Virus record (IMG/VR): IMGVR_UViG_3300037264_000296
Coordinates: 1-59,648 of that record
Strand: one strand, 5' to 3'
Length of the DNA stretch: 59,648 bases
From: a virus
Under the pieces are notes generated by a model. The model saw nothing but the letters and a program-made list of their open reading frames with translations, was not told the DNA's origin and did no database searches. Positions 1 through 59,648 of this stretch are shown here, in pieces. The position numbers were made by a program, and so were the translations under genes. Numbering within the stretch: position 1 is the first letter of the stretch; each line of letters starts with the position of its first letter.

Positions 1-749
1 TAGATATGCATGTTCATCGTGAGATGATTTTTGGTGCAAACGAGTTGTGTGAAGATATGTTGCAAATGGATATTCTTGCATCTGCTGGTGTTATTCGTTA
101 TGGTGGTTCTGCTACAAGTAAAGCTACTATTTCAGGTGAAACTGGTTCAGTATCTGCTGTTACTTATGATGACTTTGTAGCATTAGCATTATCTTTGGAT
201 ACTAACCGTTGTCCAATGAATACTACTGTAATCACTGGAGATAGAATGGAAGATACTCTTACCATTAATGCTGCTAGATTTATGTATGTATCTCCTGCTT
301 TAGTACCTACTCTGAAACGTATGGTTGATAACTTTGGTAATCAAGCATTGATTGAAGCTCGTCATTACGGTGGTCAAACTACTATTATGAAAAATGAGTT
401 AGGTTCTATTGATAACTTCCGTATTATCGTAGTTCAAGAGATGTTATATTGGGCTGGTGAGGGTGCTGCTGTATCAACTAATGCTGGTTATAGAACTACT
501 GCTAACAAATATGATGTATATCCTATGTTGGTAGTTGGCGATAAATCATTTACTACTATTGGTTTTAAAACTGGTGGTAAAGGTTCTAAGTTTGATATTC
601 AGCATCATAAACCAGGTTCTCCTGCTGCTATGGGTATTACTCAAGATCCTTATGGTAAAATTGGTATTGAGTCTATCCAATGGTGGTATGGTTTTATGGT
701 ACTTAGAAGCGAACGTATAGCTCTCATGCTTACTGTAGCAGAGATGTAA
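1..749 (+). CDS. Major capsid protein, N4 gp56-like (5' truncated by window edge)
   Basis: This is the C-terminal ~60% of the head shell subunit. The frame is open to the left edge of the window, so the first in-frame Met (base 6) is internal, not a start. The end of the protein (IQWWYGFMVLRSERIAL) is the kind of C-terminus seen in the N4 gp56 major capsid family, whose members are about 400 residues long; about 249 codons are visible here. It is the first gene of the plus-strand virion block and is followed by a short hairpin terminator and the gp55-position gene. Family assignment is from recalled conservation of the C-terminus and from gene order, and both agree. Confidence 0.85.
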   Translation, partial: DMHVHREMIFGANELCEDMLQMDILASAGVIRYGGSATSKATISGETGSVSAVTYDDFVALALSLDTNRCPMNTTVITGDRMEDTLTINAARFMYVSPALVPTLKRMVDNFGNQALIEARHYGGQTTIMKNELGSIDNFRIIVVQEMLYWAGEGAAVSTNAGYRTTANKYDVYPMLVVGDKSFTTIGFKTGGKGSKFDIQHHKPGSPAAMGITQDPYGKIGIESIQWWYGFMVLRSERIALMLTVAEM

Positions 750-766
750 GCTGTAAATTGTAAGTC

Positions 767-791
767 AGGGAGTAGGCTATGCTTACTCCCT
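767..791 (+). terminator. Hairpin after the capsid gene
   Basis: An 8-bp perfect stem (AGGGAGTA, 767-774, with TACTCCCT, 784-791) and a 9-nt loop lie just after the capsid stop codon, followed by only three T. The weak T-run suggests partial termination or 3'-end stabilisation. That would give more capsid mRNA than downstream virion mRNA. Confidence 0.5.
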
Positions 792-841
792 TTGCCTATA
801 AATAGAAGTGTTGTCTTCTAAAATAATAATGAGAATATAAA

Positions 842-1363
842 ATGAGTATTAAAACTGAATTAGAATCCCTTAAACAAAAAGCTGATTTAATGGGAGTTTC
901 ATACCATGCTAATATTGGTGTAGAGAAGTTAAAAGCTAAAATTGAATCTTATACGGGTGGTGCAGTAGAAGAAATTGAAGTACCCAAAGGACAAGAAACA
1001 TTAGGACAGAAGAAAGCTAGATTAAGAAAAGAATCTGATATAAGAAGTCTTCAAAAAATAAATTGTTTAAATCCTGCTAAACAATCTTATGATGGTGAGA
1101 TATTTGAAGCAGGTAATAATTTTATTGGTGCTATTAAAGTGTTTGTTCCATTTAATGTAGAATCATGGCATTTACCTAAAATCATTATTGATTTGCTTAA
1201 AGAGAAACTGTATCAACATCATTATGAAGAAACTGTTAATGGTAAAAAAATTAGTAAACGAAAATGGGTTAAAGAGTTTAATGTTGTAGAACTTGAACCA
1301 TTAACTAAAAAAGAACTAGAAGAACTAGCTGCTACTCAAAGAGCTAATCATAGCATTGACTAA
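842..1363 (+). CDS. Virion-block protein in gp55 position, with N-terminal HeH/LEM-like segment
   Basis: A 173-residue protein of unknown function. Residues ~1-38 (pattern L..KA..MGVSY....G...L...I) resemble the HeH/LEM-like helical module at the N-terminus of many phage proteins. The remainder belongs to a widespread phage hypothetical family; I recognise the shape 'GEIFEAGN...VPFN.ESWHLP', followed by a basic stretch (KRKWVKEF) and the segment LEPLTKKELEEL. It lies between the capsid gene and the repeat-rich gp54-position gene, and its place matches N4 gp55. A head-assembly or coat-associated role is inferred from position only. Confidence 0.6.
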   Translation: MSIKTELESLKQKADLMGVSYHANIGVEKLKAKIESYTGGAVEEIEVPKGQETLGQKKARLRKESDIRSLQKINCLNPAKQSYDGEIFEAGNNFIGAIKVFVPFNVESWHLPKIIIDLLKEKLYQHHYEETVNGKKISKRKWVKEFNVVELEPLTKKELEELAATQRANHSID

Positions 1364-1372
1364 GGAATAATT

Positions 1373-2515
1373 ATGGCTCATTTGGATAGACAAGTAGATG
1401 CTGAAGAGGTAATGTGTTTATTTACCCCAATAATGCAAAGTATTGAAGCTAAAATTGACGGACAACTTGTTAGAAATAAAGTTACAGGTAAAGAAGCTGC
1501 TGACATATATCTTAAAGCATTGGGATTGACTTTACATGAAGTTGTACTACTTCTACTTGGTGCTGATCAAAGGAAATTAATTCTAGCTCAAACAGGTAAA
1601 GAGAATGCTGGTACTAATTTAGTTGTTCAGCAAACTGAAAATGCTGCTTTAGATGCGAATAATATCCCTAAACAAGGAGCTATATTAGATCAAGACTTGC
1701 TTAAGTTAATTGGTGAAACAAATCTATTACCTAAGCAAGGAAACTTAATAGATGCACAAGTAAATAAAGAAATTGCAAACACAGCTAATACAACACAACA
1801 AACTTACAACCTTACTTTAGATGCAGTAAACATACCTAAAGAAGGTGTAATTCTGGATCAGAACTTACTTAAACTAGTAGCAGAAACAGTTATCATACCT
1901 AAGCAAGGTAATTTGATTGATGCTCAAGTTGCTAAAGAGAATGCTGGTACATCTTACACCACACAACAAACGTATAATCTTGGCTTAGATGCATTAAATA
2001 CCCCTAAACAAGGTGCTCAAATAGATCAACAAACTGCTAAATTATTAGGTGAAACTAATTTAATCCCTAAACAGTCTGAATTAATGGATGCTCAAATAGT
2101 TAAGTTATTAAGAGAGAATGAAAATCTTATTTGGCAAGAAAGATTATTAGAATTACAAGGAGATAATTTAGTTATTGAAGGAACTAACTTAGGTAAACAA
2201 ACCGAGTTAATTACTGAGCAAATTAAAGCTATGAAAGAAGATGTCGCTGGGAAAGCAATGGATGTTAAAGTTAAAGGTACTCAAGCCGAGCTGAATAGAG
2301 CACAAGCTTATAAAGTAGCTGCTGAACAAGCTGCTATGAAAGGTAGAGCTTTTGCGGAAATACTTTCTATTATGGTTGGTTCATGGAATACTGCTATAGC
2401 ACATTCATTAGATTTAGAATCTGCATTTGATGAAAGTGCTATAGGTTCTGCTGCTACTGATGCTCTTACTGCGATTAATGATTATAATGAAATTGTTACA
2501 TTCACTTCACCATAA
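1373..2515 (+). CDS. Repeat-containing virion protein in gp54 position
   Basis: 380 residues. Residues ~75-265 consist of imperfect repeats of ~20 residues with Leu-Ile-Asp-x-Gln and Pro-Lys-Gln-Gly signatures (for example IPKQGNLIDAQV twice and TTQQTYNL twice). Repeats of this type occur in tail or head-tail proteins of podoviruses. A charged helical segment follows, and the C-terminal third is Ala-rich. The position matches N4 gp54, a tail/ejection-apparatus component. The stop overlaps the next start (TAATG), so translation of the two genes is probably coupled. Confidence 0.6.
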   Translation: MAHLDRQVDAEEVMCLFTPIMQSIEAKIDGQLVRNKVTGKEAADIYLKALGLTLHEVVLLLLGADQRKLILAQTGKENAGTNLVVQQTENAALDANNIPKQGAILDQDLLKLIGETNLLPKQGNLIDAQVNKEIANTANTTQQTYNLTLDAVNIPKEGVILDQNLLKLVAETVIIPKQGNLIDAQVAKENAGTSYTTQQTYNLGLDALNTPKQGAQIDQQTAKLLGETNLIPKQSELMDAQIVKLLRENENLIWQERLLELQGDNLVIEGTNLGKQTELITEQIKAMKEDVAGKAMDVKVKGTQAELNRAQAYKVAAEQAAMKGRAFAEILSIMVGSWNTAIAHSLDLESAFDESAIGSAATDALTAINDYNEIVTFTSP

Positions 2516-4629
2516 TGCCTTATTACGAAGATGTATATCCGTTAAGTAAATTAACTGGAATCAACTTATGCAATAATGTAAGAGATCCATGGAAGGATGC
2601 TTTACTTAAAAATACTAATGGCTTTGATGTTACAGAATCATTAATTCATGCAGCTAATACTAGATATGGGTTCAAAGTAGAAAGAACTAAAGAAATTGCT
2701 AAAGCTAAATTATTAGGTGGATTATTTAAATCTTACTATAAATCTACTAATATAAATAAGACTATATTATTAGAAGAATTAGAACAATATACTAGAGCCA
2801 AACAAAGTAATGTTTTAGTGGAATTTGCTACTTTAAAAGATATTGCTCAAGAAAATTACAATAATAATCCAACTACACCTAATGAAATCTTACTAGATGC
2901 TGCTACAGCAAAAGTTAATGCTCAAATAGCATTTATGGCTTTACCTGTAGTTTCAAGAATTACTTCTATACAATTATGTAAACCGTACTCTTCATTTTAT
3001 GTAGCTAGGCATACTTTAAATAAGTATGGTCATGCTGTATTTTATGGTTTTAATAAACCTTATAATGGATTACAGTATTCTTCTCACGCTATTAATGTAG
3101 TAGATTCTACTAAAGTATTAATTTACTATAATACTTTTGAAGAAGAAATCACTATTCCTTCTACAGAAGATTTTCATGTAATTTATGAAGTACAAAATGC
3201 TGTAGGTAACTATGTTCCAGTTTACATTACGTCTGAAGATAGTACTTATTTACAATCATTACTTGGTTTAACTCCTTTAGATATAGAGTTTCATCCTAGT
3301 CAAGGTATTAAACAAAGAGGATTAACTGTAAGAGATTTACCTAATGATCCTGCTAATATTTTAATAGAAGAATTATTAAGAAATTTATATATTAGTGTTT
3401 ATACTTTAACTGATGAGTTTACTAAACATAACTCTAACAATATAAAAGAAATATACTTTACTCAAGGTATTGCTCTAAATACTAAAGAACACGCTTCTAT
3501 TCATTATTTATATGAATTTTTTAAATGGGCAAATTCTTTATCTACAATAACTAAAGAAGTTTTTGATGCGTATAAGAACGATCAAACTAACTCATATTTA
3601 ACTAACCCCTATACTCAATTATTAGAAAATATTATCAGTATAAAGAGTTTTGATTATGAATCACAGATAATATTTAATTTTATTGACTCAGAAACTATTG
3701 ATGGTGTACTAGGTAGGATAGGATTTGCTAAAACTGAAATTATTGAAGGTACTAAAGTAGAAGTTAAGTACAATAATATTAATCAGCAGATTAGTCAGAA
3801 TTTAAATTTAGGTGGATCTCCTGGAAGTAATTCATTTGAATTTGGAGTGCATGGTGATTCTATATATTATGATACTTCTGTGTTAGAGATATTCTTACAA
3901 ACCAGTAAAAAACAATATACTAAGCTATCTATTCATGGTTTAAAACTTAAGAATATACTTAGACCAGGTATTACATTAAGACCTGTTAAAGATCTTATAT
4001 GGGGAATAGACCTTTATAATACTGAAAATATTGATCCAGATGCTGTATATCAAAAACAACAGAATACATGTATAACTGCTTTATTAGATGATTTATCTGG
4101 ATTTATAATTCCTTTATTTGATCATAAAATAAGAACTAATAGTTACTTTTATAATTCAATATATAACATAAGAGTAGTTGAAAGAGTGTATTATGATAGT
4201 CTTAATATTGCTATATTTGCTGAATTTGAGGATAAACAAATAGATCCTTATCTAGTAGAAACACCTGATCCTTGGATAGCTAAAGTAGACAGAGAAGCTA
4301 AATTAAAAGAATATTTATCTTTCTATACTGATTTAGAAACTGATGAATATAAGCAGTTTAAAGATGATATAACAGTGGCTGTTAATGTAGCAGCATACAG
4401 GGTAATACCAAGAAAAAAAAGTGATGGTACTGAACCAGTATTTCTCAAGAATCAAGCTAGAATAAGTAAAGAGATAGTAATGCTTACTCAAGGTAATAAA
4501 TCTAATCTTTATAACGATAGAGATAGTCACACTAATAATGCTCTTACTGGAGTATATAAACCAAAAGTATTTATAGAACCTTTTATTAACATAGGTGATA
4601 AATACAAAAAACCAATGTTTAATAACTAA
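2515..4629 (+). CDS. Large virion protein in gp53 position
   Basis: 704 residues with no motif I recognise. Composition is that of a soluble, mixed alpha/beta structural protein rich in Asn, Tyr and Ile. No signal peptide or membrane segment is visible. Its size and place between the repeat protein and the two short Asn/Gln-rich proteins match N4 gp53, a minor virion protein. The start overlaps the preceding stop by one base. Confidence 0.55.
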   Translation: MPYYEDVYPLSKLTGINLCNNVRDPWKDALLKNTNGFDVTESLIHAANTRYGFKVERTKEIAKAKLLGGLFKSYYKSTNINKTILLEELEQYTRAKQSNVLVEFATLKDIAQENYNNNPTTPNEILLDAATAKVNAQIAFMALPVVSRITSIQLCKPYSSFYVARHTLNKYGHAVFYGFNKPYNGLQYSSHAINVVDSTKVLIYYNTFEEEITIPSTEDFHVIYEVQNAVGNYVPVYITSEDSTYLQSLLGLTPLDIEFHPSQGIKQRGLTVRDLPNDPANILIEELLRNLYISVYTLTDEFTKHNSNNIKEIYFTQGIALNTKEHASIHYLYEFFKWANSLSTITKEVFDAYKNDQTNSYLTNPYTQLLENIISIKSFDYESQIIFNFIDSETIDGVLGRIGFAKTEIIEGTKVEVKYNNINQQISQNLNLGGSPGSNSFEFGVHGDSIYYDTSVLEIFLQTSKKQYTKLSIHGLKLKNILRPGITLRPVKDLIWGIDLYNTENIDPDAVYQKQQNTCITALLDDLSGFIIPLFDHKIRTNSYFYNSIYNIRVVERVYYDSLNIAIFAEFEDKQIDPYLVETPDPWIAKVDREAKLKEYLSFYTDLETDEYKQFKDDITVAVNVAAYRVIPRKKSDGTEPVFLKNQARISKEIVMLTQGNKSNLYNDRDSHTNNALTGVYKPKVFIEPFINIGDKYKKPMFNN

Positions 4630-4643
4630 TTAAGGAATTTATT

Positions 4644-5444
4644 ATGGCTTATTCAAAGCAGTATTTAGATCAGATCAAACAATTTGGGTTTACAGATCCA
4701 AACGAGTATAAAAATGCATTTAATTCTTTGCGTGAACAAAAGATAGCTAATGCTACAAATGGATCTCAAATGAATCCGTTTAGTAAAGATTTTAGTGTAT
4801 CAAATAATCAATTAAGTATTCACAATAATCCAATGGATTTTATGGGTAGTTTTGCTCCTAAAGAAGCTCCACCAATTGATATGAATAATCCTTTTGGTTC
4901 TAATCAAAATACAGAAGTACAAGCTCCTATATTAAAACCTGCTAATAATCCTGATGATGGTAAAAGTAATTTTATACAACAGTATTTAGAACAATCTGCT
5001 AATAATGCTATGGGAATGCAAGGAGCTAATTCACAGAATGCTGCTATTGATTATAACAACAGATTAACAGCAGGTATTGCTAGAGGAGCTAATTCAAGAA
5101 GTAAAGGTAGTTTTACTCCTGAATATCAAAAAGCTGTAGCATATACTCCACAGTCAATGAATTTTGGTAATCAACAATCTATGTCTCCTATGAGTTTTGG
5201 TAATACTCCTATGGAAGGAGTGCCTAGAGGAGGAACTATTAATGGTGTCCCTGTAGTTGATAACCAAGGAGCTAGATTAAATGTAAGTATGGATTCTTTA
5301 AGACAAGCAGGTACAAATTTACAAGCTAATAACCAGTTTGTAGATATGAATAACAAGATTCAAACTAAATCAAATCCTCTAGGATTTACTGCTAACAATC
5401 CTAACTACAAGCAGTTAGATAACTTAATACGTATGGGATATTAA
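4644..5444 (+). CDS. Probable internal virion protein in gp52 position
   Basis: 266 residues, strongly enriched in Asn, Gln, Ser, Met and Gly, and of low complexity in the middle. That suggests a largely disordered protein. The N-terminus (MAYSKQYLDQIKQFGF) may be helical. The gene sits directly before the gp51-position gene and the virion polymerase. In N4 the equivalent proteins are packaged with the polymerase and ejected. Function is inferred from position. Confidence 0.55.
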   Translation: MAYSKQYLDQIKQFGFTDPNEYKNAFNSLREQKIANATNGSQMNPFSKDFSVSNNQLSIHNNPMDFMGSFAPKEAPPIDMNNPFGSNQNTEVQAPILKPANNPDDGKSNFIQQYLEQSANNAMGMQGANSQNAAIDYNNRLTAGIARGANSRSKGSFTPEYQKAVAYTPQSMNFGNQQSMSPMSFGNTPMEGVPRGGTINGVPVVDNQGARLNVSMDSLRQAGTNLQANNQFVDMNNKIQTKSNPLGFTANNPNYKQLDNLIRMGY

Positions 5445-5446
5445 TT

Positions 5447-6409
5447 ATGGACTTTGGATATAATCAAGTACAAGCAGCTAACTTAGCTCCTTATTTAGAG
5501 ATGATGCAGAAGCAACAACAACAACCTATGATAGATGCTTTGAATAGACAAAAGCTTCAAGAAGGTATGTTGAATATGGGTTCATTAGAGTATAAAGCTA
5601 GAAAAGAGCAACAAGATGAATCTGATAGAAAGAATGCTTTAGCAACATTACAAAACTATATAGTAGATAAACCATCTTTAAATGGTAAATTTTACGATGA
5701 TAACGGTAAACCAATTACTGCTGATACTCCTGGGATGGAATTAAGAAAATCTTTAGATAAAGGTGGATATACAACTGAAGGAATTAAACAAGGGTATGAT
5801 CCAAGAATTCTTGCTGAGATAATGAAAGGAGTTGGTGATGCTTCTGGAATGAATATGGAAGAGAAACAAGGTAATGTTTTAGAGACTTTACTAATGAAAC
5901 AAATGGCAAATGGTAACAAGTCTGATTTAGCAGAAGAAAAACTTAAACGTATGATGACTAAAGATCCTTTAAAAGATGCTGAAGCTGCTACATTAGGAGT
6001 ATCTACTGATTGGATTGGTACAGCAGATAGAGATGCTGCTAAACAACAAGTATATGAACAATTATTATCTGCTCAAGATAATCCTGATAGATATAAGCAA
6101 GTACAACAGTCTGCTGTAGGAGCTATACAAAAACCAGCAGAAACTTTAGATTATTTATTTGCTGGTTTAGATGCTGCTGGATTAGCTGCAAGTATTCCTT
6201 CAGGCGGTACAAGTGCTGTAGGAGCACAAGGAGCTAAGAAAGGACTATTAGCTGCATTAAAAACTCCTACAGGAAAAAAGATTGCACAAGGTTTAGGATT
6301 AGGAAGTGTTGTAGGGCAATTAAATAGAAGTGATTATGGCTCAGTATTTGGAGATAAAGATTTTAATAGTGAAAAATTTATAAAAGCTTTAACAGCAAAC
6401 CAAGAATAA
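5447..6409 (+). CDS. Probable internal/ejected virion protein in gp51 position
   Basis: 320 residues. The N-terminal ~60 residues are Gln/Met rich. The C-terminal ~100 residues hold an Ala/Gly-rich, moderately hydrophobic stretch (LFAGLDAAGLAASIPSGG followed by KKGLLAALKTPTGKK) that could insert into a membrane. This fits a protein ejected ahead of or with the virion polymerase. Only two bases separate it from the previous gene, and the polymerase gene follows. Confidence 0.55.
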   Translation: MDFGYNQVQAANLAPYLEMMQKQQQQPMIDALNRQKLQEGMLNMGSLEYKARKEQQDESDRKNALATLQNYIVDKPSLNGKFYDDNGKPITADTPGMELRKSLDKGGYTTEGIKQGYDPRILAEIMKGVGDASGMNMEEKQGNVLETLLMKQMANGNKSDLAEEKLKRMMTKDPLKDAEAATLGVSTDWIGTADRDAAKQQVYEQLLSAQDNPDRYKQVQQSAVGAIQKPAETLDYLFAGLDAAGLAASIPSGGTSAVGAQGAKKGLLAALKTPTGKKIAQGLGLGSVVGQLNRSDYGSVFGDKDFNSEKFIKALTANQE

Positions 6410-6447
6410 TCAGATATACTAAGTAAAACCACTATTAAGGACTAAAT

Positions 6448-9400
6448 ATGCCATCTTTACTATCAGATAATCCATTATTATCATTCAATTCATTATTACC
6501 AGATGATGCTTCTAATAAAGCTAATGAACTGTTAGATAAGCTTAACCAAAAGAAAGTAGCTTTAGGTAAGCAATATGTTGACTATGATAATCTTGAAGTA
6601 GTTGATGGTGATACTGTACATAAGAAAGATACAGGTGAACAGTTTAGACTACAGTTTGATAAGTCAGGTTATTCAATAGATCCTTATGAAACTAATCATG
6701 GGGATATATTTACTGCTAAAGAAGATACTCAAAAGAAATTAGCAAGACAAAGACAGTATTTATTAGAACAAACTAATAAAGATAAATGGTTTGATTTTAC
6801 TAAAGCTAACCCAGAAGATATTACTAATGAAATGATCTTTGCTAAAGGGGAAGAAGCTAAACAAAGATTAAATAATGCTCTAAAAGGTAAGAAAGGTATT
6901 GAGTTAAATACTTGGGGTGAAGATATATTTCATAGAGGATTAACTGATATTAGATTAGATGGTTCACAGGATAGTTTATTAAGTGAAATTAATACCCCTG
7001 AATTAAATACAGGATATAACCAGAAATATAACTCAATTCAAAAACTTAAAGATAGTTTAAATAAAAATGCTGTAATGCAAGATGTAGGAGATATAGCTAC
7101 TAACATTGCAAGTAGAACTGTTGGTTTAACTGGTTTACCTGCTGAATTAATTGATATGGGTTCTGGTGCTGTAACAGCTATTGCTAACAAGTTAGGAGCT
7201 GATTTAAATGAACCGTTATCTTATACAAAAGCATTAGCTGATGGGGTAGAGATTCCCTTTACAGATGGATTTAGAGTAGGATTTGATCCTAATAGAGCAG
7301 CTAAAACTATTAAAGAAACACTGCAAAGTAATGAAGCTGTTGCTAATGAAGTTGAATATGCTAAACGTAAAGCTGATGCTATAAGAACTAAAGGGGATGA
7401 ATTATCTTTTGGTGAAGAGTTTGGTTTATCAATGAAGTTTATGGGAGATCATCCTAAGTATGCTATTGATGCTGTTGCTGAAAGTATTCCTGACTTCTTC
7501 TTAATGGGAGCAGCAGCTAAAAGAGTTGCTGGTAAAGTAGCTGAAACAGCTCTTAAAGAAGCTGGTTTAACTATTACTGATGTAGGTGCTAAAGATGTAT
7601 TAGCTACTGCATATAAAGCTAACAAAGGTAGAATATTAGGAGCTAGTGCATTATCAGAAGGTATTATATCTGCTGGTTCAGATTATCAAGGATTAATAGA
7701 TGAAGGTGTTAAATCAACTAAAGCAGCATTACCTTCTATTGCAGCAGGTGCAGCAGTTAGTTTAATTAATCTTGGTTTGGGGCATTCTCCTTTAGGTGAT
7801 GCTATTACTAAGTTTGTAACTAAAGATGCTTCTAATGCAGCTAAAGAAACTCTTAAAGGAGCACTAACTAAAACATTAGTATCTGTTGGAAGTGAGAGTA
7901 TTGAAGAAGGATTACAATCTCCAGCAGAAACTATTCTTACTAACGTAGCTAGAGAGAAAGCTAATTTATTAGAAGGAGCAGGATATTCTGCTGCTGAAGG
8001 TACTGTTTCTGGAGGTATATTAGGTGGAGGAATGACTGCATCACATACTTCATTAGATGCTCTTAAATCATCTTTAAATGCTCGTAGAGAAGCAAAACAA
8101 GAAGAGTTAGCTAAAGCTACAGCTAATCCAATGAAAGATGCTACAGATGCTTTAAATTCATATAACAGTGTAGATACTCCTTCACCTGAAATGAATGATT
8201 CATTAGTTAAAGCAGCTACTGATTTAGGTATTGATATTAAAGATAAACCAATAAATGAAATACATGATGAAGTAACTAAAGCTACTAAATATTCTTCTGT
8301 AGAGGATTATCAAGCTATTAAAGGAATGGATAGTGATACTGATTTAAATGAACATATTACTAAAGTAGTTGGTTCTAAAGTATCAAATGATGTTCAGATA
8401 GATGTATTAGAACAATTACAAAAGAAAGATCCTACAAGTTTTGAAACTCGTAAAGAAGAACTACAACCTAAATTAGATAAATTATATCAACAATCTACTA
8501 CTAAAGATGATCCTAATTTAATTGCAGATAATATTCATACAAGTAAGTTATCTCCATTAGCTACTGCTAGTATTCAAGCAATAGATAAAGAAGCTAATAA
8601 GCTTACATCTAAAGATCCTGAAGTAATATCTAAAATTGAACCAACATTATTATTAGAGCATACTGCTAGGATTGTTAATGAAGCAGGTAAAGTAGATCTA
8701 AAAGACACTACTACTAAAGAAGAATATAGAAATGCTGTAAATGTGTCTTTAAATGGGTATTGGGTTGTTGCTGCTAGTACAGGTAATATAACTGAAGAGA
8801 AAGCTCAAGAACATCTTAATAGAGTTCAACGTACATTAGCTAATTTAGAAAGTCACATAGTAAACAATACTGATATGACTAATAAGGAAGATATTAATTT
8901 ATTAATTAAAAGTAATTATGGTTCAGTAGCTCCTGAAGAATTAACCCCTGAAAATAAGAAATCTGTTCCTACTGAAGATTTAATAAAAGCAAGTAAAGAT
9001 ACCACTGATAAAATTAAAGCTGCTAGAGCTACTACTACATTGAAATTAAGAGGTGTTTATTCGCAATTAGAAGATAAGCTTAAAAAAGTTCCTGGAATAT
9101 TTAATCAAGTAATTAAAGAAGTATTTGAGGGTACTGGTGATAAACCTGCTATTAAAGAACATCAATTACTTATTATGGCAGCAATGGATAGTGATAAACT
9201 AAGCTCTAAAGCTGCTACTAAAACTGCTTTAAATGATTTTGGTAAATGGATTAATTATCATTCTGAGAAACAAATAGAATTAACTAAAGTAAATCAAGCA
9301 ATTATTAAACATGGTGTTGATTCACAGCAAGCTATAGATGCTTTAGTTGATTTAAATACTTGGGCTAAATCTAAAAATGTAGTAGATATTGAAGGTAATG

Positions 9401-12400
9401 CTAGAGAATATAAAATCTCTAAAAAGAATGGTAAATTAAAATTTGGTAATTTAACTGAACAAGTTACTTTAGAAGCTAAAGCTATGCAAATAGCTTTTCA
9501 TGCTTTAAAAGATGAAGCTAGTGCTAAGTTTGGTAAAGAAGATTTACCTGATGCTATGAGTCATTTACTTGATACTGAAGTAGTTACTACTCCTGTAGTA
9601 TCAGAAGAAGATAATTCTACTGTACAAACTGAAGAGGATTTAGCTAATAGATTTAATGAAGAACAACCTTCTAATACTACTGAACCAAGCAACCCAAATA
9701 AAAATAAGGATAAGTTTACCCCAACACACACTTTAACGAACTCCAAAGGTACTAGAACTATTGTTGTACAAGAAATTAAAGATGATTACTTAAATACTGT
9801 ATGGCGTACTGAAGATGGTGGAAACATACATAATATTGAAAATTGGATTGGAGATGGTTGGGTTATTTCAAAAATTAAAACTGAAACTAAATCTAAAGAA
9901 GAGTCTATCTTTTCTAAATTAAAAAAAGAACTTGCTGGTTTAAAAGCATACATTCTTGTAGATATTTTATCTGGATTAAAGACATTCAAAGCTATATATA
10001 GAGGAGAAAGAGTTTCATTACTAGATTTAGAAAATGAAATTTTACGTTTAAGAAAAAAAGCTAATAAAGGGGAATTAACTAAACAAGATTTAATTAATAC
10101 ATACATTTTATGGGTTACAGATACTAGAATACAAATGAGTATATCTGAAGAATCTGTAAAAAATAATCAACAATTATATGTTGATATGCTTGATGAAATA
10201 GTATCTTCATTAAAAGAATCAGATTTTGCATCTGATACTGAAGTAGAAATTATAAATGTACAGGAACAAATTTCAGCAAATGAAAGCTTTGGTAAACAAA
10301 CAAACACTGCTGAAGAAGTAGAATTGTATGTAAAAACAAAAGAAGAATTAAAAAATAAATTAGCTAGTTTAAAAGAAAAACTTACTTTAGAAACATCAAC
10401 AGAAGAAGTAACACCTACTGAAGAAGCTAAACCAGTAGAAGATAATTCTACTGTTACAGAAGAAACTACTCAATCAGAACAAGATACATTACAAGATGAA
10501 TCTGAAATACCTCCTATAACTGATGAAGAATTTCAGTCTATGTATGATTCATATCAAGAAGAAATACAAGATGAAGAGTCTAATGTAGAACCATTAACAG
10601 CGAAGCAACTGCAAAGTATATTTAATAATATCATTGGTTTAATTAAAGCAAATAAAATAGCTACAACTAATCCAATTGAAATGGCTAGTAAGATTCTTAC
10701 ACACTTATTTAAAACAGATTTATCTCTATCAGATGTTAAAGATAAGATGGAGAATTACATTCTTCCAGGTATTAATGACAAAACTATTAAAGATAACACT
10801 AATAAAGATTATTTGTTTGGTTTAGAACTTGGTAGAGAAGAAGCTAATAATAAATTCTTAGAATGGCAAGACAAAAGACTTAATGAATTAGCTAATGCTA
10901 AAACTGATACTCAAGAAGCTAATCCTGATGTTAATCCTGAATTCTTTAAAGAAAAATTAAATAGTAAAGGTGGTAAATTCAGATTATTTTTTACAATAAA
11001 AGGAAGTAAAAAATATATTCCTTTTATAAAAGTAGAATCACCTATTAAAAATGTAACAAATCTTGTGCCATTAGAAACTGTTGTAGATTCTAAAAATAAA
11101 GAATTACCTATTAAATATTATTTATTTAATAAATTTGTCAATACAGCAGGTGTAGGAAGACTTTATTCTAAAGCCCTTGGTTTACTAAAAGATTCTACTA
11201 AAGAAACAGTATTTACTAAGTACCCAGACTTATTTAGAAACTTAGAGAATAATGTTCATATTATTAGTCAACTTAAATCTATTGAAGGTAAAGTTGCTAT
11301 AGATACTATTGCTGAGTTTGTAGAACAATTTCATAATGAATATGTTAAAGCTAATACCAAAATATCAGACACTATTGATAGAAAGAAATTTACTTCTGAA
11401 GTAGGTAAAAAGTTTAGTAAAGATATTCAAGCACAGTTAGCAGTATTTAACAAAGATAATTCAGAAGTAGATTTAAATGTAGAAGCTTTGCTTAAACACT
11501 TTGAAGGTAATTCTGATGTAACAAGATTTATAAATAAATTTGCTAAAGTATTATTGAATGTAGAATCTAATCCTTCATTACTTTTACATAATGATGATGA
11601 AGTAATAGATAGAAATATCACTGCTCAATTAGCATTACATGCTTTAAGTTGGATGATTAATACAGGAACTAAAACTCTCTATACTGAAAGAGAAATGACT
11701 CTTCACATGCTTGGTAAAGAAGAAGCTACTGCTCCAAGTGATGAAGCTATGGCTGCATTATCTACTATGGGATTGGTAAGAGGTTATGTAGCTAATCAAA
11801 TGTCAGGCTCTATTGTTAATTATATGGGTTTTAAACCAAATGATTATATTCCTAAAGAGATGTTTCCTAAGTTTGAAACAGCATTAGGATTAAGTGCTAT
11901 TGATACTTTAGAGAGAATGGGTTATGTAGAATATAAAGGTATTCCACAAGCTTCTATGAATGCATTTATGACTGGAGAAGATACTGTCAGTAGAGGTTAC
12001 ACAAGTGAATCTTCTATATTAAAAGATGCAACTATATTTGTAAGAATTAAATCTGATTTAGCTAAAAACAATGAACCAATATTAGTTAAACATGTAAGAG
12101 AGTTGTTTGATAAAGTTAGACCAGGTAATAAAGAAATACAAGATATATTCAGTATTGAATTAGTTGAAACAGAATATTCTGCTACTCCTTGGGAAAGATC
12201 TAAGTTATTACAGATGCTTGGAGAAAGAAATGGAATACTTACATTTGGTAATTCAAGAACTCAGTATGCTAAAGATGATAGAAAAGCTGCATTGAATGGT
12301 GCTAAGTCAGCATTTGACAATAGAACTGCTGCTAATGATTTAGCTAATAAATTAGGCGATGAGTTTCTTAAAGAGATTAATTTTGAAAAGAAATTAGATG

Positions 12401-15400
12401 CTGAAGATCATATTGGTAATATTGAATCTAATAAAGGATTATTGTCTTCTACAATGTCTATGCTTGATTCTTGGAAAGAATTAAATAGTTTAGGTGCAGT
12501 AGTTTATTTCTATTATAAAAAAATGTATCAAGGCAGATACCAAGGAGTTGGTTCAGGACATCCACAAACTAATAAATTAGTTAGATGGACTAGATCATTA
12601 TGGAAAGGTGAAGTTAAAAAAGATTATTCAGATCCAGTATTTAAACAGTTTATGCAAGCTGTTATAGAAGGATTTAAAAAGAAACCTTCTCAAATGACTG
12701 ATGCTGAAATACAGGATTCTTTTATTGAAATATATGAAAAACATATTCCTGTATTAAATTTAATTAATGAAGATACTCTTACTGAAGAAGAGAAAGATAC
12801 TATTGTACAAGCTATACATGCTGGTGGTGAGAAGTATCATACTATGGCTGTATTAGCTGCATTGTCTGAGTATCATTCAACTATTGGAGATACATTTACA
12901 ACTACACTAATGAGAGAGATTGATGGTATTACTAATGGTCCTCTTATCTCATTAATTATGATGTCTGGAGTAAAACAAACTTTTTTTGAAGGAAAACCTG
13001 TAGCTGTACATATTGAAGAATTACAAGCAGGAGGTGTATCTATTACAGGAGAATCCTACTTAGATTTTGTTAAAAACAACCCTGATACTAATGATATGTA
13101 TAAGATTGTCGCAAGATATATTAATATATATATATCTGAATTAAATGAAACATTACCTTTAATAATTAGAGAAGGTAAAAATAGATTTTTAAAAGATGTG
13201 CGAACTCCGTTACAACAACGTATTGCTATTATGGATGCACATCCTAATAGAATAGAACCTCAAGTATGGTTAAATGCAGTTCATAATCTTGTAGGTATTA
13301 TTGATAGAGGATTTGCTAAGAATCCTACTACAGTATTTATCTTTGGTGGTTCAACTATTAAAATTGCTGCTAATGTAGCAAGTAAAGTATTATTTGATAT
13401 TAATAATAAATTATTAGCAATATCTAAAATAGAAGATGAAGTAACTCAATTAGATGCTGTAAAAGAATTACATGCTAACTTATTTAATAGTATTGGTTTA
13501 CCAATTAATCTATTAACTGAATATACTAAAGCTCCTAATAAGAAAACATTCTTACTAAACTGGCAATTAACTAAACCACAAAAAACTATACTTAGAAATA
13601 GTGTAATAGCTACTTATACTCCTGTAATTGATAATGCAGTTAAAACTGTATTTGCTAGATTATTAGAGAATAGAAAGTTAGTAAACAATGTTTATCAATT
13701 AACTAATAAAATATTCAAACATGAGTTTGAAAGAAAAATAGATGAGTTAGTTAAACAAGGTATTACTATTACTGCGGAAGATATTGATAATATTCTTTTA
13801 GAGTTACAACCTCTAATGCCTGATATTGCTATATTCAATGCTGAAGATATTAAAGAACAGAGACTTCAATTATGGAAACCTGAATCAGCTAAACAAGGTA
13901 AAGCAGATTATAAAGTACAAATAAACAGTCCTAAAGATTCTAAACCAATGACTATGATGGGATTAGATGAACAAGGAAATGTATTTGAGTCTTATATTAT
14001 CAATGAAGGTACTGATAACGAAATAGAAATTCATGTACCTCAATCTGCTTCTGCTTATGCTAAAGATATGATTATTGCTGCTATGAGTGTAAGAGCACCA
14101 ATTACTTCTACACATAATGCTGATAGTCATGTAATACAACAACTACTTAAACTAAACCAACAAGTATTAGGAATACATGATGCTTCTATGATGGGATTAG
14201 ATAGAGTAGAAGAAGTATCAAGAGGAATGAATGAAGCATTGTTTAATTTACTTGCTAACTATAATTACTTTAATGAAGTATATAAGCATTTAGAAAGAGT
14301 CAAATCATATAATAAAAAGAATATTAATTCTTGGTTTAATGGTACGGTAAACAGAGTTAATGCTAAAGCAGAAGGATTACTTAGTGAAGTAAATGAAGAA
14401 GCACGTCCTGTAGATATTACTCGTGAAATAGTAGGTTCTTGGAATACTGTTTGGGTTAGAGATCCAGAGACTAGAAGAAATGTACAACGTATTGCATATA
14501 ATTCATTTGATGAGTTTATTGCTTATTTTAAAGATAAATCTGAAGAGTTATATAAAGAATTACAAGACAATGTAATCACTCCTATTAAACAAGGAGGTTC
14601 ATTTGGTAACTATAGTGGTCAATATCCATTTGTACCTGTATATACTCCTACAGGTAGTACAGAAGAACAAATAGTATCTATTATTGAATCTGGATTAAAT
14701 CAAGGTAATACAAATACTAAACCAGAAATTAAACCAAGTGAAAGTAATGAAATATATTCTCAGTTAGGTAACAAAACTAAATCTACAAATGTAGTTATTA
14801 CATCTTGGAGTAATTTAAAAGGAGTAACTAAAGCTATTACACCTAATGGTGTTGTAGCTACAAGAATATATAATTCTAATGAACATTTTGGTAATCCTTT
14901 TAGTCATGATCCTGCTGGTAAAACACAAGGACTTATTCAAACAGAAACTATACAAGAAGCTGTTGAAAGATATATTGATTGGGTAATTAACTCAAGTGAT
15001 ATTAGAGCTAATTGGATTAGAGCACAGTTGCAATCTGGAGTACTAAAAGGTAAACCAATTCTATATTACAAAGAGTTAGGAGAACCATCTCATGCTACAG
15101 CTTTAGATTATTTAATCAATAAGTATGATTGGGGTAATAAACCAAGTGAAGATACTTCTACTAAAGTAGGATTTACACTTAAAGGTAAGCCAGGAATATA
15201 TGCTAGTTTGCTTAGAAAAGACCAAGGTAAAGCGAATATAGTTAATGCATACATTGGGTATGGTATTAAAGGATCGTCTACTGAAGCTTATTTAAATGAT
15301 GCTCAAGGTAATGTTCCAACTAATGAAAGCATTAATCCAACTAAAGATACTATTGCATTTGTAAGTATTAATGGTAATAAACAATTAACTCCAGAAAATA

Positions 15401-18400
15401 AAACTAAAACATTAGAACAAATTAAAAGAGTTTTAAATGCAGGTGGAGTTATTGTTATGGATAATTCTAGGATTGCTAATAGTATTCATAACAAATCTGG
15501 TGAAGGGGTTATTCAACAAGAGATTCAATCTATTCCTGGAATAGGTATGATGGAAGTAAACGGTAATAATCAATATAAGATGATTAATACTTCTACTCAA
15601 ACCAATGAAGATAATAACTTTGTTTTAACTAAAGATAAAATTCAAAAATTAAAAGATTTTATTAATAAGTATATTAATTCTTCTGATACTTATAAAGTAT
15701 CTGATTTAATAGATAAAGTTAAATTATTAAATCCTGAGTTTAAAGATTTAGATATTTTAAAATATATGTATGGCAGTCTGTTATCTACATATTATTCTGA
15801 TGAGAATCAAAAGAAAGATTTTAATGTTGGAAACAAAACTCCTGATATGTTTTATCAACATAAAAACTATTGGGAGAGTAGAAAGAATTATGGACTTAAA
15901 TTAGTTAAAGATAATCAATCTGGAAAAGCTAAGATTATTTCTATAAACAATAATCCTAATCTTGGTTCACAAGAATCTACTACAACTAATTTATTTCAAA
16001 ACCCATTAGGTAATATTGACTCTACTAATGTGTTAGATACTGCTGAGAGATTAGAGAATTTAGGTAATGTAAGAGATGAAGATACTCATACAACGCATTT
16101 AAAGAGCATTCTAGGAGGCTTTATATCTAAGGTACTACAACCATTGCAGTACTTTGAAATGACTTCACCAGAAGCGAATATAGGCGAATATGATCCATCA
16201 GGTAAAATAGGTTTAAACATATCTAATGCTCCTATAGCTCCTACAGTTAAAGTACCTATGAGTGCATTAACTACATTCGTACATGAGTTAGTTCATGGTG
16301 TTACTGCTAGTGCTTTATTCGATCCTAAGAATAGTATCTTAAGAAGTAGAGTACAAAAGATATTCAATCATATTGAAAGGAATATATCTAATGAAGATAA
16401 AGAAAAGTATTCTCATATCTTTGCTAATAAGAATAAAACACAATTAGCAAATGGTACATTTGTTAATCATGGTTTAGCTGAATTAATAGCATTTGCTGAA
16501 ACTGAACCAATGTTTAGAGAATTACTTAATTCATTACCTAAAATGACTGTAGGTAAGATTACAGAGACTTGGGATGAATCTAAAGAGAAGTTTATAGAAG
16601 CTAATCTATTAGAGATTATATCTAATGTATTTAATAAGATTATGGTTTGGTGGAATGATAAAATTAAAGGTGAACATTCTACGGATGTATTAACTCAGTT
16701 ACATACTTTAACAGTACAGTTATCTACAGCACATCTTAAAGCTAAAAGTACTATTTATGACTTTAAATTACTTTCTGATAAGTCAGATAACTTTGTATTA
16801 AATAAATTACATAGATTATTAGTAGAACCATTACTTAAATTATTAGGTAATAATTACTTTACTTTAAATCCAAATAAGAATGCAGCAGCAATGTCTAACT
16901 CTGCAAGAGACTTACTTAATGCTCCTGGTAGTGCTAAAGCAAAAGTAGATAAGCTATTTGAATTCACAGATATTATGAAGAAGAATTTAAATATATCTGA
17001 AGAGCATTGGCTTACTTATTCATTAAATGAAATTACAGGACAGATAGCTGTAGGTAACTTTACTCAAGCTCTTAATATGACTAAGAAGTTAAGAGATAAA
17101 GTTGTAGCTATTATTCAGAATACAATCTCTTCTAATTTAAGAGCTGGATTTAAAACCAATCTAACTAAACAATTAGATAGAGTTGTTTACAACACTTTAT
17201 TAAAAACAGATTTAAGTTCATTACAAGATTATTATAAAGATGATTTATTAAATATGTTTGATGGTTCTAAACGTAAAGTAGAACAAGAGAAACTTAAGAA
17301 AGAAATTCTTAATAATAAGAATGGTAAATTGTACTTAGGACATACTTACAATACAGCATTCTTTATGGTTCATAACCAAGCTACTAAATCATTCCAGCAT
17401 AGTACATTAATGAATGCTACTCAGATTTATAATATGTATGGTTCAAACTTTAAACCAGTAGGCGATAAAGATAGTACAGTAGAGTTGATAGATAAATTGA
17501 TTGGTTTGTATACTTTAGATCTTGTAAACCAAGAAGAATTAAATACTCTTAAAGATTTGTTTAATACTGATAGTCATGGTTTAAATATGTCTATGGAAGT
17601 TCATAGACAACAGAAAGAACATCACTTAAATGATATTCTTAAAGGTAATAAGAGTTTAGTTGTTAAAGGTTCTACTAAAGAATTAACTAATCCAAATAGA
17701 CAAATTATTATTGCTACTGCTGCTGAAGAAGAGAAACTTAAGTTAAACCATTACACTAAAGGTAATAAGATTGTTTATGAAGGTAAAGAGTTATATGTTT
17801 ATCATTCTAAGTTTAGATTAATGCAACCTTGGGTTCAAGGTATTATCTCATATACTCACATGAATAATATCTTAAGTGATATGAAAGGAGTAATGAAGCA
17901 ATCTGATGGATTAGATCAAATTATTCAAGATGGAAAATTAGATGCTTCAGCTAAGATTAAAACTATGAAAGAGAATGAAGCTAATGCTAATAAAACAGTA
18001 TTTGATACTACTGAAGCTGACTATACTCTTAATCCAGTATTCAATGGTAAAGGATATGTAAGTAAACATTCATTTATGTTAAGTAATCAAGATAAAGAAA
18101 ACTTACTTGATATGAATACTAACTTTACTCATGTATTAGGAGCTATGGTAGCTAATATTACTGATAAACTTAATACACAAAGACTTAATGATGAATCAGC
18201 TAAGATGCTTATTAAGAATAGAATGGATAATCTTGAGACTAAAGGTATTCAATGGATTACTTTAAGTAAAGATGCTAAGACTAAGAATGAAAGAGATATT
18301 TGGAATAAATTAACACCTGAATTTAAGAAAACTATATTAGATTTGTCTGGTTCAAATGAAGTAGTTGTTAATGCTAAGTTATTAAAGATGATATTTGGAC

Positions 18401-19446
18401 AACGTAAGTTATCTTTATCAGATTTCTTTAGACCTGCTGATGAACAAGAGTTAAGTACATTTGTTAAATACTTTGGTTCACAGCTATATCCATATATTAA
18501 GAAAGTTAATTTAGATAGAGGTACTCAAATATGGCAAGAAGGAATTGGTTATCTTAAAGATCAATTGGTTGTTAAATCTGGTACTGTATTAGGTGGTAAT
18601 GAAGTAAGTAATGCATGGATAGCTTACATGGAAGGCATGACACTTATACAGTACTTTAAAGCTAAGATTGAAGCACTTAGATTAGTTATTGGTTATCATA
18701 AATTACAATCTCAAATAAATGATATTGAGTATTTACTTAAATATGATAAAGAAATGAGTTCTACTATGAGAACTAACCTTGAAACCAAGTTAAGTAATAT
18801 TTCTAGTCTAGCTAATAATAGCTTAGTTAAAAAATATGACATTGCTGGTCAAATGAAAACTATTGTTGATGAGATTGGTGAAGATGAGAATTTGTGGAGT
18901 TTTAGAAATGAAGTCTTTGAGAATAGAATTAAATCTGTTACTGATAAACTACCTAAACCAATAAAAACTATTGGTAGAGAAGTATTTATGACACATGATA
19001 CAAAAATGTATCAGTTAATGAGAGACCTAACTCAGATGTCTGATTTAACGTCTAGGATTGCTGTAGGCGAGTTTAAACAGTCACATGGTATGACTGAGAA
19101 GGAAGCATTACAATTGGTTGATGAAGCGTTTATTAACTACGATATACCATCACATCAGAATGTACAATTTGCTGCTGATATGGGATTGTTTATGTTTAAT
19201 AAATTCTTCTTTAGGATTCAGTCAGTAATAGCTAGAGAAGTAGGACAACATCCTGCTAGATTCTTAACATTACTTGGTATGGAACAAGTGTTTGGAGCAC
19301 AAGAAGCAATCCATCATTCTCTTATGACTCCAGATGAGTTAATAGGACATGTTAGTAACCCATTGAAACTTCCTTATGCAATATGGGATTCTAACTTTTA
19401 CAACTGGTTATTTAGTTTTCATGCTCCTGTTTATCAACCTGTGTAG
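6448..19446 (+). CDS. Giant virion RNA polymerase (N4 gp50-like) with extra enzymatic-looking domains
   Basis: 4332 residues, against about 3500 in N4. This is a single-subunit T7-type RNA polymerase carried in the virion and injected to transcribe early genes. Motifs in order: T/DxxGR (MYQGR, G2029 R2030); motif A with catalytic Asp (REIDGITNG, D2159); motif B (R2287, K2291, then FG at 2299-2300 instead of YG); motif C (GIHDA, D2578). Residues ~200-560 hold Gly/Ala-rich segments (EEGLQSPAE, GGILGGG) typical of ejected proteins. Acidic Thr/Glu-rich linkers lie near 1050-1090 and 1310-1370. After the polymerase core come a DUF4326-like module (HFGNPF at 2813-2818, GEPSH at 2878-2882), a following small domain (DTIAF at 2967) and an HExxH metallopeptidase motif (HELVH, 3279-3283, with E3345 as possible third ligand). 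The ribosome binding site is AAGGA. The gene ends in tandem stops, TAG TAA. Confidence 0.93.
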   Translation: MPSLLSDNPLLSFNSLLPDDASNKANELLDKLNQKKVALGKQYVDYDNLEVVDGDTVHKKDTGEQFRLQFDKSGYSIDPYETNHGDIFTAKEDTQKKLARQRQYLLEQTNKDKWFDFTKANPEDITNEMIFAKGEEAKQRLNNALKGKKGIELNTWGEDIFHRGLTDIRLDGSQDSLLSEINTPELNTGYNQKYNSIQKLKDSLNKNAVMQDVGDIATNIASRTVGLTGLPAELIDMGSGAVTAIANKLGADLNEPLSYTKALADGVEIPFTDGFRVGFDPNRAAKTIKETLQSNEAVANEVEYAKRKADAIRTKGDELSFGEEFGLSMKFMGDHPKYAIDAVAESIPDFFLMGAAAKRVAGKVAETALKEAGLTITDVGAKDVLATAYKANKGRILGASALSEGIISAGSDYQGLIDEGVKSTKAALPSIAAGAAVSLINLGLGHSPLGDAITKFVTKDASNAAKETLKGALTKTLVSVGSESIEEGLQSPAETILTNVAREKANLLEGAGYSAAEGTVSGGILGGGMTASHTSLDALKSSLNARREAKQEELAKATANPMKDATDALNSYNSVDTPSPEMNDSLVKAATDLGIDIKDKPINEIHDEVTKATKYSSVEDYQAIKGMDSDTDLNEHITKVVGSKVSNDVQIDVLEQLQKKDPTSFETRKEELQPKLDKLYQQSTTKDDPNLIADNIHTSKLSPLATASIQAIDKEANKLTSKDPEVISKIEPTLLLEHTARIVNEAGKVDLKDTTTKEEYRNAVNVSLNGYWVVAASTGNITEEKAQEHLNRVQRTLANLESHIVNNTDMTNKEDINLLIKSNYGSVAPEELTPENKKSVPTEDLIKASKDTTDKIKAARATTTLKLRGVYSQLEDKLKKVPGIFNQVIKEVFEGTGDKPAIKEHQLLIMAAMDSDKLSSKAATKTALNDFGKWINYHSEKQIELTKVNQAIIKHGVDSQQAIDALVDLNTWAKSKNVVDIEGNAREYKISKKNGKLKFGNLTEQVTLEAKAMQIAFHALKDEASAKFGKEDLPDAMSHLLDTEVVTTPVVSEEDNSTVQTEEDLANRFNEEQPSNTTEPSNPNKNKDKFTPTHTLTNSKGTRTIVVQEIKDDYLNTVWRTEDGGNIHNIENWIGDGWVISKIKTETKSKEESIFSKLKKELAGLKAYILVDILSGLKTFKAIYRGERVSLLDLENEILRLRKKANKGELTKQDLINTYILWVTDTRIQMSISEESVKNNQQLYVDMLDEIVSSLKESDFASDTEVEIINVQEQISANESFGKQTNTAEEVELYVKTKEELKNKLASLKEKLTLETSTEEVTPTEEAKPVEDNSTVTEETTQSEQDTLQDESEIPPITDEEFQSMYDSYQEEIQDEESNVEPLTAKQLQSIFNNIIGLIKANKIATTNPIEMASKILTHLFKTDLSLSDVKDKMENYILPGINDKTIKDNTNKDYLFGLELGREEANNKFLEWQDKRLNELANAKTDTQEANPDVNPEFFKEKLNSKGGKFRLFFTIKGSKKYIPFIKVESPIKNVTNLVPLETVVDSKNKELPIKYYLFNKFVNTAGVGRLYSKALGLLKDSTKETVFTKYPDLFRNLENNVHIISQLKSIEGKVAIDTIAEFVEQFHNEYVKANTKISDTIDRKKFTSEVGKKFSKDIQAQLAVFNKDNSEVDLNVEALLKHFEGNSDVTRFINKFAKVLLNVESNPSLLLHNDDEVIDRNITAQLALHALSWMINTGTKTLYTEREMTLHMLGKEEATAPSDEAMAALSTMGLVRGYVANQMSGSIVNYMGFKPNDYIPKEMFPKFETALGLSAIDTLERMGYVEYKGIPQASMNAFMTGEDTVSRGYTSESSILKDATIFVRIKSDLAKNNEPILVKHVRELFDKVRPGNKEIQDIFSIELVETEYSATPWERSKLLQMLGERNGILTFGNSRTQYAKDDRKAALNGAKSAFDNRTAANDLANKLGDEFLKEINFEKKLDAEDHIGNIESNKGLLSSTMSMLDSWKELNSLGAVVYFYYKKMYQGRYQGVGSGHPQTNKLVRWTRSLWKGEVKKDYSDPVFKQFMQAVIEGFKKKPSQMTDAEIQDSFIEIYEKHIPVLNLINEDTLTEEEKDTIVQAIHAGGEKYHTMAVLAALSEYHSTIGDTFTTTLMREIDGITNGPLISLIMMSGVKQTFFEGKPVAVHIEELQAGGVSITGESYLDFVKNNPDTNDMYKIVARYINIYISELNETLPLIIREGKNRFLKDVRTPLQQRIAIMDAHPNRIEPQVWLNAVHNLVGIIDRGFAKNPTTVFIFGGSTIKIAANVASKVLFDINNKLLAISKIEDEVTQLDAVKELHANLFNSIGLPINLLTEYTKAPNKKTFLLNWQLTKPQKTILRNSVIATYTPVIDNAVKTVFARLLENRKLVNNVYQLTNKIFKHEFERKIDELVKQGITITAEDIDNILLELQPLMPDIAIFNAEDIKEQRLQLWKPESAKQGKADYKVQINSPKDSKPMTMMGLDEQGNVFESYIINEGTDNEIEIHVPQSASAYAKDMIIAAMSVRAPITSTHNADSHVIQQLLKLNQQVLGIHDASMMGLDRVEEVSRGMNEALFNLLANYNYFNEVYKHLERVKSYNKKNINSWFNGTVNRVNAKAEGLLSEVNEEARPVDITREIVGSWNTVWVRDPETRRNVQRIAYNSFDEFIAYFKDKSEELYKELQDNVITPIKQGGSFGNYSGQYPFVPVYTPTGSTEEQIVSIIESGLNQGNTNTKPEIKPSESNEIYSQLGNKTKSTNVVITSWSNLKGVTKAITPNGVVATRIYNSNEHFGNPFSHDPAGKTQGLIQTETIQEAVERYIDWVINSSDIRANWIRAQLQSGVLKGKPILYYKELGEPSHATALDYLINKYDWGNKPSEDTSTKVGFTLKGKPGIYASLLRKDQGKANIVNAYIGYGIKGSSTEAYLNDAQGNVPTNESINPTKDTIAFVSINGNKQLTPENKTKTLEQIKRVLNAGGVIVMDNSRIANSIHNKSGEGVIQQEIQSIPGIGMMEVNGNNQYKMINTSTQTNEDNNFVLTKDKIQKLKDFINKYINSSDTYKVSDLIDKVKLLNPEFKDLDILKYMYGSLLSTYYSDENQKKDFNVGNKTPDMFYQHKNYWESRKNYGLKLVKDNQSGKAKIISINNNPNLGSQESTTTNLFQNPLGNIDSTNVLDTAERLENLGNVRDEDTHTTHLKSILGGFISKVLQPLQYFEMTSPEANIGEYDPSGKIGLNISNAPIAPTVKVPMSALTTFVHELVHGVTASALFDPKNSILRSRVQKIFNHIERNISNEDKEKYSHIFANKNKTQLANGTFVNHGLAELIAFAETEPMFRELLNSLPKMTVGKITETWDESKEKFIEANLLEIISNVFNKIMVWWNDKIKGEHSTDVLTQLHTLTVQLSTAHLKAKSTIYDFKLLSDKSDNFVLNKLHRLLVEPLLKLLGNNYFTLNPNKNAAAMSNSARDLLNAPGSAKAKVDKLFEFTDIMKKNLNISEEHWLTYSLNEITGQIAVGNFTQALNMTKKLRDKVVAIIQNTISSNLRAGFKTNLTKQLDRVVYNTLLKTDLSSLQDYYKDDLLNMFDGSKRKVEQEKLKKEILNNKNGKLYLGHTYNTAFFMVHNQATKSFQHSTLMNATQIYNMYGSNFKPVGDKDSTVELIDKLIGLYTLDLVNQEELNTLKDLFNTDSHGLNMSMEVHRQQKEHHLNDILKGNKSLVVKGSTKELTNPNRQIIIATAAEEEKLKLNHYTKGNKIVYEGKELYVYHSKFRLMQPWVQGIISYTHMNNILSDMKGVMKQSDGLDQIIQDGKLDASAKIKTMKENEANANKTVFDTTEADYTLNPVFNGKGYVSKHSFMLSNQDKENLLDMNTNFTHVLGAMVANITDKLNTQRLNDESAKMLIKNRMDNLETKGIQWITLSKDAKTKNERDIWNKLTPEFKKTILDLSGSNEVVVNAKLLKMIFGQRKLSLSDFFRPADEQELSTFVKYFGSQLYPYIKKVNLDRGTQIWQEGIGYLKDQLVVKSGTVLGGNEVSNAWIAYMEGMTLIQYFKAKIEALRLVIGYHKLQSQINDIEYLLKYDKEMSSTMRTNLETKLSNISSLANNSLVKKYDIAGQMKTIVDEIGEDENLWSFRNEVFENRIKSVTDKLPKPIKTIGREVFMTHDTKMYQLMRDLTQMSDLTSRIAVGEFKQSHGMTEKEALQLVDEAFINYDIPSHQNVQFAADMGLFMFNKFFFRIQSVIAREVGQHPARFLTLLGMEQVFGAQEAIHHSLMTPDELIGHVSNPLKLPYAIWDSNFYNWLFSFHAPVYQPV

Positions 19447-19681
19447 TAATGTTATATTTTTCTTTAATAGCTAAAGCTATTCTAACTTGAGATTCTAATT
19501 TAAGGATTTTATCTAGGAAACGTCTTGCTAGATAATTCCCTTGCATTAATGAAGTACCATTAGGAGAAGCTAATAGTTTATTTAAATCATCTGCAAATTC
19601 ATGCATTAATGGTTTATAAACTTTAGCTTCTGTTGGTTCAACATCAAGTATTCTTAAAAATTCAGGTGAAAATATTTCCAT
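19412..19681 (-). CDS. Small protein of unknown function, convergent with the virion polymerase gene
   Basis: 89 residues, mostly helical and charged. No motif recognised. It is the last gene of the leftward (minus) operon. Its 3' end overlaps the 3' end of the virion polymerase gene by 35 bases on the opposite strand, and its start overlaps the stop of the RepA-like ATPase gene by one base (TAATG). A role with that ATPase is possible from the coupling only. Confidence 0.6.
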   Translation of the reverse strand: MEIFSPEFLRILDVEPTEAKVYKPLMHEFADDLNKLLASPNGTSLMQGNYLARRFLDKILKLESQVRIALAIKEKYNITTQVDKQEHEN

Positions 19682-20298
19682 TATATTATCTCCACTAAGG
19701 AATCTCTACTTAATCCAGCTCTTGACTTAACTATTTGTGCTGTTAAGTTACCTTTATCTCTATTAAAAATAAATCCACTATCACATTGTTCTTCCAATGC
19801 TCTAGCACCATAAAAGTGTTGTTCAGCAGATTTAAGCTGTTTATTTTTATACACATGATGAACTAATATAATAGTACATTGTGTTTTAGTAATGATAGCT
19901 TTTAAGCTATTTATAATGTTTAACACATCTGAATTACTATCAGTATCTTTATTCATAAATGATGCCATCATTTTGAATGAATCAATAATAATGATTGTAT
20001 TTGGTTCACTGTTTAACATTAGAGTGCTAAAAAATTCTTCATATTCATCTTCGTTTACAGGAACATTGTACATTTCTTTATCATAGCAAGGAGTTGAGTC
20101 AAAATTAAAATGAACTACTTCATATCCTTCACTTCTCCATTGTTCTGATTTAGCATGTAAAAATGAAGTTTTACCTGTACCTGCTAAAGATGCAATAACA
20201 TTAATACCTGCTTTTATAAACAGATTTTCTTTATCTAAACATGTTACAGGTTTCAAAACACACTTCCCATATTTGCTTTCTACTGGTGGAATTAACAT
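19681..20298 (-). CDS. RepA/KaiC-like P-loop ATPase
   Basis: 205 residues. The Walker A motif is near residue 40 (ASLAGTGKTSF) and the Walker B strand near residue 105 (NTIIIIDSF). A Lys/His-rich catalytic strand (TIILVHHVYKNK) and the segment SAEQHFYGARALEEQCD follow. This layout fits the RecA-fold AAA_25/RepA group, hexameric ATPases that act as replicative helicases or DNA translocases. The protein is short, with no extra DNA-binding domain, so it may work with the neighbouring replication genes. The start is supported by AAGGAAATTT just upstream. A terminator-like kissing-loop leader lies between its promoter and its start, so its expression may be attenuated. Confidence 0.75.
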   Translation of the reverse strand: MLIPPVESKYGKCVLKPVTCLDKENLFIKAGINVIASLAGTGKTSFLHAKSEQWRSEGYEVVHFNFDSTPCYDKEMYNVPVNEDEYEEFFSTLMLNSEPNTIIIIDSFKMMASFMNKDTDSNSDVLNIINSLKAIITKTQCTIILVHHVYKNKQLKSAEQHFYGARALEEQCDSGFIFNRDKGNLTAQIVKSRAGLSRDSLVEII

Positions 20299-20318
20299 AA
20301 ATTTCCTTAAGACATAAA

Positions 20319-20410
20319 AAACCTCTAAAATGAGAGTAGTGGTCTCAAATATAGAGGTTTAAAAGTTTTACCTTTTGAATTAAGTCCCCACTACAGGCAT
20401 ACTTCAAAAG
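20319..20410 (-). promoter_or_regulatory. Candidate kissing-loop attenuator in the leader of the ATPase operon
   Basis: Read on the minus strand, two stem-loops occur in order. SL1 has an 8-bp stem, CTTTTGAA/TTCAAAAG (20410-20403 with 20379-20372), and a 23-nt loop containing GTAGTGG (20394-20388). SL2 has a 9-bp base stem, AAACCTCTA/TAGAGGTTT, with an upper 5-bp stem TGAGA/TCTCA and a 7-nt loop that is exactly CCACTAC (20342-20336). Six T follow, ten bases before the AAGGA of the ATPase gene. The two loops are perfectly complementary over 7 nt. A third hairpin (AAAAG/CTTTT, between them) competes with the 3' arm of SL1. Seen directly: the pairings. Inferred: a switchable terminator. Confidence 0.55.
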
Positions 20411-20431
20411 ACATAAGGATTCTGATATTAG

Positions 20432-20466
20432 GTAGAATCCTTCCGAAGGATTCTACTATTTTTTTA
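20432..20466 (+). terminator. Rho-independent terminator for the late (plus) transcript
   Basis: A perfect 11-bp stem (GTAGAATCCTT, 20432-20442, with AAGGATTCTAC, 20446-20456) and a 3-nt loop are followed by a run of seven T. It lies 1 kb past the virion polymerase stop, so late transcripts would run antisense through the two leftward genes before stopping. Confidence 0.75.
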
Positions 20467-20478
20467 GTTGAAAGTCAA
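20450..20478 (-). promoter_or_regulatory. Sigma70-type promoter for the ATPase operon
   Basis: On the minus strand TTGACT (20478-20473) is separated by 17 bases from TAGAAT (20455-20450). This is a near-consensus host promoter. The -10 box is part of the stem of the plus-strand terminator and the -35 box abuts the T-run of the minus-strand terminator, so three signals share about 85 bases. The predicted start near 20443 gives a leader of about 145 nt. Confidence 0.6.
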
Positions 20479-20518
20479 TAAAAAAAACACCTATCAAATA
20501 TTACTCTGATAGGTGTTA
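20479..20518 (-). terminator. Rho-independent terminator of the middle/replication transcript
   Basis: On the minus strand an 11-bp perfect stem (AACACCTATCA with TGATAGGTGTT, plus-strand 20486-20496 and 20507-20517) is followed by about eight T. It ends the leftward transcript just after the 56-residue membrane protein gene. The ATPase operon therefore needs its own promoter. Confidence 0.85.
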
Positions 20519-20523
20519 AATAT

Positions 20524-20694
20524 TTAGTCCTTATTCTCCTGTTTTTCAGCCTGCTTAATCTCTTCTTCATAAGAAGCTAAAACACAAACTAAAATAATAA
20601 TATCTATAAATGGAGATGCTAGGAAGCCTATACATAAAGCTCCTAGCATTAAACCAACAAAGAAACATGTTTCTACTTTGCTGATAATTTCCAT
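20524..20694 (-). CDS. Small membrane protein, 56 residues
   Basis: This short gene translates to a protein with a hydrophobic stretch (CFFVGLMLGALCIGFLASP) and a second hydrophobic run (FIDIIILVCVLASY). A charged tail (EEEIKQAEKQENKD) follows. A hairpin of two membrane segments with a soluble C-terminus is therefore likely. It starts directly after the stop of the upstream gene (TAAATGG) and is the last gene before a strong terminator. Size and topology fit a small holin-like or envelope protein, but no family is recognised and a lysis role is a guess. Confidence 0.6.
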   Translation of the reverse strand: MEIISKVETCFFVGLMLGALCIGFLASPFIDIIILVCVLASYEEEIKQAEKQENKD

Positions 20695-21015
20695 TTAGAA
20701 ATCCGTATGTAATACAGAGGTATCATCAGGAATTGTAGGTTCTACTTCTGTTACTTCACCTACTTCTTGTGGATCATCATCAGGAATTGGTGGTGGATAT
20801 GCTTTTGATACTTCACATTGAGGATATGTTTCAGGATCTGCATCTGTTACATCACATACTGGTAGTGGTTTAATATCAATAGCTGCACTATTTCCGTTTG
20901 ATCTTCCAGCAGTAAGTTCTACTACAGCCGCTTTATCCTTAAGATCAATACCTTGTTTAGCTACCCAGTCTACAATAGCTTCGTTAATTTCTTCATGGTT
21001 TAAATTCATTTTCAT
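20695..21015 (-). CDS. Conserved phage hypothetical protein with Pro/Asp-rich tail
   Basis: 106 residues. The N-terminal half (INEAIVDWVAKQGIDLKDK, then VELTAGRSNGNSAAI) resembles a small protein found in many phages. The C-terminal half is rich in Pro, Asp and Glu (PPIPDDDPQEVGEV) and probably disordered. The start overlaps the Tad2-like gene's stop (ATGA), so the two are translationally coupled. Function unknown. Confidence 0.65.
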   Translation of the reverse strand: MKMNLNHEEINEAIVDWVAKQGIDLKDKAAVVELTAGRSNGNSAAIDIKPLPVCDVTDADPETYPQCEVSKAYPPPIPDDDPQEVGEVTEVEPTIPDDTSVLHTDF

Positions 21016-21296
21016 TTATCTAATACCTCATTCCAATCTTCTGAAAGTACATCAGTTTGTGATGCTAACCAAGGTACAAAACAATTATCTGCTGTTTTCA
21101 TACCAATCCAAGGAGATAATCTAAGTTCCTTATCTACTCTTGAATTCATTAAAATATGTTCAGGTTTAACTAAAGATAAGTACATACCTTTACCATTCCA
21201 ACCTTCACGCGCTACTTTCTTTTCTTCTTTTAATGCTTTAATAGCATCACCAAAAGTATATATTTTAAGATACAATTCATTATCTAAATTTTTCAT
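21012..21296 (-). CDS. Tad2-like (DUF2829) protein, probable anti-Thoeris sponge
   Basis: 94 residues covering a DUF2829 domain almost end to end. The signature segments are FGDAIKALKEEKKVAREGWNG, then GKGMYLSLV, then PWIGMKTADNCFVPWLASQ and a closing acidic-Trp segment (LSEDWNEVL). Known family members (Tad2) bind the cyclic ADP-ribose-type signal made by the Thoeris ThsB protein and so stop ThsA activation. Not every DUF2829 protein has been tested, so activity here is inferred from the domain. It sits among small accessory genes near the 3' end of the replication operon. Confidence 0.8.
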   Translation of the reverse strand: MKNLDNELYLKIYTFGDAIKALKEEKKVAREGWNGKGMYLSLVKPEHILMNSRVDKELRLSPWIGMKTADNCFVPWLASQTDVLSEDWNEVLDK

Positions 21297-21512
21297 TTAT
21301 TCTTTTCCTGTTTTTAGTAAAAATTCTTGTTCAAAATATCTACGCAAATGATGTTCAGCATTTCCTAGAATAATGTTCATTCCTTGAATTGCTTTAAGTA
21401 AATCATCACTTAAATCTACACAAGCATTAGCATTAGTTTCTTTTAGTAAAGAATCTTGTAAATGTCTAATAACATGCTGCTGTCTTTCTACAATTGAATA
21501 CGCTTTTTTCAT
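21297..21512 (-). CDS. Small helical protein of unknown function
   Basis: 71 residues, predicted all-helical (ERQQHVIRHLQDSLLKET, then NAEHHLRRYFEQEFL). No family recognised. Packed end to end with its neighbours in the accessory part of the operon, one base from the Tad2-like gene. Confidence 0.6.
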   Translation of the reverse strand: MKKAYSIVERQQHVIRHLQDSLLKETNANACVDLSDDLLKAIQGMNIILGNAEHHLRRYFEQEFLLKTGKE

Positions 21513-21698
21513 TTATTCTTCCTCTGTTAAAAACGAACCTGTGTTACAAAAATGAACTAATGAATCTAATTTCACTTGTTCATACTCTACTGCTGATTGA
21601 ATTACATGATCTGTAATATCTTCAATAGTATCTAACAATTCTTCATTAGATACATAGCTAAACATGTTTGGTGCTAATACGATTGTCAATTCTGACAT
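21513..21698 (-). CDS. Small acidic protein of unknown function
   Basis: 61 residues, acidic, with central helix EELLDTIEDITDHVIQSAVE and an acidic end (FLTEEE). No motif recognised. A good ribosome binding site (AGGAGTAAC before the ATG) supports it as a real gene. It lies between the RusA-like gene and the helical 71-residue gene. Confidence 0.6.
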   Translation of the reverse strand: MSELTIVLAPNMFSYVSNEELLDTIEDITDHVIQSAVEYEQVKLDSLVHFCNTGSFLTEEE

Positions 21699-21700
21699 TG

Positions 21701-22087
21701 TTACTCCTTTATTTCAGTAATTATAATTTCTACTCGTGGGTTAAGTTTATCAACTGCACCAAAACGATTATTTGAACCAATAATAAATTTATAGTTATCA
21801 TCTTTTATAAGACCTAAGTTTTTTAAACAGTCTTGAAAGAACTTTGCATGAATAGAAGTTACATTGTCTAAATCAAACAATACTAATGACTTAGGATATA
21901 CAACATATTCAATAGTAATTCTATCAAACTGAGGTAATAACATTAGTTGGTTTAAAATATCTTTACCATATTGAATCTTGGCATTGTTTAAAGTGAATTT
22001 TTCAGTATTCCGATATAACCCTAAATTCAATGTCCATAGTTTCTTTTTAGTAACAAGTACTCGTAATGGTGAGTTGATAGTGTACAT
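21701..22087 (-). CDS. RusA-like Holliday junction endonuclease
   Basis: 128 residues. The C-terminal half carries the RusA pattern: an acidic pair in LVLFDLDNVTS (D-x-D-N) followed by FFQDCLKNLGLIKDDN, where the conserved Lys, Asp and Asp-Asp line up with the RusA metal-binding residues. The final strand is VEIIITEI. RusA-type dimers resolve four-way junctions formed during phage recombination and replication. The gene overlaps the SSB gene's stop by one base. The N-terminal half diverges from typical RusA, so the assignment rests on the acidic motif. Confidence 0.6.
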   Translation of the reverse strand: MYTINSPLRVLVTKKKLWTLNLGLYRNTEKFTLNNAKIQYGKDILNQLMLLPQFDRITIEYVVYPKSLVLFDLDNVTSIHAKFFQDCLKNLGLIKDDNYKFIIGSNNRFGAVDKLNPRVEIIITEIKE

Positions 22088-22815
22088 TAGAATGATGATG
22101 CTGATGTTTGTTTAGGAACTCCAGTAGTTACTCCACCAGTTACAGGTTTGAATTTATCAACTAAGATACCTGCTTTCTTTTCAACCCATAAATCTCTAAA
22201 TGTAGCTGGTTTATTAGAAGCTAATTCTTCTGTAGTAAATCCTACTTCATTAAAGATTTTAACATGAACATTTTCTAAACGATCTTCGTTAGTAGGAACA
22301 TAAAGTTTTGTACCATTAGGTTTCAGTTGACCTGAATCAGCAGTTTTATTCACACGTCTTTCTTCAATAGCCATTTGAATCTTAGCACCAATAACATCCA
22401 TAAACATTTCTACATTAATCTTTTCTTGATCTTTGGAGAATTGTTTAATAACTGTTTTGGTTTGAGCAGAGTCTTGCACTTCTACTAATGATTTACCTAC
22501 TGCAAGTTTACAGATAGTATCTAATTGGTCATACCCAATAGTATTTACTCGTTTACCTTTAGTATCACCATAAGTACTGATAGTAGTGTAATCACCTGTT
22601 TTATCCATGAAGTAAATACTTGGACTAAATAATTTTTTATCAGGAGTTTCTAATACTAATTGCATTGAATAACTACCACCAGCATTTTGAACCATGTACA
22701 TTTGTCTAATAGTTAAATCGTATACACCTGTATCAAGTGTAAATTTACCACCGCCTAACACATCTTTTTCTACTACTGCTACTACATCTTTATGTTGTGT
22801 TTGTTGAATCTTCAT
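22087..22815 (-). CDS. Single-stranded DNA-binding protein, N4 gp45-like
   Basis: 242 residues, close to the 265 of N4 SSB. The recognisable core is GVYDLTIRQMYMVQNAGG, then SMQLVLETPD, then IGYDQLDTICKLAVGKSL. The N4 family covers ssDNA during replication and recombination and is also needed for late transcription. The C-terminus ends in a Ser/Ala-Phe stretch (QTSASSF), not the acidic tail of bacterial SSBs. It sits between the RusA-like gene and a RecA-fold ATPase, consistent with the N4 replication block. Confidence 0.75.
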   Translation of the reverse strand: MKIQQTQHKDVVAVVEKDVLGGGKFTLDTGVYDLTIRQMYMVQNAGGSYSMQLVLETPDKKLFSPSIYFMDKTGDYTTISTYGDTKGKRVNTIGYDQLDTICKLAVGKSLVEVQDSAQTKTVIKQFSKDQEKINVEMFMDVIGAKIQMAIEERRVNKTADSGQLKPNGTKLYVPTNEDRLENVHVKIFNEVGFTTEELASNKPATFRDLWVEKKAGILVDKFKPVTGGVTTGVPKQTSASSF

Positions 22816-22838
22816 CTTTAATTATTTCTCGTTTTGGT

Positions 22839-23561
22839 TTAGTTAAAATATTTATGTAATCTATCAATTACAAGTTGTACATCATTGTTGACATAAATTT
22901 CATTTGTACTCCACATACCTAATGGACTACGAATTCTTTCATTAACAGTATCTTTAGTTAGCTTGGTTTGAAATACATATTTGTAACCAAGTAACTCTTC
23001 TTCTTCAGTGAATGTTAGTAATTCACTTTCATAAGCTCTAAGTTTAGTAATAGGTAATTTCTTAGAAGCGATTACATTACAGAAGAATGCTTCTACACCT
23101 GTATTCATTAATGACCCTTTAACTTTTACAAGTGTTTCATTAATCATTTCAGCTTCATTCATTACATCCATTGTATGAGCCATCATAATAATATTCTTAG
23201 TAGATGCTGCTACAGTATGTTGCATTAATTTCTTAAAGAACTGAGCATAGTCGCCCCAAGCTTTCATACCATTAGAAGCTGTAAGAACATAGTTAGTTTC
23301 ATACTGATCCATCATAAATGTAATAGTATCTATGATAGTAGTATGAATGTCAGGTCTTGATTCAAGTAATTCAATATTAGCAGGAACTACTAATGGATCA
23401 ATTACTGTTACTTCTTTAAACTTACTCTTAAAAGGTAATCGTTTATTACTCTCACAATTTTGATATAACACTCCTTCTGGGTTAGATAAATTTCTAAGAC
23501 TAGAACTTTTACCAGTTGCGCTCTTACCAACTATAAGTACTACATTATTGTTTTCATGCAT
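22839..23561 (-). CDS. RecA-fold P-loop ATPase of the replication block (Sak4/N4 type)
   Basis: 240 residues. Walker A is near the N-terminus (VLIVGKSATGKSSSLRNL). A Walker B-like strand is near residue 75 (HTTIIDTITFMMDQYE), and the segment NIIMMAHTMDV gives the sensor/Q-loop position. The layout matches small phage RecA-like ATPases (AAA_24/Sak4 group) that work with the phage SSB in recombination or loading. It overlaps the upstream 81-residue gene by 8 bases and is followed by the SSB gene. Confidence 0.7.
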   Translation of the reverse strand: MHENNNVVLIVGKSATGKSSSLRNLSNPEGVLYQNCESNKRLPFKSKFKEVTVIDPLVVPANIELLESRPDIHTTIIDTITFMMDQYETNYVLTASNGMKAWGDYAQFFKKLMQHTVAASTKNIIMMAHTMDVMNEAEMINETLVKVKGSLMNTGVEAFFCNVIASKKLPITKLRAYESELLTFTEEEELLGYKYVFQTKLTKDTVNERIRSPLGMWSTNEIYVNNDVQLVIDRLHKYFN

Positions 23562-23799
23562 TTAATTCCTCTTGTATTAATTTTAATTTATGGTTTATTG
23601 GTAATGTTTTACTATGTTTATTTACAAACAAAATTGCTTTATGTAAAAGATGGTTTAAATCAGAATAAACACTTGCTTCAAATTCACTAACATTTACATC
23701 TTTAGGTGTATGTAATGTAAACTTTAAACAATGTGTAGCACCATTATTTGTGAATTCTAACTTATCTGTTTGCCAAAGTAAGTACTCTAATTCTTTCAT
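23554..23799 (-). CDS. Small protein of unknown function between primase and ATPase
   Basis: 81 residues, no recognised motif. A helical C-terminal half (LNHLLHKAILFVNKHSKTL) is visible. It starts directly after the primase/helicase stop and its end overlaps the ATPase start by 8 bases. Tight coupling to two replication genes suggests a replication accessory role, but nothing in the sequence shows it. Confidence 0.6.
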   Translation of the reverse strand: MKELEYLLWQTDKLEFTNNGATHCLKFTLHTPKDVNVSEFEASVYSDLNHLLHKAILFVNKHSKTLPINHKLKLIQEELNA

Positions 23800-25947
23800 T
23801 TAATTTCTCTTTTGGATTGCTTTTGATACAGTAATAAATATAGTTGAATGAATTTCTCCTTCATCTAATTTATTAGATAATTTTTCATTTAAGTCTAATA
23901 CTTTAGACTGTACTTCTTGTTCAGATAAACCAGAATCAACTAATAATAATGCATACTTAATCATTTGATTACTGCGATTACCATCTTTAAATTTATCTAC
24001 AAACCATCTTTCTATATTAGATAATGATTGTGTATCTAACAGTCTTTTCTTCTTTTCCTCAGCCTTAGAGGTTTTAGGAATAAATTGTAATGCATCTAAT
24101 AAAATACCTTCATTGTATTCATAATGTCCTTTATTAGCTAACCACTTTTTACTACGCTGATGAGTATCGTCAACTGTTTTAAATGGAAGCCAATTAACTA
24201 CGTTATACATGAATTCTTTGTACTCTTCAGCATTAAGATTTAACTCATGGCTTATAGGCATAACAAGTCTAAATCTATTATGTTCAGAAGTGTGTCTTTT
24301 AGTTATATAAACCAAGTAAGTATAATCTTTCATAAGTAATTTAGCAGTAGCTAAATCTATCCCTTCATCAATATCTAGTACAAGCATATTAAATCTAGGT
24401 ATAGCATCACATTCTTGCCTATAATTATTAAGAAAATGATGGTTACACCAATGTAGATTTTCTATCTGAGTACCTATATAAACCTCATTCCATTGTTTAA
24501 ACCTTGGTTCAAATCCTGCTGCTTGAGCATCACCAGGAGCAATAATAATAGACATAATCATATTACTTAAGTCAGTCTCTTTTAATGATTCACCACTTAA
24601 GAATTCAATACCATCAAGATAATTCTTTTTAATGATTGTATTGTTTTTATATCCCCATGCTATAGCAAGTGTTAATTGATCTCTTCTAAATGCTTCAGTA
24701 CCTTTAAACCAAGGAATCTCAGATACCATATCTGCTTGAGTAACTTCAGTTTTATTAGATAGATACTTTGCTAATCTTACATAAGACTTATCTCTAGTCA
24801 TCATTCTTTCAAATGCTTTACCAGAATCTTCTGTAGCTAACACTGCTGCATTCCACAATTCTTCAGTAATTTCATGTGAACCAACTATAAATGCATAAGT
24901 ACCTGCTAGTTTAGTTGCTTTAAAGTATCTATGGCTTAATTCTGCTTTACGAGCTACTTCATTAGTACCTAATAGTTTTGCTTTTTCTTGACAATCTATC
25001 ATGTACTGAATACGTCTAATAGCTTGTTCTTTAGACTCATAAATCTCTTTATTGAAATTTATCATATCTGCTAATTGACCTAATGTTTTTAATGTAGCAG
25101 CTAGATTGTTTCTCATGGTTGGGTCTGTTGCTACATTGTATATTTCTTCAGCAGATAGTTGTTTTGTTATTGATTGCTCTACATAACTAAAGAAACATCT
25201 TCTTGCATAACCAGTTACTAATAAGTCATCAAACTCTTTTTCAAGTTTTGAACCATCGAACAGAATATCATGTGTTCCAAATAACATCATATTAGTTGGA
25301 ACAGCTCCATGAATTTCTTTTACTCTTACAGATTCCTTAGTGTTTTTAATTAACTTAGTTCCTATCACTCCAACATCGAATGTCTCTAAATAATTAGTTA
25401 GTAGTTCCTGGTTTCCAGTCATATTCTTAGCAATCTCATCCATTTCAAATGACAATGCTCCCGCTCCAATTAATAATCCTTTATGTCTTTGCTGTTTAAA
25501 TGCTGCACTTGTTCCACTATCAAAATTAAATAAGAATTCTCCTGTACCACGATACTCTTCAGTTAATTTCTTAAGTTCTTCTTCAAAGTCAGAACCAGTT
25601 TTAATACTTCTTTTAGTTGCTAAATCAAATAATTTTTTATCTGCAATTGCTGGTAAAGTATTTTCTATGAAGTTATCTCTAAAAGTTTCAATTACATTAT
25701 CTCTAATAATGTTTAAAGAATGCCCTTTACTATACCCAGATCCTGCTAATCCAATAAGATACATATTTACAGGTATAACTCCTCTATCAGCAGTAATAAC
25801 TACACATCTCATTGTTGATGCTAGTTTTGTAAGCTGATAGTTAGCAACATTCCTGAAGTATCCTCTGTCATAATTCTGAGTAATAGCACAAACACCATTT
25901 ACTATTATTTCTGTTGGTTTAAAATATCCTTCAGGAGTTACATTCAT
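23800..25947 (-). CDS. Primase/helicase-like replication protein (N4 gp43 type)
   Basis: 715 residues. The N-terminal half resembles the DUF3987-type P-loop domain, with a degenerate phosphate loop near residue 70 (GLAGSGYSKGHS) and long helical sections. The middle-to-C-terminal part (residues ~530-630) carries an archaeo-eukaryotic-type primase core: an Asp-x-Asp motif in MLVLDIDEGID, then EHNRFRLVMPIS and an aromatic-rich end. The last ~80 residues (DGNRSNQMIKYALLLVDSG) resemble the helical primase C-terminal module. It would unwind and prime DNA for the split family A polymerase. A 30-residue membrane micro-protein gene lies just upstream. Confidence 0.7.
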   Translation of the reverse strand: MNVTPEGYFKPTEIIVNGVCAITQNYDRGYFRNVANYQLTKLASTMRCVVITADRGVIPVNMYLIGLAGSGYSKGHSLNIIRDNVIETFRDNFIENTLPAIADKKLFDLATKRSIKTGSDFEEELKKLTEEYRGTGEFLFNFDSGTSAAFKQQRHKGLLIGAGALSFEMDEIAKNMTGNQELLTNYLETFDVGVIGTKLIKNTKESVRVKEIHGAVPTNMMLFGTHDILFDGSKLEKEFDDLLVTGYARRCFFSYVEQSITKQLSAEEIYNVATDPTMRNNLAATLKTLGQLADMINFNKEIYESKEQAIRRIQYMIDCQEKAKLLGTNEVARKAELSHRYFKATKLAGTYAFIVGSHEITEELWNAAVLATEDSGKAFERMMTRDKSYVRLAKYLSNKTEVTQADMVSEIPWFKGTEAFRRDQLTLAIAWGYKNNTIIKKNYLDGIEFLSGESLKETDLSNMIMSIIIAPGDAQAAGFEPRFKQWNEVYIGTQIENLHWCNHHFLNNYRQECDAIPRFNMLVLDIDEGIDLATAKLLMKDYTYLVYITKRHTSEHNRFRLVMPISHELNLNAEEYKEFMYNVVNWLPFKTVDDTHQRSKKWLANKGHYEYNEGILLDALQFIPKTSKAEEKKKRLLDTQSLSNIERWFVDKFKDGNRSNQMIKYALLLVDSGLSEQEVQSKVLDLNEKLSNKLDEGEIHSTIFITVSKAIQKRN

Positions 25948-25950
25948 AAT

Positions 25951-26043
25951 TTACCTATTCACCAAAAAACAGAATATTCCTAAGCCAATCATTGTTATAG
26001 CAAATCCTATGCTATCTTTCCATTCTAATAATACTGTACACAT
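25951..26043 (-). CDS. Single-pass membrane micro-protein, 30 residues
   Basis: A 30-codon reading frame whose product is almost all one membrane segment (IGFAITMIGLGIFCFLV) after a short charged N-terminus (MCTVLLEWKDS). The ATG directly follows the stop of the upstream gene, with AAGGTGAG at ribosome-binding distance. That favours real translation. No family recognised. Confidence 0.5.
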   Translation of the reverse strand: MCTVLLEWKDSIGFAITMIGLGIFCFLVNR

Positions 26044-26763
26044 TTACTCACCTTTAGGTAAAGATTCTCTATCAACACCACCACACCAAATCTTAGAATA
26101 AACAGATCTTGATTTATTTAAACCATATCTACTATTTAATAATTCTGCGAATTGTTGAGTAGTTCTAACTCCGCCAATTCTACCTATACAATACTCAGAA
26201 TACATAAACTGAATATCATCATACTGTTTCTGAGTAATTTTAGTAGTATCAGATTGTTTACGAATTTTTTCATTGCGGATAAGTTCTCTTGGATATACCT
26301 TACCAGCTTTAAGTTGAGCAATAGATTCTGTTAGATGATTGGCATTAGCAAGTGAACCCAATAGATAGTTAGTTTCTTGGTTTAATGAATCATCAATAAT
26401 ACGTTCTTTAGCTACTTCAGTACAATGATTTAAAATACCTTCTTTTTGTAAGAAGTCATCAAAATTAGAACCTACATGTGTAGGATTTATCTCAATAGAT
26501 GCTTTAAGATATTTCTCAAATACTGCATAAGCATCTTTAAGATCTTGAGGAGCATCATCTGGTAATACTGGATAAGTAAACGGTACAACTGTTTCAGGTA
26601 ATTCAGTTACTGATTCAACTTCATATCTGAATTCTGGTAATTCTAATGGAGACATCATTGGATCAAAACTACTTGCTAAAGTATCTGCTTCATTAGCATC
26701 TATAGCATCTACTTCAAATTCAAAAGGATAGACTACATCTACCTTACATTTATATCTAGGCAT
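26044..26763 (-). CDS. Unknown protein with possible C-terminal helix-turn-helix
   Basis: 239 residues. The N-terminal ~55 residues form an acidic beta-like segment (YKCKVDVVYPFEFEVDAIDA). The middle is acidic and helical. The last 60 residues (ITQKQYDDIQFMYSEYCIG, then RTTQQFAELLNSRYGLNKSR) look like a small helix-turn-helix of the kind that ends phage resolvase or regulator proteins. It is the first gene to the left of a tRNA-like sequence. DNA binding is an inference. Confidence 0.6.
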   Translation of the reverse strand: MPRYKCKVDVVYPFEFEVDAIDANEADTLASSFDPMMSPLELPEFRYEVESVTELPETVVPFTYPVLPDDAPQDLKDAYAVFEKYLKASIEINPTHVGSNFDDFLQKEGILNHCTEVAKERIIDDSLNQETNYLLGSLANANHLTESIAQLKAGKVYPRELIRNEKIRKQSDTTKITQKQYDDIQFMYSEYCIGRIGGVRTTQQFAELLNSRYGLNKSRSVYSKIWCGGVDRESLPKGE

Positions 26764-26793
26764 ATTATTTCCTTTGTTAATTATTTATTAAGT

Positions 26794-26869
26794 GTAGCAG
26801 GATAGGACTCGAACCTATATGAAGACACTCTAGCTGCATCTCTTGTCTACCATTCCAACACTACTGCTA
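26794..26869 (-). tRNA. tRNA-like gene, degenerate, isotype unresolved
   Basis: A cloverleaf can be drawn on the minus strand. The acceptor is TAGCAGT/CCTGCTA (one mismatch). The D-arm is TGTT/GACA with a GG-containing loop. A clear T-arm has 5 bp and the canonical TTCGAGT loop. The only 5-bp anticodon stem (GATGC/GTGTC) leaves the loop AGCTAGA, giving anticodon CTA, but position 33 is G instead of U and two extra bases separate it from the D-stem. Reading the loop one base later would give TAG (Leu), with one stem mismatch. CCA is not encoded. The T-arm is convincing; the rest may be a decaying or unusual tRNA. Confidence 0.55.
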
Positions 26870-26889
26870 CATAATTATTTATTCAAAAC

Positions 26890-26907
26890 AATGTGCGTAA
26901 GCACATT
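26890..26907. repeat. Dispersed GNA-loop hairpin, copy 1
   Basis: AATGTGC/GCACATT (7 bp) with loop GTAA, preceded on the plus strand by TTCAAAACA. It lies between the nuclease gene stop and the tRNA-like gene. It shares the TTCA-A/C-AA flank and the C-G loop-closing pair with the copies at 40413, 46647, 47704 and 57884. Confidence 0.6.
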
Positions 26908-26911
26908 AAGA

Positions 26912-27883
26912 TTATTCTTGAATTAAACCTTTAGATTTAAGGTCTAAGTATTGTTCACAGATTGTACTGCAAGGACAGTAACCACATCTTTTAGCATAGG
27001 CTTTATATTCTACAACTAAACCAACATTACCATCTTTAATAAGTCTCATATTAGCTTCTGATTGTGAAGTAAAGTTCTTTGTACTTCTAGCAGTTTTAGT
27101 AGGATCTTTATAATATTTCCATACTGGATCATCCATCCATAAATCTTCTTTAGTACAGTCAGGTAATTCGCTTTCAGGTCTATCAAGTAACTTATCAATA
27201 GAATTAAGTTTATTAACAATATACTCTTCAATTACTTCTACTGGTTTAAGACTATATTTCTGTTCCATCCATCTTTTTTGAGGATAGTCTCTGTTTTGTC
27301 TAGCTTCTTTCTTACTCCAATCTGTAAATAACCAGAGAATACTAAAATCTTCTTGAGTTACTTTATCTTGGTTTAACCATCTGTAAATACTTGCTTGTAG
27401 AATATCCTTTTCAGCATTAGATTGAAAGATATAAGCATAAGCTTGTCTATTTTTTAAATCATTTAATCTACCATCAATAATGATGTCAAATTTACCTGTA
27501 ACAGTCCAACCTGCTATTTGTTTACTAGCACGTTGCTCTACATATACAGGTATAGTTCCTTCGGGTATATCCCAATGAGGATTGATTCTAATATTGTTTA
27601 TAACATCTTTATGATAACCTAAAGATTCAAATATTTTCTCTGGGTTACTTGTCCAAGCTTGTTCAAGTGCAGTATGAATAGCACTTCCTAAACTACTAGC
27701 AATTCTATCTGAAACATCCTCAATACCTTCACCAGTTAGTCTCTGTAACAAGATAATCTGTTTGGTAGTGTCTAATAAGGATGTTGCTGATATTGTCTTC
27801 TCAGAACGATTGTAATCATAATTACTGTGCAGAAACAATACACACAATGCTAGAGGAATTTGTTCTTTGTTTGTATATTGCAT
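26912..27883 (-). CDS. PD-(D/E)XK (RecB/Cas4-like) exonuclease
   Basis: 323 residues. The nuclease core is visible as GKFDIIIDGRLNDLKN (Asp, then D-x-K) followed about 35 residues later by QASIYRWL, the Q-x-x-x-Y helix of RecB-family nucleases. Near the C-terminus four Cys (CGYCPCSTIC) suggest a metal or Fe-S site, as in Cas4-like enzymes. N4-like phages carry an exonuclease of this superfamily next to the DNA polymerase. It probably processes DNA ends for replication and recombination. The start overlaps the preceding stop (TAATG). Confidence 0.7.
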   Translation of the reverse strand: MQYTNKEQIPLALCVLFLHSNYDYNRSEKTISATSLLDTTKQIILLQRLTGEGIEDVSDRIASSLGSAIHTALEQAWTSNPEKIFESLGYHKDVINNIRINPHWDIPEGTIPVYVEQRASKQIAGWTVTGKFDIIIDGRLNDLKNRQAYAYIFQSNAEKDILQASIYRWLNQDKVTQEDFSILWLFTDWSKKEARQNRDYPQKRWMEQKYSLKPVEVIEEYIVNKLNSIDKLLDRPESELPDCTKEDLWMDDPVWKYYKDPTKTARSTKNFTSQSEANMRLIKDGNVGLVVEYKAYAKRCGYCPCSTICEQYLDLKSKGLIQE

Positions 27884-28137
27884 TAAAATCCTTGATGTTG
27901 TAAATGCATAGCATCCATACCTTTCACATATCCTTCATCATAGAAATCTTTAAGCCTCTGTTCTAAACAAATAAGCATATCTCTTAACTCGGAAGTATTA
28001 TTGTGTCTAAACCAATCACATACTATTTCATCTTGATTTGGTTCTAATAGATTCATCATATTATCCCAGGTATCTTCTGTGTACTCAGTAAAATGATGTT
28101 GTAACGCTGTGTCTTGTGTATCAGTTAATTTATTCAT
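27883..28137 (-). CDS. Small protein of unknown function
   Basis: 84 residues, acidic, His and Asp rich, helical C-terminal half (ELRDMLICLEQRLKDFYDEG). No family recognised. Both ends overlap neighbours by 1-4 bases, so it is part of a tightly coupled gene string. Confidence 0.6.
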   Translation of the reverse strand: MNKLTDTQDTALQHHFTEYTEDTWDNMMNLLEPNQDEIVCDWFRHNNTSELRDMLICLEQRLKDFYDEGYVKGMDAMHLQHQGF

Positions 28138-28343
28138 GGTCTAGGGATCTCAGCTTGAACCTGTCCAATATATTTATATCTAAAAATAATTTCTTCTTTA
28201 GTTAAATCACTTATAGTATCCATATCATTTAAATACTTCAAAGGAATATTAATATAACCAGGTTCATTAAACCAGTCTGAGTTAGGTTTATAAATATCAT
28301 CTGGTTCAACATCTGGTAAATCTATTTCAACTAATATTTTCAT
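28134..28343 (-). CDS. Small protein of unknown function
   Basis: 69 residues. The start KILVEIDLPDVEP is a short beta-strand pattern common in small phage proteins of unknown role; the rest is acidic. AAGGTTTAA precedes the ATG. Overlaps the next gene by 4 bases. Confidence 0.6.
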   Translation of the reverse strand: MKILVEIDLPDVEPDDIYKPNSDWFNEPGYINIPLKYLNDMDTISDLTKEEIIFRYKYIGQVQAEIPRP

Positions 28344-28526
28344 TTAAACCTTCTTAAGTTTATAAACTTGTTCTACTTCGTAAACCATTTCACCTTTTTC
28401 AGTAACATCTGCTAATGCTAAAGCTTCAGTATCATAAATCATTGCTTTTTGTAATGAACCATAATCCATAAGTCCTTCAGCTTTAACAAATTGTGTTTTA
28501 CTCTTTGGTTTAGCTATTACCCACAT
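28344..28526 (-). CDS. Small protein of unknown function
   Basis: 60 residues beginning MWVIAKPKSKTQFV, with an acidic middle (YDTEALALADVTEKGE) and a basic tail (YKLKKV). Its start overlaps the end of the MazG-like gene by 17 bases. No family recognised. Confidence 0.55.
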   Translation of the reverse strand: MWVIAKPKSKTQFVKAEGLMDYGSLQKAMIYDTEALALADVTEKGEMVYEVEQVYKLKKV

Positions 28527-28914
28527 TTAACAACTCCTTAAGATCTTGCATCAATTTCTCTTTACGAGCTTTAGATTCTAGTGATTTCATAATTTTACCA
28601 TTCTCATCTTTAACTACTGTATCAGATACTTTAGCCATATTATTAGCATGAACTAAATTCCAAACATTTTGAGGATTTATTCCCATAGACCAGATTAAAC
28701 CAAGAGTAACAACTAATACATCTGAAGCTTCTTTAAGTACTTCTTCTCCGTTAGTATATTCAGAATCTGAATAAATATTTAGTGCTTCTTGAAGTTCTTC
28801 GACTTCTTCTTCAATTAGATTTTGATATAAGAATATCTGTGAAATATTTAATTCATTTGTAGTTTGGTTTCCTGCTTGCATAAATCTGCGTTGATCTTCA
28901 CTCATTGTATTCAT
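28510..28914 (-). CDS. MazG-like / all-alpha NTP pyrophosphohydrolase
   Basis: 134 residues. Residues ~35-75 show the all-alpha NTP-PPase signature, EEEVEEL on one helix and EASDVLVVTLGL on the next. These supply the acidic metal-binding residues. The segment VWNLVHANNMAKVS and a Lys-rich end (KDENGKIMKS) match phage members of the family. Such enzymes hydrolyse NTPs or dNTPs to the monophosphate. In phages they are thought to adjust nucleotide pools or alarmones. It lies beside thyX, in keeping with nucleotide metabolism. Confidence 0.75.
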   Translation of the reverse strand: MNTMSEDQRRFMQAGNQTTNELNISQIFLYQNLIEEEVEELQEALNIYSDSEYTNGEEVLKEASDVLVVTLGLIWSMGINPQNVWNLVHANNMAKVSDTVVKDENGKIMKSLESKARKEKLMQDLKELLNVGNS

Positions 28915-28915
28915 A

Positions 28916-29515
28916 TTAATTCTCTATTGGTTTAATAAATTCTGGGTGTTCAAAGACATTAGGTGCAATGCTTTGAAGTAATTTTTCTATTTCTTGAGCA
29001 ACTTCTCTAATTTCCCATTGTGCTGCTTTACACAATCTATTCTTTAAGAAGTCCTTCCATCCTTGAAAGTTTAAGCATAAAGTAATATTTGTTGAACATG
29101 ACTGAGATAATACATATCTAGCATCTTCTTTTTTTATTCCTAATGCTATAGCTTCGTTATAGATAGATAGTCCTTCATTTAAATAATTGTTCCACTTCTT
29201 ATGGAACTCTTTATGTTGTACAACACTGTTTGGAATAACCCAAGATAAATTAGATTGAGACACATATCGTTGACTCTCTTGTAGAATACCTGCATGAGCA
29301 ATCCTTACAAGTTGATGTGAACAAACTCTGCTAATACCTAGTACTTCTATAGTTGCATAAGCAAATCTTAAAGTAGCTAAATGACCTACATCTTTACAAT
29401 GTACAGCTCTTTTAATATTAGATTCTCTATCAGATTTACCGTTGTAACATTTACTTGCAGCTAAACCAATTTTATTTTCAGCATCAGTTGTATGGTCTAT
29501 TAAGTTTACTTTCAT
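28916..29515 (-). CDS. thyX: Flavin-dependent thymidylate synthase ThyX
   Basis: 199 residues, the usual length. The conserved region lies at residues ~62-90: SRVCSHQLVRIAHAGILQES followed by QRYV. It corresponds to the ThyX nucleotide/FAD-binding motif. The canonical RHR triplet reads RIA here, a departure worth noting. Later segments (KEDARYVLSQSCSTNITLCL, then WKDFLKNRLCKAAQWEIREV) match the C-terminal helices. The enzyme methylates dUMP using methylene-THF and FADH2. N4-like phages commonly encode it. It sits one base from the MazG-like gene. Confidence 0.85.
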   Translation of the reverse strand: MKVNLIDHTTDAENKIGLAASKCYNGKSDRESNIKRAVHCKDVGHLATLRFAYATIEVLGISRVCSHQLVRIAHAGILQESQRYVSQSNLSWVIPNSVVQHKEFHKKWNNYLNEGLSIYNEAIALGIKKEDARYVLSQSCSTNITLCLNFQGWKDFLKNRLCKAAQWEIREVAQEIEKLLQSIAPNVFEHPEFIKPIEN

Positions 29516-29518
29516 GGT

Positions 29519-29857
29519 TTAATAAAATGTATGATGACCTATGATAATAGATCGTTTATGTTTACCTAAACTATTCTCATGGAAATATAATTTAGATCCT
29601 ATTGGATTGTGTGTACAAGAATTAAGAATATCTTGTGCTACTTTGATTGACTCTTTGTTAGGGTATTTAGCTTTCTTTATATAACTAAACTGGTGTGGTT
29701 TATAAATGGTTTCACATATAGTCTGTGCTCCCATAAACTCTTCATTAGTTCTATTTAGTATTACATGTCCTACTGCTAACTTACCTTCTAATGGTTCACC
29801 TCTTGCTTCATTATTAATTGCAATAGCTAAACACATTACTGCTGTTGTCATAATCAT
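29519..29857 (-). CDS. SleB-like cell-wall hydrolase (probable endolysin)
   Basis: 112 residues with the Hydrolase_2/SleB pattern: LAIAINNEARGEPLEGKLAV followed by GHVILNR, then ICETIYKPHQFSY and SKLYFHENS. The Glu in NEARGE is the expected catalytic acid. These enzymes cleave glycan strands of peptidoglycan. The hydrophobic N-terminus (MIMTTAVMCLAIAI) is part of the fold start and not a clear signal peptide. No holin is adjacent. It is the only lysozyme-like gene in the window. N4 itself uses a different muramidase in the late block, so this copy in the early/middle block is unusual. Confidence 0.7.
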   Translation of the reverse strand: MIMTTAVMCLAIAINNEARGEPLEGKLAVGHVILNRTNEEFMGAQTICETIYKPHQFSYIKKAKYPNKESIKVAQDILNSCTHNPIGSKLYFHENSLGKHKRSIIIGHHTFY

Positions 29858-29915
29858 TTGTTTTTACTCATAATTTAAAATTACATTATGTAGTAATTTA
29901 TATTTTGAATCAAGG

Positions 29916-30143
29916 TTACACCACTGAACTGCGTTCAGTGTCGTGAGGGATAATAATCTTATACCCATCTTTATATTCTTCTAATGGTGTACTTGCTGAT
30001 AAATGAACTATACAACCTTTTCCATTAGTACAATATGAATATGCACCATCTATTTTTTCAAATATAAATACTGTGTATTCTTCAGAATTAGGATTAAGAA
30101 TGTAAATCTTACTCTTTTTAGGTATTTGATAAAGATTTTTCAT
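29916..30143 (-). CDS. Small protein of unknown function
   Basis: 75 residues from the ATG at 30143 (MKNLYQIPKKSKIY). Beta-rich (YILNPNSEEYTVFIFEKIDG) with two Cys (YCTNGKGC). The start overlaps the Cro-like gene's end. The last codons (ERSSVV) are encoded by one arm of an 8-bp inverted repeat (29922-29940, 3-nt loop). Confidence 0.55.
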   Translation of the reverse strand: MKNLYQIPKKSKIYILNPNSEEYTVFIFEKIDGAYSYCTNGKGCIVHLSASTPLEEYKDGYKIIIPHDTERSSVV

Positions 30144-30336
30144 AATAGTCTGCTTTTTTATATCCAAGCTCTTCTAACATTTGCTTATTAAGAGGACGTT
30201 TACTGTTACAGATTGCTGCTATGTATGATTGAGCACACTTATAATGTTCAGCAGCTTCAGCTTGTGTTTTAAAAGTTACACTGATATATTTTGAAAACTT
30301 CTTAGCTAAATCATCTCTTTTAATTAGTGTTTTCAT
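30118..30336 (-). CDS. Cro/CI-like helix-turn-helix regulator
   Basis: 72 residues from the ATG at 30336; the frame continues further upstream but without support for an earlier start. The segment TQAEAAEHYKCAQSYIAAICNSK is a clear helix-turn-helix, followed by RPLNKQMLEELGYKK, the helix that closes small Cro-type domains. It probably binds operator DNA as a dimer and may time middle gene expression. Overlaps both neighbours by 17-26 bases. Confidence 0.7.
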   Translation of the reverse strand: MKTLIKRDDLAKKFSKYISVTFKTQAEAAEHYKCAQSYIAAICNSKRPLNKQMLEELGYKKADYYEKSLSNT

Positions 30337-30574
30337 TTTGTTTATTGTATGGATGCAGGTTAAGTTTTTGATACTCGTGCTCATATTCAAACCATCTCTG
30401 AGCAAAGATAAGTATCTTTCCTACTTCTGATATAGGTAAATCTTTTTTACCCATTCTAGCTAAGTATGCTTCAATATGAGCAGACATCTTAGCTCTAAAG
30501 ATACCAGGAGATTCTTCTCTAAACCATCTAGCTATTAAATCTTCACCTGATTGTGTTTTATAATTTTCATTCAT
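30320..30574 (-). CDS. Small helical protein of unknown function
   Basis: 84 residues, amphipathic and aromatic-rich (DLIARWFREESPGIFR, then IFAQRWFEYEHEY). Start overlaps the previous stop as ATGA. No family recognised. Translationally coupled to the Cro-like regulator. Confidence 0.6.
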   Translation of the reverse strand: MNENYKTQSGEDLIARWFREESPGIFRAKMSAHIEAYLARMGKKDLPISEVGKILIFAQRWFEYEHEYQKLNLHPYNKQNENTN

Positions 30575-30744
30575 GCTAATAAATCCTCTGGTTTATAATC
30601 TGGTTGAGAATCTAAGAATGCTCTTAATTGTTGTTTGTATAAATCCTTTACTTTTATAGAAGGAATTGGAATTATAATTTCACACCCATCTTTAGCTATC
30701 TCAGATATAAATGCTATTGCATCTTTAAAGTAAGGTACGTTCAT
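30571..30744 (-). CDS. Small protein of unknown function, 57 residues
   Basis: A short gene fitted between its neighbours with overlaps at both ends (20 bases upstream, ATGA downstream). The product begins MNVPYFKDAIAFISEIA and ends DYKPEDLLA. No family recognised. The coupling at both ends supports it as coding. Confidence 0.55.
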   Translation of the reverse strand: MNVPYFKDAIAFISEIAKDGCEIIIPIPSIKVKDLYKQQLRAFLDSQPDYKPEDLLA

Positions 30745-30967
30745 TTAATACTCCTTGAATAATTAATTCAATTTCATCATCTTTTTTAACTTGTAACATG
30801 GCTAAAGCAATATTAAAGTTATTATTAACAGAACCAGCATAAAATACACATAATTGAATATAGAATCTCCAGTCTCTAATTCCATAATGCATTATTAAAC
30901 CAATATCAATAATAATACTTCTAAGTTCTTTAAACTCTTCTTGTGTTAATCCTTTAAATAGTTCCAT
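30725..30967 (-). CDS. Small protein of unknown function
   Basis: 80 residues, hydrophobic helices but no clear membrane span (LRSIIIDIGLIMHYGIRDW). Starts two bases after the upstream coiled-coil gene and overlaps the next by 20 bases. No family recognised. Confidence 0.55.
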   Translation of the reverse strand: MELFKGLTQEEFKELRSIIIDIGLIMHYGIRDWRFYIQLCVFYAGSVNNNFNIALAMLQVKKDDEIELIIQGVLNERTLL

Positions 30968-30968
30968 T

Positions 30969-31271
30969 TTAGTGTATTAAGATATAAACGATGTTCAATC
31001 CTAGAACTAAACCTAAACAATAAAAAGCATTAGTTTTTCTTTTTATTTGTGAATATAAGTTTTGGTTGTCTTCATATAATTTAGTGTTTTTATTATGCAA
31101 ATCTGTGTTATTAGCTTCTCTATTTGAAATAGTAGAAGATAATTGTGAAATCATTGTATTTTTAGATTCTACTAAAGTTTCTAAATCTACAACTTGTTTT
31201 AATAATTTAGGATAGTCTAATGATTTATCCCAAATAACTGTTCCTAATTTAGAAATGTTAATTACTTTCAT
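30969..31271 (-). CDS. Coiled-coil protein with C-terminal membrane anchor
   Basis: 100 residues. Residues ~20-75 are a heptad-rich coiled coil (LVESKNTMISQLSSTISNRE). The last 20 residues form a single membrane segment (AFYCLGLVLGLNIVYILI). The topology is the reverse of a typical spanin inner-membrane subunit, which has its anchor at the N-terminus. It overlaps the polymerase C-terminal gene by 14 bases. Role unknown. Confidence 0.6.
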   Translation of the reverse strand: MKVINISKLGTVIWDKSLDYPKLLKQVVDLETLVESKNTMISQLSSTISNREANNTDLHNKNTKLYEDNQNLYSQIKRKTNAFYCLGLVLGLNIVYILIH

Positions 31272-32382
31272 TCTCTTTCCTCTTTTTAAGTTCTGTTGAT
31301 ACTGTTTCCAGTATTTGTTGTTTAGTTAAATTATTCATAAGAGGGATGGCAACATCCCACGTTTTAAACACTTCTAAGTTGCTCCCTAATTTAACTATAT
31401 CGTGCTGTAGCTCAGGTAAATCACACCATTGCATACATTCTATTAGATTATTATTTACGAAGCTTAAACAGCCAATAGAATCAGTACAGAGTATATATGC
31501 AGCATCATGTATCATTGCACATATTTGAATTTCATGCCTGTACTCTGAATCATATACGCGTTGCATAAATTCAATTACAGCTCTTAATAATAACTGTCCA
31601 TAACTTTGACCACCTATCATATTACCTGCTGTTCTTGATTCAGCAGCAGCTTCTCTAGGAGTATTTCTTTCACCTAACATACATTGATGAAGTATTGGTG
31701 TACGAAGTCTTAAACCAAATGCACTTGTTACATACCCATCTTTAGTTGCTTGGATTAGTTTATCTTGAGTCCATTGATCTGATACTTTGTATAGTTCATG
31801 GTAATTGGTTTCAATTGCCTTAGCTTCATTTACAGGAATACCACAGTTATTAACTAACGTAGCGAAACTACCCATATAAGTAAGTGCAAATGTGATTGGT
31901 TTAGATGCTTGTCTATATTTAGGGTATTTATCTTTAATACTGTTAATAGATTCTTTTGTATCAACAATATCTGTTAATTTATCTTTGTAATAATAGGCTG
32001 TGTTAAAACAATGTGAGTCTAAATCTTCAATTAAAGGTCTTAATTTATTTGGGTCTTTAGTAATTAAAGCATTAATCACGCTCTCTAAAGATGAATAATC
32101 AGCTCCACAATAAATCATTCCTTTAGGTGAAGGAAAACATTTCTTAATAATCTTTCCATACACAGAATTACTAGGAATAGTCATTAACAATGGACTACTC
32201 ATTCTTCCTGATACTGTACCTCCTAATTTAAAACTAGAATGAAGATAGTAATTACCATCTTCTTTCTGTATTGATTGTTTATAAAAAGTATTAATGAACG
32301 TCCCAAGTATTTTTTCTACTTGAGACAATTCAATTAAAGCATTTAATAGTTTACATATTTGTATGGCTTCTTGTCGTGTCAT
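31258..32382 (-). CDS. DNA polymerase, family A, C-terminal (polymerase) half of a split enzyme
   Basis: 374 residues containing the palm and fingers of a Pol I-type polymerase. GTVSGRMSSP precedes motif A (GADYSSLES, catalytic Asp). The O-helix/motif B is RQASKPITFALTYMGS, and motif C is ICAMIHDAAY (HD-A in place of HDE). It has no exonuclease and no thumb start of its own; these are in the gene at 34417-36027. The two halves sum to 910 residues, close to a full N4-type polymerase. Five genes (about 2 kb) lie between the halves. The start overlaps the previous stop by one base. Confidence 0.85.
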   Translation of the reverse strand: MTRQEAIQICKLLNALIELSQVEKILGTFINTFYKQSIQKEDGNYYLHSSFKLGGTVSGRMSSPLLMTIPSNSVYGKIIKKCFPSPKGMIYCGADYSSLESVINALITKDPNKLRPLIEDLDSHCFNTAYYYKDKLTDIVDTKESINSIKDKYPKYRQASKPITFALTYMGSFATLVNNCGIPVNEAKAIETNYHELYKVSDQWTQDKLIQATKDGYVTSAFGLRLRTPILHQCMLGERNTPREAAAESRTAGNMIGGQSYGQLLLRAVIEFMQRVYDSEYRHEIQICAMIHDAAYILCTDSIGCLSFVNNNLIECMQWCDLPELQHDIVKLGSNLEVFKTWDVAIPLMNNLTKQQILETVSTELKKRKENESN

Positions 32383-32774
32383 TACATATTAGCTAGAGTT
32401 GCTGCAATATCACTAAGCTGATTAGCTTTCTTTCTTTCTTCAGATACTAAATTATCTAATGTAGTTTCTAAAGATTTAATTTGTTTAGCTTTCTCAGTAT
32501 AAGTAATATCTTTAATTTTATTGTCAATATCGTTAATCCAATTTACTATGTTATACCCAGCTAATTGTAGTTCTACTGGTATATCTACTAAAGTAGATCT
32601 AATAGCGTATAAGTCTATTAAAGACAATGTAAGAATATTGTATTCTTGATTTAACAAAGTAAATTTACATGAAGTTATTGGTTTAAATACTTCACGTTTA
32701 TTTTCTTCTTTAAGTTTAGTTATCTTAGCTTTTAATGTATCAATTACATCATCTGTGTTTGTTTCTTTATTCAT
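32382..32774 (-). CDS. Coiled-coil protein of unknown function, between the polymerase halves
   Basis: 130 residues with N-terminal (DTLKAKITKLKEENKRE) and C-terminal (SLETTLDNLVSEERKKANQL) helical stretches around a hydrophobic middle (YNILTLSLIDLYAIRSTLV). No family recognised. It overlaps the start of the polymerase C-half by one base, so the two are translated together. Confidence 0.6.
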   Translation of the reverse strand: MNKETNTDDVIDTLKAKITKLKEENKREVFKPITSCKFTLLNQEYNILTLSLIDLYAIRSTLVDIPVELQLAGYNIVNWINDIDNKIKDITYTEKAKQIKSLETTLDNLVSEERKKANQLSDIAATLANM

Positions 32775-33786
32775 GGTATCTTTGTCCTGTAGTTAAATAT
32801 TGTTCAAGCCAGTAAGGTTTTATTCTATTGTAAAAATCTTCTATTGTTTCAAAAGTGTATTGTTTATTTTGATAGTTACCATTCCATCTACAATTGTAAA
32901 CCAATTCATTTTCATGTGTTATAGGTCTAATTTCTTCATTACTATTTAAACTATCTGACCTTACTTTTGGTTTATGATTCCAATAACATTTAGCTAATTC
33001 TTTTGTAACTTCTTTGAATCCTTCTAAAGTATAATAATGTTTAATTGTTTTACTAGAATCAATCTTATACCAGTTACTATCTGCTTCAAATTTTAATCTA
33101 GCTTCCACATAATTCTCATATATCTCTTCTACAGAAGAAACTAATAATTTATTTACTGAAGCAAAATGTTTTACATAGCAATACTTAGAAGATTCTTTTG
33201 GATCTATAAATACAAATCTAGGTTTTACATTATCATAAGAAGTCCCTGACTGCCTTCCCATATAGATTAGTTTTAAACCTTTATTAGTAGTGTATGAAAA
33301 TCCTATTTGTAATTCTTTTGGTTTAATCCAATCAAATGCTTTATTAAATAAAACATTTGATTGTTGTTTCCATACTTTATAATCAGGAGAGCTAATAGGT
33401 ATTAACCATAAATCTGTTCCTTCCCATCCATATACGAATTCACCTTCTAACCCCTTGCCTTTAATAGAGTTAGTATTCTCTAAGATAAATAATAAATTAG
33501 GGATTGTAATTTCAAATTCAAATCCTCTAGGATCAAATACTCTTGTGTATGTTGCTCTATGATTCCAATCTGATTTATATCCGCCTACTTTCTTATTTAA
33601 TACAAAACCTTCTGTAGGTTCATTATTAAAATCATTTGGTTCAATAGATTTACTTCTCCATGAATTCCATGAAGGTTCTTTTCTTACTTTACCTAATTGG
33701 TCTAAGTAAATTATGTAGGCAAGTTTACCTGTGTAAGTATCTTTTCTTTCTTGATACCCTACTTTAAGTTGTTGTGGTATGAACAA
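32767..33786 (-). CDS. Conserved phage protein of unknown function, between the polymerase halves
   Basis: 339 residues of a family I recognise from many large phages but which has no known activity. Diagnostic stretches are KEPSWNSWRSKSI, GFVLNKKVGGYKSDWN, RVFDPRGFEFEI and GKGLEGEFVYGWEG. The pattern repeats aromatic/Gly beta-strand segments, suggesting a beta-rich binding protein. It is not a nuclease or intein, so its place between the polymerase halves is not explained by homing. Confidence 0.6.
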   Translation of the reverse strand: MFIPQQLKVGYQERKDTYTGKLAYIIYLDQLGKVRKEPSWNSWRSKSIEPNDFNNEPTEGFVLNKKVGGYKSDWNHRATYTRVFDPRGFEFEITIPNLLFILENTNSIKGKGLEGEFVYGWEGTDLWLIPISSPDYKVWKQQSNVLFNKAFDWIKPKELQIGFSYTTNKGLKLIYMGRQSGTSYDNVKPRFVFIDPKESSKYCYVKHFASVNKLLVSSVEEIYENYVEARLKFEADSNWYKIDSSKTIKHYYTLEGFKEVTKELAKCYWNHKPKVRSDSLNSNEEIRPITHENELVYNCRWNGNYQNKQYTFETIEDFYNRIKPYWLEQYLTTGQRYHE

Positions 33787-33991
33787 TTAATTCCTCCTCT
33801 GCTAACCTAGCTCTCATGTAAATATGGTTTACTATTTCAATATTCTTTTTAATCCAATCAATATCTTGTATTTGAATTGTAAAATCTACATCATCTTGAG
33901 TAAGATGTGTAAAGTCATTACATATATGTTCATAGTAATGACCAAATTCTGAATCTAACACATACCCTAAACATTCAGCAATATTACTCAT
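33764..33991 (-). CDS. Small acidic protein of unknown function
   Basis: 75 residues, acidic, His/Asp/Tyr rich (YYEHICNDFTHLTQDDVDF). No family recognised. Overlaps the next gene by 23 bases. Confidence 0.55.
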   Translation of the reverse strand: MSNIAECLGYVLDSEFGHYYEHICNDFTHLTQDDVDFTIQIQDIDWIKKNIEIVNHIYMRARLAEEELIVHTTTT

Positions 33992-34199
33992 TTACTTCCT
34001 CTTCACTATGCATGTGTATATCATGCTCAGTAGTATATTGTAATTCTTCAGATACTGCATGTATAAAAGGTATAAATTTAGGAAATGATCTTATTGCTGC
34101 TACAAATATTGTAGGATCATTCTCTTCTAAAGCATCTTGTAAAGCTAAAGGTAATAACTCTAAAGGGTTCTTAGTATCTACTTGTTTCCAATTAATCAT
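33984..34199 (-). CDS. Small acidic protein of unknown function
   Basis: 71 residues, helical with an acidic end (MHSEEEVNE). Overlaps both neighbours by 4-8 bases. No family recognised. Confidence 0.55.
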   Translation of the reverse strand: MINWKQVDTKNPLELLPLALQDALEENDPTIFVAAIRSFPKFIPFIHAVSEELQYTTEHDIHMHSEEEVNE

Positions 34200-34420
34200 T
34201 CTATTTCCTCTTCAAATAATTCACCAGTATTTACAAATACAGTAAGTAAAGGAATTAGTTTTTTAACCTGTTGTTGTGATAAATGCATTCTTGAATCTTC
34301 TACTCCTAACCATATTCTGTCTTCATTTGCTGATGATGATTTTTGTAAACTACAATTATCACCATAGCAATCTTTAAAGGAATATAGTAAGAATCCTCTG
34401 CTTGTTGTTGTTTTATTCAT
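34196..34420 (-). CDS. Conserved small phage protein, next to polymerase N-half
   Basis: 74 residues. The pattern TTSRGFLLYSFKDCYGDNCS, then LQKSSSANEDRIWLGVE and RMHLSQQQVKKLIPLL, is that of a small protein found in very diverse phages. Its function is unknown; a DNA- or replisome-associated role is often supposed from context. The start overlaps the polymerase N-half stop (ATGA). Confidence 0.7.
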   Translation of the reverse strand: MNKTTTSRGFLLYSFKDCYGDNCSLQKSSSANEDRIWLGVEDSRMHLSQQQVKKLIPLLTVFVNTGELFEEEIE

Positions 34421-36027
34421 TCCATTCCCTCTTCTTCAAATAATTCAGGAATAAATTCTGTTAAAGTTAATTCCTCCGGTTTAATATCAAATTCAGCTAT
34501 AAGCTGATTCATTTTCTTCTTAATTACTTTTGTACCTGTTGCTGGTTGTTTAGTATCAGTATAATCAGTTACTTCTAAACCAAGATAGTTATACAGTAAA
34601 TGTTGTAAGTGTCTACCTGAACCAGGATTAAACTTTAACTTATGAAACTCTACAATATCTTTAGTCTTAATCTTCTTAGTTTTAGATTTAGATAATCTAT
34701 CTTCATAATCCTTACGCCAAGCTAACTCAATTAATTCATTCTCTACATAAACAATTAAAGGATTAGATTCAACCTCTTTAATCATTGTATTCTTAGTTTG
34801 AGTAAGTTCTTTTTCAGTTACTTTAACTTGTTCAATATCAATACATAAACCAGTTAATTCCATACCAATTACTATTCTAATACTTGGTTTAAAGATAGTT
34901 TCATAAACACTTAACTGATCATCCTTAATCATTATTGGCTCATATTTTTCTTTTACATACCATGTTGCACATGTATCGTACAAGTTATATTCAAGTAATT
35001 GTTGCTTAGGAATTAATCTAATATCGTTAATATCCTCTTGTGCATAAGAACCAGTAAAATTATGTGATAATGGTTTTAAACCTAATACATTACCTGCACA
35101 TGAGTTAGTTGCTAAATAAGCAATTAACATAGTGTCATCAATGTTTCTAGTTAATATATCTAATCCGTAGGTTAAACCAACTTTATCTAATTTATTCTCC
35201 ATAAACAGTTCATAAACAAGTATCTTGAGGTCATAACACAATCCATGTCCTATTAGCTTACCTTTATAGTTTATAAAGAATTCTTTGAGTAATCGTTTTA
35301 TTTTAGAATTATTGCATTTAAACCCTCTTCCTGTTTCATTAAAATCTATAATTTCAGATTCATAATCAACACAAAATGCAATACCATTATGTTCATCCCA
35401 ATTAAATGCGATAGTTCCTATTCCAGCATTCCAGAAGTTTAATGAGAATGCTTCCAAATCTATTGTTAATTCAGGATATTGATGTAAGCTTTCTAATGCT
35501 AAAGTAATCTCTTCATAAGTCTCAGGGTATTGAGCTGAATGAATTACATTCTTACCTATATCATTTTCTAAACCAAGTGTATGATTACTTAATGTAGTTA
35601 ATGATAAATCAATCTTATTTTGTAATTTATTATCATAAAACAATGCTTGATAGTTAATAGATAGAATACAATTAAACTCTTCATACCCTTTAATCATACA
35701 AGGAAATACATATCCATAACTAGATTCTACTTTAGTCAGTTTACATAATTGTTTAAAGTATTCACTACTTGCTACTAATAAAGTAGTAATACCTAATGAT
35801 TTAAGTGCTGGTAATAGTTTAGTAAGATACTCTTTACATTGTGTAGCTGTAACTTTGTTATTAAAGTAATCCAAAGAAAATGTAATAATACTTTCTTTAT
35901 CAGCACCTAATTTAACTAAAGGATTAATATAGTGTTTAAGAATGTTTTCTTGATTTAGACTACTTTCTTTAATTAGTATTGCTATTCTCAGTTGGTTTGG
36001 TGTTTGAGATGTTTGAATGTGTTTCAT
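34417..36027 (-). CDS. DNA polymerase, family A, N-terminal (3'-5' exonuclease) half of a split enzyme
   Basis: 536 residues. Exonuclease motifs: Exo I, LTIDLEAFSL (Asp-x-Glu, near residue 190); Exo II, KLIGHGLCYDLKIL; Exo III, LLEYNLYDTCATWY (Tyr...Asp). The C-terminal part enters the polymerase domain (KFNPGSGRHLQHLLYNYLGL). It stops after EFIPELFEEEGME, before motifs A-C. The rest is encoded at 31258-32382. The proofreading site looks intact. The stop overlaps the next gene as ATGA, so there is no sign of a recent nonsense mutation. Confidence 0.85.
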   Translation of the reverse strand: MKHIQTSQTPNQLRIAILIKESSLNQENILKHYINPLVKLGADKESIITFSLDYFNNKVTATQCKEYLTKLLPALKSLGITTLLVASSEYFKQLCKLTKVESSYGYVFPCMIKGYEEFNCILSINYQALFYDNKLQNKIDLSLTTLSNHTLGLENDIGKNVIHSAQYPETYEEITLALESLHQYPELTIDLEAFSLNFWNAGIGTIAFNWDEHNGIAFCVDYESEIIDFNETGRGFKCNNSKIKRLLKEFFINYKGKLIGHGLCYDLKILVYELFMENKLDKVGLTYGLDILTRNIDDTMLIAYLATNSCAGNVLGLKPLSHNFTGSYAQEDINDIRLIPKQQLLEYNLYDTCATWYVKEKYEPIMIKDDQLSVYETIFKPSIRIVIGMELTGLCIDIEQVKVTEKELTQTKNTMIKEVESNPLIVYVENELIELAWRKDYEDRLSKSKTKKIKTKDIVEFHKLKFNPGSGRHLQHLLYNYLGLEVTDYTDTKQPATGTKVIKKKMNQLIAEFDIKPEELTLTEFIPELFEEEGME

Positions 36028-36196
36028 AAAATTTTGATAATGGTTCTATTAAATCTATTTCTTTTAATTCTACAATCCATGTTCTAAATGAATCATAGGT
36101 GTATTCAATACCATCACATCTTCTCCACCATGTATTAGATTTTTTACTAATACACTCCCAGTGAGTTAAATTATTTTCTATAAGTAATTCTTTCAT
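35969..36196 (-). CDS. Small protein of unknown function, overlapping the polymerase start
   Basis: 75 residues (KELLIENNLTHWECISKKS, then WWRRCDGIEYTYDSF), Trp and Cys rich, with an Asn/Ser/Thr tail. Its last 59 bases overlap the first codons of the polymerase N-half in another frame. No family recognised. Confidence 0.5.
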   Translation of the reverse strand: MKELLIENNLTHWECISKKSNTWWRRCDGIEYTYDSFRTWIVELKEIDLIEPLSKFYETHSNISNTKPTENSNTN

Positions 36197-36199
36197 TTA

Positions 36200-36512
36200 T
36201 TACTCCAACATGTTAAGTAAGTAGATTTCTTTTATCTCTTCTAATATACGAATATTATTATTAAGATAATCTTGTATTGGTTTAGGTACTTCAGTATGTT
36301 TCTTTATATCTCTAATATTCACAGATTTAATTTGGTAAAATAAGAAATCTGGAATAACTGCAATACAATCTTCTAAGCAATAACATAAGTTAAATCCATT
36401 ATTAATATAATTAAAATGAATCGTGTTGTAAAGATATTGATACTTCGTAGTCTTTACAAGCTTTTTCTGTTTGAAAAATACTTCCATCTTCTGCTTGCCA
36501 TACTTGTTTCAT
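36200..36512 (-). pseudogene. Probable frameshifted gene (two frames, about 100 residues in total)
   Basis: The only good start is the ATG at 36512 with TGGAG before it. It gives a 33-residue frame (MKQVWQAEDGSIFQTEKACK, then DYEVS) that closes at 36411. The opening 'W.AEDG..F.TE..C..YE' is the usual start of a larger conserved phage family. A +1 frame, open from 36487 to 36200, continues with an acidic, Ile/Leu-rich C-terminal half (CYCLEDCIAVIPDFLFYQIK) but has no ribosome binding site. A single indel in the ~75-base overlap would join both parts. It could be a real frameshift, a sequencing error or a programmed shift; no classic slippery site is evident. Confidence 0.5.
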
Positions 36513-36513
36513 T

Positions 36514-37392
36514 TTATTCTCCAAATATTTGTTTACCAAATTTAAGTATTTCAGTTAAGTTAAGTTTATGACAACCTACTGTAAGTATGTTATTCTCAAT
36601 TGATAACACTCTAAATTGTTCTATCTTTAAACCAATAACATCTTCTTTATTACTTAATTTTTCATACAACTCTTTTACTTTATCTTTATGAAGCTTAATT
36701 CCTAAAGTAGTTTCAATACATTCAGTTTTAGAGTTATATCTTAATCTGGTTAAACCTGAATAGTTATAACAATTATCTATTTCAAAGTTTAGCCATTTAA
36801 TTAACTGTTCATCTCCTTTAAGTTTACGGATAACAGCTTCAGCTTCTTCTTTAGCTTTACGTTTAGCTTGTTTCTCTTCTTGTTTCTTAAACCAATCTTG
36901 AGAAATATAATCTTCTGGTTTAAACTCATATTCTATGAACTGATAATCCTTTAAACTAATTTGTTCAGGATATAAGTCAGCTAATTTGATGATATTTCTA
37001 GCTTCTTGGTTTGCACTGCTTAAGTAATGTAATTTATTACTTGTAGCTCTAGGTATTTTAGAAAGACATTCTTTAATCTTACCGATACTTCTTTGGATTA
37101 ATACTCTAGGAGTTTGTTTAGGATCTTCTACATAAATTCTAATGTAGTTATTTGGTACAGCTCTTGATAATAAAGATTGCTGTTTACTTGTTGTGTTTGA
37201 ATATGTATTACTGTTTAAAAGAATATACGTTTGATTATCATGTACTTCTTTCTTGGCTAACATGAAATGATAACCATAAGAATAGATTTCATTTCCTTTA
37301 GCAAATACATTAGAACTTCTTCCTTTAAATGATTCATCACCATACATAAATGCATGAAATAAATCTATTTGAGATTTGTATGTTTTAATCAT
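36514..37392 (-). CDS. DUF8033-like conserved phage protein
   Basis: 292 residues. The first half has the recognisable pattern FKGRSSNVFAKGNEIYSYG, HFMLAKKE and LLNSNTYSNTTSKQQSLLSR, as in a widely distributed phage family without known activity. The second half contains a basic coiled coil (KQEEKQAKRKAKEEAEA) and an all-alpha/beta end. Nearby genes are replication genes, so a nucleic-acid role is plausible but unproven. Confidence 0.6.
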   Translation of the reverse strand: MIKTYKSQIDLFHAFMYGDESFKGRSSNVFAKGNEIYSYGYHFMLAKKEVHDNQTYILLNSNTYSNTTSKQQSLLSRAVPNNYIRIYVEDPKQTPRVLIQRSIGKIKECLSKIPRATSNKLHYLSSANQEARNIIKLADLYPEQISLKDYQFIEYEFKPEDYISQDWFKKQEEKQAKRKAKEEAEAVIRKLKGDEQLIKWLNFEIDNCYNYSGLTRLRYNSKTECIETTLGIKLHKDKVKELYEKLSNKEDVIGLKIEQFRVLSIENNILTVGCHKLNLTEILKFGKQIFGE

Positions 37393-37645
37393 TTATTCTC
37401 TCCAAGAATTGTTTATGTAATTGTGTCTCAACTTCTTCTATATAATCTTCTTGGGTTAATAGGTTAAGTAATTCATGTCCAGTATTAGCTATCCATTCTA
37501 ATTCTTCTGGTTCACTAGGAAAACATCTTTCAGGTTCTCCAAAGTATCTTCCAGGAATCTTAGGAATAAATACTGTTACTGTAATAGGTATTCCTGAAAT
37601 TCCTTTTAAGGATACTAAGTAATTACCTATCACTTTGTACACCAA
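37385..37645 (-). CDS. Conserved small phage protein of unknown function
   Basis: Up to 86 residues. The frame opens at TTG (37645), with GTG alternatives at 37642 and 37633. The GTG at 37633 overlaps the stop of the 22-residue micro-gene as GTGA, so it may be the true start. The core GRYFGEPERCFPSEPEELEW resembles a small family seen in other phages (a Pro-Ser-Glu-Pro block after a Cys). Function unknown. Confidence 0.55.
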   Translation of the reverse strand: MVYKVIGNYLVSLKGISGIPITVTVFIPKIPGRYFGEPERCFPSEPEELEWIANTGHELLNLLTQEDYIEEVETQLHKQFLERIND

Positions 37646-37698
37646 TAGATGATTAATACTATTGATACGATTACTATTGTTTGTATAAATTCTTTCAT
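37630..37698 (-). CDS. Membrane micro-protein, 22 residues
   Basis: A 22-codon frame with a strong ribosome binding site (TTAGGAGATAAC before ATG) encodes a single hydrophobic helix (MKEFIQTIVIVSIVLIIYWC). It lies directly after a terminator, so it may start a short transcript or be read through. Its stop overlaps the next gene's probable GTG start. No family recognised. Confidence 0.5.
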   Translation of the reverse strand: MKEFIQTIVIVSIVLIIYWCTK

Positions 37699-37722
37699 GT
37701 TATCTCCTAAATTTTAGACAAT

Positions 37723-37757
37723 AAAAAACCTAAGCAATATTTCTACTACTTAGGTTT
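37723..37757 (-). terminator. Terminator downstream of the vWA transcript
   Basis: On the minus strand a 9-bp stem (AAACCTAAG with CTTAGGTTT, plus-strand 37749-37757 and 37726-37734) is followed by a T-run. It closes the transcript that carries the vWA gene and its ~220-nt 3' region. Confidence 0.75.
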
Positions 37758-37977
37758 ATGGTTTACTAAGATGCAACACTTACTTTGTAAGTTTTCTTTT
37801 GATTGCAAATACTTATTCACATCGACAATATTCTTTCATTCATTCCACCCATTCAGTTTGAATTACTTGTTTATTGTTGGAGGTAAAACTTATAGGACTA
37901 ATATATTACTGATGCATAAGCTGTACTGATATTATCCCCTCTGAAGTACGATGGGTCATGCTCTCATTACTGAGTTG
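37758..37977 (-). other. Structured gene-free 3' region after the vWA gene
   Basis: 220 bases without a supported reading frame. Directly after the vWA stop the minus strand can form CTCA-GTAA-TGAG (GNRA-type loop, 37963-37974). Next comes a two-part stem, GCAT/ATGC (37958-37961 with 37914-37917) enclosing GTACT/AGTAC (37945-37949 with 37923-37927). A further 5-6-bp hairpin (CTTAC/GTAAG) lies near 37780. The pairings are short, so structure is tentative, but a 3' region this long is unusual for this compact genome. Confidence 0.4.
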
Positions 37978-39258
37978 TTAAATAAATACAAACCATCTGT
38001 GATGAATTACTTCATGCAATGTAATTTCTTTACTTGCATCTTTAACAGTTTTACCTGTAGCTCTTGCTTCATTTCTTGTTTTAAATGATTGCACAGCTTT
38101 ACCATTAACAGTTTCTTTTGGTTTATGTTGTACAGGAACAGGTGATTTAGTAGGAGTTGTTTTACCTTTAACAGCAGGTAATTCAACTACACCATTAGCA
38201 TTCTTCTTTGGTTCATCATACTGATGTAAATCTTCTTCTGTAAATGGTACACCAATTTCTTCCCAATACAATACACCAGAACCTCTTGGAAGTAATCTGT
38301 TGTAACTTGTACTTTGAATAAATACATCATAGTTACCGTGATCTCCAGGATGTAATCTTACATTCTGAATTTTAGATAAACCAAGCATATCTCTTGCATT
38401 GTTACCTGCAAATACTTTACCTGTAGTTCTGTCTCTAATAAGGATTAACTTACTAGGTTGAACTTTTGCTTCTGTTTTAATCAATTGATAGAATGCAGAA
38501 CCTTTAAGGAATTTCATTCTATGTTCAAGAATGAATGGCATAATTTCAGTACGAGTATATTTTTCAATATCAGGTACGACATATAAAGATACTTTTGAAG
38601 TAATATCTTCTAATTGTTTAGTATCTACATTTTCTGTTGAAGAATAGAAACTTGATGATGATTTAACTCCAGAATTTCTTTGTTTAAAGTAAGTAGTTAA
38701 GGCTTGTTCATTAGCTTGTGTAGCTTTTTCCATACCTTCAGAAGTAGTATCCCAAATTTGAATATTACCTTTAGGAATACCTAATCTATTCAAACCAGAT
38801 TTAGCAGTTGGTACTCGGCATACAATAGTCCATCTATCATCTAAAGATTTAATAATAGATGTTAAATCTGAGTGTTTAATACGAGAACTATTTTCTTCTC
38901 CGTCTGTTGTAATCATTAATAAGAATGATACATGTTGTTCTAAAGAATCAGGTAACGAATTCATTAAGTTAATAGCTTCATTAATGCTATCGAATAAAGG
39001 TGTTCCACATCCTGCAATCCAATCAGTAATTGGTAATAATACATGAGGATTAGAGTTTACAACTGTTCTTGTAATATCGTGATTACTTCTAGCTCCAAAA
39101 TCAATAACAGACACAATAGTATCTAATTTCTCTTGGTTTGCTGCATTAACTACAGCACTAATATTTCTGTTGTAATCTTTAACTGCTGCCATTCTTAAAT
39201 CACACATACTTCCTGAATGATCATTAATAAAGCAGATATATTGCTTATTTTGTTTCAT
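37978..39258 (-). CDS. von Willebrand factor A domain protein (partner of an AAA+ ATPase)
   Basis: 426 residues. The N-terminal ~190 residues are a vWA domain with a complete MIDAS metal site: D-x-S-x-S in FINDHSGSMCD, Thr in GCGTPLFDS and Asp in MITTDGEENSS. A C-terminal extension has a probable beta-domain (RDRTTGKVFAGNNARDMLG) and a Pro/Lys-rich linker. N4 carries a vWA/AAA+ pair, and here the AAA+ partner is at 43271-44317. MoxR/vWA pairs act as chaperone-like complexes; the phage role is unknown. A strong terminator lies 40 bases upstream of the start. Confidence 0.75.
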   Translation of the reverse strand: MKQNKQYICFINDHSGSMCDLRMAAVKDYNRNISAVVNAANQEKLDTIVSVIDFGARSNHDITRTVVNSNPHVLLPITDWIAGCGTPLFDSINEAINLMNSLPDSLEQHVSFLLMITTDGEENSSRIKHSDLTSIIKSLDDRWTIVCRVPTAKSGLNRLGIPKGNIQIWDTTSEGMEKATQANEQALTTYFKQRNSGVKSSSSFYSSTENVDTKQLEDITSKVSLYVVPDIEKYTRTEIMPFILEHRMKFLKGSAFYQLIKTEAKVQPSKLILIRDRTTGKVFAGNNARDMLGLSKIQNVRLHPGDHGNYDVFIQSTSYNRLLPRGSGVLYWEEIGVPFTEEDLHQYDEPKKNANGVVELPAVKGKTTPTKSPVPVQHKPKETVNGKAVQSFKTRNEARATGKTVKDASKEITLHEVIHHRWFVFI

Positions 39259-39299
39259 GGTTCTCTCTTGTGAATAACATAGTTTCTTAGGCTATGGAT

Positions 39300-39341
39300 A
39301 AAAAAAAAAAAATCCCCTATAGAGTCAACTATAGAGGATTT
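39300..39341 (-). terminator. Strong terminator between the RNA modules and the vWA gene
   Basis: On the minus strand AAATCCTCTATAG pairs with CTATAGGGGATTT (13 bp, one G-T; plus-strand 39310-39322 and 39329-39341). The loop is 6 nt and at least eleven T follow. It is one of the best terminators in the window. It stops transcripts that include the two structured modules upstream and separates them from the vWA gene. Confidence 0.85.
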
Positions 39342-39355
39342 AGTATAAATTATAG

Positions 39356-39486
39356 TAAAAGACTATATTTTGTTCTTGTAAATGTATTTATTCGCGATTC
39401 AATACAAACTACTCACCATTAACTGAACCAGGTTATATTTTCATGGTTGATCAATTTCCACATAGTTTTATGGATATAGTCTTTTA
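39356..39486 (-). ncRNA. Candidate structured RNA module A
   Basis: A perfect 13-bp long-range stem (TAAAAGACTATAT, 39356-39368, with ATATAGTCTTTTA, 39474-39486) encloses 105 bases without a reading frame. Inside, on the minus strand, are AACCA/TGGTT (13-base loop), a hairpin GTATT/AATAC holding TCGCGA, an outer TTGTA/TACAA pairing, and CATA/TATG. This gives a multibranched fold. The terminator at 39300-39341 follows directly. I do not recognise it as any known RNA class. Confidence 0.5.
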
Positions 39487-39499
39487 ATATAATTATAAA

Positions 39500-39613
39500 G
39501 AAGTGTTATTGGTTTCCTTAACGCCCGTACAATAATACCTTGTGCACAAGTAATATTCCCATAGTGTAAGTGAGTCAGTTAGCGTCCCAATTCAATGCAG
39601 TCAATAACACTTC
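39500..39613 (-). ncRNA. Candidate structured RNA module B
   Basis: A perfect 12-bp long-range stem (GAAGTGTTATTG, 39500-39511, with CAATAACACTTC, 39602-39613), extended by two G-T pairs, encloses about 90 bases. Inside, on the minus strand, are GACGC/GCGTT (5 bp) and an arm around the palindrome TTGTGCACAA with flanking AATA/TATT. It is more GC-rich than the surroundings. It lies in tandem with module A, 13 bases apart, in a 402-base stretch (39259-39660) without genes. Class unknown. Confidence 0.5.
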
Positions 39614-39660
39614 CATATAATTGATACTTTTTTATAGTAGAGTATCTAACTACTTATTAT

Positions 39661-39810
39661 TTAACCTTTAGATTTATTTCTTGCTAAAGATTGTTCATAT
39701 CTTGTTCTACCTTTAGAACCTTGAGTCATGTATCTAGTTCTAGCAGAGAAGTAATTCTTTCTTGAACTACCTGTTTTTTGTTTACTTCCTTTACGACTTG
39801 CTTTACTCAT
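39661..39810 (-). CDS. Very basic 49-residue protein
   Basis: The product (MSKASRKGSKQKTGSSRKNY, ending SLARNKSKG) has about 14 Lys/Arg and few acidic residues. It resembles a small nucleic-acid-binding or ribosomal-tail-like protein. The start overlaps the upstream stop (TAATG). It is the last gene before the structured non-coding modules. RNA or DNA binding is inferred from charge. Confidence 0.6.
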   Translation of the reverse strand: MSKASRKGSKQKTGSSRKNYFSARTRYMTQGSKGRTRYEQSLARNKSKG

Positions 39811-40106
39811 TATAATTTTACTCCAAAAATAATTTCTTCATCTTCTTCACGAATTTCTAATCTACGAATTTCCCAATCTAAAGTAGATTTAAATTCATTA
39901 GATAGCTCACCAGTAGAAGCATTATAATATTTAAAAGCTTCAGGTAATACTTTTACAACTTGTAAGTTAGTAGAGTATTCTTGCGTTTTAATTAAATCAC
40001 CTTCTTTCACATCAGACTCTGTGTTAAAAGAATATCGCTTATTTTTAGCAATATCTTTCTTAGATTCTAATTTTGAGTTAGTATAAATTACTAATATTGT
40101 TTTCAT
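39810..40106 (-). CDS. Small conserved phage protein of unknown function
   Basis: 98 residues, beta-rich. The segment RYSFNTESDVKEGDLIKTQE followed by YSTNLQVVKVLPE resembles a small SH3-like or OB-like phage protein of unknown role. Acidic C-terminus (REEDEEIIFGVKL). Coupled by one-base overlap to the basic 49-residue gene. Confidence 0.6.
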   Translation of the reverse strand: MKTILVIYTNSKLESKKDIAKNKRYSFNTESDVKEGDLIKTQEYSTNLQVVKVLPEAFKYYNASTGELSNEFKSTLDWEIRRLEIREEDEEIIFGVKL

Positions 40107-40138
40107 TTTAATTCTCTTTAAGTTAAGTTAAGTTAAAT

Positions 40139-40327
40139 TTATCTTTTTTTAGGATAACCATCACCTTTATTTTTAGGTGGTCGTGAACCATAATGTGTTT
40201 TCTTGTTTTTAGCAAAATCTTTATGATCCTTACCTTTACTAACAATACCTCCATGAATATCTCTGAATGCTTTAGCATCCATTTTATTATCAAAAGGTGT
40301 TCCGTTTACTGTAAATAAACATTTCAT
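40139..40327 (-). CDS. Small basic protein of unknown function
   Basis: 62 residues from the ATG at 40327 (MKCLFTVNGTPFDNKMDAKA), which has CGGAG upstream; an earlier GTG lacks a site. The C-terminal half is strongly basic (KGKDHKDFAKNKKTHYGSRP). It resembles small zinc-free basic phage proteins without known function. A GNA-loop hairpin lies about 85 bases upstream. Confidence 0.6.
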   Translation of the reverse strand: MKCLFTVNGTPFDNKMDAKAFRDIHGGIVSKGKDHKDFAKNKKTHYGSRPPKNKGDGYPKKR

Positions 40328-40412
40328 AGAATAATCTCCGTGTTTTAAAAATAAAGATAGTTCTTTCCTATCTGTCACAATTTAAGCTCTTAGTTTGAGT
40401 TTTTTCAAAACA

Positions 40413-40427
40413 AAGTGCGAAGCACTT
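40413..40427. repeat. Dispersed GNA-loop hairpin, copy 2
   Basis: AAGTGC/GCACTT (6 bp) with loop GAA, preceded on the plus strand by TTTTTTCAAAACA. It lies between the RNR stop and the next leftward gene. The central GCGAAGC is known to form an unusually stable DNA mini-hairpin. Confidence 0.65.
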
Positions 40428-40431
40428 CAGG

Positions 40432-41032
40432 TTATTTAATAGGACACACTCCATTTACACATTCACCAGAATCTATTTCATTATCATTAGAATCTAAATT
40501 CGGTAATACAAATTCTTTTAACGTTGAAACATATTCTTCGTACATTTCTTTAGTAACCACTTCTTGTGGTAAATAAGCATAGCCTAAATCTTGTGCTGTT
40601 TTAGTTGGATCAGCTTTATATAGAAAACTTACTCCTACATAAATATCCCAATTAGCTAATAACCAATTAATAATATCTTTTACTTCTTTTGGTTCATAAG
40701 AAATAGTACAAGATACATTTTGTTGACACCAATGTACTTGATACTTCTTATATCTTTCTAATTGATCTATAGCTGTTTCAGTGTTAAGTTCTACAGTTCC
40801 TTTATCTGTTTTAACTTTAGTAAATGGTACATTATCCCATTTAGCTGGAAATGCTACTAAGATTCCTTCTGGATCAGATGGATTAGGGTAAACTTTATAG
40901 TTCGCTTCTCTTAATGCAGGTAATAAAGGGTCATGTTTACCAAAGTTAATATTGTTAAAAATGTATTTTCCTAATGGTGCATTTACTCCTTCAGTACATT
41001 GAAAAACTTTACTTAGTGTACCTGATGGTTTA
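40432..41032 (-). CDS. Class II ribonucleotide reductase, exon 2 (C-terminal)
   Basis: The C-terminal 200 codons of the RNR whose first exon is at 41897-43260. It begins with the phosphate-binding motif: joining the exons gives NITCVKPSGTLSK across the splice site. Later segments are PTKTAQDLGYAYLPQEVVTK and a Cys pair at the end (GECVNGVCPIK), the expected redox-active C-terminal cysteines. The exons total 1965 bases, exactly 655 codons, which supports the boundary. Stop TAA at 40432-40434. Confidence 0.85.
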
Positions 41033-41896
41033 CGTTTATATTCAACTAAGTTCGTTAGACTTAGCTCGTTTTAAAAGTCTATAATAATGTGTTTTACTTA
41101 TACCATATTTCTTATTTGCAGCAGTAAATCCTATTTCTAACGGATTTAATTCTGGATATGTAGGAATTTTTCTTTTATTACATTCACTAAAGAATTTTTT
41201 ATTTTCTTCTGAATGTTTCATTCCTAATGCTGGTTTTCTTCCATGTCTTTTTATAGATAATTTTTTTTGCCATTCTTCTTTTTGTGCTTCAGGTATTATA
41301 TAACCACCTTCACCACCATCAGCTAAGTTTAACAAATTCCAATTATTTTTTCTTCCAAAAGAAATCCAGTATTTTTCTGCTAAACAACACTCTTCCTTAG
41401 TTAAAAAAGAGTTTCGTAAACAGATGATAAAATTATCTATACCATGTTTACGCATACAATCATATAAAGGTGATTTCTTACCTTTTAAAGCCGAACTTTT
41501 ATGTTGTATTAATCTTGTATTTAAGTTGTTTTTAGTCATACCTATATACATGCGATTAGTTTCAGCTGAAACTAAAAAATATATGTTATACATTATTTAT
41601 TCTTATAAACTGCTTATACTTTCATATAAGACTAGACTATATCATCATCCTCATTTGTAGGATGTTCTGTACTTCCACCCACTTGAGTGTACTCCTTAAA
41701 AGGATAGTCGTTGAACCTTCAAAAGTAACTGCATTATATCACTATGTTAAACCTAATGGTACAGTTATTTAAGCTTGGCTGCTGATTGCCCAATCTTTAC
41801 AATTATTACTCTTTGGTATGTAAAGCTCTAAGGGTGTTCCAGCAATTCACAGAATTTTCTTACATAAATTACTTTATGTAGGTGCTATATTAATTA
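41033..41896 (-). mobile_element. Group I intron in the RNR gene
   Basis: 864 bases. The 5' exon ends in U (41897) and the intron ends in G (41033), as required for group I splicing. A GCAC guide 11 bases inside can pair with the exon end GUGU through a U-G pair. Core elements are visible on the minus strand: AATTGCTGGAACACCCTTAG (P3-P4-P5 region), CAGCAGCCAAGC (P6/P4') and GGTTCAACGACTA (P7/P3' S element). The intron carries a GIY-YIG nuclease gene whose stop lies 9 bases before the intron end. It interrupts the conserved KPSGT motif, a typical site for such introns. Confidence 0.85.
41042..41593 (-). CDS. GIY-YIG homing endonuclease (intron-encoded)
   Basis: 183 residues. The N-terminal catalytic domain shows YNIYFLVSAETNRMYIGMT (GIY-YIG-type core), followed by a conserved Arg region (NTRLIQHKSSALKGKKSPLY), Glu in CLAEKYWI and NLADGGEGG. 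The C-terminal part has NUMOD-type DNA-binding repeats (GRKPALGMKHSEENKKFFSE, then a helix-turn-helix-like AANKKYGISKTHYYRLLKRA). It would cut intronless RNR alleles and promote intron homing. Confidence 0.9.
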   Translation of the reverse strand: MYNIYFLVSAETNRMYIGMTKNNLNTRLIQHKSSALKGKKSPLYDCMRKHGIDNFIICLRNSFLTKEECCLAEKYWISFGRKNNWNLLNLADGGEGGYIIPEAQKEEWQKKLSIKRHGRKPALGMKHSEENKKFFSECNKRKIPTYPELNPLEIGFTAANKKYGISKTHYYRLLKRAKSNELS

Positions 41897-43260
41897 ACAC
41901 AGGTAATATTCTTTGGACGTTGTAACCCTAAATCATCAGCCATAGAATATGCTGCTGATATAGCTTCACGTTTTATAATTTCAAGATCATATTCAGATAA
42001 ATCAGGTCTTTGAGCAATACCTGTTAAACCAATACCACATAATCTAAAGAATTCGTTATTAAGATGCCATGCTTCTTGTAAGATACCATCTTTTAGATTA
42101 ACAAGAGTTTGTCTATAATTAGCTCTAGCAGCATAGTAAATAGTTTTAAGTAAACCTGATGTATCTCCTATAAATTTTGATAAATCAATTTCTGTTAAGT
42201 TACAAAATCCTTTATTAGGTAAAAGAATTTCCATACATGGATTTCCGGTATTAAACCAAGGTGCTTTAGTTAAAGCGGATTCTCCATTGATAAATCCTGG
42301 TTCACTACCACCAGCTTCTTCCATTAAAGTAAAAATAAATTCTAATTCTTTCTTACTTGGTTTGTTATAAAATACTAATGAATTATTAGATTGGAATCTT
42401 TGAGGATTACCTTCACATCTGTTTTGTTTAGCTACAGCAAATTCTTCCCATTCAGGTTGATCATATTCAAATAATGCAATCTGAGCACTTCTACGACTTG
42501 ATAAGATAGTGCCTAACCAATTCACTATATCAAGAATATCAATGCGTGAGAGTAATTCTCCTGCTTTCTTATTCATAATATTAGCAATAGCAACAAATGC
42601 TTTACTAATAGCTTCATCACCAGAACTAATCCAGCCATATCCTTTAAGTCTACTTCCTGCTGGTCTTAATTCAGAGAAGTCAAATACAAGCTTATCTGCT
42701 GGATATTTACCTGCAAGAATTTTACCTATAGATTTACTCCAAGCTTCTGCACTATCACCTATTTTGATAGTCCAGACACCATTTATAAATGATTCTTCAT
42801 TATTCTCTAAACCACCTTTAGCAGTGCGTTTAGTTCTAATAACTTCAATAGCTTTTATTGGTTTAAAGAATCCATTAAGTGTACCTACTTTTGGTTTAAA
42901 CCCTACTCCACAACCCTGCATGAGTAACCACAATACATCAACCATGTCATATACTGTTTCAACAACAATACCTGAACAGTTGAACATTGATGACTCTCTT
43001 ACTTTAGATAAATCAGTACCACCTAACCATAAAGTTCTACCCGATACAGAACATTTTTTAGCTATCATTAATTCACAGAATTCATCTAATTCTAAAATTT
43101 CTGTAGCAAAAAGTTCTCTACCTAAAGCTCTTTCCCATAACCATATTTGATGTAACCTTACTCTTGAACAAATATCTTCCCAAGATTCATACTGAGTTTC
43201 TTCTTCGTTTAAAGGTCTAGCATAAGTACGTCTTATAACTACATCACTTCTTGTTTTCAA
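41897..43260 (-). CDS. Class II (B12-dependent) ribonucleoside-triphosphate reductase, exon 1
   Basis: The N-terminal 454 codons of a monomeric NrdJ/RTPR-type enzyme; the spliced protein is about 654 residues. It reduces ribonucleotides using adenosylcobalamin. Seen: a Cys of the disulfide pair in SSMFNCSGIVVETVYD (near residue 95) and the active-site block WFNTGNPCMEILLPNKGFCN (Asn, radical Cys, Glu). The start is TTG at 43260, with AAGGAAAATAAT before it; no ATG fits. Without splicing the frame ends 8 bases into the intron (41890). Confidence 0.85.
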
Positions 43261-43270
43261 ATTATTTTCC

Positions 43271-44317
43271 TTATACCATTAATGATTTAAAACTAAATAT
43301 ATCTAATACTTTAGGAGTAAGAGTTACTTTAATACCATCTACTTCGTATACAAATATTTCTTTTGCTAATGAAGTTTCTTTTGTAAACATAGAAGGTGTT
43401 AAATACAAATCTAACCAATTTGATTCTTTATCATCTTGAGTTAAATCTTCTTCAATATATTCTACGTTAATTGTTTTATATACATTACCTCGTACAGTTA
43501 AATCCCATCTAATTAATTTATGTACAGAAGATTCCATTGATACATCAAATGTAGTATCTAAAGTATCTGGCTTAATATTAAGCATATCTAATGTATCTAC
43601 TGGTTCAATAGAGTATCTCAAACATTCTTCTACTAAAGCTTTTAACATATCAAAGTTAAAATTAGTACAAATTTTAGATACTAAAATTACTTTATCAGTA
43701 AGATGTTCTGCATTGTCTTTACAGTAATCAATAATAAATGCTTCATCTAAACCAGTGTATTTAATGTTATAAAACACTCTTCCTGGTCTATTAATCATAT
43801 TAACATCTAAAGCATGTTCGTTATTACATGTAATTAGAAATAAAGTATTACTCGTTACATTACCATCTAATAAAGATAGTAATTGTTCTTGATACTCTTT
43901 CTTATATACCTTTTCAAACTCATCAAAGAATATAATTACTGGTTCAGTTATAGAAGCTATGAATTGATTAAATCCTGAACCATAGAAGTTTTCATTAACA
44001 AGTAATACAGGTAAACCACTATTGATACAACATAGTTTAGCTAATTGTGATTTGCCAGAACCTTTCTCACCTACTAATAATACTCCTGTAGATTTAGCTC
44101 TATCTTTAAAAGTATTTAAAATTCTTTCTGCTTTAAAAGAAATATCTCCATACAGTTTTTTAGGTAGAGTAAACATTTCTGTTTTTTCTAAGCTATATTG
44201 ACCAGTCATTTCATTAAATTTAACTATATAGTTTACTGGTTCAAGTTTACTTCTAATATCTAAAGCACCTTCTGGAGCAATAGATACATTATTTCCATTA
44301 TAAATATAATGTGTCAT
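43271..44317 (-). CDS. AAA+ ATPase (MoxR-like partner of the vWA protein)
   Basis: 348 residues from the ATG at 44317, which has TTAAGGAAATAATA upstream. Walker A is VLLVGEKGSGKSQLAKL (near residue 85), Walker B VIIFFDEFEKVY, sensor 1 TLFLITCNNEHAL, and the arginine finger region is MINRPGRVFY. The C-terminal ~130 residues are a separate alpha/beta domain. Such ATPases remodel protein complexes, often with a vWA adaptor; that partner is encoded at 37978-39258. It precedes the RNR gene by 10 bases. Confidence 0.8.
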   Translation of the reverse strand: MTHYIYNGNNVSIAPEGALDIRSKLEPVNYIVKFNEMTGQYSLEKTEMFTLPKKLYGDISFKAERILNTFKDRAKSTGVLLVGEKGSGKSQLAKLCCINSGLPVLLVNENFYGSGFNQFIASITEPVIIFFDEFEKVYKKEYQEQLLSLLDGNVTSNTLFLITCNNEHALDVNMINRPGRVFYNIKYTGLDEAFIIDYCKDNAEHLTDKVILVSKICTNFNFDMLKALVEECLRYSIEPVDTLDMLNIKPDTLDTTFDVSMESSVHKLIRWDLTVRGNVYKTINVEYIEEDLTQDDKESNWLDLYLTPSMFTKETSLAKEIFVYEVDGIKVTLTPKVLDIFSFKSLMV

Positions 44318-44327
44318 TATTATTTCC

Positions 44328-45263
44328 TTAATTTTGTTTTGATAAAAACCATTGTTTAGCTTGTTTTGACAATGCTGAACCAACATCTTTAATAGTTAAA
44401 TTAGAAGCTACTAAAGTATCAGATTCTTCTTTAACAATATCGTTATTAATCCATTTTAAAAACAAACCAAGTTCTTTAATAGTAGGTTGGTTTAATTCAT
44501 TCCATGCTTGTTGTAATCTTGATTCTGTTAATACAGTATCTACAAATTCAGCAATAGAATTAACTTTTTCAATATCTACATTTGCTAATACTTTTACTTT
44601 ACTAGATGAATGTTTTTCTCCTTTAACTTTAAAGGATAGCATTTGACCATCTTCAGTAATATGTTCCCATACAATACCTTCACCAATACCTGATACTTCA
44701 AACACCTTAGATACAGGACATTCTTGTTCTACTTCTAAAGTTAATTCTTGTAATTCAGGAACTGACAATTCTGGATGATTAAAATCTACATCAATTTCAT
44801 AATTTTTAATTAAATGTAAATCATATATATTATTATCTGGAAAGTTTAAAAAGAAATTACCTGAAATCCAATAATGAGAATCTTCTCCTGTAATTACTTT
44901 AATACCAAAAATATAAAATGCTCTATCTAGTTTAGATATAGCTACACCTTGTTGAATTCCTTTACCTGCCCATTCACCATAAATAACTACTGGTAAGTCT
45001 AAACCAAGTGAATCATATATCTGTTGGAATATTTCTTTTCTTTCTTTATGGAATGTATAGAAACCATAAGAATCATTACCTTCTGCTAATACTTGATTTC
45101 TTGATTGAGGAATATTTGCAGGTAATTCTACTCCAGCATTAGTTCCATGAAGTTTTACACTACCAGTAAATGTTAAAGTAGGTAACTTAGGTTGGTCTTT
45201 AAATAGAAATTGTACTTCTTTGATACAGTTTCTAAATTGTTCTATTGAATGATATTTATACAC
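44328..45263 (-). CDS. RNA ligase, Rnl2-like
   Basis: 311 residues. Nucleotidyltransferase motifs in order: motif I TGSVKLHGTNAGV (Lys of K-x-H-G accepts AMP, near residue 37); motif III/IIIa VVIYGEWAGKGIQQG; motif IV GEGIVWEHI; motif V LSFKVKGEKHS. All catalytic lysines and the motif IV Glu are present. Rnl2-type ligases seal nicked or broken RNA, including tRNAs cut by host anticodon nucleases. A HAD phosphatase-like protein (48146) and a SPOUT tRNA methyltransferase-like protein (46194) are in the same operon region. Confidence 0.85.
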   Translation of the reverse strand: MYKYHSIEQFRNCIKEVQFLFKDQPKLPTLTFTGSVKLHGTNAGVELPANIPQSRNQVLAEGNDSYGFYTFHKERKEIFQQIYDSLGLDLPVVIYGEWAGKGIQQGVAISKLDRAFYIFGIKVITGEDSHYWISGNFFLNFPDNNIYDLHLIKNYEIDVDFNHPELSVPELQELTLEVEQECPVSKVFEVSGIGEGIVWEHITEDGQMLSFKVKGEKHSSSKVKVLANVDIEKVNSIAEFVDTVLTESRLQQAWNELNQPTIKELGLFLKWINNDIVKEESDTLVASNLTIKDVGSALSKQAKQWFLSKQN

Positions 45264-45674
45264 TTAGTTTTCCTTATATTTTATTGTTGTTGAAAGTTCT
45301 ATTAACTCATCAAATTCATAAGATTCATCAGAATTAAATATTGTTTTTACTGTTAAAATTCTTAATTGTTTAGTGTTAGAGTAAGAAATTTGAATAGCTA
45401 TTCGTAATATACCTAATTGAATTAAGTAACATCTTTCAGTATATGTTGATGGTAAAAAGAAATTTACATAAAAATAATCAATTATTTGTGATATAGTAAA
45501 TGTTTCAGATTCTAAGTTTCTTTCAATAACTCTTTCTAAAAAATGATTAGAAAAATGAATTTCATGTTTATCTTTTAGATAATTCCATGAATTAAAAGGA
45601 TTGAATTGTTTTTGAAAATAACTTCTTAATTTTTTCTTTTTAAAAGAAAATACTTCTTTTGAATAATTACTCAT
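45264..45674 (-). CDS. Unknown protein with DUF4258/RelE-like segment
   Basis: 136 residues. A basic N-terminus (FSFKKKKLRSYFQKQF) leads into HFSNHFLERVIERNLES, a pattern similar to the H...ER..ER motif of DUF4258 and other small toxin-fold nucleases. The remainder is beta-rich (LRILTVKTIFN). The likeness is weak and no antitoxin gene is recognised beside it, so a nuclease function is only a possibility. Confidence 0.5.
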   Translation of the reverse strand: MSNYSKEVFSFKKKKLRSYFQKQFNPFNSWNYLKDKHEIHFSNHFLERVIERNLESETFTISQIIDYFYVNFFLPSTYTERCYLIQLGILRIAIQISYSNTKQLRILTVKTIFNSDESYEFDELIELSTTIKYKEN

Positions 45675-45719
45675 AATAAATTATGTCTCCAAATGTTATT
45701 GAATCAGAATACTCAGATG

Positions 45720-45866
45720 TTAGTATCCTTTCTTAATTTGTTTATGTTGATAATCTTCTATACGTCTTTTATCTTCAAATTCGTATAATTCAGATTCTGT
45801 TTTCTTTGGTTCAAAGATTTGTTTATTCTCAGGTTTATGCCAGCCTTTAAGCACTTTATCTTTCAT
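45720..45866 (-). CDS. Small charged protein, 48 residues
   Basis: A short gene with a strong ribosome binding site (TAGAGGAGTATTGGT before ATG). The product (MKDKVLKGWHKPENKQIFEP, ending QHKQIKKGY) is Lys/Glu-rich and probably helical. Its start overlaps the end of the upstream gene. No family recognised. Confidence 0.55.
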   Translation of the reverse strand: MKDKVLKGWHKPENKQIFEPKKTESELYEFEDKRRIEDYQHKQIKKGY

Positions 45867-46197
45867 ACCAATACTCCTCTAAAAATTCTATTTGTTCTTC
45901 AGTTAAATCACCTATAAATTCAGTATCAAATGAAGTATGTTTAAATTCATAGTCTTCAATCTCTATAGATGTAGTACAGGTAATTTTAAGTAATGCTCCT
46001 AGAATGCTCTCAAATCCCATACCTGAATCAATAGTCTCATTAGCTAAGGCTTTATTAGCTTCATCAATTAAACCTTCGTATGAGTTATTCTGGAAGGATA
46101 TAGAAGGATATGTACCATAGTTAAATCCCCAATTTCTTCCATAGACTAAACCAGTAGCATTCCATGTTTCTGTTGTTTCAAAACCTTGTAATTTCAT
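45856..46197 (-). CDS. Protein of unknown function
   Basis: 113 residues. The first half is aromatic and Gly/Asn rich (GLVYGRNWGFNYGTYPSISF) and the C-terminus is acidic (LTEEQIEFLEEYWYER). It overlaps the SPOUT gene by 4 bases. No family recognised. Confidence 0.55.
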   Translation of the reverse strand: MKLQGFETTETWNATGLVYGRNWGFNYGTYPSISFQNNSYEGLIDEANKALANETIDSGMGFESILGALLKITCTTSIEIEDYEFKHTSFDTEFIGDLTEEQIEFLEEYWYER

Positions 46198-46613
46198 TTC
46201 TGTTTACTCAATCTGTCATATAAAACTACATTTACACATGCACTTAAATTCATGCATATACTTGTAGGCACATAAACTTTATGTTTACATCTTTCTAAAG
46301 TAAGTTTTCCTAATGTAGCATCTTCTGCTCCAAAGAAATAAAAAGCATTCTTAGGATGAATAAAATCAATTAATGATTCTGCATCATCACATAGTTCTAC
46401 AGCTACTGGAACTAAACCATAAGGAATTACATCCCATAAGCTATCACAGAACACTGTAGGAATACGTTTAATTGCCTTTGTAGTATCACAACATGAAGTT
46501 GCTTTACGATTACCTGAGTAAGCAACAAACGATGCACCATAAGCATCTGCTGCTCTTAAAATATGACCTATATTCTGACTGAATTTAGGATTATGTACAC
46601 CTAATGCAAACAT
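46194..46613 (-). CDS. SpoU/TrmH-type (SPOUT) RNA 2'-O-methyltransferase, TrmL-sized
   Basis: 139 residues from the ATG at 46613, which has TTGGAGAATATC upstream. The three SPOUT motifs are present: motif 1 SQNIGHILRAADAYGA (Asn, Arg); motif 2 AFYFFGAEDATLG; motif 3 VYVPTSICMNLSACVNVVLY. The length matches TrmL, which methylates the wobble base ribose of some tRNAs. Motif 2 has Ala-Glu instead of the common Ser-Glu. Substrate is unknown; tRNA is likely for an enzyme of this size. Confidence 0.8.
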   Translation of the reverse strand: MFALGVHNPKFSQNIGHILRAADAYGASFVAYSGNRKATSCCDTTKAIKRIPTVFCDSLWDVIPYGLVPVAVELCDDAESLIDFIHPKNAFYFFGAEDATLGKLTLERCKHKVYVPTSICMNLSACVNVVLYDRLSKQK

Positions 46614-46639
46614 GATATTCTCCAATAATTAATATTTAT

Positions 46640-46825
46640 TCACAACAATGAGCGTAGCTCATTTACTTTATTAAATTCACAATTACCACAATTAACTTCT
46701 CTATTTTCTTCAATAGCTTTTGTTATACTCCAGCATAGTAATAATGATTCTAAATGTTGTTCTACTATTTGAAATTCACAGCATTTAGGTATCTTATCTT
46801 GATACTCTTCTTTAGTTAAGTTCAT
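46640..46825 (-). CDS. Small Cys-containing protein of unknown function
   Basis: 61 residues with CCEF and CGNCEF Cys clusters, suggesting metal binding. The last codons (NELRSLL) are encoded by a member of the dispersed GNA-loop hairpin family (AATGAGC/GCTCATT, 46647-46663). AAGGAAAGTGA precedes the ATG. Confidence 0.55.
   Translation of the reverse strand: MNLTKEEYQDKIPKCCEFQIVEQHLESLLLCWSITKAIEENREVNCGNCEFNKVNELRSLL
46647..46663. repeat. Dispersed GNA-loop hairpin, copy 3
   Basis: AATGAGC/GCTCATT (7 bp) with loop GTA, preceded on the plus strand by TTATTCACAACA. It overlaps the 3' codons of the Cys-containing gene and lies 34 bases upstream of the SPOUT methyltransferase start. Confidence 0.65.
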
Positions 46826-46841
46826 TCACTTTCCTTTAGAC

Positions 46842-46868
46842 ATAAAAATACCCTACTGAAAGGGTATT
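46842..46868 (-). terminator. Terminator after the 194-residue protein gene
   Basis: On the minus strand AATACCCT and AGGGTATT pair (8 bp; plus-strand 46861-46868 and 46847-46854) with a 6-nt loop, followed by TTTTAT. It separates the gene at 46876 from the Cys-containing gene. Confidence 0.7.
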
Positions 46869-46875
46869 AGTTAAA

Positions 46876-47460
46876 TTACAAATCAACATAACCTAACATT
46901 GCTTGTGCATGAATATAAGCATTCTCTGAATTAGAATGAATACCTTCTTCAATAAGTAAATTAGCTAGTTTAAATTCATTTAATTCTTTAATCGGTTTAG
47001 GAACTTGAAAACCATTAACAGTTATATATTCAGGTTCTTTGTATTTAGTAAATTCAGATGAATTACTTGTATTCAAATTTGAAATAATATTCCTTGAAAA
47101 ATTCCATAAAATACTATCTTTAAATCCAATAATTACTTTGTTATCCCATAAACACTTATTACCTTCATTAGAAGATAACCATTGCCATACTTCTTGTTGT
47201 GAATTGAATGCATCAGATTCTTCTTCAATAATTTCTACCATAATAGACGTATATGCTTGATTAAACCACTCATCTTTAGGAGCTGAATTAGTGTACCAAC
47301 CTTCATATAATCCTTTAGAATTTGTTCTAGCATACCTAATATCAGGTATATCTGCCCTATTTAAATTAAAAGCAGTGATAACTCTTTCTGCTTGATGTGG
47401 TTTAACTTCAAAAGCAATATTAGGTGTTTTTAAAGCTTGTTCAAGTGTTAATTTTTTCAT
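46876..47460 (-). CDS. Protein of unknown function
   Basis: 194 residues from the ATG at 47460 (MKKLTLEQALKTPNIAFEVK). No motif recognised. It contains Trp-rich segments (EGWYTNSAPKDEWFNQAY, then EVWQWLSS) and a helical end (FKLANLLIEEGIHSNSENAY). A terminator follows its stop. Confidence 0.55.
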   Translation of the reverse strand: MKKLTLEQALKTPNIAFEVKPHQAERVITAFNLNRADIPDIRYARTNSKGLYEGWYTNSAPKDEWFNQAYTSIMVEIIEEESDAFNSQQEVWQWLSSNEGNKCLWDNKVIIGFKDSILWNFSRNIISNLNTSNSSEFTKYKEPEYITVNGFQVPKPIKELNEFKLANLLIEEGIHSNSENAYIHAQAMLGYVDL

Positions 47461-47465
47461 TTTAA

Positions 47466-47645
47466 TCACATTCCAAAGTAGTAATAAGCTAAGTAAATAG
47501 AATCTAACAACCACACTATCATAGTAAGTTTATGCTGTTTTAAACAATCACCAGTGTAATATATTTTAGCTCTAACAAGTTTTACTTGAGAAAGAGTTTC
47601 AGATATACATAAAACAATAAATATAAACCAAGCTAAGTAATGCAT
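47466..47645 (-). CDS. Small two-pass membrane protein
   Basis: 59 residues from the ATG at 47645, which has ATTGGAGATTATT upstream. Two membrane segments (HYLAWFIFIVLCISE and LTMIVWLLDSIYLAYYYF) flank a basic loop. A hairpin of the GNA-loop family lies about 60 bases upstream. Holin-like size and topology, but no evidence for lysis function. Confidence 0.6.
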   Translation of the reverse strand: MHYLAWFIFIVLCISETLSQVKLVRAKIYYTGDCLKQHKLTMIVWLLDSIYLAYYYFGM

Positions 47646-47703
47646 AATAATCTCCAATAAGAAAAGAAAATAAAAGTAATAATAAACATATCACTTTTTT
47701 CAC

Positions 47704-47726
47704 AATACTGTGCGAAGCACAGTATT
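47704..47726. repeat. Dispersed GNA-loop hairpin, copy 4
   Basis: AATACTGTGC/GCACAGTATT, the longest stem of the family at 10 bp, with loop GAA and the flank TTTTTTCACA on the plus strand. Its centre GCGAAGC is the ultra-stable DNA mini-hairpin. It lies in a 85-base gap between the oxygenase-like gene and the membrane protein gene. Confidence 0.7.
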
Positions 47727-47730
47727 TTAA

Positions 47731-48162
47731 TTAAAAAGAAACATGAACCAAATAAGTAATACATCTACTATTTGAAACATACAAACCATGAGAAAGATAA
47801 TCATTAAAAGAATAAATCATTCCTACTTGTAAACATTTATCTTTATAGTCTTCACTAAAGTAATTATTTTTATGAATTCTAACGGGAATAATAAAACAAG
47901 TATTAGATAATTTATCTGTATGGTTTAAGATACTTCCTTCACATATTAAGAATCCTAAAGTTAATTTAGATTTTGAAATATGCATAGGTAATCTATTAAA
48001 GATATGTTCTTTTATATCTCGCATGTTTTCATTGTAAAAGAATTGTCTACATAGACCTTCTACTTCAAAATAATAATCTTCTACTTCAGGTTCTATTTGC
48101 TTAAAGAATCTAAGCAACTTAGATATATTAAATTTATGTTTTGGTTTATAAGTTCTTATCAT
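47731..48162 (-). CDS. Possible 2-oxoglutarate/Fe(II) oxygenase-like protein
   Basis: 143 residues from the ATG at 48162, which has GGGAGATTTTT upstream. A His-x-Asp pair (SILNHTDKLSNTCF) is followed by a beta segment and then by YSFNDYLSHGLYVSNSRCIT. That supplies a distal His and an Arg. This H-x-D...H...R spacing and the double-stranded beta-helix feel match aspartyl/asparaginyl hydroxylase-type oxygenases. The match is by eye and moderate. It overlaps the HAD-like gene by 17 bases. Confidence 0.45.
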   Translation of the reverse strand: MIRTYKPKHKFNISKLLRFFKQIEPEVEDYYFEVEGLCRQFFYNENMRDIKEHIFNRLPMHISKSKLTLGFLICEGSILNHTDKLSNTCFIIPVRIHKNNYFSEDYKDKCLQVGMIYSFNDYLSHGLYVSNSRCITYLVHVSF

Positions 48163-48478
48163 AAAAATCTCCCATAGCTTCAATAGAAGGAATTGTAATA
48201 GGACTATCATCAATCCAAATATCTGCTTTAAAACAAGTAGATTTTTGTTTACCTTCAGTAAATACTATTTCAATACCTAATTGTTTAGCATCAGCAATAA
48301 TATCTTCATTATTTAATGATTTATGTCTGTAAGTAACAAATGTTACTTTATATCCTTTGTTAATAGCAGCAAATACAAATAGAGTCCATAATTCTCTATC
48401 TGCTGTAAATGTTTCATCATAATCTAATGCAATAGATAATTGATATTTCTTTGGTTCAAAACTTAATGAGTTATACAT
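48146..48478 (-). CDS. HAD-like phosphatase
   Basis: 110 residues from the ATG at 48478, which has TAGGATTAGAT upstream. HAD motif I is SIALDYDETFTADRELW (D-x-D-x-T); motif II VTFVTYRHK (Thr); a Lys lies in the middle; motif IV KADIWIDDSP (Asp-Asp). All acidic and Lys positions are present. Small phage HAD proteins act on nucleotides or on RNA/DNA 3' ends. With the RNA ligase in the same region it could be part of end repair, but a kinase domain is missing. Confidence 0.7.
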   Translation of the reverse strand: MYNSLSFEPKKYQLSIALDYDETFTADRELWTLFVFAAINKGYKVTFVTYRHKSLNNEDIIADAKQLGIEIVFTEGKQKSTCFKADIWIDDSPITIPSIEAMGDFYDKNL

Positions 48479-48490
48479 ATCTAATCCTAA

Positions 48491-48525
48491 AAAATAAAAC
48501 CCCAATAGCATAAGCTAAAGGGGTT
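48491..48525 (-). terminator. Terminator after the RNA polymerase subunit 2 gene
   Basis: On the minus strand AACCCC and GGGGTT (plus-strand 48520-48525 and 48498-48503) enclose an inner TAGC/GCTA stem, followed by a T-rich tract (TTATTTTTT). It ends the transcript carrying the two-subunit RNA polymerase. Confidence 0.8.
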
Positions 48526-48529
48526 AATG

Positions 48530-49570
48530 TTAATTTAATGCATAATTAGCATCACGGATTAGATCGCCTAATCCAAGTTCTTTTTGTTTATAATCATAAT
48601 CAATTCCCATTAAGTCTTTGACTAATTGAGACATGACATTGCCTTCGTAATAATCAGCAGTAATGTTGTTATAGTGTCTTCTCATTTTGTTTACATTAGG
48701 TAATTGACATCCATACGCATCATGTATAGTTAAAATATTAAATCCAGTACCCTCACATCTAATAATCATTTCGTCAGTAAGATCTGCATCTCCTCCTTGA
48801 ACAACATTAGCTACAATCGGTACTGCATAATTAGTTGGTTCACCTCTTGAATCTAATAGATAACTAAAACTACCTTTCAAACCATATATGTTTTGTATCC
48901 TATGAGGATCTCTAAACTTATCTGGTTTAGTTAAACATCTAGCTTTTACTTTACTAAAGAACTTACTCCATTGATATTCACCTGATTCCGTATTCCACAT
49001 GTTTATAAGTTCATCTGGAATGTCTAATAATGCAGGCATATTCTTTTTAATAGCAGCAAAGAATGCTTTTAACTCTGGAGTATTATAACCAAATATTTCT
49101 ATTGGTTTAGCTTTACTTTTATATCCAAGAGTCATTGTTGCAGGTTTAACATGATCCTTTCTATTTAAGTGTCCTGGTTCATTACCTAAAGTAATCCAAT
49201 TCTCTTTAGGCAACATTTCATTCATCGTTGGTATAACATTAGTATATGGATCTTGACATACTCCAGTGTCAATTAAATTACATTGTTCCATAGACTTTCT
49301 ACATCCTTGCATTAAGGACATAACTTGTAAGCCACTAAAAGTTGCATCAAGATAAATAATATGATTAATCATATTACCTCTTTGTACATTCCTAATAGCT
49401 CTTACATCCTTCATAAACATAGGATGATTATCAGCAGCTACTTCATAATCTTCTAACTGAGATAAGTTATCTTCAGTCCAAGTCATTAGTTCTTCGTAAC
49501 TTCCTTTTAAACCCGCATTTTGAGCTGTACTATATAATAACCATTCGTAAGGTGTATATTCTTGAAACAT
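48530..49570 (-). CDS. RNA polymerase subunit 2 (N4 gp16/RNAP2-like)
   Basis: 346 residues. This is the C-terminal catalytic half of a T7-type RNA polymerase. Motif A is YLDATFSGLQVMSLM (catalytic Asp, near residue 75), motif B RKDHVKPATMTLGYKS (Arg, Lys, Tyr) and motif C ILTIHDAYGCQ (catalytic Asp). With the product of 49985-51196 it forms the enzyme that transcribes middle genes in N4. A third small gene lies between the two subunits. The start has TTGGAGATTTACT upstream and follows an AGGA-loop hairpin. Confidence 0.9.
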   Translation of the reverse strand: MFQEYTPYEWLLYSTAQNAGLKGSYEELMTWTEDNLSQLEDYEVAADNHPMFMKDVRAIRNVQRGNMINHIIYLDATFSGLQVMSLMQGCRKSMEQCNLIDTGVCQDPYTNVIPTMNEMLPKENWITLGNEPGHLNRKDHVKPATMTLGYKSKAKPIEIFGYNTPELKAFFAAIKKNMPALLDIPDELINMWNTESGEYQWSKFFSKVKARCLTKPDKFRDPHRIQNIYGLKGSFSYLLDSRGEPTNYAVPIVANVVQGGDADLTDEMIIRCEGTGFNILTIHDAYGCQLPNVNKMRRHYNNITADYYEGNVMSQLVKDLMGIDYDYKQKELGLGDLIRDANYALN

Positions 49571-49591
49571 AGTAAATCTCCAATTAAGTTA

Positions 49592-49603
49592 AACATCCTT
49601 GTT
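49592..49603 (-). repeat. AGGA-loop leader hairpin, copy 1
   Basis: On the minus strand AACA-AGGA-TGTT, 22 bases before the RNAP2 start and 8 bases after the upstream TAG stop (TAGGATTTA). It shares loop and inner CA/TG pairs with copies at 51787 and 52226, while the outer pairs differ but stay complementary. Confidence 0.5.
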
Positions 49604-49611
49604 GTTAAATC

Positions 49612-49983
49612 CTATTGTATTAAATCCACTAATTCATCAAACTCATTTGCTACAGATTCATACCCTGATGAATGTCCTTTTTCCCAAGCCATAGAGAAAC
49701 ATTTCTCTGCTTTAGGATTGTCAGTTACGTAATATTCCTCTAACAGGTCTTGTTTAAATTGATTGTAACAACGTGATTCTTCTTCGTTGTATTCTTTCTG
49801 CATTTGCTTATACGCAACTTCATTAAATTCTTTTTCAAATACAAGATTAGTATCTTTGTATTTTTTACGAAAGTCTTCTAAAGATAAATAATCAACTTTA
49901 CTACCTTTAGAATACACATATACCCAAGTAAATTCATCTTTACTTAACCAAGGTTTGTTATTTTTGTAATCAGCATAATTCAT
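49612..49983 (-). CDS. Protein of unknown function between the RNA polymerase subunits
   Basis: 123 residues, acidic and helical (FEKEFNEVAYKQMQKEYNEE), ending in an acidic stretch (ANEFDELVDLIQ). One base separates it from the subunit 1 stop. Its place between the two polymerase subunits suggests a transcription accessory role, not shown by sequence. Stops with TAG. Confidence 0.65.
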   Translation of the reverse strand: MNYADYKNNKPWLSKDEFTWVYVYSKGSKVDYLSLEDFRKKYKDTNLVFEKEFNEVAYKQMQKEYNEEESRCYNQFKQDLLEEYYVTDNPKAEKCFSMAWEKGHSSGYESVANEFDELVDLIQ

Positions 49984-49984
49984 T

Positions 49985-51196
49985 TTAAATCTCCATTAAT
50001 TGAAATGATCTTGTTGTAGGAATTGTATATTCCTTTTTAATGTTTACTAATGAGCGTTTATATTTACAACTCATATAGTTTAAATGATACCCTAATGGAT
50101 ATAACCTTAATCTAGCATCAAATGAATGTGCTAGATAAAAGAGATTACCTCTTTCTATTACATCATGGTAAATATCCCATGATTGTAATTTCTGTTTCTC
50201 AAAGTTCTCCTTTAAATCAATCTTTTGTTTCTCATTAAGTTTGTCATGCTTAGGTTTCCATTCAAATTCTTCGTCATACTCTAAACCAGGAATATCAATA
50301 CATAACTCAATAGAGTTCTGAATATTAAGTACATCCAAAGGAATAGGTAAATCATGTTGATTATGTTTCTTCAATAAACAATGTTGTTTAATTGTATAGA
50401 ATCCACAATCACTATTATTTATTACATGTTTTGGTTTAGTAATGAATGGTGGAATATACATTGTCTTTTGAATAAAGTTCTGTAACTTATCACTAAACTC
50501 AATCATTGATTCAACATGTAATGTTCCATCTCTATGAGTAACTATATTAAACAAGTCACTCTTAGATAATGCAGAGATAATATCTGCTGCTATCTTTACT
50601 TTAGACAACTCAGAATTAAACTTAACTATATTAGTTAAATCTTTAATTACATCTTCAAAGCTTTTTACTTTAACAGAACTAACTAATGCATTAACAACAC
50701 TAGCAAGTTCTTCATCATGCACAACTCTTTCTTTTGTTTGGTTTAAAATAGATTCATAAGTAAGAACCCATTTCTTTTCTTTTTTAAGATAAATCTCACA
50801 AGCTAATACTTGTTTAACAGCATTAACCATATTTGAATCCAAACTAATTAAATTCTTAATTCTACCTACTACAGCTTGAAATGATTGTTTATCAGTATCA
50901 CAACAAGCTAATAGAACTTCAATAATATAATCATCTGGATTAATCTTTTCTTTAAATAAAGATAAGATTCTTGTACAAAACATTTTCTTTTCAGTATATT
51001 TAACCTCTCCTTCTTTATCGAGATAAGAATGACTATCTAATAAATAATCAATTACTAATTGTTTACATTGTTCAATCTTACTAGGAAAGGATAAGACTAA
51101 TTCTTCTCTTACCTTCCAACAAATATTCTTCCTTGAATAAGTATCCTCTTGTAACATTTGTTCAACAACTAACTCTAAAGTATCTAAGTCACTCAT
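49985..51196 (-). CDS. RNA polymerase subunit 1 (N4 gp15/RNAP1-like)
   Basis: 403 residues, the N-terminal half of the split T7-type polymerase. The T/DxxGR-type motif is near residue 365 (HSFDARLRLYPLGYHLNYMS), with D-A-R-L-R in place of the usual T-x-x-G-R. The N-terminal ~300 residues are helical and correspond to the promoter/template-binding part. It pairs with the catalytic subunit at 48530-49570. The ribosome binding site is TTGGAGATAGTTT. Confidence 0.85.
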   Translation of the reverse strand: MSDLDTLELVVEQMLQEDTYSRKNICWKVREELVLSFPSKIEQCKQLVIDYLLDSHSYLDKEGEVKYTEKKMFCTRILSLFKEKINPDDYIIEVLLACCDTDKQSFQAVVGRIKNLISLDSNMVNAVKQVLACEIYLKKEKKWVLTYESILNQTKERVVHDEELASVVNALVSSVKVKSFEDVIKDLTNIVKFNSELSKVKIAADIISALSKSDLFNIVTHRDGTLHVESMIEFSDKLQNFIQKTMYIPPFITKPKHVINNSDCGFYTIKQHCLLKKHNQHDLPIPLDVLNIQNSIELCIDIPGLEYDEEFEWKPKHDKLNEKQKIDLKENFEKQKLQSWDIYHDVIERGNLFYLAHSFDARLRLYPLGYHLNYMSCKYKRSLVNIKKEYTIPTTRSFQLMEI

Positions 51197-51222
51197 AAAC
51201 TATCTCCAATTGATTGTAAGAA

Positions 51223-51240
51223 AGTGTGCGTGAGCACACT
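51223..51240. repeat. Dispersed GNA-loop hairpin, variant flank, copy 5
   Basis: AGTGTGC/GCACACT (7 bp) with loop GTGA, preceded on the plus strand by GATTGTAAGAA. The flank and stem resemble the copy at 54794 (ATTGTAAGTA), forming a subfamily. It lies 27 bases upstream of the RNAP1 start. Confidence 0.6.
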
Positions 51241-51261
51241 CTCTATTACTGTTAAATACTA

Positions 51262-51453
51262 CTAATTAATTGTTTTAATTCCTTCAAAATAAGGAGTCAT
51301 ACCCGATTTACAATATACAATTGTAATAGTTGGTTTAACCTTAAGATGTCTATGTAAGATTTTTAATGCTTCACTTCTTAAAAAAGCTCTTACATAATAA
51401 ACTTTACCTGTTAAGGTTCTAAATCCAAATGTAAATATAGTTAAACTATTCAT
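51262..51453 (-). CDS. Small basic protein of unknown function
   Basis: 63 residues, basic, beta-rich at the start (SLTIFTFGFRTLTGKVYYVR). No family recognised. One base from the upstream gene stop. Confidence 0.55.
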   Translation of the reverse strand: MNSLTIFTFGFRTLTGKVYYVRAFLRSEALKILHRHLKVKPTITIVYCKSGMTPYFEGIKTIN

Positions 51454-51454
51454 T

Positions 51455-51763
51455 TTAAATACCTATTTGTTCTTGGTTTAATTCATTTAAGATAGCAATT
51501 CTATTACCATCAGTTTCATTCCATTTCATAATCTTATTAGTTGTTAAACTAATAATTAATCCTTTAGCAGTAGTTAAGTAATTAGAATCTCTATAAGAGA
51601 CTATCTTAGCTGGTTCATGGTTTAATACTTCAACACTCTTAATTCCTACTTGAAGAGTATTAGCTGTAGGTGAAACAATCATTAGTTTAGTATCATTAAT
51701 AGCACTAACAATGTATGTTTTATTTTTATAGGATACATACGACCCTAGTTGAATTTGTGACAT
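51455..51763 (-). CDS. Small beta-rich protein of unknown function
   Basis: 102 residues with SH3-like strand patterns (LGSYVSYKNKTYIVSAINDT, then AKIVSYRDSNYL). No family recognised. The leader contains an AGGA-loop hairpin and TTGGAG. Confidence 0.55.
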   Translation of the reverse strand: MSQIQLGSYVSYKNKTYIVSAINDTKLMIVSPTANTLQVGIKSVEVLNHEPAKIVSYRDSNYLTTAKGLIISLTTNKIMKWNETDGNRIAILNELNQEQIGI

Positions 51764-51786
51764 GGTTTATTCTCCAATTTAGTTAA

Positions 51787-51798
51787 GCCATCCTTGGC
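51787..51798 (-). repeat. AGGA-loop leader hairpin, copy 2
   Basis: On the minus strand GCCA-AGGA-TGGC, preceded by TAGGAATCAAT, where TAG is the stop of the DUF4326 gene, and followed by TTGGAG before the next ATG. The outer GC pairs differ from copies 1 and 3 yet remain paired. Confidence 0.5.
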
Positions 51799-51806
51799 AT
51801 TGATTC

Positions 51807-52208
51807 CTAATAAGTTGATAATTCAATTTCTCTTGCTTGGTTTAAGATATGAATATCTTCTTCAGCTTCATCCAATTGTTGTTCAATGTAAGCTTTAATC
51901 GTTTCAGTATGACATTTTTTCTTTACTGCATCTTTAGGTGATTGACAGAAACAAGCTAATTCAATGTCTTGAATTTTAGCTATTTCAACTAACTCATTAA
52001 GTTTACTAATAAGTACTGGATTATTACATTCCAGTTGAAAATCAAAATAGATTTGATACTTGTCACATACTTCATCTCTATTACTGTGATCTACATTAGC
52101 TGCAAATGGATTACCTAATAATCCTTCTTGACCTTTACCTGCTCTTCCACAGTAGCAACGATATGTATTTTCTTTTTGTTTATCACTTACTCTTACGATG
52201 GTTATCAT
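51807..52208 (-). CDS. DUF4326 protein
   Basis: 133 residues from the ATG at 52208 (ITIVRVSDKQKENTYRCYCG). The family signature is visible: GLLGNPFAANVD, then ELACFCQSPKDAVKKKCHTE followed by TIKAY. A Cys-x-Cys plus Cys-His set suggests metal binding. DUF4326 proteins are common in phages, with unknown chemistry. Notably the virion polymerase contains a related module (HFGNPF...GEPSHA). Stops with TAG inside the leader element of the next gene. Confidence 0.8.
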   Translation of the reverse strand: MITIVRVSDKQKENTYRCYCGRAGKGQEGLLGNPFAANVDHSNRDEVCDKYQIYFDFQLECNNPVLISKLNELVEIAKIQDIELACFCQSPKDAVKKKCHTETIKAYIEQQLDEAEEDIHILNQAREIELSTY

Positions 52209-52225
52209 TACTATCTCCAATGAAA

Positions 52226-52237
52226 GACATCCTTGTC
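52226..52237 (-). repeat. AGGA-loop leader hairpin, copy 3
   Basis: On the minus strand GACA-AGGA-TGTC (a fifth A-T pair is possible). It lies after TAGGAATTCA, where TAG is the stop of the 72-residue gene, and before TTGGAGATAG of the DUF4326 gene. Confidence 0.5.
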
Positions 52238-52246
52238 TGTGAATTC

Positions 52247-52465
52247 CTAATACAATGGATCAACAACTAAGTTTTTAATCCAATCTAATACAACTTGTTT
52301 AGATGTGAACTTAGTTATTTTAATGTTTGGTTTATTATCAATAGCAAACATTAATTTACCTGTACTACGAGCTAATACCTTTAACTCTTCAATGAACTTA
52401 TTATTAACATATACATCTAATGATGTATGACTAACTGCACTAATTATCTTTACTGATTGATACAT
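52247..52465 (-). CDS. Small early protein of unknown function
   Basis: 72 residues from the ATG at 52465, with TTGGAGATAG upstream (MYQSVKIISAVSHTSLDVYV). Beta then alpha pattern; no family recognised. Stop TAG. Confidence 0.6.
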   Translation of the reverse strand: MYQSVKIISAVSHTSLDVYVNNKFIEELKVLARSTGKLMFAIDNKPNIKITKFTSKQVVLDWIKNLVVDPLY

Positions 52466-52477
52466 AGCTATCTCCAA

Positions 52478-52717
52478 CTACTGATTAATATAAGCACTCC
52501 AGAAGTTTACAACTTCTGCATCATCGTTACGTTCTTTATCTCCAATAACACCTGGATGAATATCTAAGTGTCTGCTATTAGGAGTATATTCATCGGTTGA
52601 ATAAGTAACTCCAGAATGTACAAACCAAATATTGCTACCCTTTAATACCATTTTTGAAATGTTTGTTAAATTGAATGCCATCAATTCATTTGTTAATTTT
52701 AATACTGATACTGACAT
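52478..52717 (-). CDS. Small early protein of unknown function
   Basis: 79 residues from the ATG at 52717, which has ATTGGAGATAG upstream. That site also holds the TAG stop of the preceding gene. The product (MSVSVLKLTNELMAFNLTNI) has a central SGVTYSTDEYTPNSRHLDIH segment. No family recognised. Stop TAG. Confidence 0.6.
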   Translation of the reverse strand: MSVSVLKLTNELMAFNLTNISKMVLKGSNIWFVHSGVTYSTDEYTPNSRHLDIHPGVIGDKERNDDAEVVNFWSAYINQ

Positions 52718-52721
52718 GAGA

Positions 52722-53147
52722 CTATCTCCAATGAAATTTAAGTTTTTTATTAGGAAAGTATTTAATAAATACCTTCTCAATACCTGTTTTATTTAATTCT
52801 TCTCTTTTAATAGAAGCTTTTTGATTTACAGCAGACGCTATTACTGTATTAATACATGAATGAATTGAACACATTTCATGTGGATAGTAATAGCATTCCA
52901 TAAAGTTAGTATCATTTCCGTATCTGCGCATATCTTCGTTAAAGACAAATTCTTCTAACACTTTTAGTGTTATTTTATTTTCACCAAAAGCTTCTAACAT
53001 ATTTAACCAAATCATTCCTGACTTAGATATTACATGATCAAATACATGTAATGCTTCAGCACTTACAAGTGCTATCTTATTTAAATCGTTATTACATAGA
53101 TTTGTTAAATCTAAACCAAATAGTTCAACATGAGCATAACTAAACAT
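52722..53147 (-). CDS. Early protein of unknown function with His/Cys pairs
   Basis: 141 residues from the ATG at 53147, which has TTTTGGAGATAG upstream. Helical, with a Cys/His segment (MECYYYPHEMCSIHSCINTV) that could bind a metal. The C-terminus is basic (FIKYFPNKKLKFHWR). A promoter-like repeat lies ~55 bases upstream of the start. Stop TAG is part of the next gene's ribosome-binding region. Confidence 0.6.
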   Translation of the reverse strand: MFSYAHVELFGLDLTNLCNNDLNKIALVSAEALHVFDHVISKSGMIWLNMLEAFGENKITLKVLEEFVFNEDMRRYGNDTNFMECYYYPHEMCSIHSCINTVIASAVNQKASIKREELNKTGIEKVFIKYFPNKKLKFHWR

Positions 53148-53198
53148 AACTATCTCCAAAAATGGAAGCGAAAAGGAAGTGAGAATGCAAACAAGCAT

Positions 53199-53227
53199 TT
53201 CATTATATAAAAACATGCTTTTAGAGC
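53199..53227 (-). promoter_or_regulatory. Early promoter-like repeat, copy 1
   Basis: On the minus strand CTCTAAAAGCATGTTTTTAT then ATAATGAA. It contains TATAAT but has no good -35 box 17 bases upstream. Near-identical copies precede other early genes at 53704, 54301, 55223 and 55652. Polymerase (host or virion) is not decided by the sequence. Confidence 0.65.
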
Positions 53228-53247
53228 GTTTGACTATCTAACAACGC

Positions 53248-53293
53248 AACAAAAAGAAAAAGAACTTCCCAAACCAATGAAGGTAAGGGAAGT
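53248..53293 (-). terminator. Terminator after the 122-residue early gene
   Basis: On the minus strand ACTTCCC and GGGAAGT pair (plus-strand 53287-53293 and 53264-53270), followed by a long T-rich tract (TTTTTCTTTTTG). It sits between the 122-residue gene and the next early promoter-like repeat. Confidence 0.75.
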
Positions 53294-53299
53294 GATTTG

Positions 53300-53668
53300 T
53301 TACAAGTCGAAAATAGCGTCCAACTCTTCGACAGAAGTTTGTGGATGTACAACACGGAAGCTGTATTTAGAAGCTTTTGGTTCTAAACCAAATTGAGGAT
53401 TCAAAGTCATACGAATTGCGTGTTCACCTTGAGCAGTGATAAGGAATGTGGCTTCCATACCAGGTTTGCAAGAGATAGGAACAGTGATGGTTTTAACACC
53501 ATCAGTTGCAGTGATGTACTGATAGCTGTTTTTAGCAGCATTAGTAATAACACCAACATTGATAACTTTAAAGTCTTTGTATTTAGCATTAGCAACTTCA
53601 TCAATAGTTGTACTAACAGGAGCTGCTTTCAGTGTAGCTAAAGCTTTGATTTGATTTTCTTGTGACAT
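53300..53668 (-). CDS. Early protein of unknown function, beta-rich with acidic tail
   Basis: 122 residues. Strand-rich middle (NSYQYITATDGVKTITVPIS, then MEATFLITAQGEHAIRMTL) and acidic-hydrophobic end (TSVEELDAIFDL). The OB-like middle and acidic C-terminus recall small ssDNA-binding proteins, but this is only a resemblance. It has its own promoter-like repeat and terminator, so it may be a highly expressed early protein. Confidence 0.65.
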   Translation of the reverse strand: MSQENQIKALATLKAAPVSTTIDEVANAKYKDFKVINVGVITNAAKNSYQYITATDGVKTITVPISCKPGMEATFLITAQGEHAIRMTLNPQFGLEPKASKYSFRVVHPQTSVEELDAIFDL

Positions 53669-53703
53669 GATATTTCTCCAAAATAGGAATTAAAGTGATA
53701 TTT

Positions 53704-53732
53704 TTCATTATATAAAAACATGCTTTTAGAGC
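53704..53732 (-). promoter_or_regulatory. Early promoter-like repeat, copy 2
   Basis: Identical to copy 1 over CTCTAAAAGCATGTTTTTAT plus ATAATGAA. It lies 36 bases upstream of the 122-residue gene start. Confidence 0.65.
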
Positions 53733-53741
53733 TTTACAACT

Positions 53742-53763
53742 ACCTACACCTTTCGATGTAGGT
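53742..53763 (-). terminator. Short hairpin between early genes
   Basis: ACCTACA/TGTAGGT (7 bp, 8-nt loop) lies between the 76-residue gene stop and promoter-like copy 2. The same stem occurs at 55260-55285. There is no T-run, so it may be a processing or partial termination site. Confidence 0.5.
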
Positions 53764-53770
53764 AAGAATG

Positions 53771-54001
53771 TTATTGATGAACATGTTTTAAGTTGTTGTA
53801 ATGTGCATGTTCCCATACACACATTTTAAGAAGTGACTTAGCAGACCATTCTCTTACTAAGTCTTTAGATTCACAATATGCTACTGCTACTAAAGCATTA
53901 GCTCTTGCTTGAAGCATTGCTTTGTGATTAGCAATACGTTGTTGACACAATACTAAGTATTGCGCATTAAAGAGATTTTCTCTTATTTGAACTGTTTTCA
54001 T
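53771..54001 (-). CDS. Early helical protein of unknown function
   Basis: 76 residues, helical, Ala and Cys rich (NALVAVAYCESKDLVREWSA). Its first 35 bases overlap the upstream 57-residue gene. No family recognised. Confidence 0.6.
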   Translation of the reverse strand: MKTVQIRENLFNAQYLVLCQQRIANHKAMLQARANALVAVAYCESKDLVREWSAKSLLKMCVWEHAHYNNLKHVHQ

Positions 54002-54140
54002 TTTGATTCTCTAATTGTTTTTGAATACGTTTGTTTTCTAACTCAACATGTTTATCTTTAGCATATTGTTCAGATTCTTTAAGCCATAAAGCTATATCTT
54101 CTTCATTTTTAGGAAGATGAGTCTCTGTAAATAAGGACAT
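53967..54140 (-). CDS. Early charged helical protein, 57 residues
   Basis: A short gene with CAAGAGGTATTATT before its ATG. The product (MSLFTETHLPKNEEDIALWL, ending NQNENSSNKRKSL) is mostly a charged helix. It overlaps the next gene by 35 bases. No family recognised. Confidence 0.6.
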   Translation of the reverse strand: MSLFTETHLPKNEEDIALWLKESEQYAKDKHVELENKRIQKQLENQNENSSNKRKSL

Positions 54141-54210
54141 AATAATACCTCTTGGTTTATAGAGTATCTATAGTAATAAATACTCTAAAGTAATGAAATA
54201 GGGTTTAGTG

Positions 54211-54267
54211 TTACAAAGCAGATAATAGACGTTCTAATTCTGCTAATTCTTCGTCAGTAAGGAACAT
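54211..54267 (-). CDS. Micro-protein, 18 residues
   Basis: MFLTDEELAELERLLSAL: an 18-codon frame with CTTTGGAGAATTAC before the ATG and a promoter-like repeat 34 bases upstream. The peptide is a perfect amphipathic acidic helix. Translation is likely from the signals, but the product is too short to assign. Confidence 0.5.
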   Translation of the reverse strand: MFLTDEELAELERLLSAL

Positions 54268-54300
54268 TGTAATTCTCCAAAGTTAGAATAAGTGATTATT

Positions 54301-54327
54301 TTCGTTATATAAAAACATGCTTTTAGT
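54301..54327 (-). promoter_or_regulatory. Early promoter-like repeat, copy 3
   Basis: On the minus strand CACTAAAAGCATGTTTTTAT then ATAACGAA, one base different in the -10-like box from copies 1 and 2. It precedes the 18-residue micro-gene. Confidence 0.6.
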
Positions 54328-54389
54328 GAATTTCAATATAAGTGAAAGTTGAAATTTTAAAGAAAGAGAAAAAGAGGATTTTGTTTAGA

Positions 54390-54731
54390 TTATTCATCAT
54401 GATATTGCCATAAAACAGCGTTACATTCACAATGCACAGCTCCAATAGTTAGATCTGTGTTGTGATCGTGATGTAAATGAATTGGATAATTAAAGAAGTT
54501 TTTAGGAAATAACCTTTTGTTTATACTAAGGTTTAATATATCTAAACTTGGTTTAGAATCTAATGGATTATTACAATGACAACATAAGTTGTTTTGTAAT
54601 TTTATATATTCTTCTCTAACAAGTTTTCTTATTGAGTAATGTGTTTCAGAGTATTTAATAGGTAATTGCATAGTGTTTAGTGTGTGTTTAGGAAAGAGAG
54701 ATAAAGTTACTATTTTATTAAAACTTGGCAT
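54390..54731 (-). CDS. HNH / endonuclease VII-like nuclease
   Basis: 113 residues from the ATG at 54731. The Zn/HNH layout is clear: LCCHCNNPLD supplies the first Cys pair, IHLHHDHNTDLTIGAVHC the catalytic His cluster, and ECNAVLW a later Cys-Asn. It resembles the recombination endonuclease VII family, also found as free-standing homing nucleases. The ribosome binding site is weak. A GNA-loop hairpin lies upstream (54794). It might degrade host or rival phage DNA early. Confidence 0.7.
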   Translation of the reverse strand: MPSFNKIVTLSLFPKHTLNTMQLPIKYSETHYSIRKLVREEYIKLQNNLCCHCNNPLDSKPSLDILNLSINKRLFPKNFFNYPIHLHHDHNTDLTIGAVHCECNAVLWQYHDE

Positions 54732-54793
54732 GATTATTGTATGATTAATTACTATGCCAACTTTAATATAAATACATAAATAATTGTAAGTAA

Positions 54794-54808
54794 GTGTGTG
54801 AAACACAC
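54794..54808. repeat. Dispersed GNA-loop hairpin, variant flank, copy 6
   Basis: GTGTGT/ACACAC (6 bp) with loop GAA, preceded by AATTGTAAGTAA. It is like the 51223 copy. It lies ~60 bases upstream of the HNH gene start. Confidence 0.6.
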
Positions 54809-54830
54809 AAATATATATTTACTTCACCTA

Positions 54831-54860
54831 TTGACAATAGTAAATATTGGTTTATATAAT
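54831..54860 (+). promoter_or_regulatory. Consensus sigma70 promoter directed rightward (antisense)
   Basis: TTGACA (54831-54836), an 18-base spacer and TATAAT (54855-54860): both boxes match the consensus exactly. No plus-strand gene follows before 56564. A transcript would run antisense to the early genes at 55001-55614 and onward. It includes the hairpin TACCC/GGGTA just downstream. Confidence 0.6.
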
Positions 54861-54963
54861 GTATTACCCCAAAGGGTAAAGTAGTATATTAATATATAAG
54901 TATTACTTCCTATCTTAGGTATCTTACTATCTTATGTGTAAGTGTAATCAGAAGAAATTAATA

Positions 54964-54993
54964 CTCTATGCATCCAATTAAGGACACATAGAG
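54964..54993 (-). terminator. Hairpin after the 61-residue early gene
   Basis: CTCTATG/CATAGAG (7 bp) with a loop containing TCCTTAATTGG, a loop sequence shared with the hairpin at 55260. Downstream on the minus strand is TATTAATTTC, a weak T-rich tail. Confidence 0.55.
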
Positions 54994-55000
54994 CTTTGGT

Positions 55001-55186
55001 TTAGAATGGATCTTGTCCAATATCAACTCTGGTGATGTAACCATCACGAGTTTTGTATGCAAGGTCTTTTTTTAGATGTAATCTGAATGCAATCAAAGTT
55101 AAATAATTATTGATGAATTCAGTTAGATTTGCAGCTAATGCGAATAGACCTGCAATGATGCACATGGTTTGTTTGAAGATGTTCAT
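55001..55186 (-). CDS. Small early membrane protein
   Basis: 61 residues. An N-terminal membrane segment (MCIIAGLFALAANLTEFINN, with a second hydrophobic run LTLIAFRLHL) and a polar tail (TRDGYITRVDIGQDPF). CAGGAGTATTACC precedes the ATG. A promoter-like repeat lies 37 bases upstream. No family recognised; an early envelope protein, perhaps for superinfection exclusion, is a guess. Confidence 0.6.
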   Translation of the reverse strand: MNIFKQTMCIIAGLFALAANLTEFINNYLTLIAFRLHLKKDLAYKTRDGYITRVDIGQDPF

Positions 55187-55222
55187 GGTAATACTCCTGA
55201 TCAGAGATAGAATCGAATTTGA

Positions 55223-55247
55223 TTCATTATATAAAATATTGCTTTTA
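55223..55247 (-). promoter_or_regulatory. Early promoter-like repeat, copy 4
   Basis: On the minus strand TTAAAAGCAATATTTTATAT then AATGAA. Diverged in the middle but keeps the TATAAT box and the AAAAGC start. It lies upstream of the membrane protein gene. Confidence 0.6.
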
Positions 55248-55259
55248 AAGAACTTAAAT

Positions 55260-55285
55260 ACCTACACCCAATTAAGGATGTAGGT
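55260..55285 (-). terminator. Hairpin after the 106-residue early gene
   Basis: ACCTACA/TGTAGGT (7 bp) enclosing a loop with TCCTTAATTGG; the same stem as at 53742 and the same loop as at 54964. It lies just past the 106-residue gene stop and before promoter-like copy 4. Confidence 0.55.
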
Positions 55286-55293
55286 AAGTTGGT

Positions 55294-55614
55294 TTAAGAC
55301 TTCATTGGTGCAGTAAGTAGAGCTTTGATTTGTTCAGCTTCCTCTTTGGTAATGCCTGCTGCTTCGAGCTTATCGTTAGCAGCTTTGATTGACAATGCAG
55401 CATTAGCAACAGCATCTGACATACGAACTAAGTTCTTAGCACGAGCTTCAACATGATCAATGGCTTGATCTTCAGAAGCAACCTTCATTTCTTTTAAGGC
55501 ATAACCTAAGCCTTCATTAACCAACTCGAAAGTTGTATCAATGGATTTACCACCGTTGATGATAGTTGAACCAACAGCACCAGTCACAGCACCTAACATT
55601 TGTTTAATACTCAT
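55294..55614 (-). CDS. Early protein of unknown function, first gene of the early cluster
   Basis: 106 residues from the ATG at 55614, with AAAGGTGAG upstream (MSIKQMLGAVTGAVGSTIIN). Ala-rich and helical (MSDAVANAALSIKAANDKLE). The Gly/Ala-rich start could associate with membranes. It lies next to a 300-base gene-free region and promoter-like copy 5, so it is probably one of the first genes expressed. No family recognised. Confidence 0.65.
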   Translation of the reverse strand: MSIKQMLGAVTGAVGSTIINGGKSIDTTFELVNEGLGYALKEMKVASEDQAIDHVEARAKNLVRMSDAVANAALSIKAANDKLEAAGITKEEAEQIKALLTAPMKS

Positions 55615-55915
55615 AATACTCACCTTTGCAAAGGAAACAGATCAACATTGATCCAGTATATAGAAACATGCTGTTAATAGCAGTCATACATACACCATAC
55701 ATAGCTCATATAGCTCATACAATGACCATAGCGACATGATATGAGTACAAGAGCTACGGTAGTACCAGTAGGTACAGTATCAATCAATGGTGGGGAGTAT
55801 GTTGAGAATTAGGAATGTAGATTGATATGGGGGGATATGTTTAAAATAAACTTACTCTGGTGTGTGTAATGCATTCATACATAATTTATAAAAATCTTGA
55901 AAACTTTTCTAAAAA
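55615..55915. other. Gene-free region at the early-cluster head; possible genome-terminus region
   Basis: About 300 bases without a supported gene. It holds promoter-like repeat copy 5 (minus strand, 55652-55678, AGCATGTTTCTATATACTG), the tandem AGCTCATA repeats near 55701-55718, a G-rich tract (GGGGGGATATG near 55830) and an AT-rich upstream element (ATACATAATTTAT) also found at 56180. In N4 the early genes start at the left genome end, so the genome terminus or direct terminal repeat could lie here. No repeated end is visible in this window. Confidence 0.4.
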
Positions 55916-56158
55916 TTATTTTAATAATTCCTCTAATCTTTTTTCTCCTTCTTCTGTAAGCCAACCAGATCTAAGAGTTACTCCACAATCTATTAACTTA
56001 TTAAATCTTGATTTATTCCATAAAGTATAAACTTGTTTTATATGACAATTCCATCTAAGAGCCATACGCTCATCTCTAGGAATATCATCTACTATAAACT
56101 CCTCTTTAAAACCAAGTAATACTTCTAAGTCTGTTGCTATTTGTTTACCGTGTGACAT
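55916..56158 (-). CDS. Small early protein, possible winged-helix
   Basis: 80 residues from the ATG at 56158, with TAGGAGAATTAAC upstream. Helical with a C-terminal KLIDCGVTLRSGWLTEEGEK pattern similar to the wing region of winged-helix proteins. DNA binding is only suggested. Upstream is an AT-rich element (ATACATAATTTAT) repeated at 55880. Confidence 0.55.
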   Translation of the reverse strand: MSHGKQIATDLEVLLGFKEEFIVDDIPRDERMALRWNCHIKQVYTLWNKSRFNKLIDCGVTLRSGWLTEEGEKRLEELLK

Positions 56159-56263
56159 GTTAATTCTCCTATGCATTGATACATAATTTATATTTTTTAC
56201 TAAAACTTTTTCCTAAAAACTTTTCTAAAATTTTAAAAGTTCTTTCCTTAAACCTATCTCAAA

Positions 56264-56482
56264 TTAATATTCTTGGTTTACTACTCCTAGTAATTTCATC
56301 TCTTCTAAAGCTTCTTCAATACGTTCTAAACTCTCCTCAGTAAACCCTTCCACATCATTATTTTCTTTAAATAATAAATATATTGCATGGTTTAAATGTG
56401 TATTTGCACTACATGGTGCATCATATTTCTTAGCTTCATAGCTAAGTATGTGACTTAATATTTGCTTGTAATTATTTGTCAT
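56264..56482 (-). CDS. Small early protein of unknown function
   Basis: 72 residues, acidic, helical (EESLERIEEALEEMKLLGVV). It starts the minus-strand gene series; the next gene to the right is divergent. TTAGGAATTTAAACC lies before the ATG. No family recognised. Confidence 0.6.
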   Translation of the reverse strand: MTNNYKQILSHILSYEAKKYDAPCSANTHLNHAIYLLFKENNDVEGFTEESLERIEEALEEMKLLGVVNQEY

Positions 56483-56563
56483 GGTTTAAATTCCTAAAAA
56501 ATGCTGGACTATCTTAATTTTTATAGATTATACTATACCCTTACTAAACCTTAAGTGATTATT
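56483..56563. promoter_or_regulatory. Divergent control region
   Basis: 80 bases between the leftward 72-residue gene and the rightward 57-residue gene. On the plus strand TGGACT, 18 bases, then TATACT forms a plausible host promoter; TATACTATAC repeats overlap. No strong hairpin is seen. Confidence 0.4.
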
Positions 56564-56737
56564 ATGAAAATTACCTTAGAATTTAAACATCCTTGTGAGT
56601 TAATTGACTTACTTGAAAAGTTAGCTCAGTGTTATGTATCACCTAATACAAGCATAGTGCCAACTGCTTTACCTTATGATGGGCTAATTACTTGGGAATC
56701 TGCTTATAAAATATTTAAAGAAAAAGGGATCTTATAA
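56564..56737 (+). CDS. Small protein of unknown function
   Basis: 57 residues from the ATG at 56564 (MKITLEFKHPCELIDLLEKL). No family recognised. First gene of the rightward block; its stop overlaps the next start (TAATG). Confidence 0.6.
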   Translation: MKITLEFKHPCELIDLLEKLAQCYVSPNTSIVPTALPYDGLITWESAYKIFKEKGIL

Positions 56738-56919
56738 TGCATGATTCTAAATTTGAAGAAGTACCTTCTACAATACATGAAGTTAAACTAACTGATAAAC
56801 ATTTATCATTGGTTTATAGATGTGTTAAACATGGTTTACTTAATTCACATCCTGTATGGACTGATGAAGAGTATATGAATTTAATTGTTATTAGGGAATT
56901 ATTGGAGAGTTATAAATGA
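56737..56919 (+). CDS. Small protein of unknown function
   Basis: 60 residues (MHDSKFEEVPSTIHEVKLTD, later HPVWTDEEYMNLIVIRELLE). Overlaps neighbours at both ends (TAATG and ATGA). No family recognised. Confidence 0.6.
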   Translation: MHDSKFEEVPSTIHEVKLTDKHLSLVYRCVKHGLLNSHPVWTDEEYMNLIVIRELLESYK

Positions 56920-57242
56920 AATATGTAGTTGTAGAAGAATCTGTATCAAATCATTGTTGTTTTGAAGCTTCGGTTATAGATACAACAATTGAAGAACGTA
57001 AACCTGGTCATATTATTTGTGAGTGTTTTGATATTTCACAAGCTAATAAATTAAAGGACTTGTTAAATAACACTATTTATACTAAAGAAGAATTCTTTAA
57101 ATTAGAGAAACTTTGCTTAAGTCTTATTACTAATGTAGATTCTAGCGAGTTTTACTGTGATACTCCTAGCGGAACTATTGAAGCTATTGTCCGTAGTTTA
57201 GTAGAGAAGCTTGAACATATTAAAGAAGGCATTAATAAATGA
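56916..57242 (+). CDS. Protein of unknown function
   Basis: 108 residues, mixed alpha/beta, Cys-containing (KYVVVEESVSNHCCFEAS, then IICECFDISQANKLKDLLNN). The latter resembles the strand-helix of small phage proteins that track residue context ('CE.FD...A..L...LN'). Function unknown. Confidence 0.6.
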   Translation: MKYVVVEESVSNHCCFEASVIDTTIEERKPGHIICECFDISQANKLKDLLNNTIYTKEEFFKLEKLCLSLITNVDSSEFYCDTPSGTIEAIVRSLVEKLEHIKEGINK

Positions 57243-57328
57243 TTTATTATACTGATTTTAAATTTCCTCCTATTAATTTATGGAATTATCCTAAACAAGA
57301 AAGAGATTACAAATGAAAGTAATAGATA
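57239..57328 (+). CDS. Possible micro-protein, 29 residues
   Basis: Frame MIYYTDFKFPPINLWNYPKQ (then EEITNESNR) starting as ATGA overlap with the preceding stop. The overlap is typical of real genes here, but the peptide is short and no family is recognised. A second short frame (57312-57371) overlaps its end. About 100 bases to the next gene are AT-rich and hold nothing clear. Confidence 0.3.
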
Positions 57329-57434
57329 AATATGGGTATCCTGTAGAAACATTTAAAGAAAAATATGTTAAAAACTTTATTAGAAAACTTATTCATGGAA
57401 ATATTATAAATACATTTATTTATTGGTTTACAAA

Positions 57435-57635
57435 ATGATTCATATTAATTGGGAATATAAAGGTAGGATTGTTAAAGTAGAACCTATTGATAGGGAACAT
57501 ACTTATGAGAATCTTAATTGGATTGAATGGAAGTTAAATCAAAGTAAACATACTCATCCTAAGAAATGGGATAGATGTTATTTAACTGGTTCAGATAAGA
57601 AGATACCAAAATATGAGGTAGAGTTTGATGTTTAA
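57435..57635 (+). CDS. Small basic protein of unknown function
   Basis: 66 residues from the ATG at 57435 (MIHINWEYKGRIVKVEPIDR), Trp, His and Lys rich (HTHPKKWDRCYLTGSDKKIP). No clear ribosome binding site. Overlaps the next gene by 8 bases. No family recognised. Confidence 0.5.
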   Translation: MIHINWEYKGRIVKVEPIDREHTYENLNWIEWKLNQSKHTHPKKWDRCYLTGSDKKIPKYEVEFDV

Positions 57636-57870
57636 CATTACTATTACATTACAAGAATTACAAAATCAAGGCATACTAAAGCAAGTATTAAATAAATTAA
57701 ACTTAGAGCATGATTATACTAATGTGCATTTATGGCTTACTAAAGATTACTTAAATAATAGTTTACCTGAAAAATACTCATTGTTTATTCCTGATTTAAG
57801 CAAAGAAATACTTTTAGAATTACCAGATGAATGCTTATTAAAAGGTATTCAAGTATGGTTATATAACTAA
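57628..57870 (+). CDS. Small protein of unknown function
   Basis: 80 residues from the ATG at 57628 (MFNITITLQELQNQGILKQV). Leu-rich with alternating helices. No family recognised. A GNA-loop hairpin follows its stop. Confidence 0.55.
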   Translation: MFNITITLQELQNQGILKQVLNKLNLEHDYTNVHLWLTKDYLNNSLPEKYSLFIPDLSKEILLELPDECLLKGIQVWLYN

Positions 57871-57883
57871 TCTTTTTCACAAT

Positions 57884-57900
57884 ATTGACCGAAGGTCAAT
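57884..57900. repeat. Dispersed GNA-loop hairpin, copy 7, in the rightward block
   Basis: ATTGACC/GGTCAAT (7 bp) with loop GAA, preceded by TCTTTTTCACAAT on the plus strand, the same flank as at 47704. Its orientation on the plus strand is the same as the other copies, although the genes around it run the opposite way. Confidence 0.65.
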
Positions 57901-57915
57901 TTGTAGGAGTATAAA

Positions 57916-58092
57916 ATGAATTTTAAAAGAATATACAAATGTAAATGTTGTAATTTAATATTTGAATCCCTTACTTTGATAAAAAAAGAAAATCCACATA
58001 CAGGTATTCCACATGAACATATATGCGATAAAGATACTATCGGGTTAGGTGAGTATATTGGCTATAGAAAATATAGTAATAATGAGGATTAA
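57916..58092 (+). CDS. Small Cys-rich, probably zinc-binding protein
   Basis: 58 residues with GTAGGAGTATAAA before the ATG. Cys-x-Cys-Cys near the N-terminus (YKCKCCNLIFES) and His/Cys further on (GIPHEHICDKD) make a likely small zinc ribbon. Zinc-ribbon micro-proteins in phages often bind nucleic acid or host polymerase; no function is shown here. Confidence 0.6.
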   Translation: MNFKRIYKCKCCNLIFESLTLIKKENPHTGIPHEHICDKDTIGLGEYIGYRKYSNNED

Positions 58093-58093
58093 G

Positions 58094-58231
58094 ATGAATT
58101 TAAATAGACAAGTTACTGAAGAAGAATGGAAAAAGTTAGCTAATGATACTAAGTTACCTGAGAAGGATATTGATGAAGTATTTGATGATGATAAAGAAGA
58201 TGAAAATAATAAAGGAATGGGTGAGAAATAA
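58094..58231 (+). CDS. Small acidic protein, 45 residues
   Basis: Starts at the ATG at 58094 with GAGG at correct spacing. The product (MNLNRQVTEEEWKKLANDTK) ends in a highly acidic stretch (EVFDDDKEDENNKG). TAATG overlap with the next gene. No family recognised. Confidence 0.55.
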   Translation: MNLNRQVTEEEWKKLANDTKLPEKDIDEVFDDDKEDENNKGMGEK

Positions 58232-58437
58232 TGAATATATTTGCTGATGAAGAGTTAAATATTAATTTAACTAAGGTATATAATCCAGTAATATTAAAAA
58301 CTGATGAGGGGTTTGAACTAAGCATTTGTATGAGAGATTGGGGGTACGATATTATTATACCTAAACTAGAAAAACATATTCATATTAATGATTCTGGTAA
58401 AGTACTTGTTTTAAGAGAAGGAAAAAGTAATGAATAA
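58231..58437 (+). CDS. Small protein of unknown function
   Basis: 68 residues, beta-rich (NPVILKTDEGFELSICMRDW, then HIHINDSGKVLVLREG). Overlaps both neighbours. No family recognised. Confidence 0.55.
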   Translation: MNIFADEELNINLTKVYNPVILKTDEGFELSICMRDWGYDIIIPKLEKHIHINDSGKVLVLREGKSNE

Positions 58438-58621
58438 TGTACCTGAGTTTGATATACCTGTATTAGCTAAGATGAGTAAAGGATTAACTACTTGGTTTGA
58501 TGTATTAGTATTTTGTAAAGGTAATGTATGGAAGTATCAGTTTGATTTAAGTTATTTAACTAATAATGAATCTATTATTGATTGGGTTTATTGTGAGAAT
58601 GTAGAGTTTAATAATGAGTAA
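58430..58621 (+). CDS. Small protein of unknown function
   Basis: 63 residues with 'PVLA..SKG....W..V' (PVLAKMSKGLTTWFDVLVFC), a pattern seen in small phage proteins without known role. It overlaps the gp69-like gene by 8 bases. Confidence 0.55.
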   Translation: MNNVPEFDIPVLAKMSKGLTTWFDVLVFCKGNVWKYQFDLSYLTNNESIIDWVYCENVEFNNE

Positions 58622-59312
58622 TGATTTAATTAGTGAAGAACAATTTAAAGCTTTATTACCTAAACAGTTTAAAGGTACTGTTACTCAAGAGGTTATGGAT
58701 GAGATTAATAATGCTTTAAGTGATCCTATTGCTAATGAAGCTTTTAAGGAGAATTTACTTAGTTATACAGGAGTTATGAGAGATGGTAAGTTTAAGATAG
58801 GTGATTATTTAAAAGCTGTTAAGTATGTTAGTTTTAAGTTGCTCGGTGAAGGTAACTTACAAGCATATTTAAAAACATTTCCTGATAGACATCAAGAGTT
58901 TATTAATAAAAATACAACTCCTAAAGATATGAGTTCGTATGCTGCAATGTACAATAAGAATAAATTAGTTAATCTTATATTTGCACAGACCCTTATACCT
59001 CACCATGTATTACACCAAGAGTTGTACACCAAATCATTGTATGGTTTGTTTGAAATAGCTAATGATCCTAAAGCTCCTGCAAGAGATAGAGCATTCTCCT
59101 ATGATAAGGTTATGTCTCATTTAAAACCACCTGAGAATACTAAGATAGAGTTAGATATTGGTATTAAGAGTGATAGTATGGTTGAACAGTTAAGAATTAC
59201 TATGGCTGAGTTTAGTGCTCAACAGTTAAAAGCTATTACTTTAGGTACTCAAAGTGTTACAGATATTGCTCATCAGAAGTTAGTTATTGATGGAGAGTTT
59301 ACAAGTGTGTAA
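58614..59312 (+). CDS. N4 gp69-like protein, probable DNA-packaging (small terminase role)
   Basis: 232 residues, mostly helical. Recognisable parts are LLSYTGVMRDGKFKIGDYLK, an alpha region with RHQEFINKNTTPKDMSSYAA, and a segment typical of phage terminase-associated proteins (LYTKSLYGLFEIANDPKAPA). N4 gp69 lies at the head of the late block, upstream of the large terminase gp68, and is thought to act in packaging. Here the next gene is instead a probable fibre gene, and the terminase must lie beyond the window. Assignment from partial similarity and order. Confidence 0.6.
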   Translation: MSNDLISEEQFKALLPKQFKGTVTQEVMDEINNALSDPIANEAFKENLLSYTGVMRDGKFKIGDYLKAVKYVSFKLLGEGNLQAYLKTFPDRHQEFINKNTTPKDMSSYAAMYNKNKLVNLIFAQTLIPHHVLHQELYTKSLYGLFEIANDPKAPARDRAFSYDKVMSHLKPPENTKIELDIGIKSDSMVEQLRITMAEFSAQQLKAITLGTQSVTDIAHQKLVIDGEFTSV

Positions 59313-59352
59313 TTTAGTGGTAGTCTTTAGTAAAAATTATTAAGGAATTATT

Positions 59353-59648
59353 ATGACTATAGTTGCTCCAGGAAGTTTATTAGACCAGTTAAGTGTTATT
59401 GCACCTTCAGGAGGATCTGCTTCTTTTAATGAACAAGTTTTACAAACTGCGCATCTAAACAACATTGAAACTGCTGTCGAACAAATTGGAGTTACACGCT
59501 ACGTTGCGATAAGCAACTGGATTTCAAAGATAGCTTTTACAGGTGTAGCTGCTGCTGGACTAACAATCCAGAACTTTAGGGTTATTGACTTATCCACCAG
59601 CGCAACGATCTCAAGCGTTTGGACAAACTTGTCTACTGGGCTAGACTT
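59353..59648 (+). CDS. Probable virion appendage/fibre protein, 3' truncated by window edge
   Basis: The first 98 codons are visible (MTIVAPGSLLDQLSVIAPSG). AAGGAATTATT precedes the ATG. The first ~32 codons use the AT-rich codons of this genome. From about 59449 onward the text switches to codons rare elsewhere here (GCG, ACG, CGC, AGC, ACC). An N-terminal virion anchor joined to a foreign receptor-binding part is the usual explanation. Function is inferred from the mosaic pattern and from location in the late block. Confidence 0.5.
   Translation, partial: MTIVAPGSLLDQLSVIAPSGGSASFNEQVLQTAHLNNIETAVEQIGVTRYVAISNWISKIAFTGVAAAGLTIQNFRVIDLSTSATISSVWTNLSTGLD

Follow-up and report, generated by a model that had tools for sequence, protein, structure and literature searches.

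The locus raises the question of how a gene for a RecA-fold ATPase is controlled when it stands between two opposed transcription units, and whether the two complementary loops in its leader are meant to pair with each other. The DNA analysed, referred to as the window, is the whole 59,648-nt linear virus record IMGVR_UViG_3300037264_000296 (IMG/VR), positions 1 to 59,648. Its plus strand encodes a 4,332-residue protein matching the virion RNA polymerases of Schitoviridae (N4-like phages), and its minus strand carries a replication operon consisting of exonuclease, primase, Sak4, SSB and RusA genes. In relatives, this operon and the polymerase gene are arranged tail to tail with usually at most a terminator between them. 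In the window, a cassette of the ATPase gene and an 89-aa ORF (19412-20430) is inserted, bounded by the polymerase stop codon on one side and by the late terminator on the other. The kissing-loop leader stands 5' of this cassette.

Alignment of the primase resulted in 80 relatives (45-52% identity), none of which had the ATPase or the 89-aa ORF; likewise, neither was encoded in any of the 85 other loci compared. The end of the virion RNA polymerase gene could be placed in 49 loci; the space before it usually contained no more than the last middle genes and, at most, a terminator. Single-sequence searches of IMG/VR with the ATPase, primase and SSB proteins gave no relatives, the ATPase had no tblastn match in phages, and no homologue of the window leader was found in the collections searched. 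The features of the locus, in window positions, are the following.

19412..19681, minus strand: 89-aa ORF of the same cassette as the ATPase gene, without any match
19681..20298, minus strand: the putatively regulated gene, encoding a 205-aa AAA_25 / DnaB-like RecA-fold ATPase with remote RepA similarity; ATG at 20298
20304..20308, minus strand: Shine-Dalgarno-like AAGGA upstream of the ATPase ATG (from sequence)
20316..20321, minus strand: six-T run after the terminator hairpin (from sequence)
20319..20360, minus strand: terminator-shaped hairpin AAACCTCTA...TAGAGGTTT with inner TGAGA/TCTCA (from folding)
20336..20342, minus strand: kissing loop element Y, CCACTAC, the entire 7-nt apical loop of that hairpin (from folding)
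20372..20410, minus strand: hairpin 1, an 8-bp CTTTTGAA/TTCAAAAG stem and a large loop in which a weak inner CC/GG stem presents T-GTAGTGG (from folding)
20388..20394, minus strand: kissing loop element X, GTAGTGG, fitting the family form GTN[GA]NN[GC] (from sequence)
20415..20442, minus strand: 5' hairpin of the leader, AAGGATTCT...AGAATCCTT, whose arms repeat those of the late terminator (from folding)
20431..20457, plus strand: intrinsic terminator for the late (virion RNA polymerase) transcript, a 12-pair palindrome with T-run
20450..20478, minus strand: putative sigma-70 promoter of the leader, TTGACT-17-TAGAAT, a consensus match only
20486..20517, minus strand: intrinsic terminator of the middle (replication) operon, a 13-pair stem with T-run; several relatives also close the operon with a terminator

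The promoter proposed at 20478-20450(-) in the earlier note is present and belongs to the best-scoring class (10/12) inside a non-coding stretch. Taken alone it is weak evidence, since promoter matches of that class were rarer in the region than in shuffles. The placement of the -10 box within the palindrome of the late terminator was confirmed, and the two opposed terminators, 20517-20486(-) and 20431-20457(+), are genuine consensus matches; terminator-like sites numbered 12 in 20 kb compared with 4.8 ± 2.3 in shuffles. Between 20415 and 20456 one arm occurs in three copies: AAGGATTCT at 20415-20423 is able to pair with 20434-20442. This pairing would rival the late terminator palindrome (20432-20456) on the plus strand, resembling an antiterminator for the late transcript.

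The leader fold was better than all of the 200 shuffles (z -3.1). The centroid structure contained hairpin 1 with its 8-bp stem and the terminator with a loop of exactly CCACUAC. In the ensemble both GUAGUGG and CCACUAC stayed free of pairing, the final G of GUAGUGG excepted; the 7-bp duplex of the two amounted to -9.1 kcal/mol. Sequence and folding agree on the 8-bp hairpin with the GTAGTGG loop and on the terminator hairpin with the complementary 7-nt CCACTAC loop followed by six T. The third hairpin, AAAAG/CTTTT, which had been thought to compete with hairpin 1, fell away with a pair probability of about 0.002. Only one of the 12 terminator-like hairpins in the whole window, that of the leader, had a 7-nt complement of its loop just upstream. 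With loops of any sequence, Markov shuffles gave 0.12 such matches per window; a match with the family form GTN[GA]NN[GC] was obtained in 0 of 60 shuffles. GTAGTGG as a repeated operator was ruled out, the window having 3 sites with 3.0 expected. Two mini-ORFs, which may be due to chance, were also seen: ATGTCTTTTGAAGTATGCCTGTAG (MSFEVCL) at 20391-20414(-), with a stop overlapping GTAGTGG, and ATGTCTTAA at 20307-20315(-), directly after the T-run.

Because the leader had no close relative in the collections, the architecture was searched for instead of homologues. The pattern GTAGTGG, gap, CCACTAC, gap, T6 was present in 109 stretches of IMG/VR, many of them arranged as promoter, hairpin, linker and terminator, often with an ATG after the T-run. 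The scrambled-loop control GGATGTG/CACATCC resulted in 23 stretches, with the family layout in one of them only (L332). As the GTAGTGG/CCACTAC pattern fixes the loops, blind scans of IMG/VR were made in which neither the loop nor its partner was fixed. The Bacteroidota-type scan, with one hairpin-1 stem, the T-run and the ATG fixed, gave at least 119 raw matches. An exact downstream complement of the free 7-nt loop was present in 55 among the 119 matches listed, with 14 different loops; when the loops were dealt out anew among the 119 matches listed, exact partners numbered 5.6 on average and 13 at most. In the proteobacterial-type scan, where the stem and the terminator end were fixed, 83 of the 84 unique elements had the exact 7-nt partner, again with 14 loop sequences (mean 10.4, maximum 20 after reshuffling the loops among the elements). 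The 84th element, GTCGTGG/CTACGAC, pairs via one G-U. All four Watson-Crick pairs were found at loop position 3 of this group (42 AT, 33 CG, 7 TA, 2 GC). The two blind scans together gave a family of about 130 distinct elements with at least two promoter/host types.

A covariance model was seeded from a smaller alignment set, and a 60-sequence alignment was built with a model that excluded the window; its rows were fitted to the stems of the model, with the loop-loop pairing lying outside the model. In this alignment the loop-loop helix was paired in 98.5% of the cells, with both-side changes in 6 of its 7 pairs. The covariation score of the whole structure was 0.708, compared with 0.172 for shuffled and at most 0.115 for slid alignments. 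Changes on both sides were also seen at the same locus of two Flavobacterium phage groups, GTGAGAC/GTCTCAC in hattifnatt9-1 and GTGGAAC/GTTCCAC in mumin6-1. In FCL-2 the C-rich and G-rich sides are exchanged, CATCCAC being in hairpin 1 and GTGGATG in the terminator. The earlier note had taken a lack of compensatory changes in relatives as refuting the proposed contact; such changes were found, and the idea survived the test. The loop pairing is considered real because both loops change together in relatives; the contact between the leader hairpin and the terminator hairpin is strongly supported there, and as far as comparison goes the loop-loop helix of the family is established.

A relaxed descriptor resulted in 182 matches in the collected loci and 8 in shuffled sequence, which refers to specificity and not to abundance because many of the loci were collected for having the pattern. 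In 84,980 genomes the GTAGTGG/CCACTAC pattern mostly hit unrelated palindromic repeats (Thiotrichaceae, Coriobacteriales, Planctomycetes), the real-looking members being L298 and L302; a second copy in the genome of L298, L340, came from the model search. In about 590 genomes around two Bacteroidota-type matches, 4 genomes had a match at E<=0.01, which indicates that the element is mainly viral. The repeated GTAGTGG...CCACTAC palindromes of bacteria, L238, L244, L265 and L271 in Thiotrichaceae and L210, L254, L260 and others in Coriobacteriales, resemble repeat families unrelated to the leader.

The common layout starts with a promoter-proximal hairpin with a closing stem of 4-8 bp, in which the 7-nt loop X lies within an 8-nt loop N-X. 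About 40-50 nt further comes a terminator-shaped hairpin with the exact complement, Y, in the apical region, and then a T-run. Hairpin 1 comes almost directly after a promoter, whose type is TAnnTTTG in the Bacteroidota-type group and TTGACA/TATAAT in the proteobacterial-type group. The Bacteroidota-type terminator hairpin has an internal loop AGUA/GAA or a tandem G-A just below the kissing loop, and in most of the 53 elements with an ORF the ATG follows the beginning of the T-run by 9-12 nt. Proteobacterial-type elements lack an ORF or start codon directly at the T-run. The downstream proteins (n=47) contained NUMOD4 (24), HNH_3 (25), AP2 (7) and GIY-YIG (2) domains; others had primase, helicase, replisome-organiser or RepL (replication-initiator) domains.

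On several contigs two elements with unlike loop pairs occur together, such as GTCGTCG (with CGACGAC, in an endonuclease leader) and GTGAGAC in hattifnatt9-1, and the differing pairs on one contig may serve to avoid cross-talk. Two-element contigs were L464 (13317 and 14355), L370, L374, L407, L414, L435 and L437, with differing loop pairs in the cases seen. It is conceivable, and put forward tentatively, that the family represents a new mode of gene control, in which an intrinsic terminator or a hairpin at the start codon has to kiss, by its own apical loop, the hairpin next to the promoter. The freely diversifying loop would then be a private code against cross-talk between copies in one phage, and the module would move between phages of unrelated hosts together with selfish endonuclease and replication genes.

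Judged by the comparison of sequences, selection maintains the pairing of the two loops; the terminator shape of the second hairpin is retained, as is, in one group, its constant spacing from the start codon. The short inner stem presenting Y is itself kept, and therefore X/Y pairing and the terminator stem probably coexist. With such coexistence, the most likely effect of the kiss is a more stable hairpin and lower expression, through termination, blocked initiation or both. The reading regarded as probable is a cis-acting leader in which the kiss braces a terminator-like hairpin against the start codon and expression is kept low. The nascent RNA would form the kissing complex, and the terminator hairpin braced by it would be held against the start codon. 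Most transcripts would end at the T-run, and the read-through RNA would be poorly translated. Genes that are costly when over-expressed would be kept low in this manner: homing endonucleases, replication initiators and, in the window, the RecA-fold ATPase. Breakage of the contact by a phage or host factor would then allow expression. Control of termination by the kiss is regarded as plausible. In the proteobacterial-type group, control of the gene start cannot be the whole story because no start codon directly follows the T-run. The earlier note had suggested that the leader senses the late/early switch through the antisense late RNA. This found no support: both elements of hattifnatt9-1 stand among co-directional genes, antisense late transcription is therefore not general to the family, and late-transcript sensing was rejected as a general mechanism.

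The family could alternatively consist of stand-alone structured small RNAs that end at their own terminator, with the kiss shaping a trans-acting RNA and the downstream gene reached by chance read-through. Promoter, compact fold and terminator would make a complete short gene, and the proteobacterial-type elements are without an ORF at the T-run. In L145 (4999-5117) and L152 (6665-6784) such an element is directly followed by the sRNA-like Betaproteobacteria-1 RNA (Rfam RF02932), with which it may form one unit. However, in most Bacteroidota-type elements the start codon follows the beginning of the T-run by 9-12 nt, which points to cis control, and the small-RNA explanation is considered rather unlikely. 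A riboswitch-like sensor of a ligand or protein, with the kiss and the AGUA/GAA or tandem G-A motifs as a binding site deciding on terminator formation, is regarded as improbable. Conserved non-canonical internal loops do lie beside the kissing loop in many elements, and kissing loops organise the pockets of known riboswitches, but the loop sequence is free to change, the gene set suggests no ligand and the motifs are missing from the window.

The window leader shares with the family the order of the parts, the loop form GTN[GA]NN[GC], the exact X/Y pairing and the terminator with T-run. With the model built without the window, the leader was the best match in the window, 20413-20313(-), with 27.8 bits and E 0.0016, a match aided by the common letters GTAGTGG/CCACTAC. 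The internal loop of the window is UAUU/UUU and lacks both Bacteroidota-type motifs, due to which the leader was left out of that subgroup and is called divergent. The 8-nt loop T-GTAGTGG is closed only by the weak CC/GG inside the 8-bp outer stem. The ATG, preceded by the Shine-Dalgarno-like AAGGA, lies 23 nt beyond the beginning of the T-run (mostly 9-12 in the Bacteroidota-type group), and about 33 nt, including the extra 5' hairpin, separate the consensus promoter from hairpin 1. The X/Y covariation is that of the family, the window leader and the ATPase having no homologue in the collections searched. The leader probably belongs to the family, assigned to neither subgroup, and is likely a divergent member. 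That its 7-nt complementarity is a coincidence of an ordinary hairpin and an ordinary terminator, with the family real and this leader outside it, would agree with the missing motif, the weak loop closure, the lack of relatives and a chance of about 0.1 per window for any such loop match, but has a low probability given that the loop is of the family form (0/60 shuffles), that it is correctly placed among the parts from promoter to ATG, that this terminator is unique among the 12 of the window, and given the E value of the model match.

Intramolecular loop-loop contacts coupled to a terminator occur in the leader RNAs of purine and lysine riboswitches, whose ligands are known and in which the aptamer kiss and the expression platform are distinct parts. 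Unlike in these, the terminator hairpin of the family itself bears one of the loops, and the loop sequences diversify freely. Plasmid antisense RNAs of the ColE1 RNAI/RNAII type have fully paired 7-nt loops of diversified sequence on two separate RNAs, whereas the two loops of the family are in one leader. In T4-type phages (I-TevI, Aeh1 mobE), an RNA hairpin sequesters the ribosome binding site and limits homing endonuclease expression (PMC3014915). In the family, too, homing endonuclease genes of phages have a hairpin at their start codon, but the single helix over the ribosome binding site of long transcripts is replaced there by two hairpins with a co-varying loop-loop helix, a T-run after the second hairpin and the element's own promoter upstream. 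The HK022 putRNA, a nascent RNA of about 70 nt with two stem-loops near an early phage promoter, acts in cis and binds RNA polymerase, suppressing termination far downstream (PMC9378689). It resembles the family as a two-hairpin nascent RNA near a phage promoter; in contrast, the second hairpin of the family is terminator-shaped and the loops pair. A text search of PMC9378689 gave no mention of loop-loop or kissing pairing for put.

At gathering score, Rfam 15 had no match in the window, the chance matches of the leader being far below gathering, and none in 21 Bacteroidota-type loci. In 27 further loci only RF02932 and int-alpA were matched, adjacent to the element without overlap. RF02932 adjoins it in two loci but is a separate family that does not cover the kissing-loop element, and the int-alpA RNA (RF02996) of L471 (7448-7515) is about 350 nt downstream of it. 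No description of the family was found in the open literature searched, where most subscription papers fall outside. The expectation that the leader belongs to no described class was borne out in both searches, and the elements apparently form a widespread and undescribed family of phage leader RNAs. This family, which is large, well supported in its structure and absent from Rfam 15, is placed on homing endonuclease and replication genes. The cultured carriers, Flavobacterium phages hattifnatt9-1, mumin6-1 and FCL-2, make a loop-swap test directly feasible. If the kiss controls termination or translation, it would be an attenuator of new design, from which orthogonal RNA switches could be drawn.

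The leader model additionally gave weak matches on both strands of the window at 39273-39372 (about 20 bits, E 0.07-0.11).
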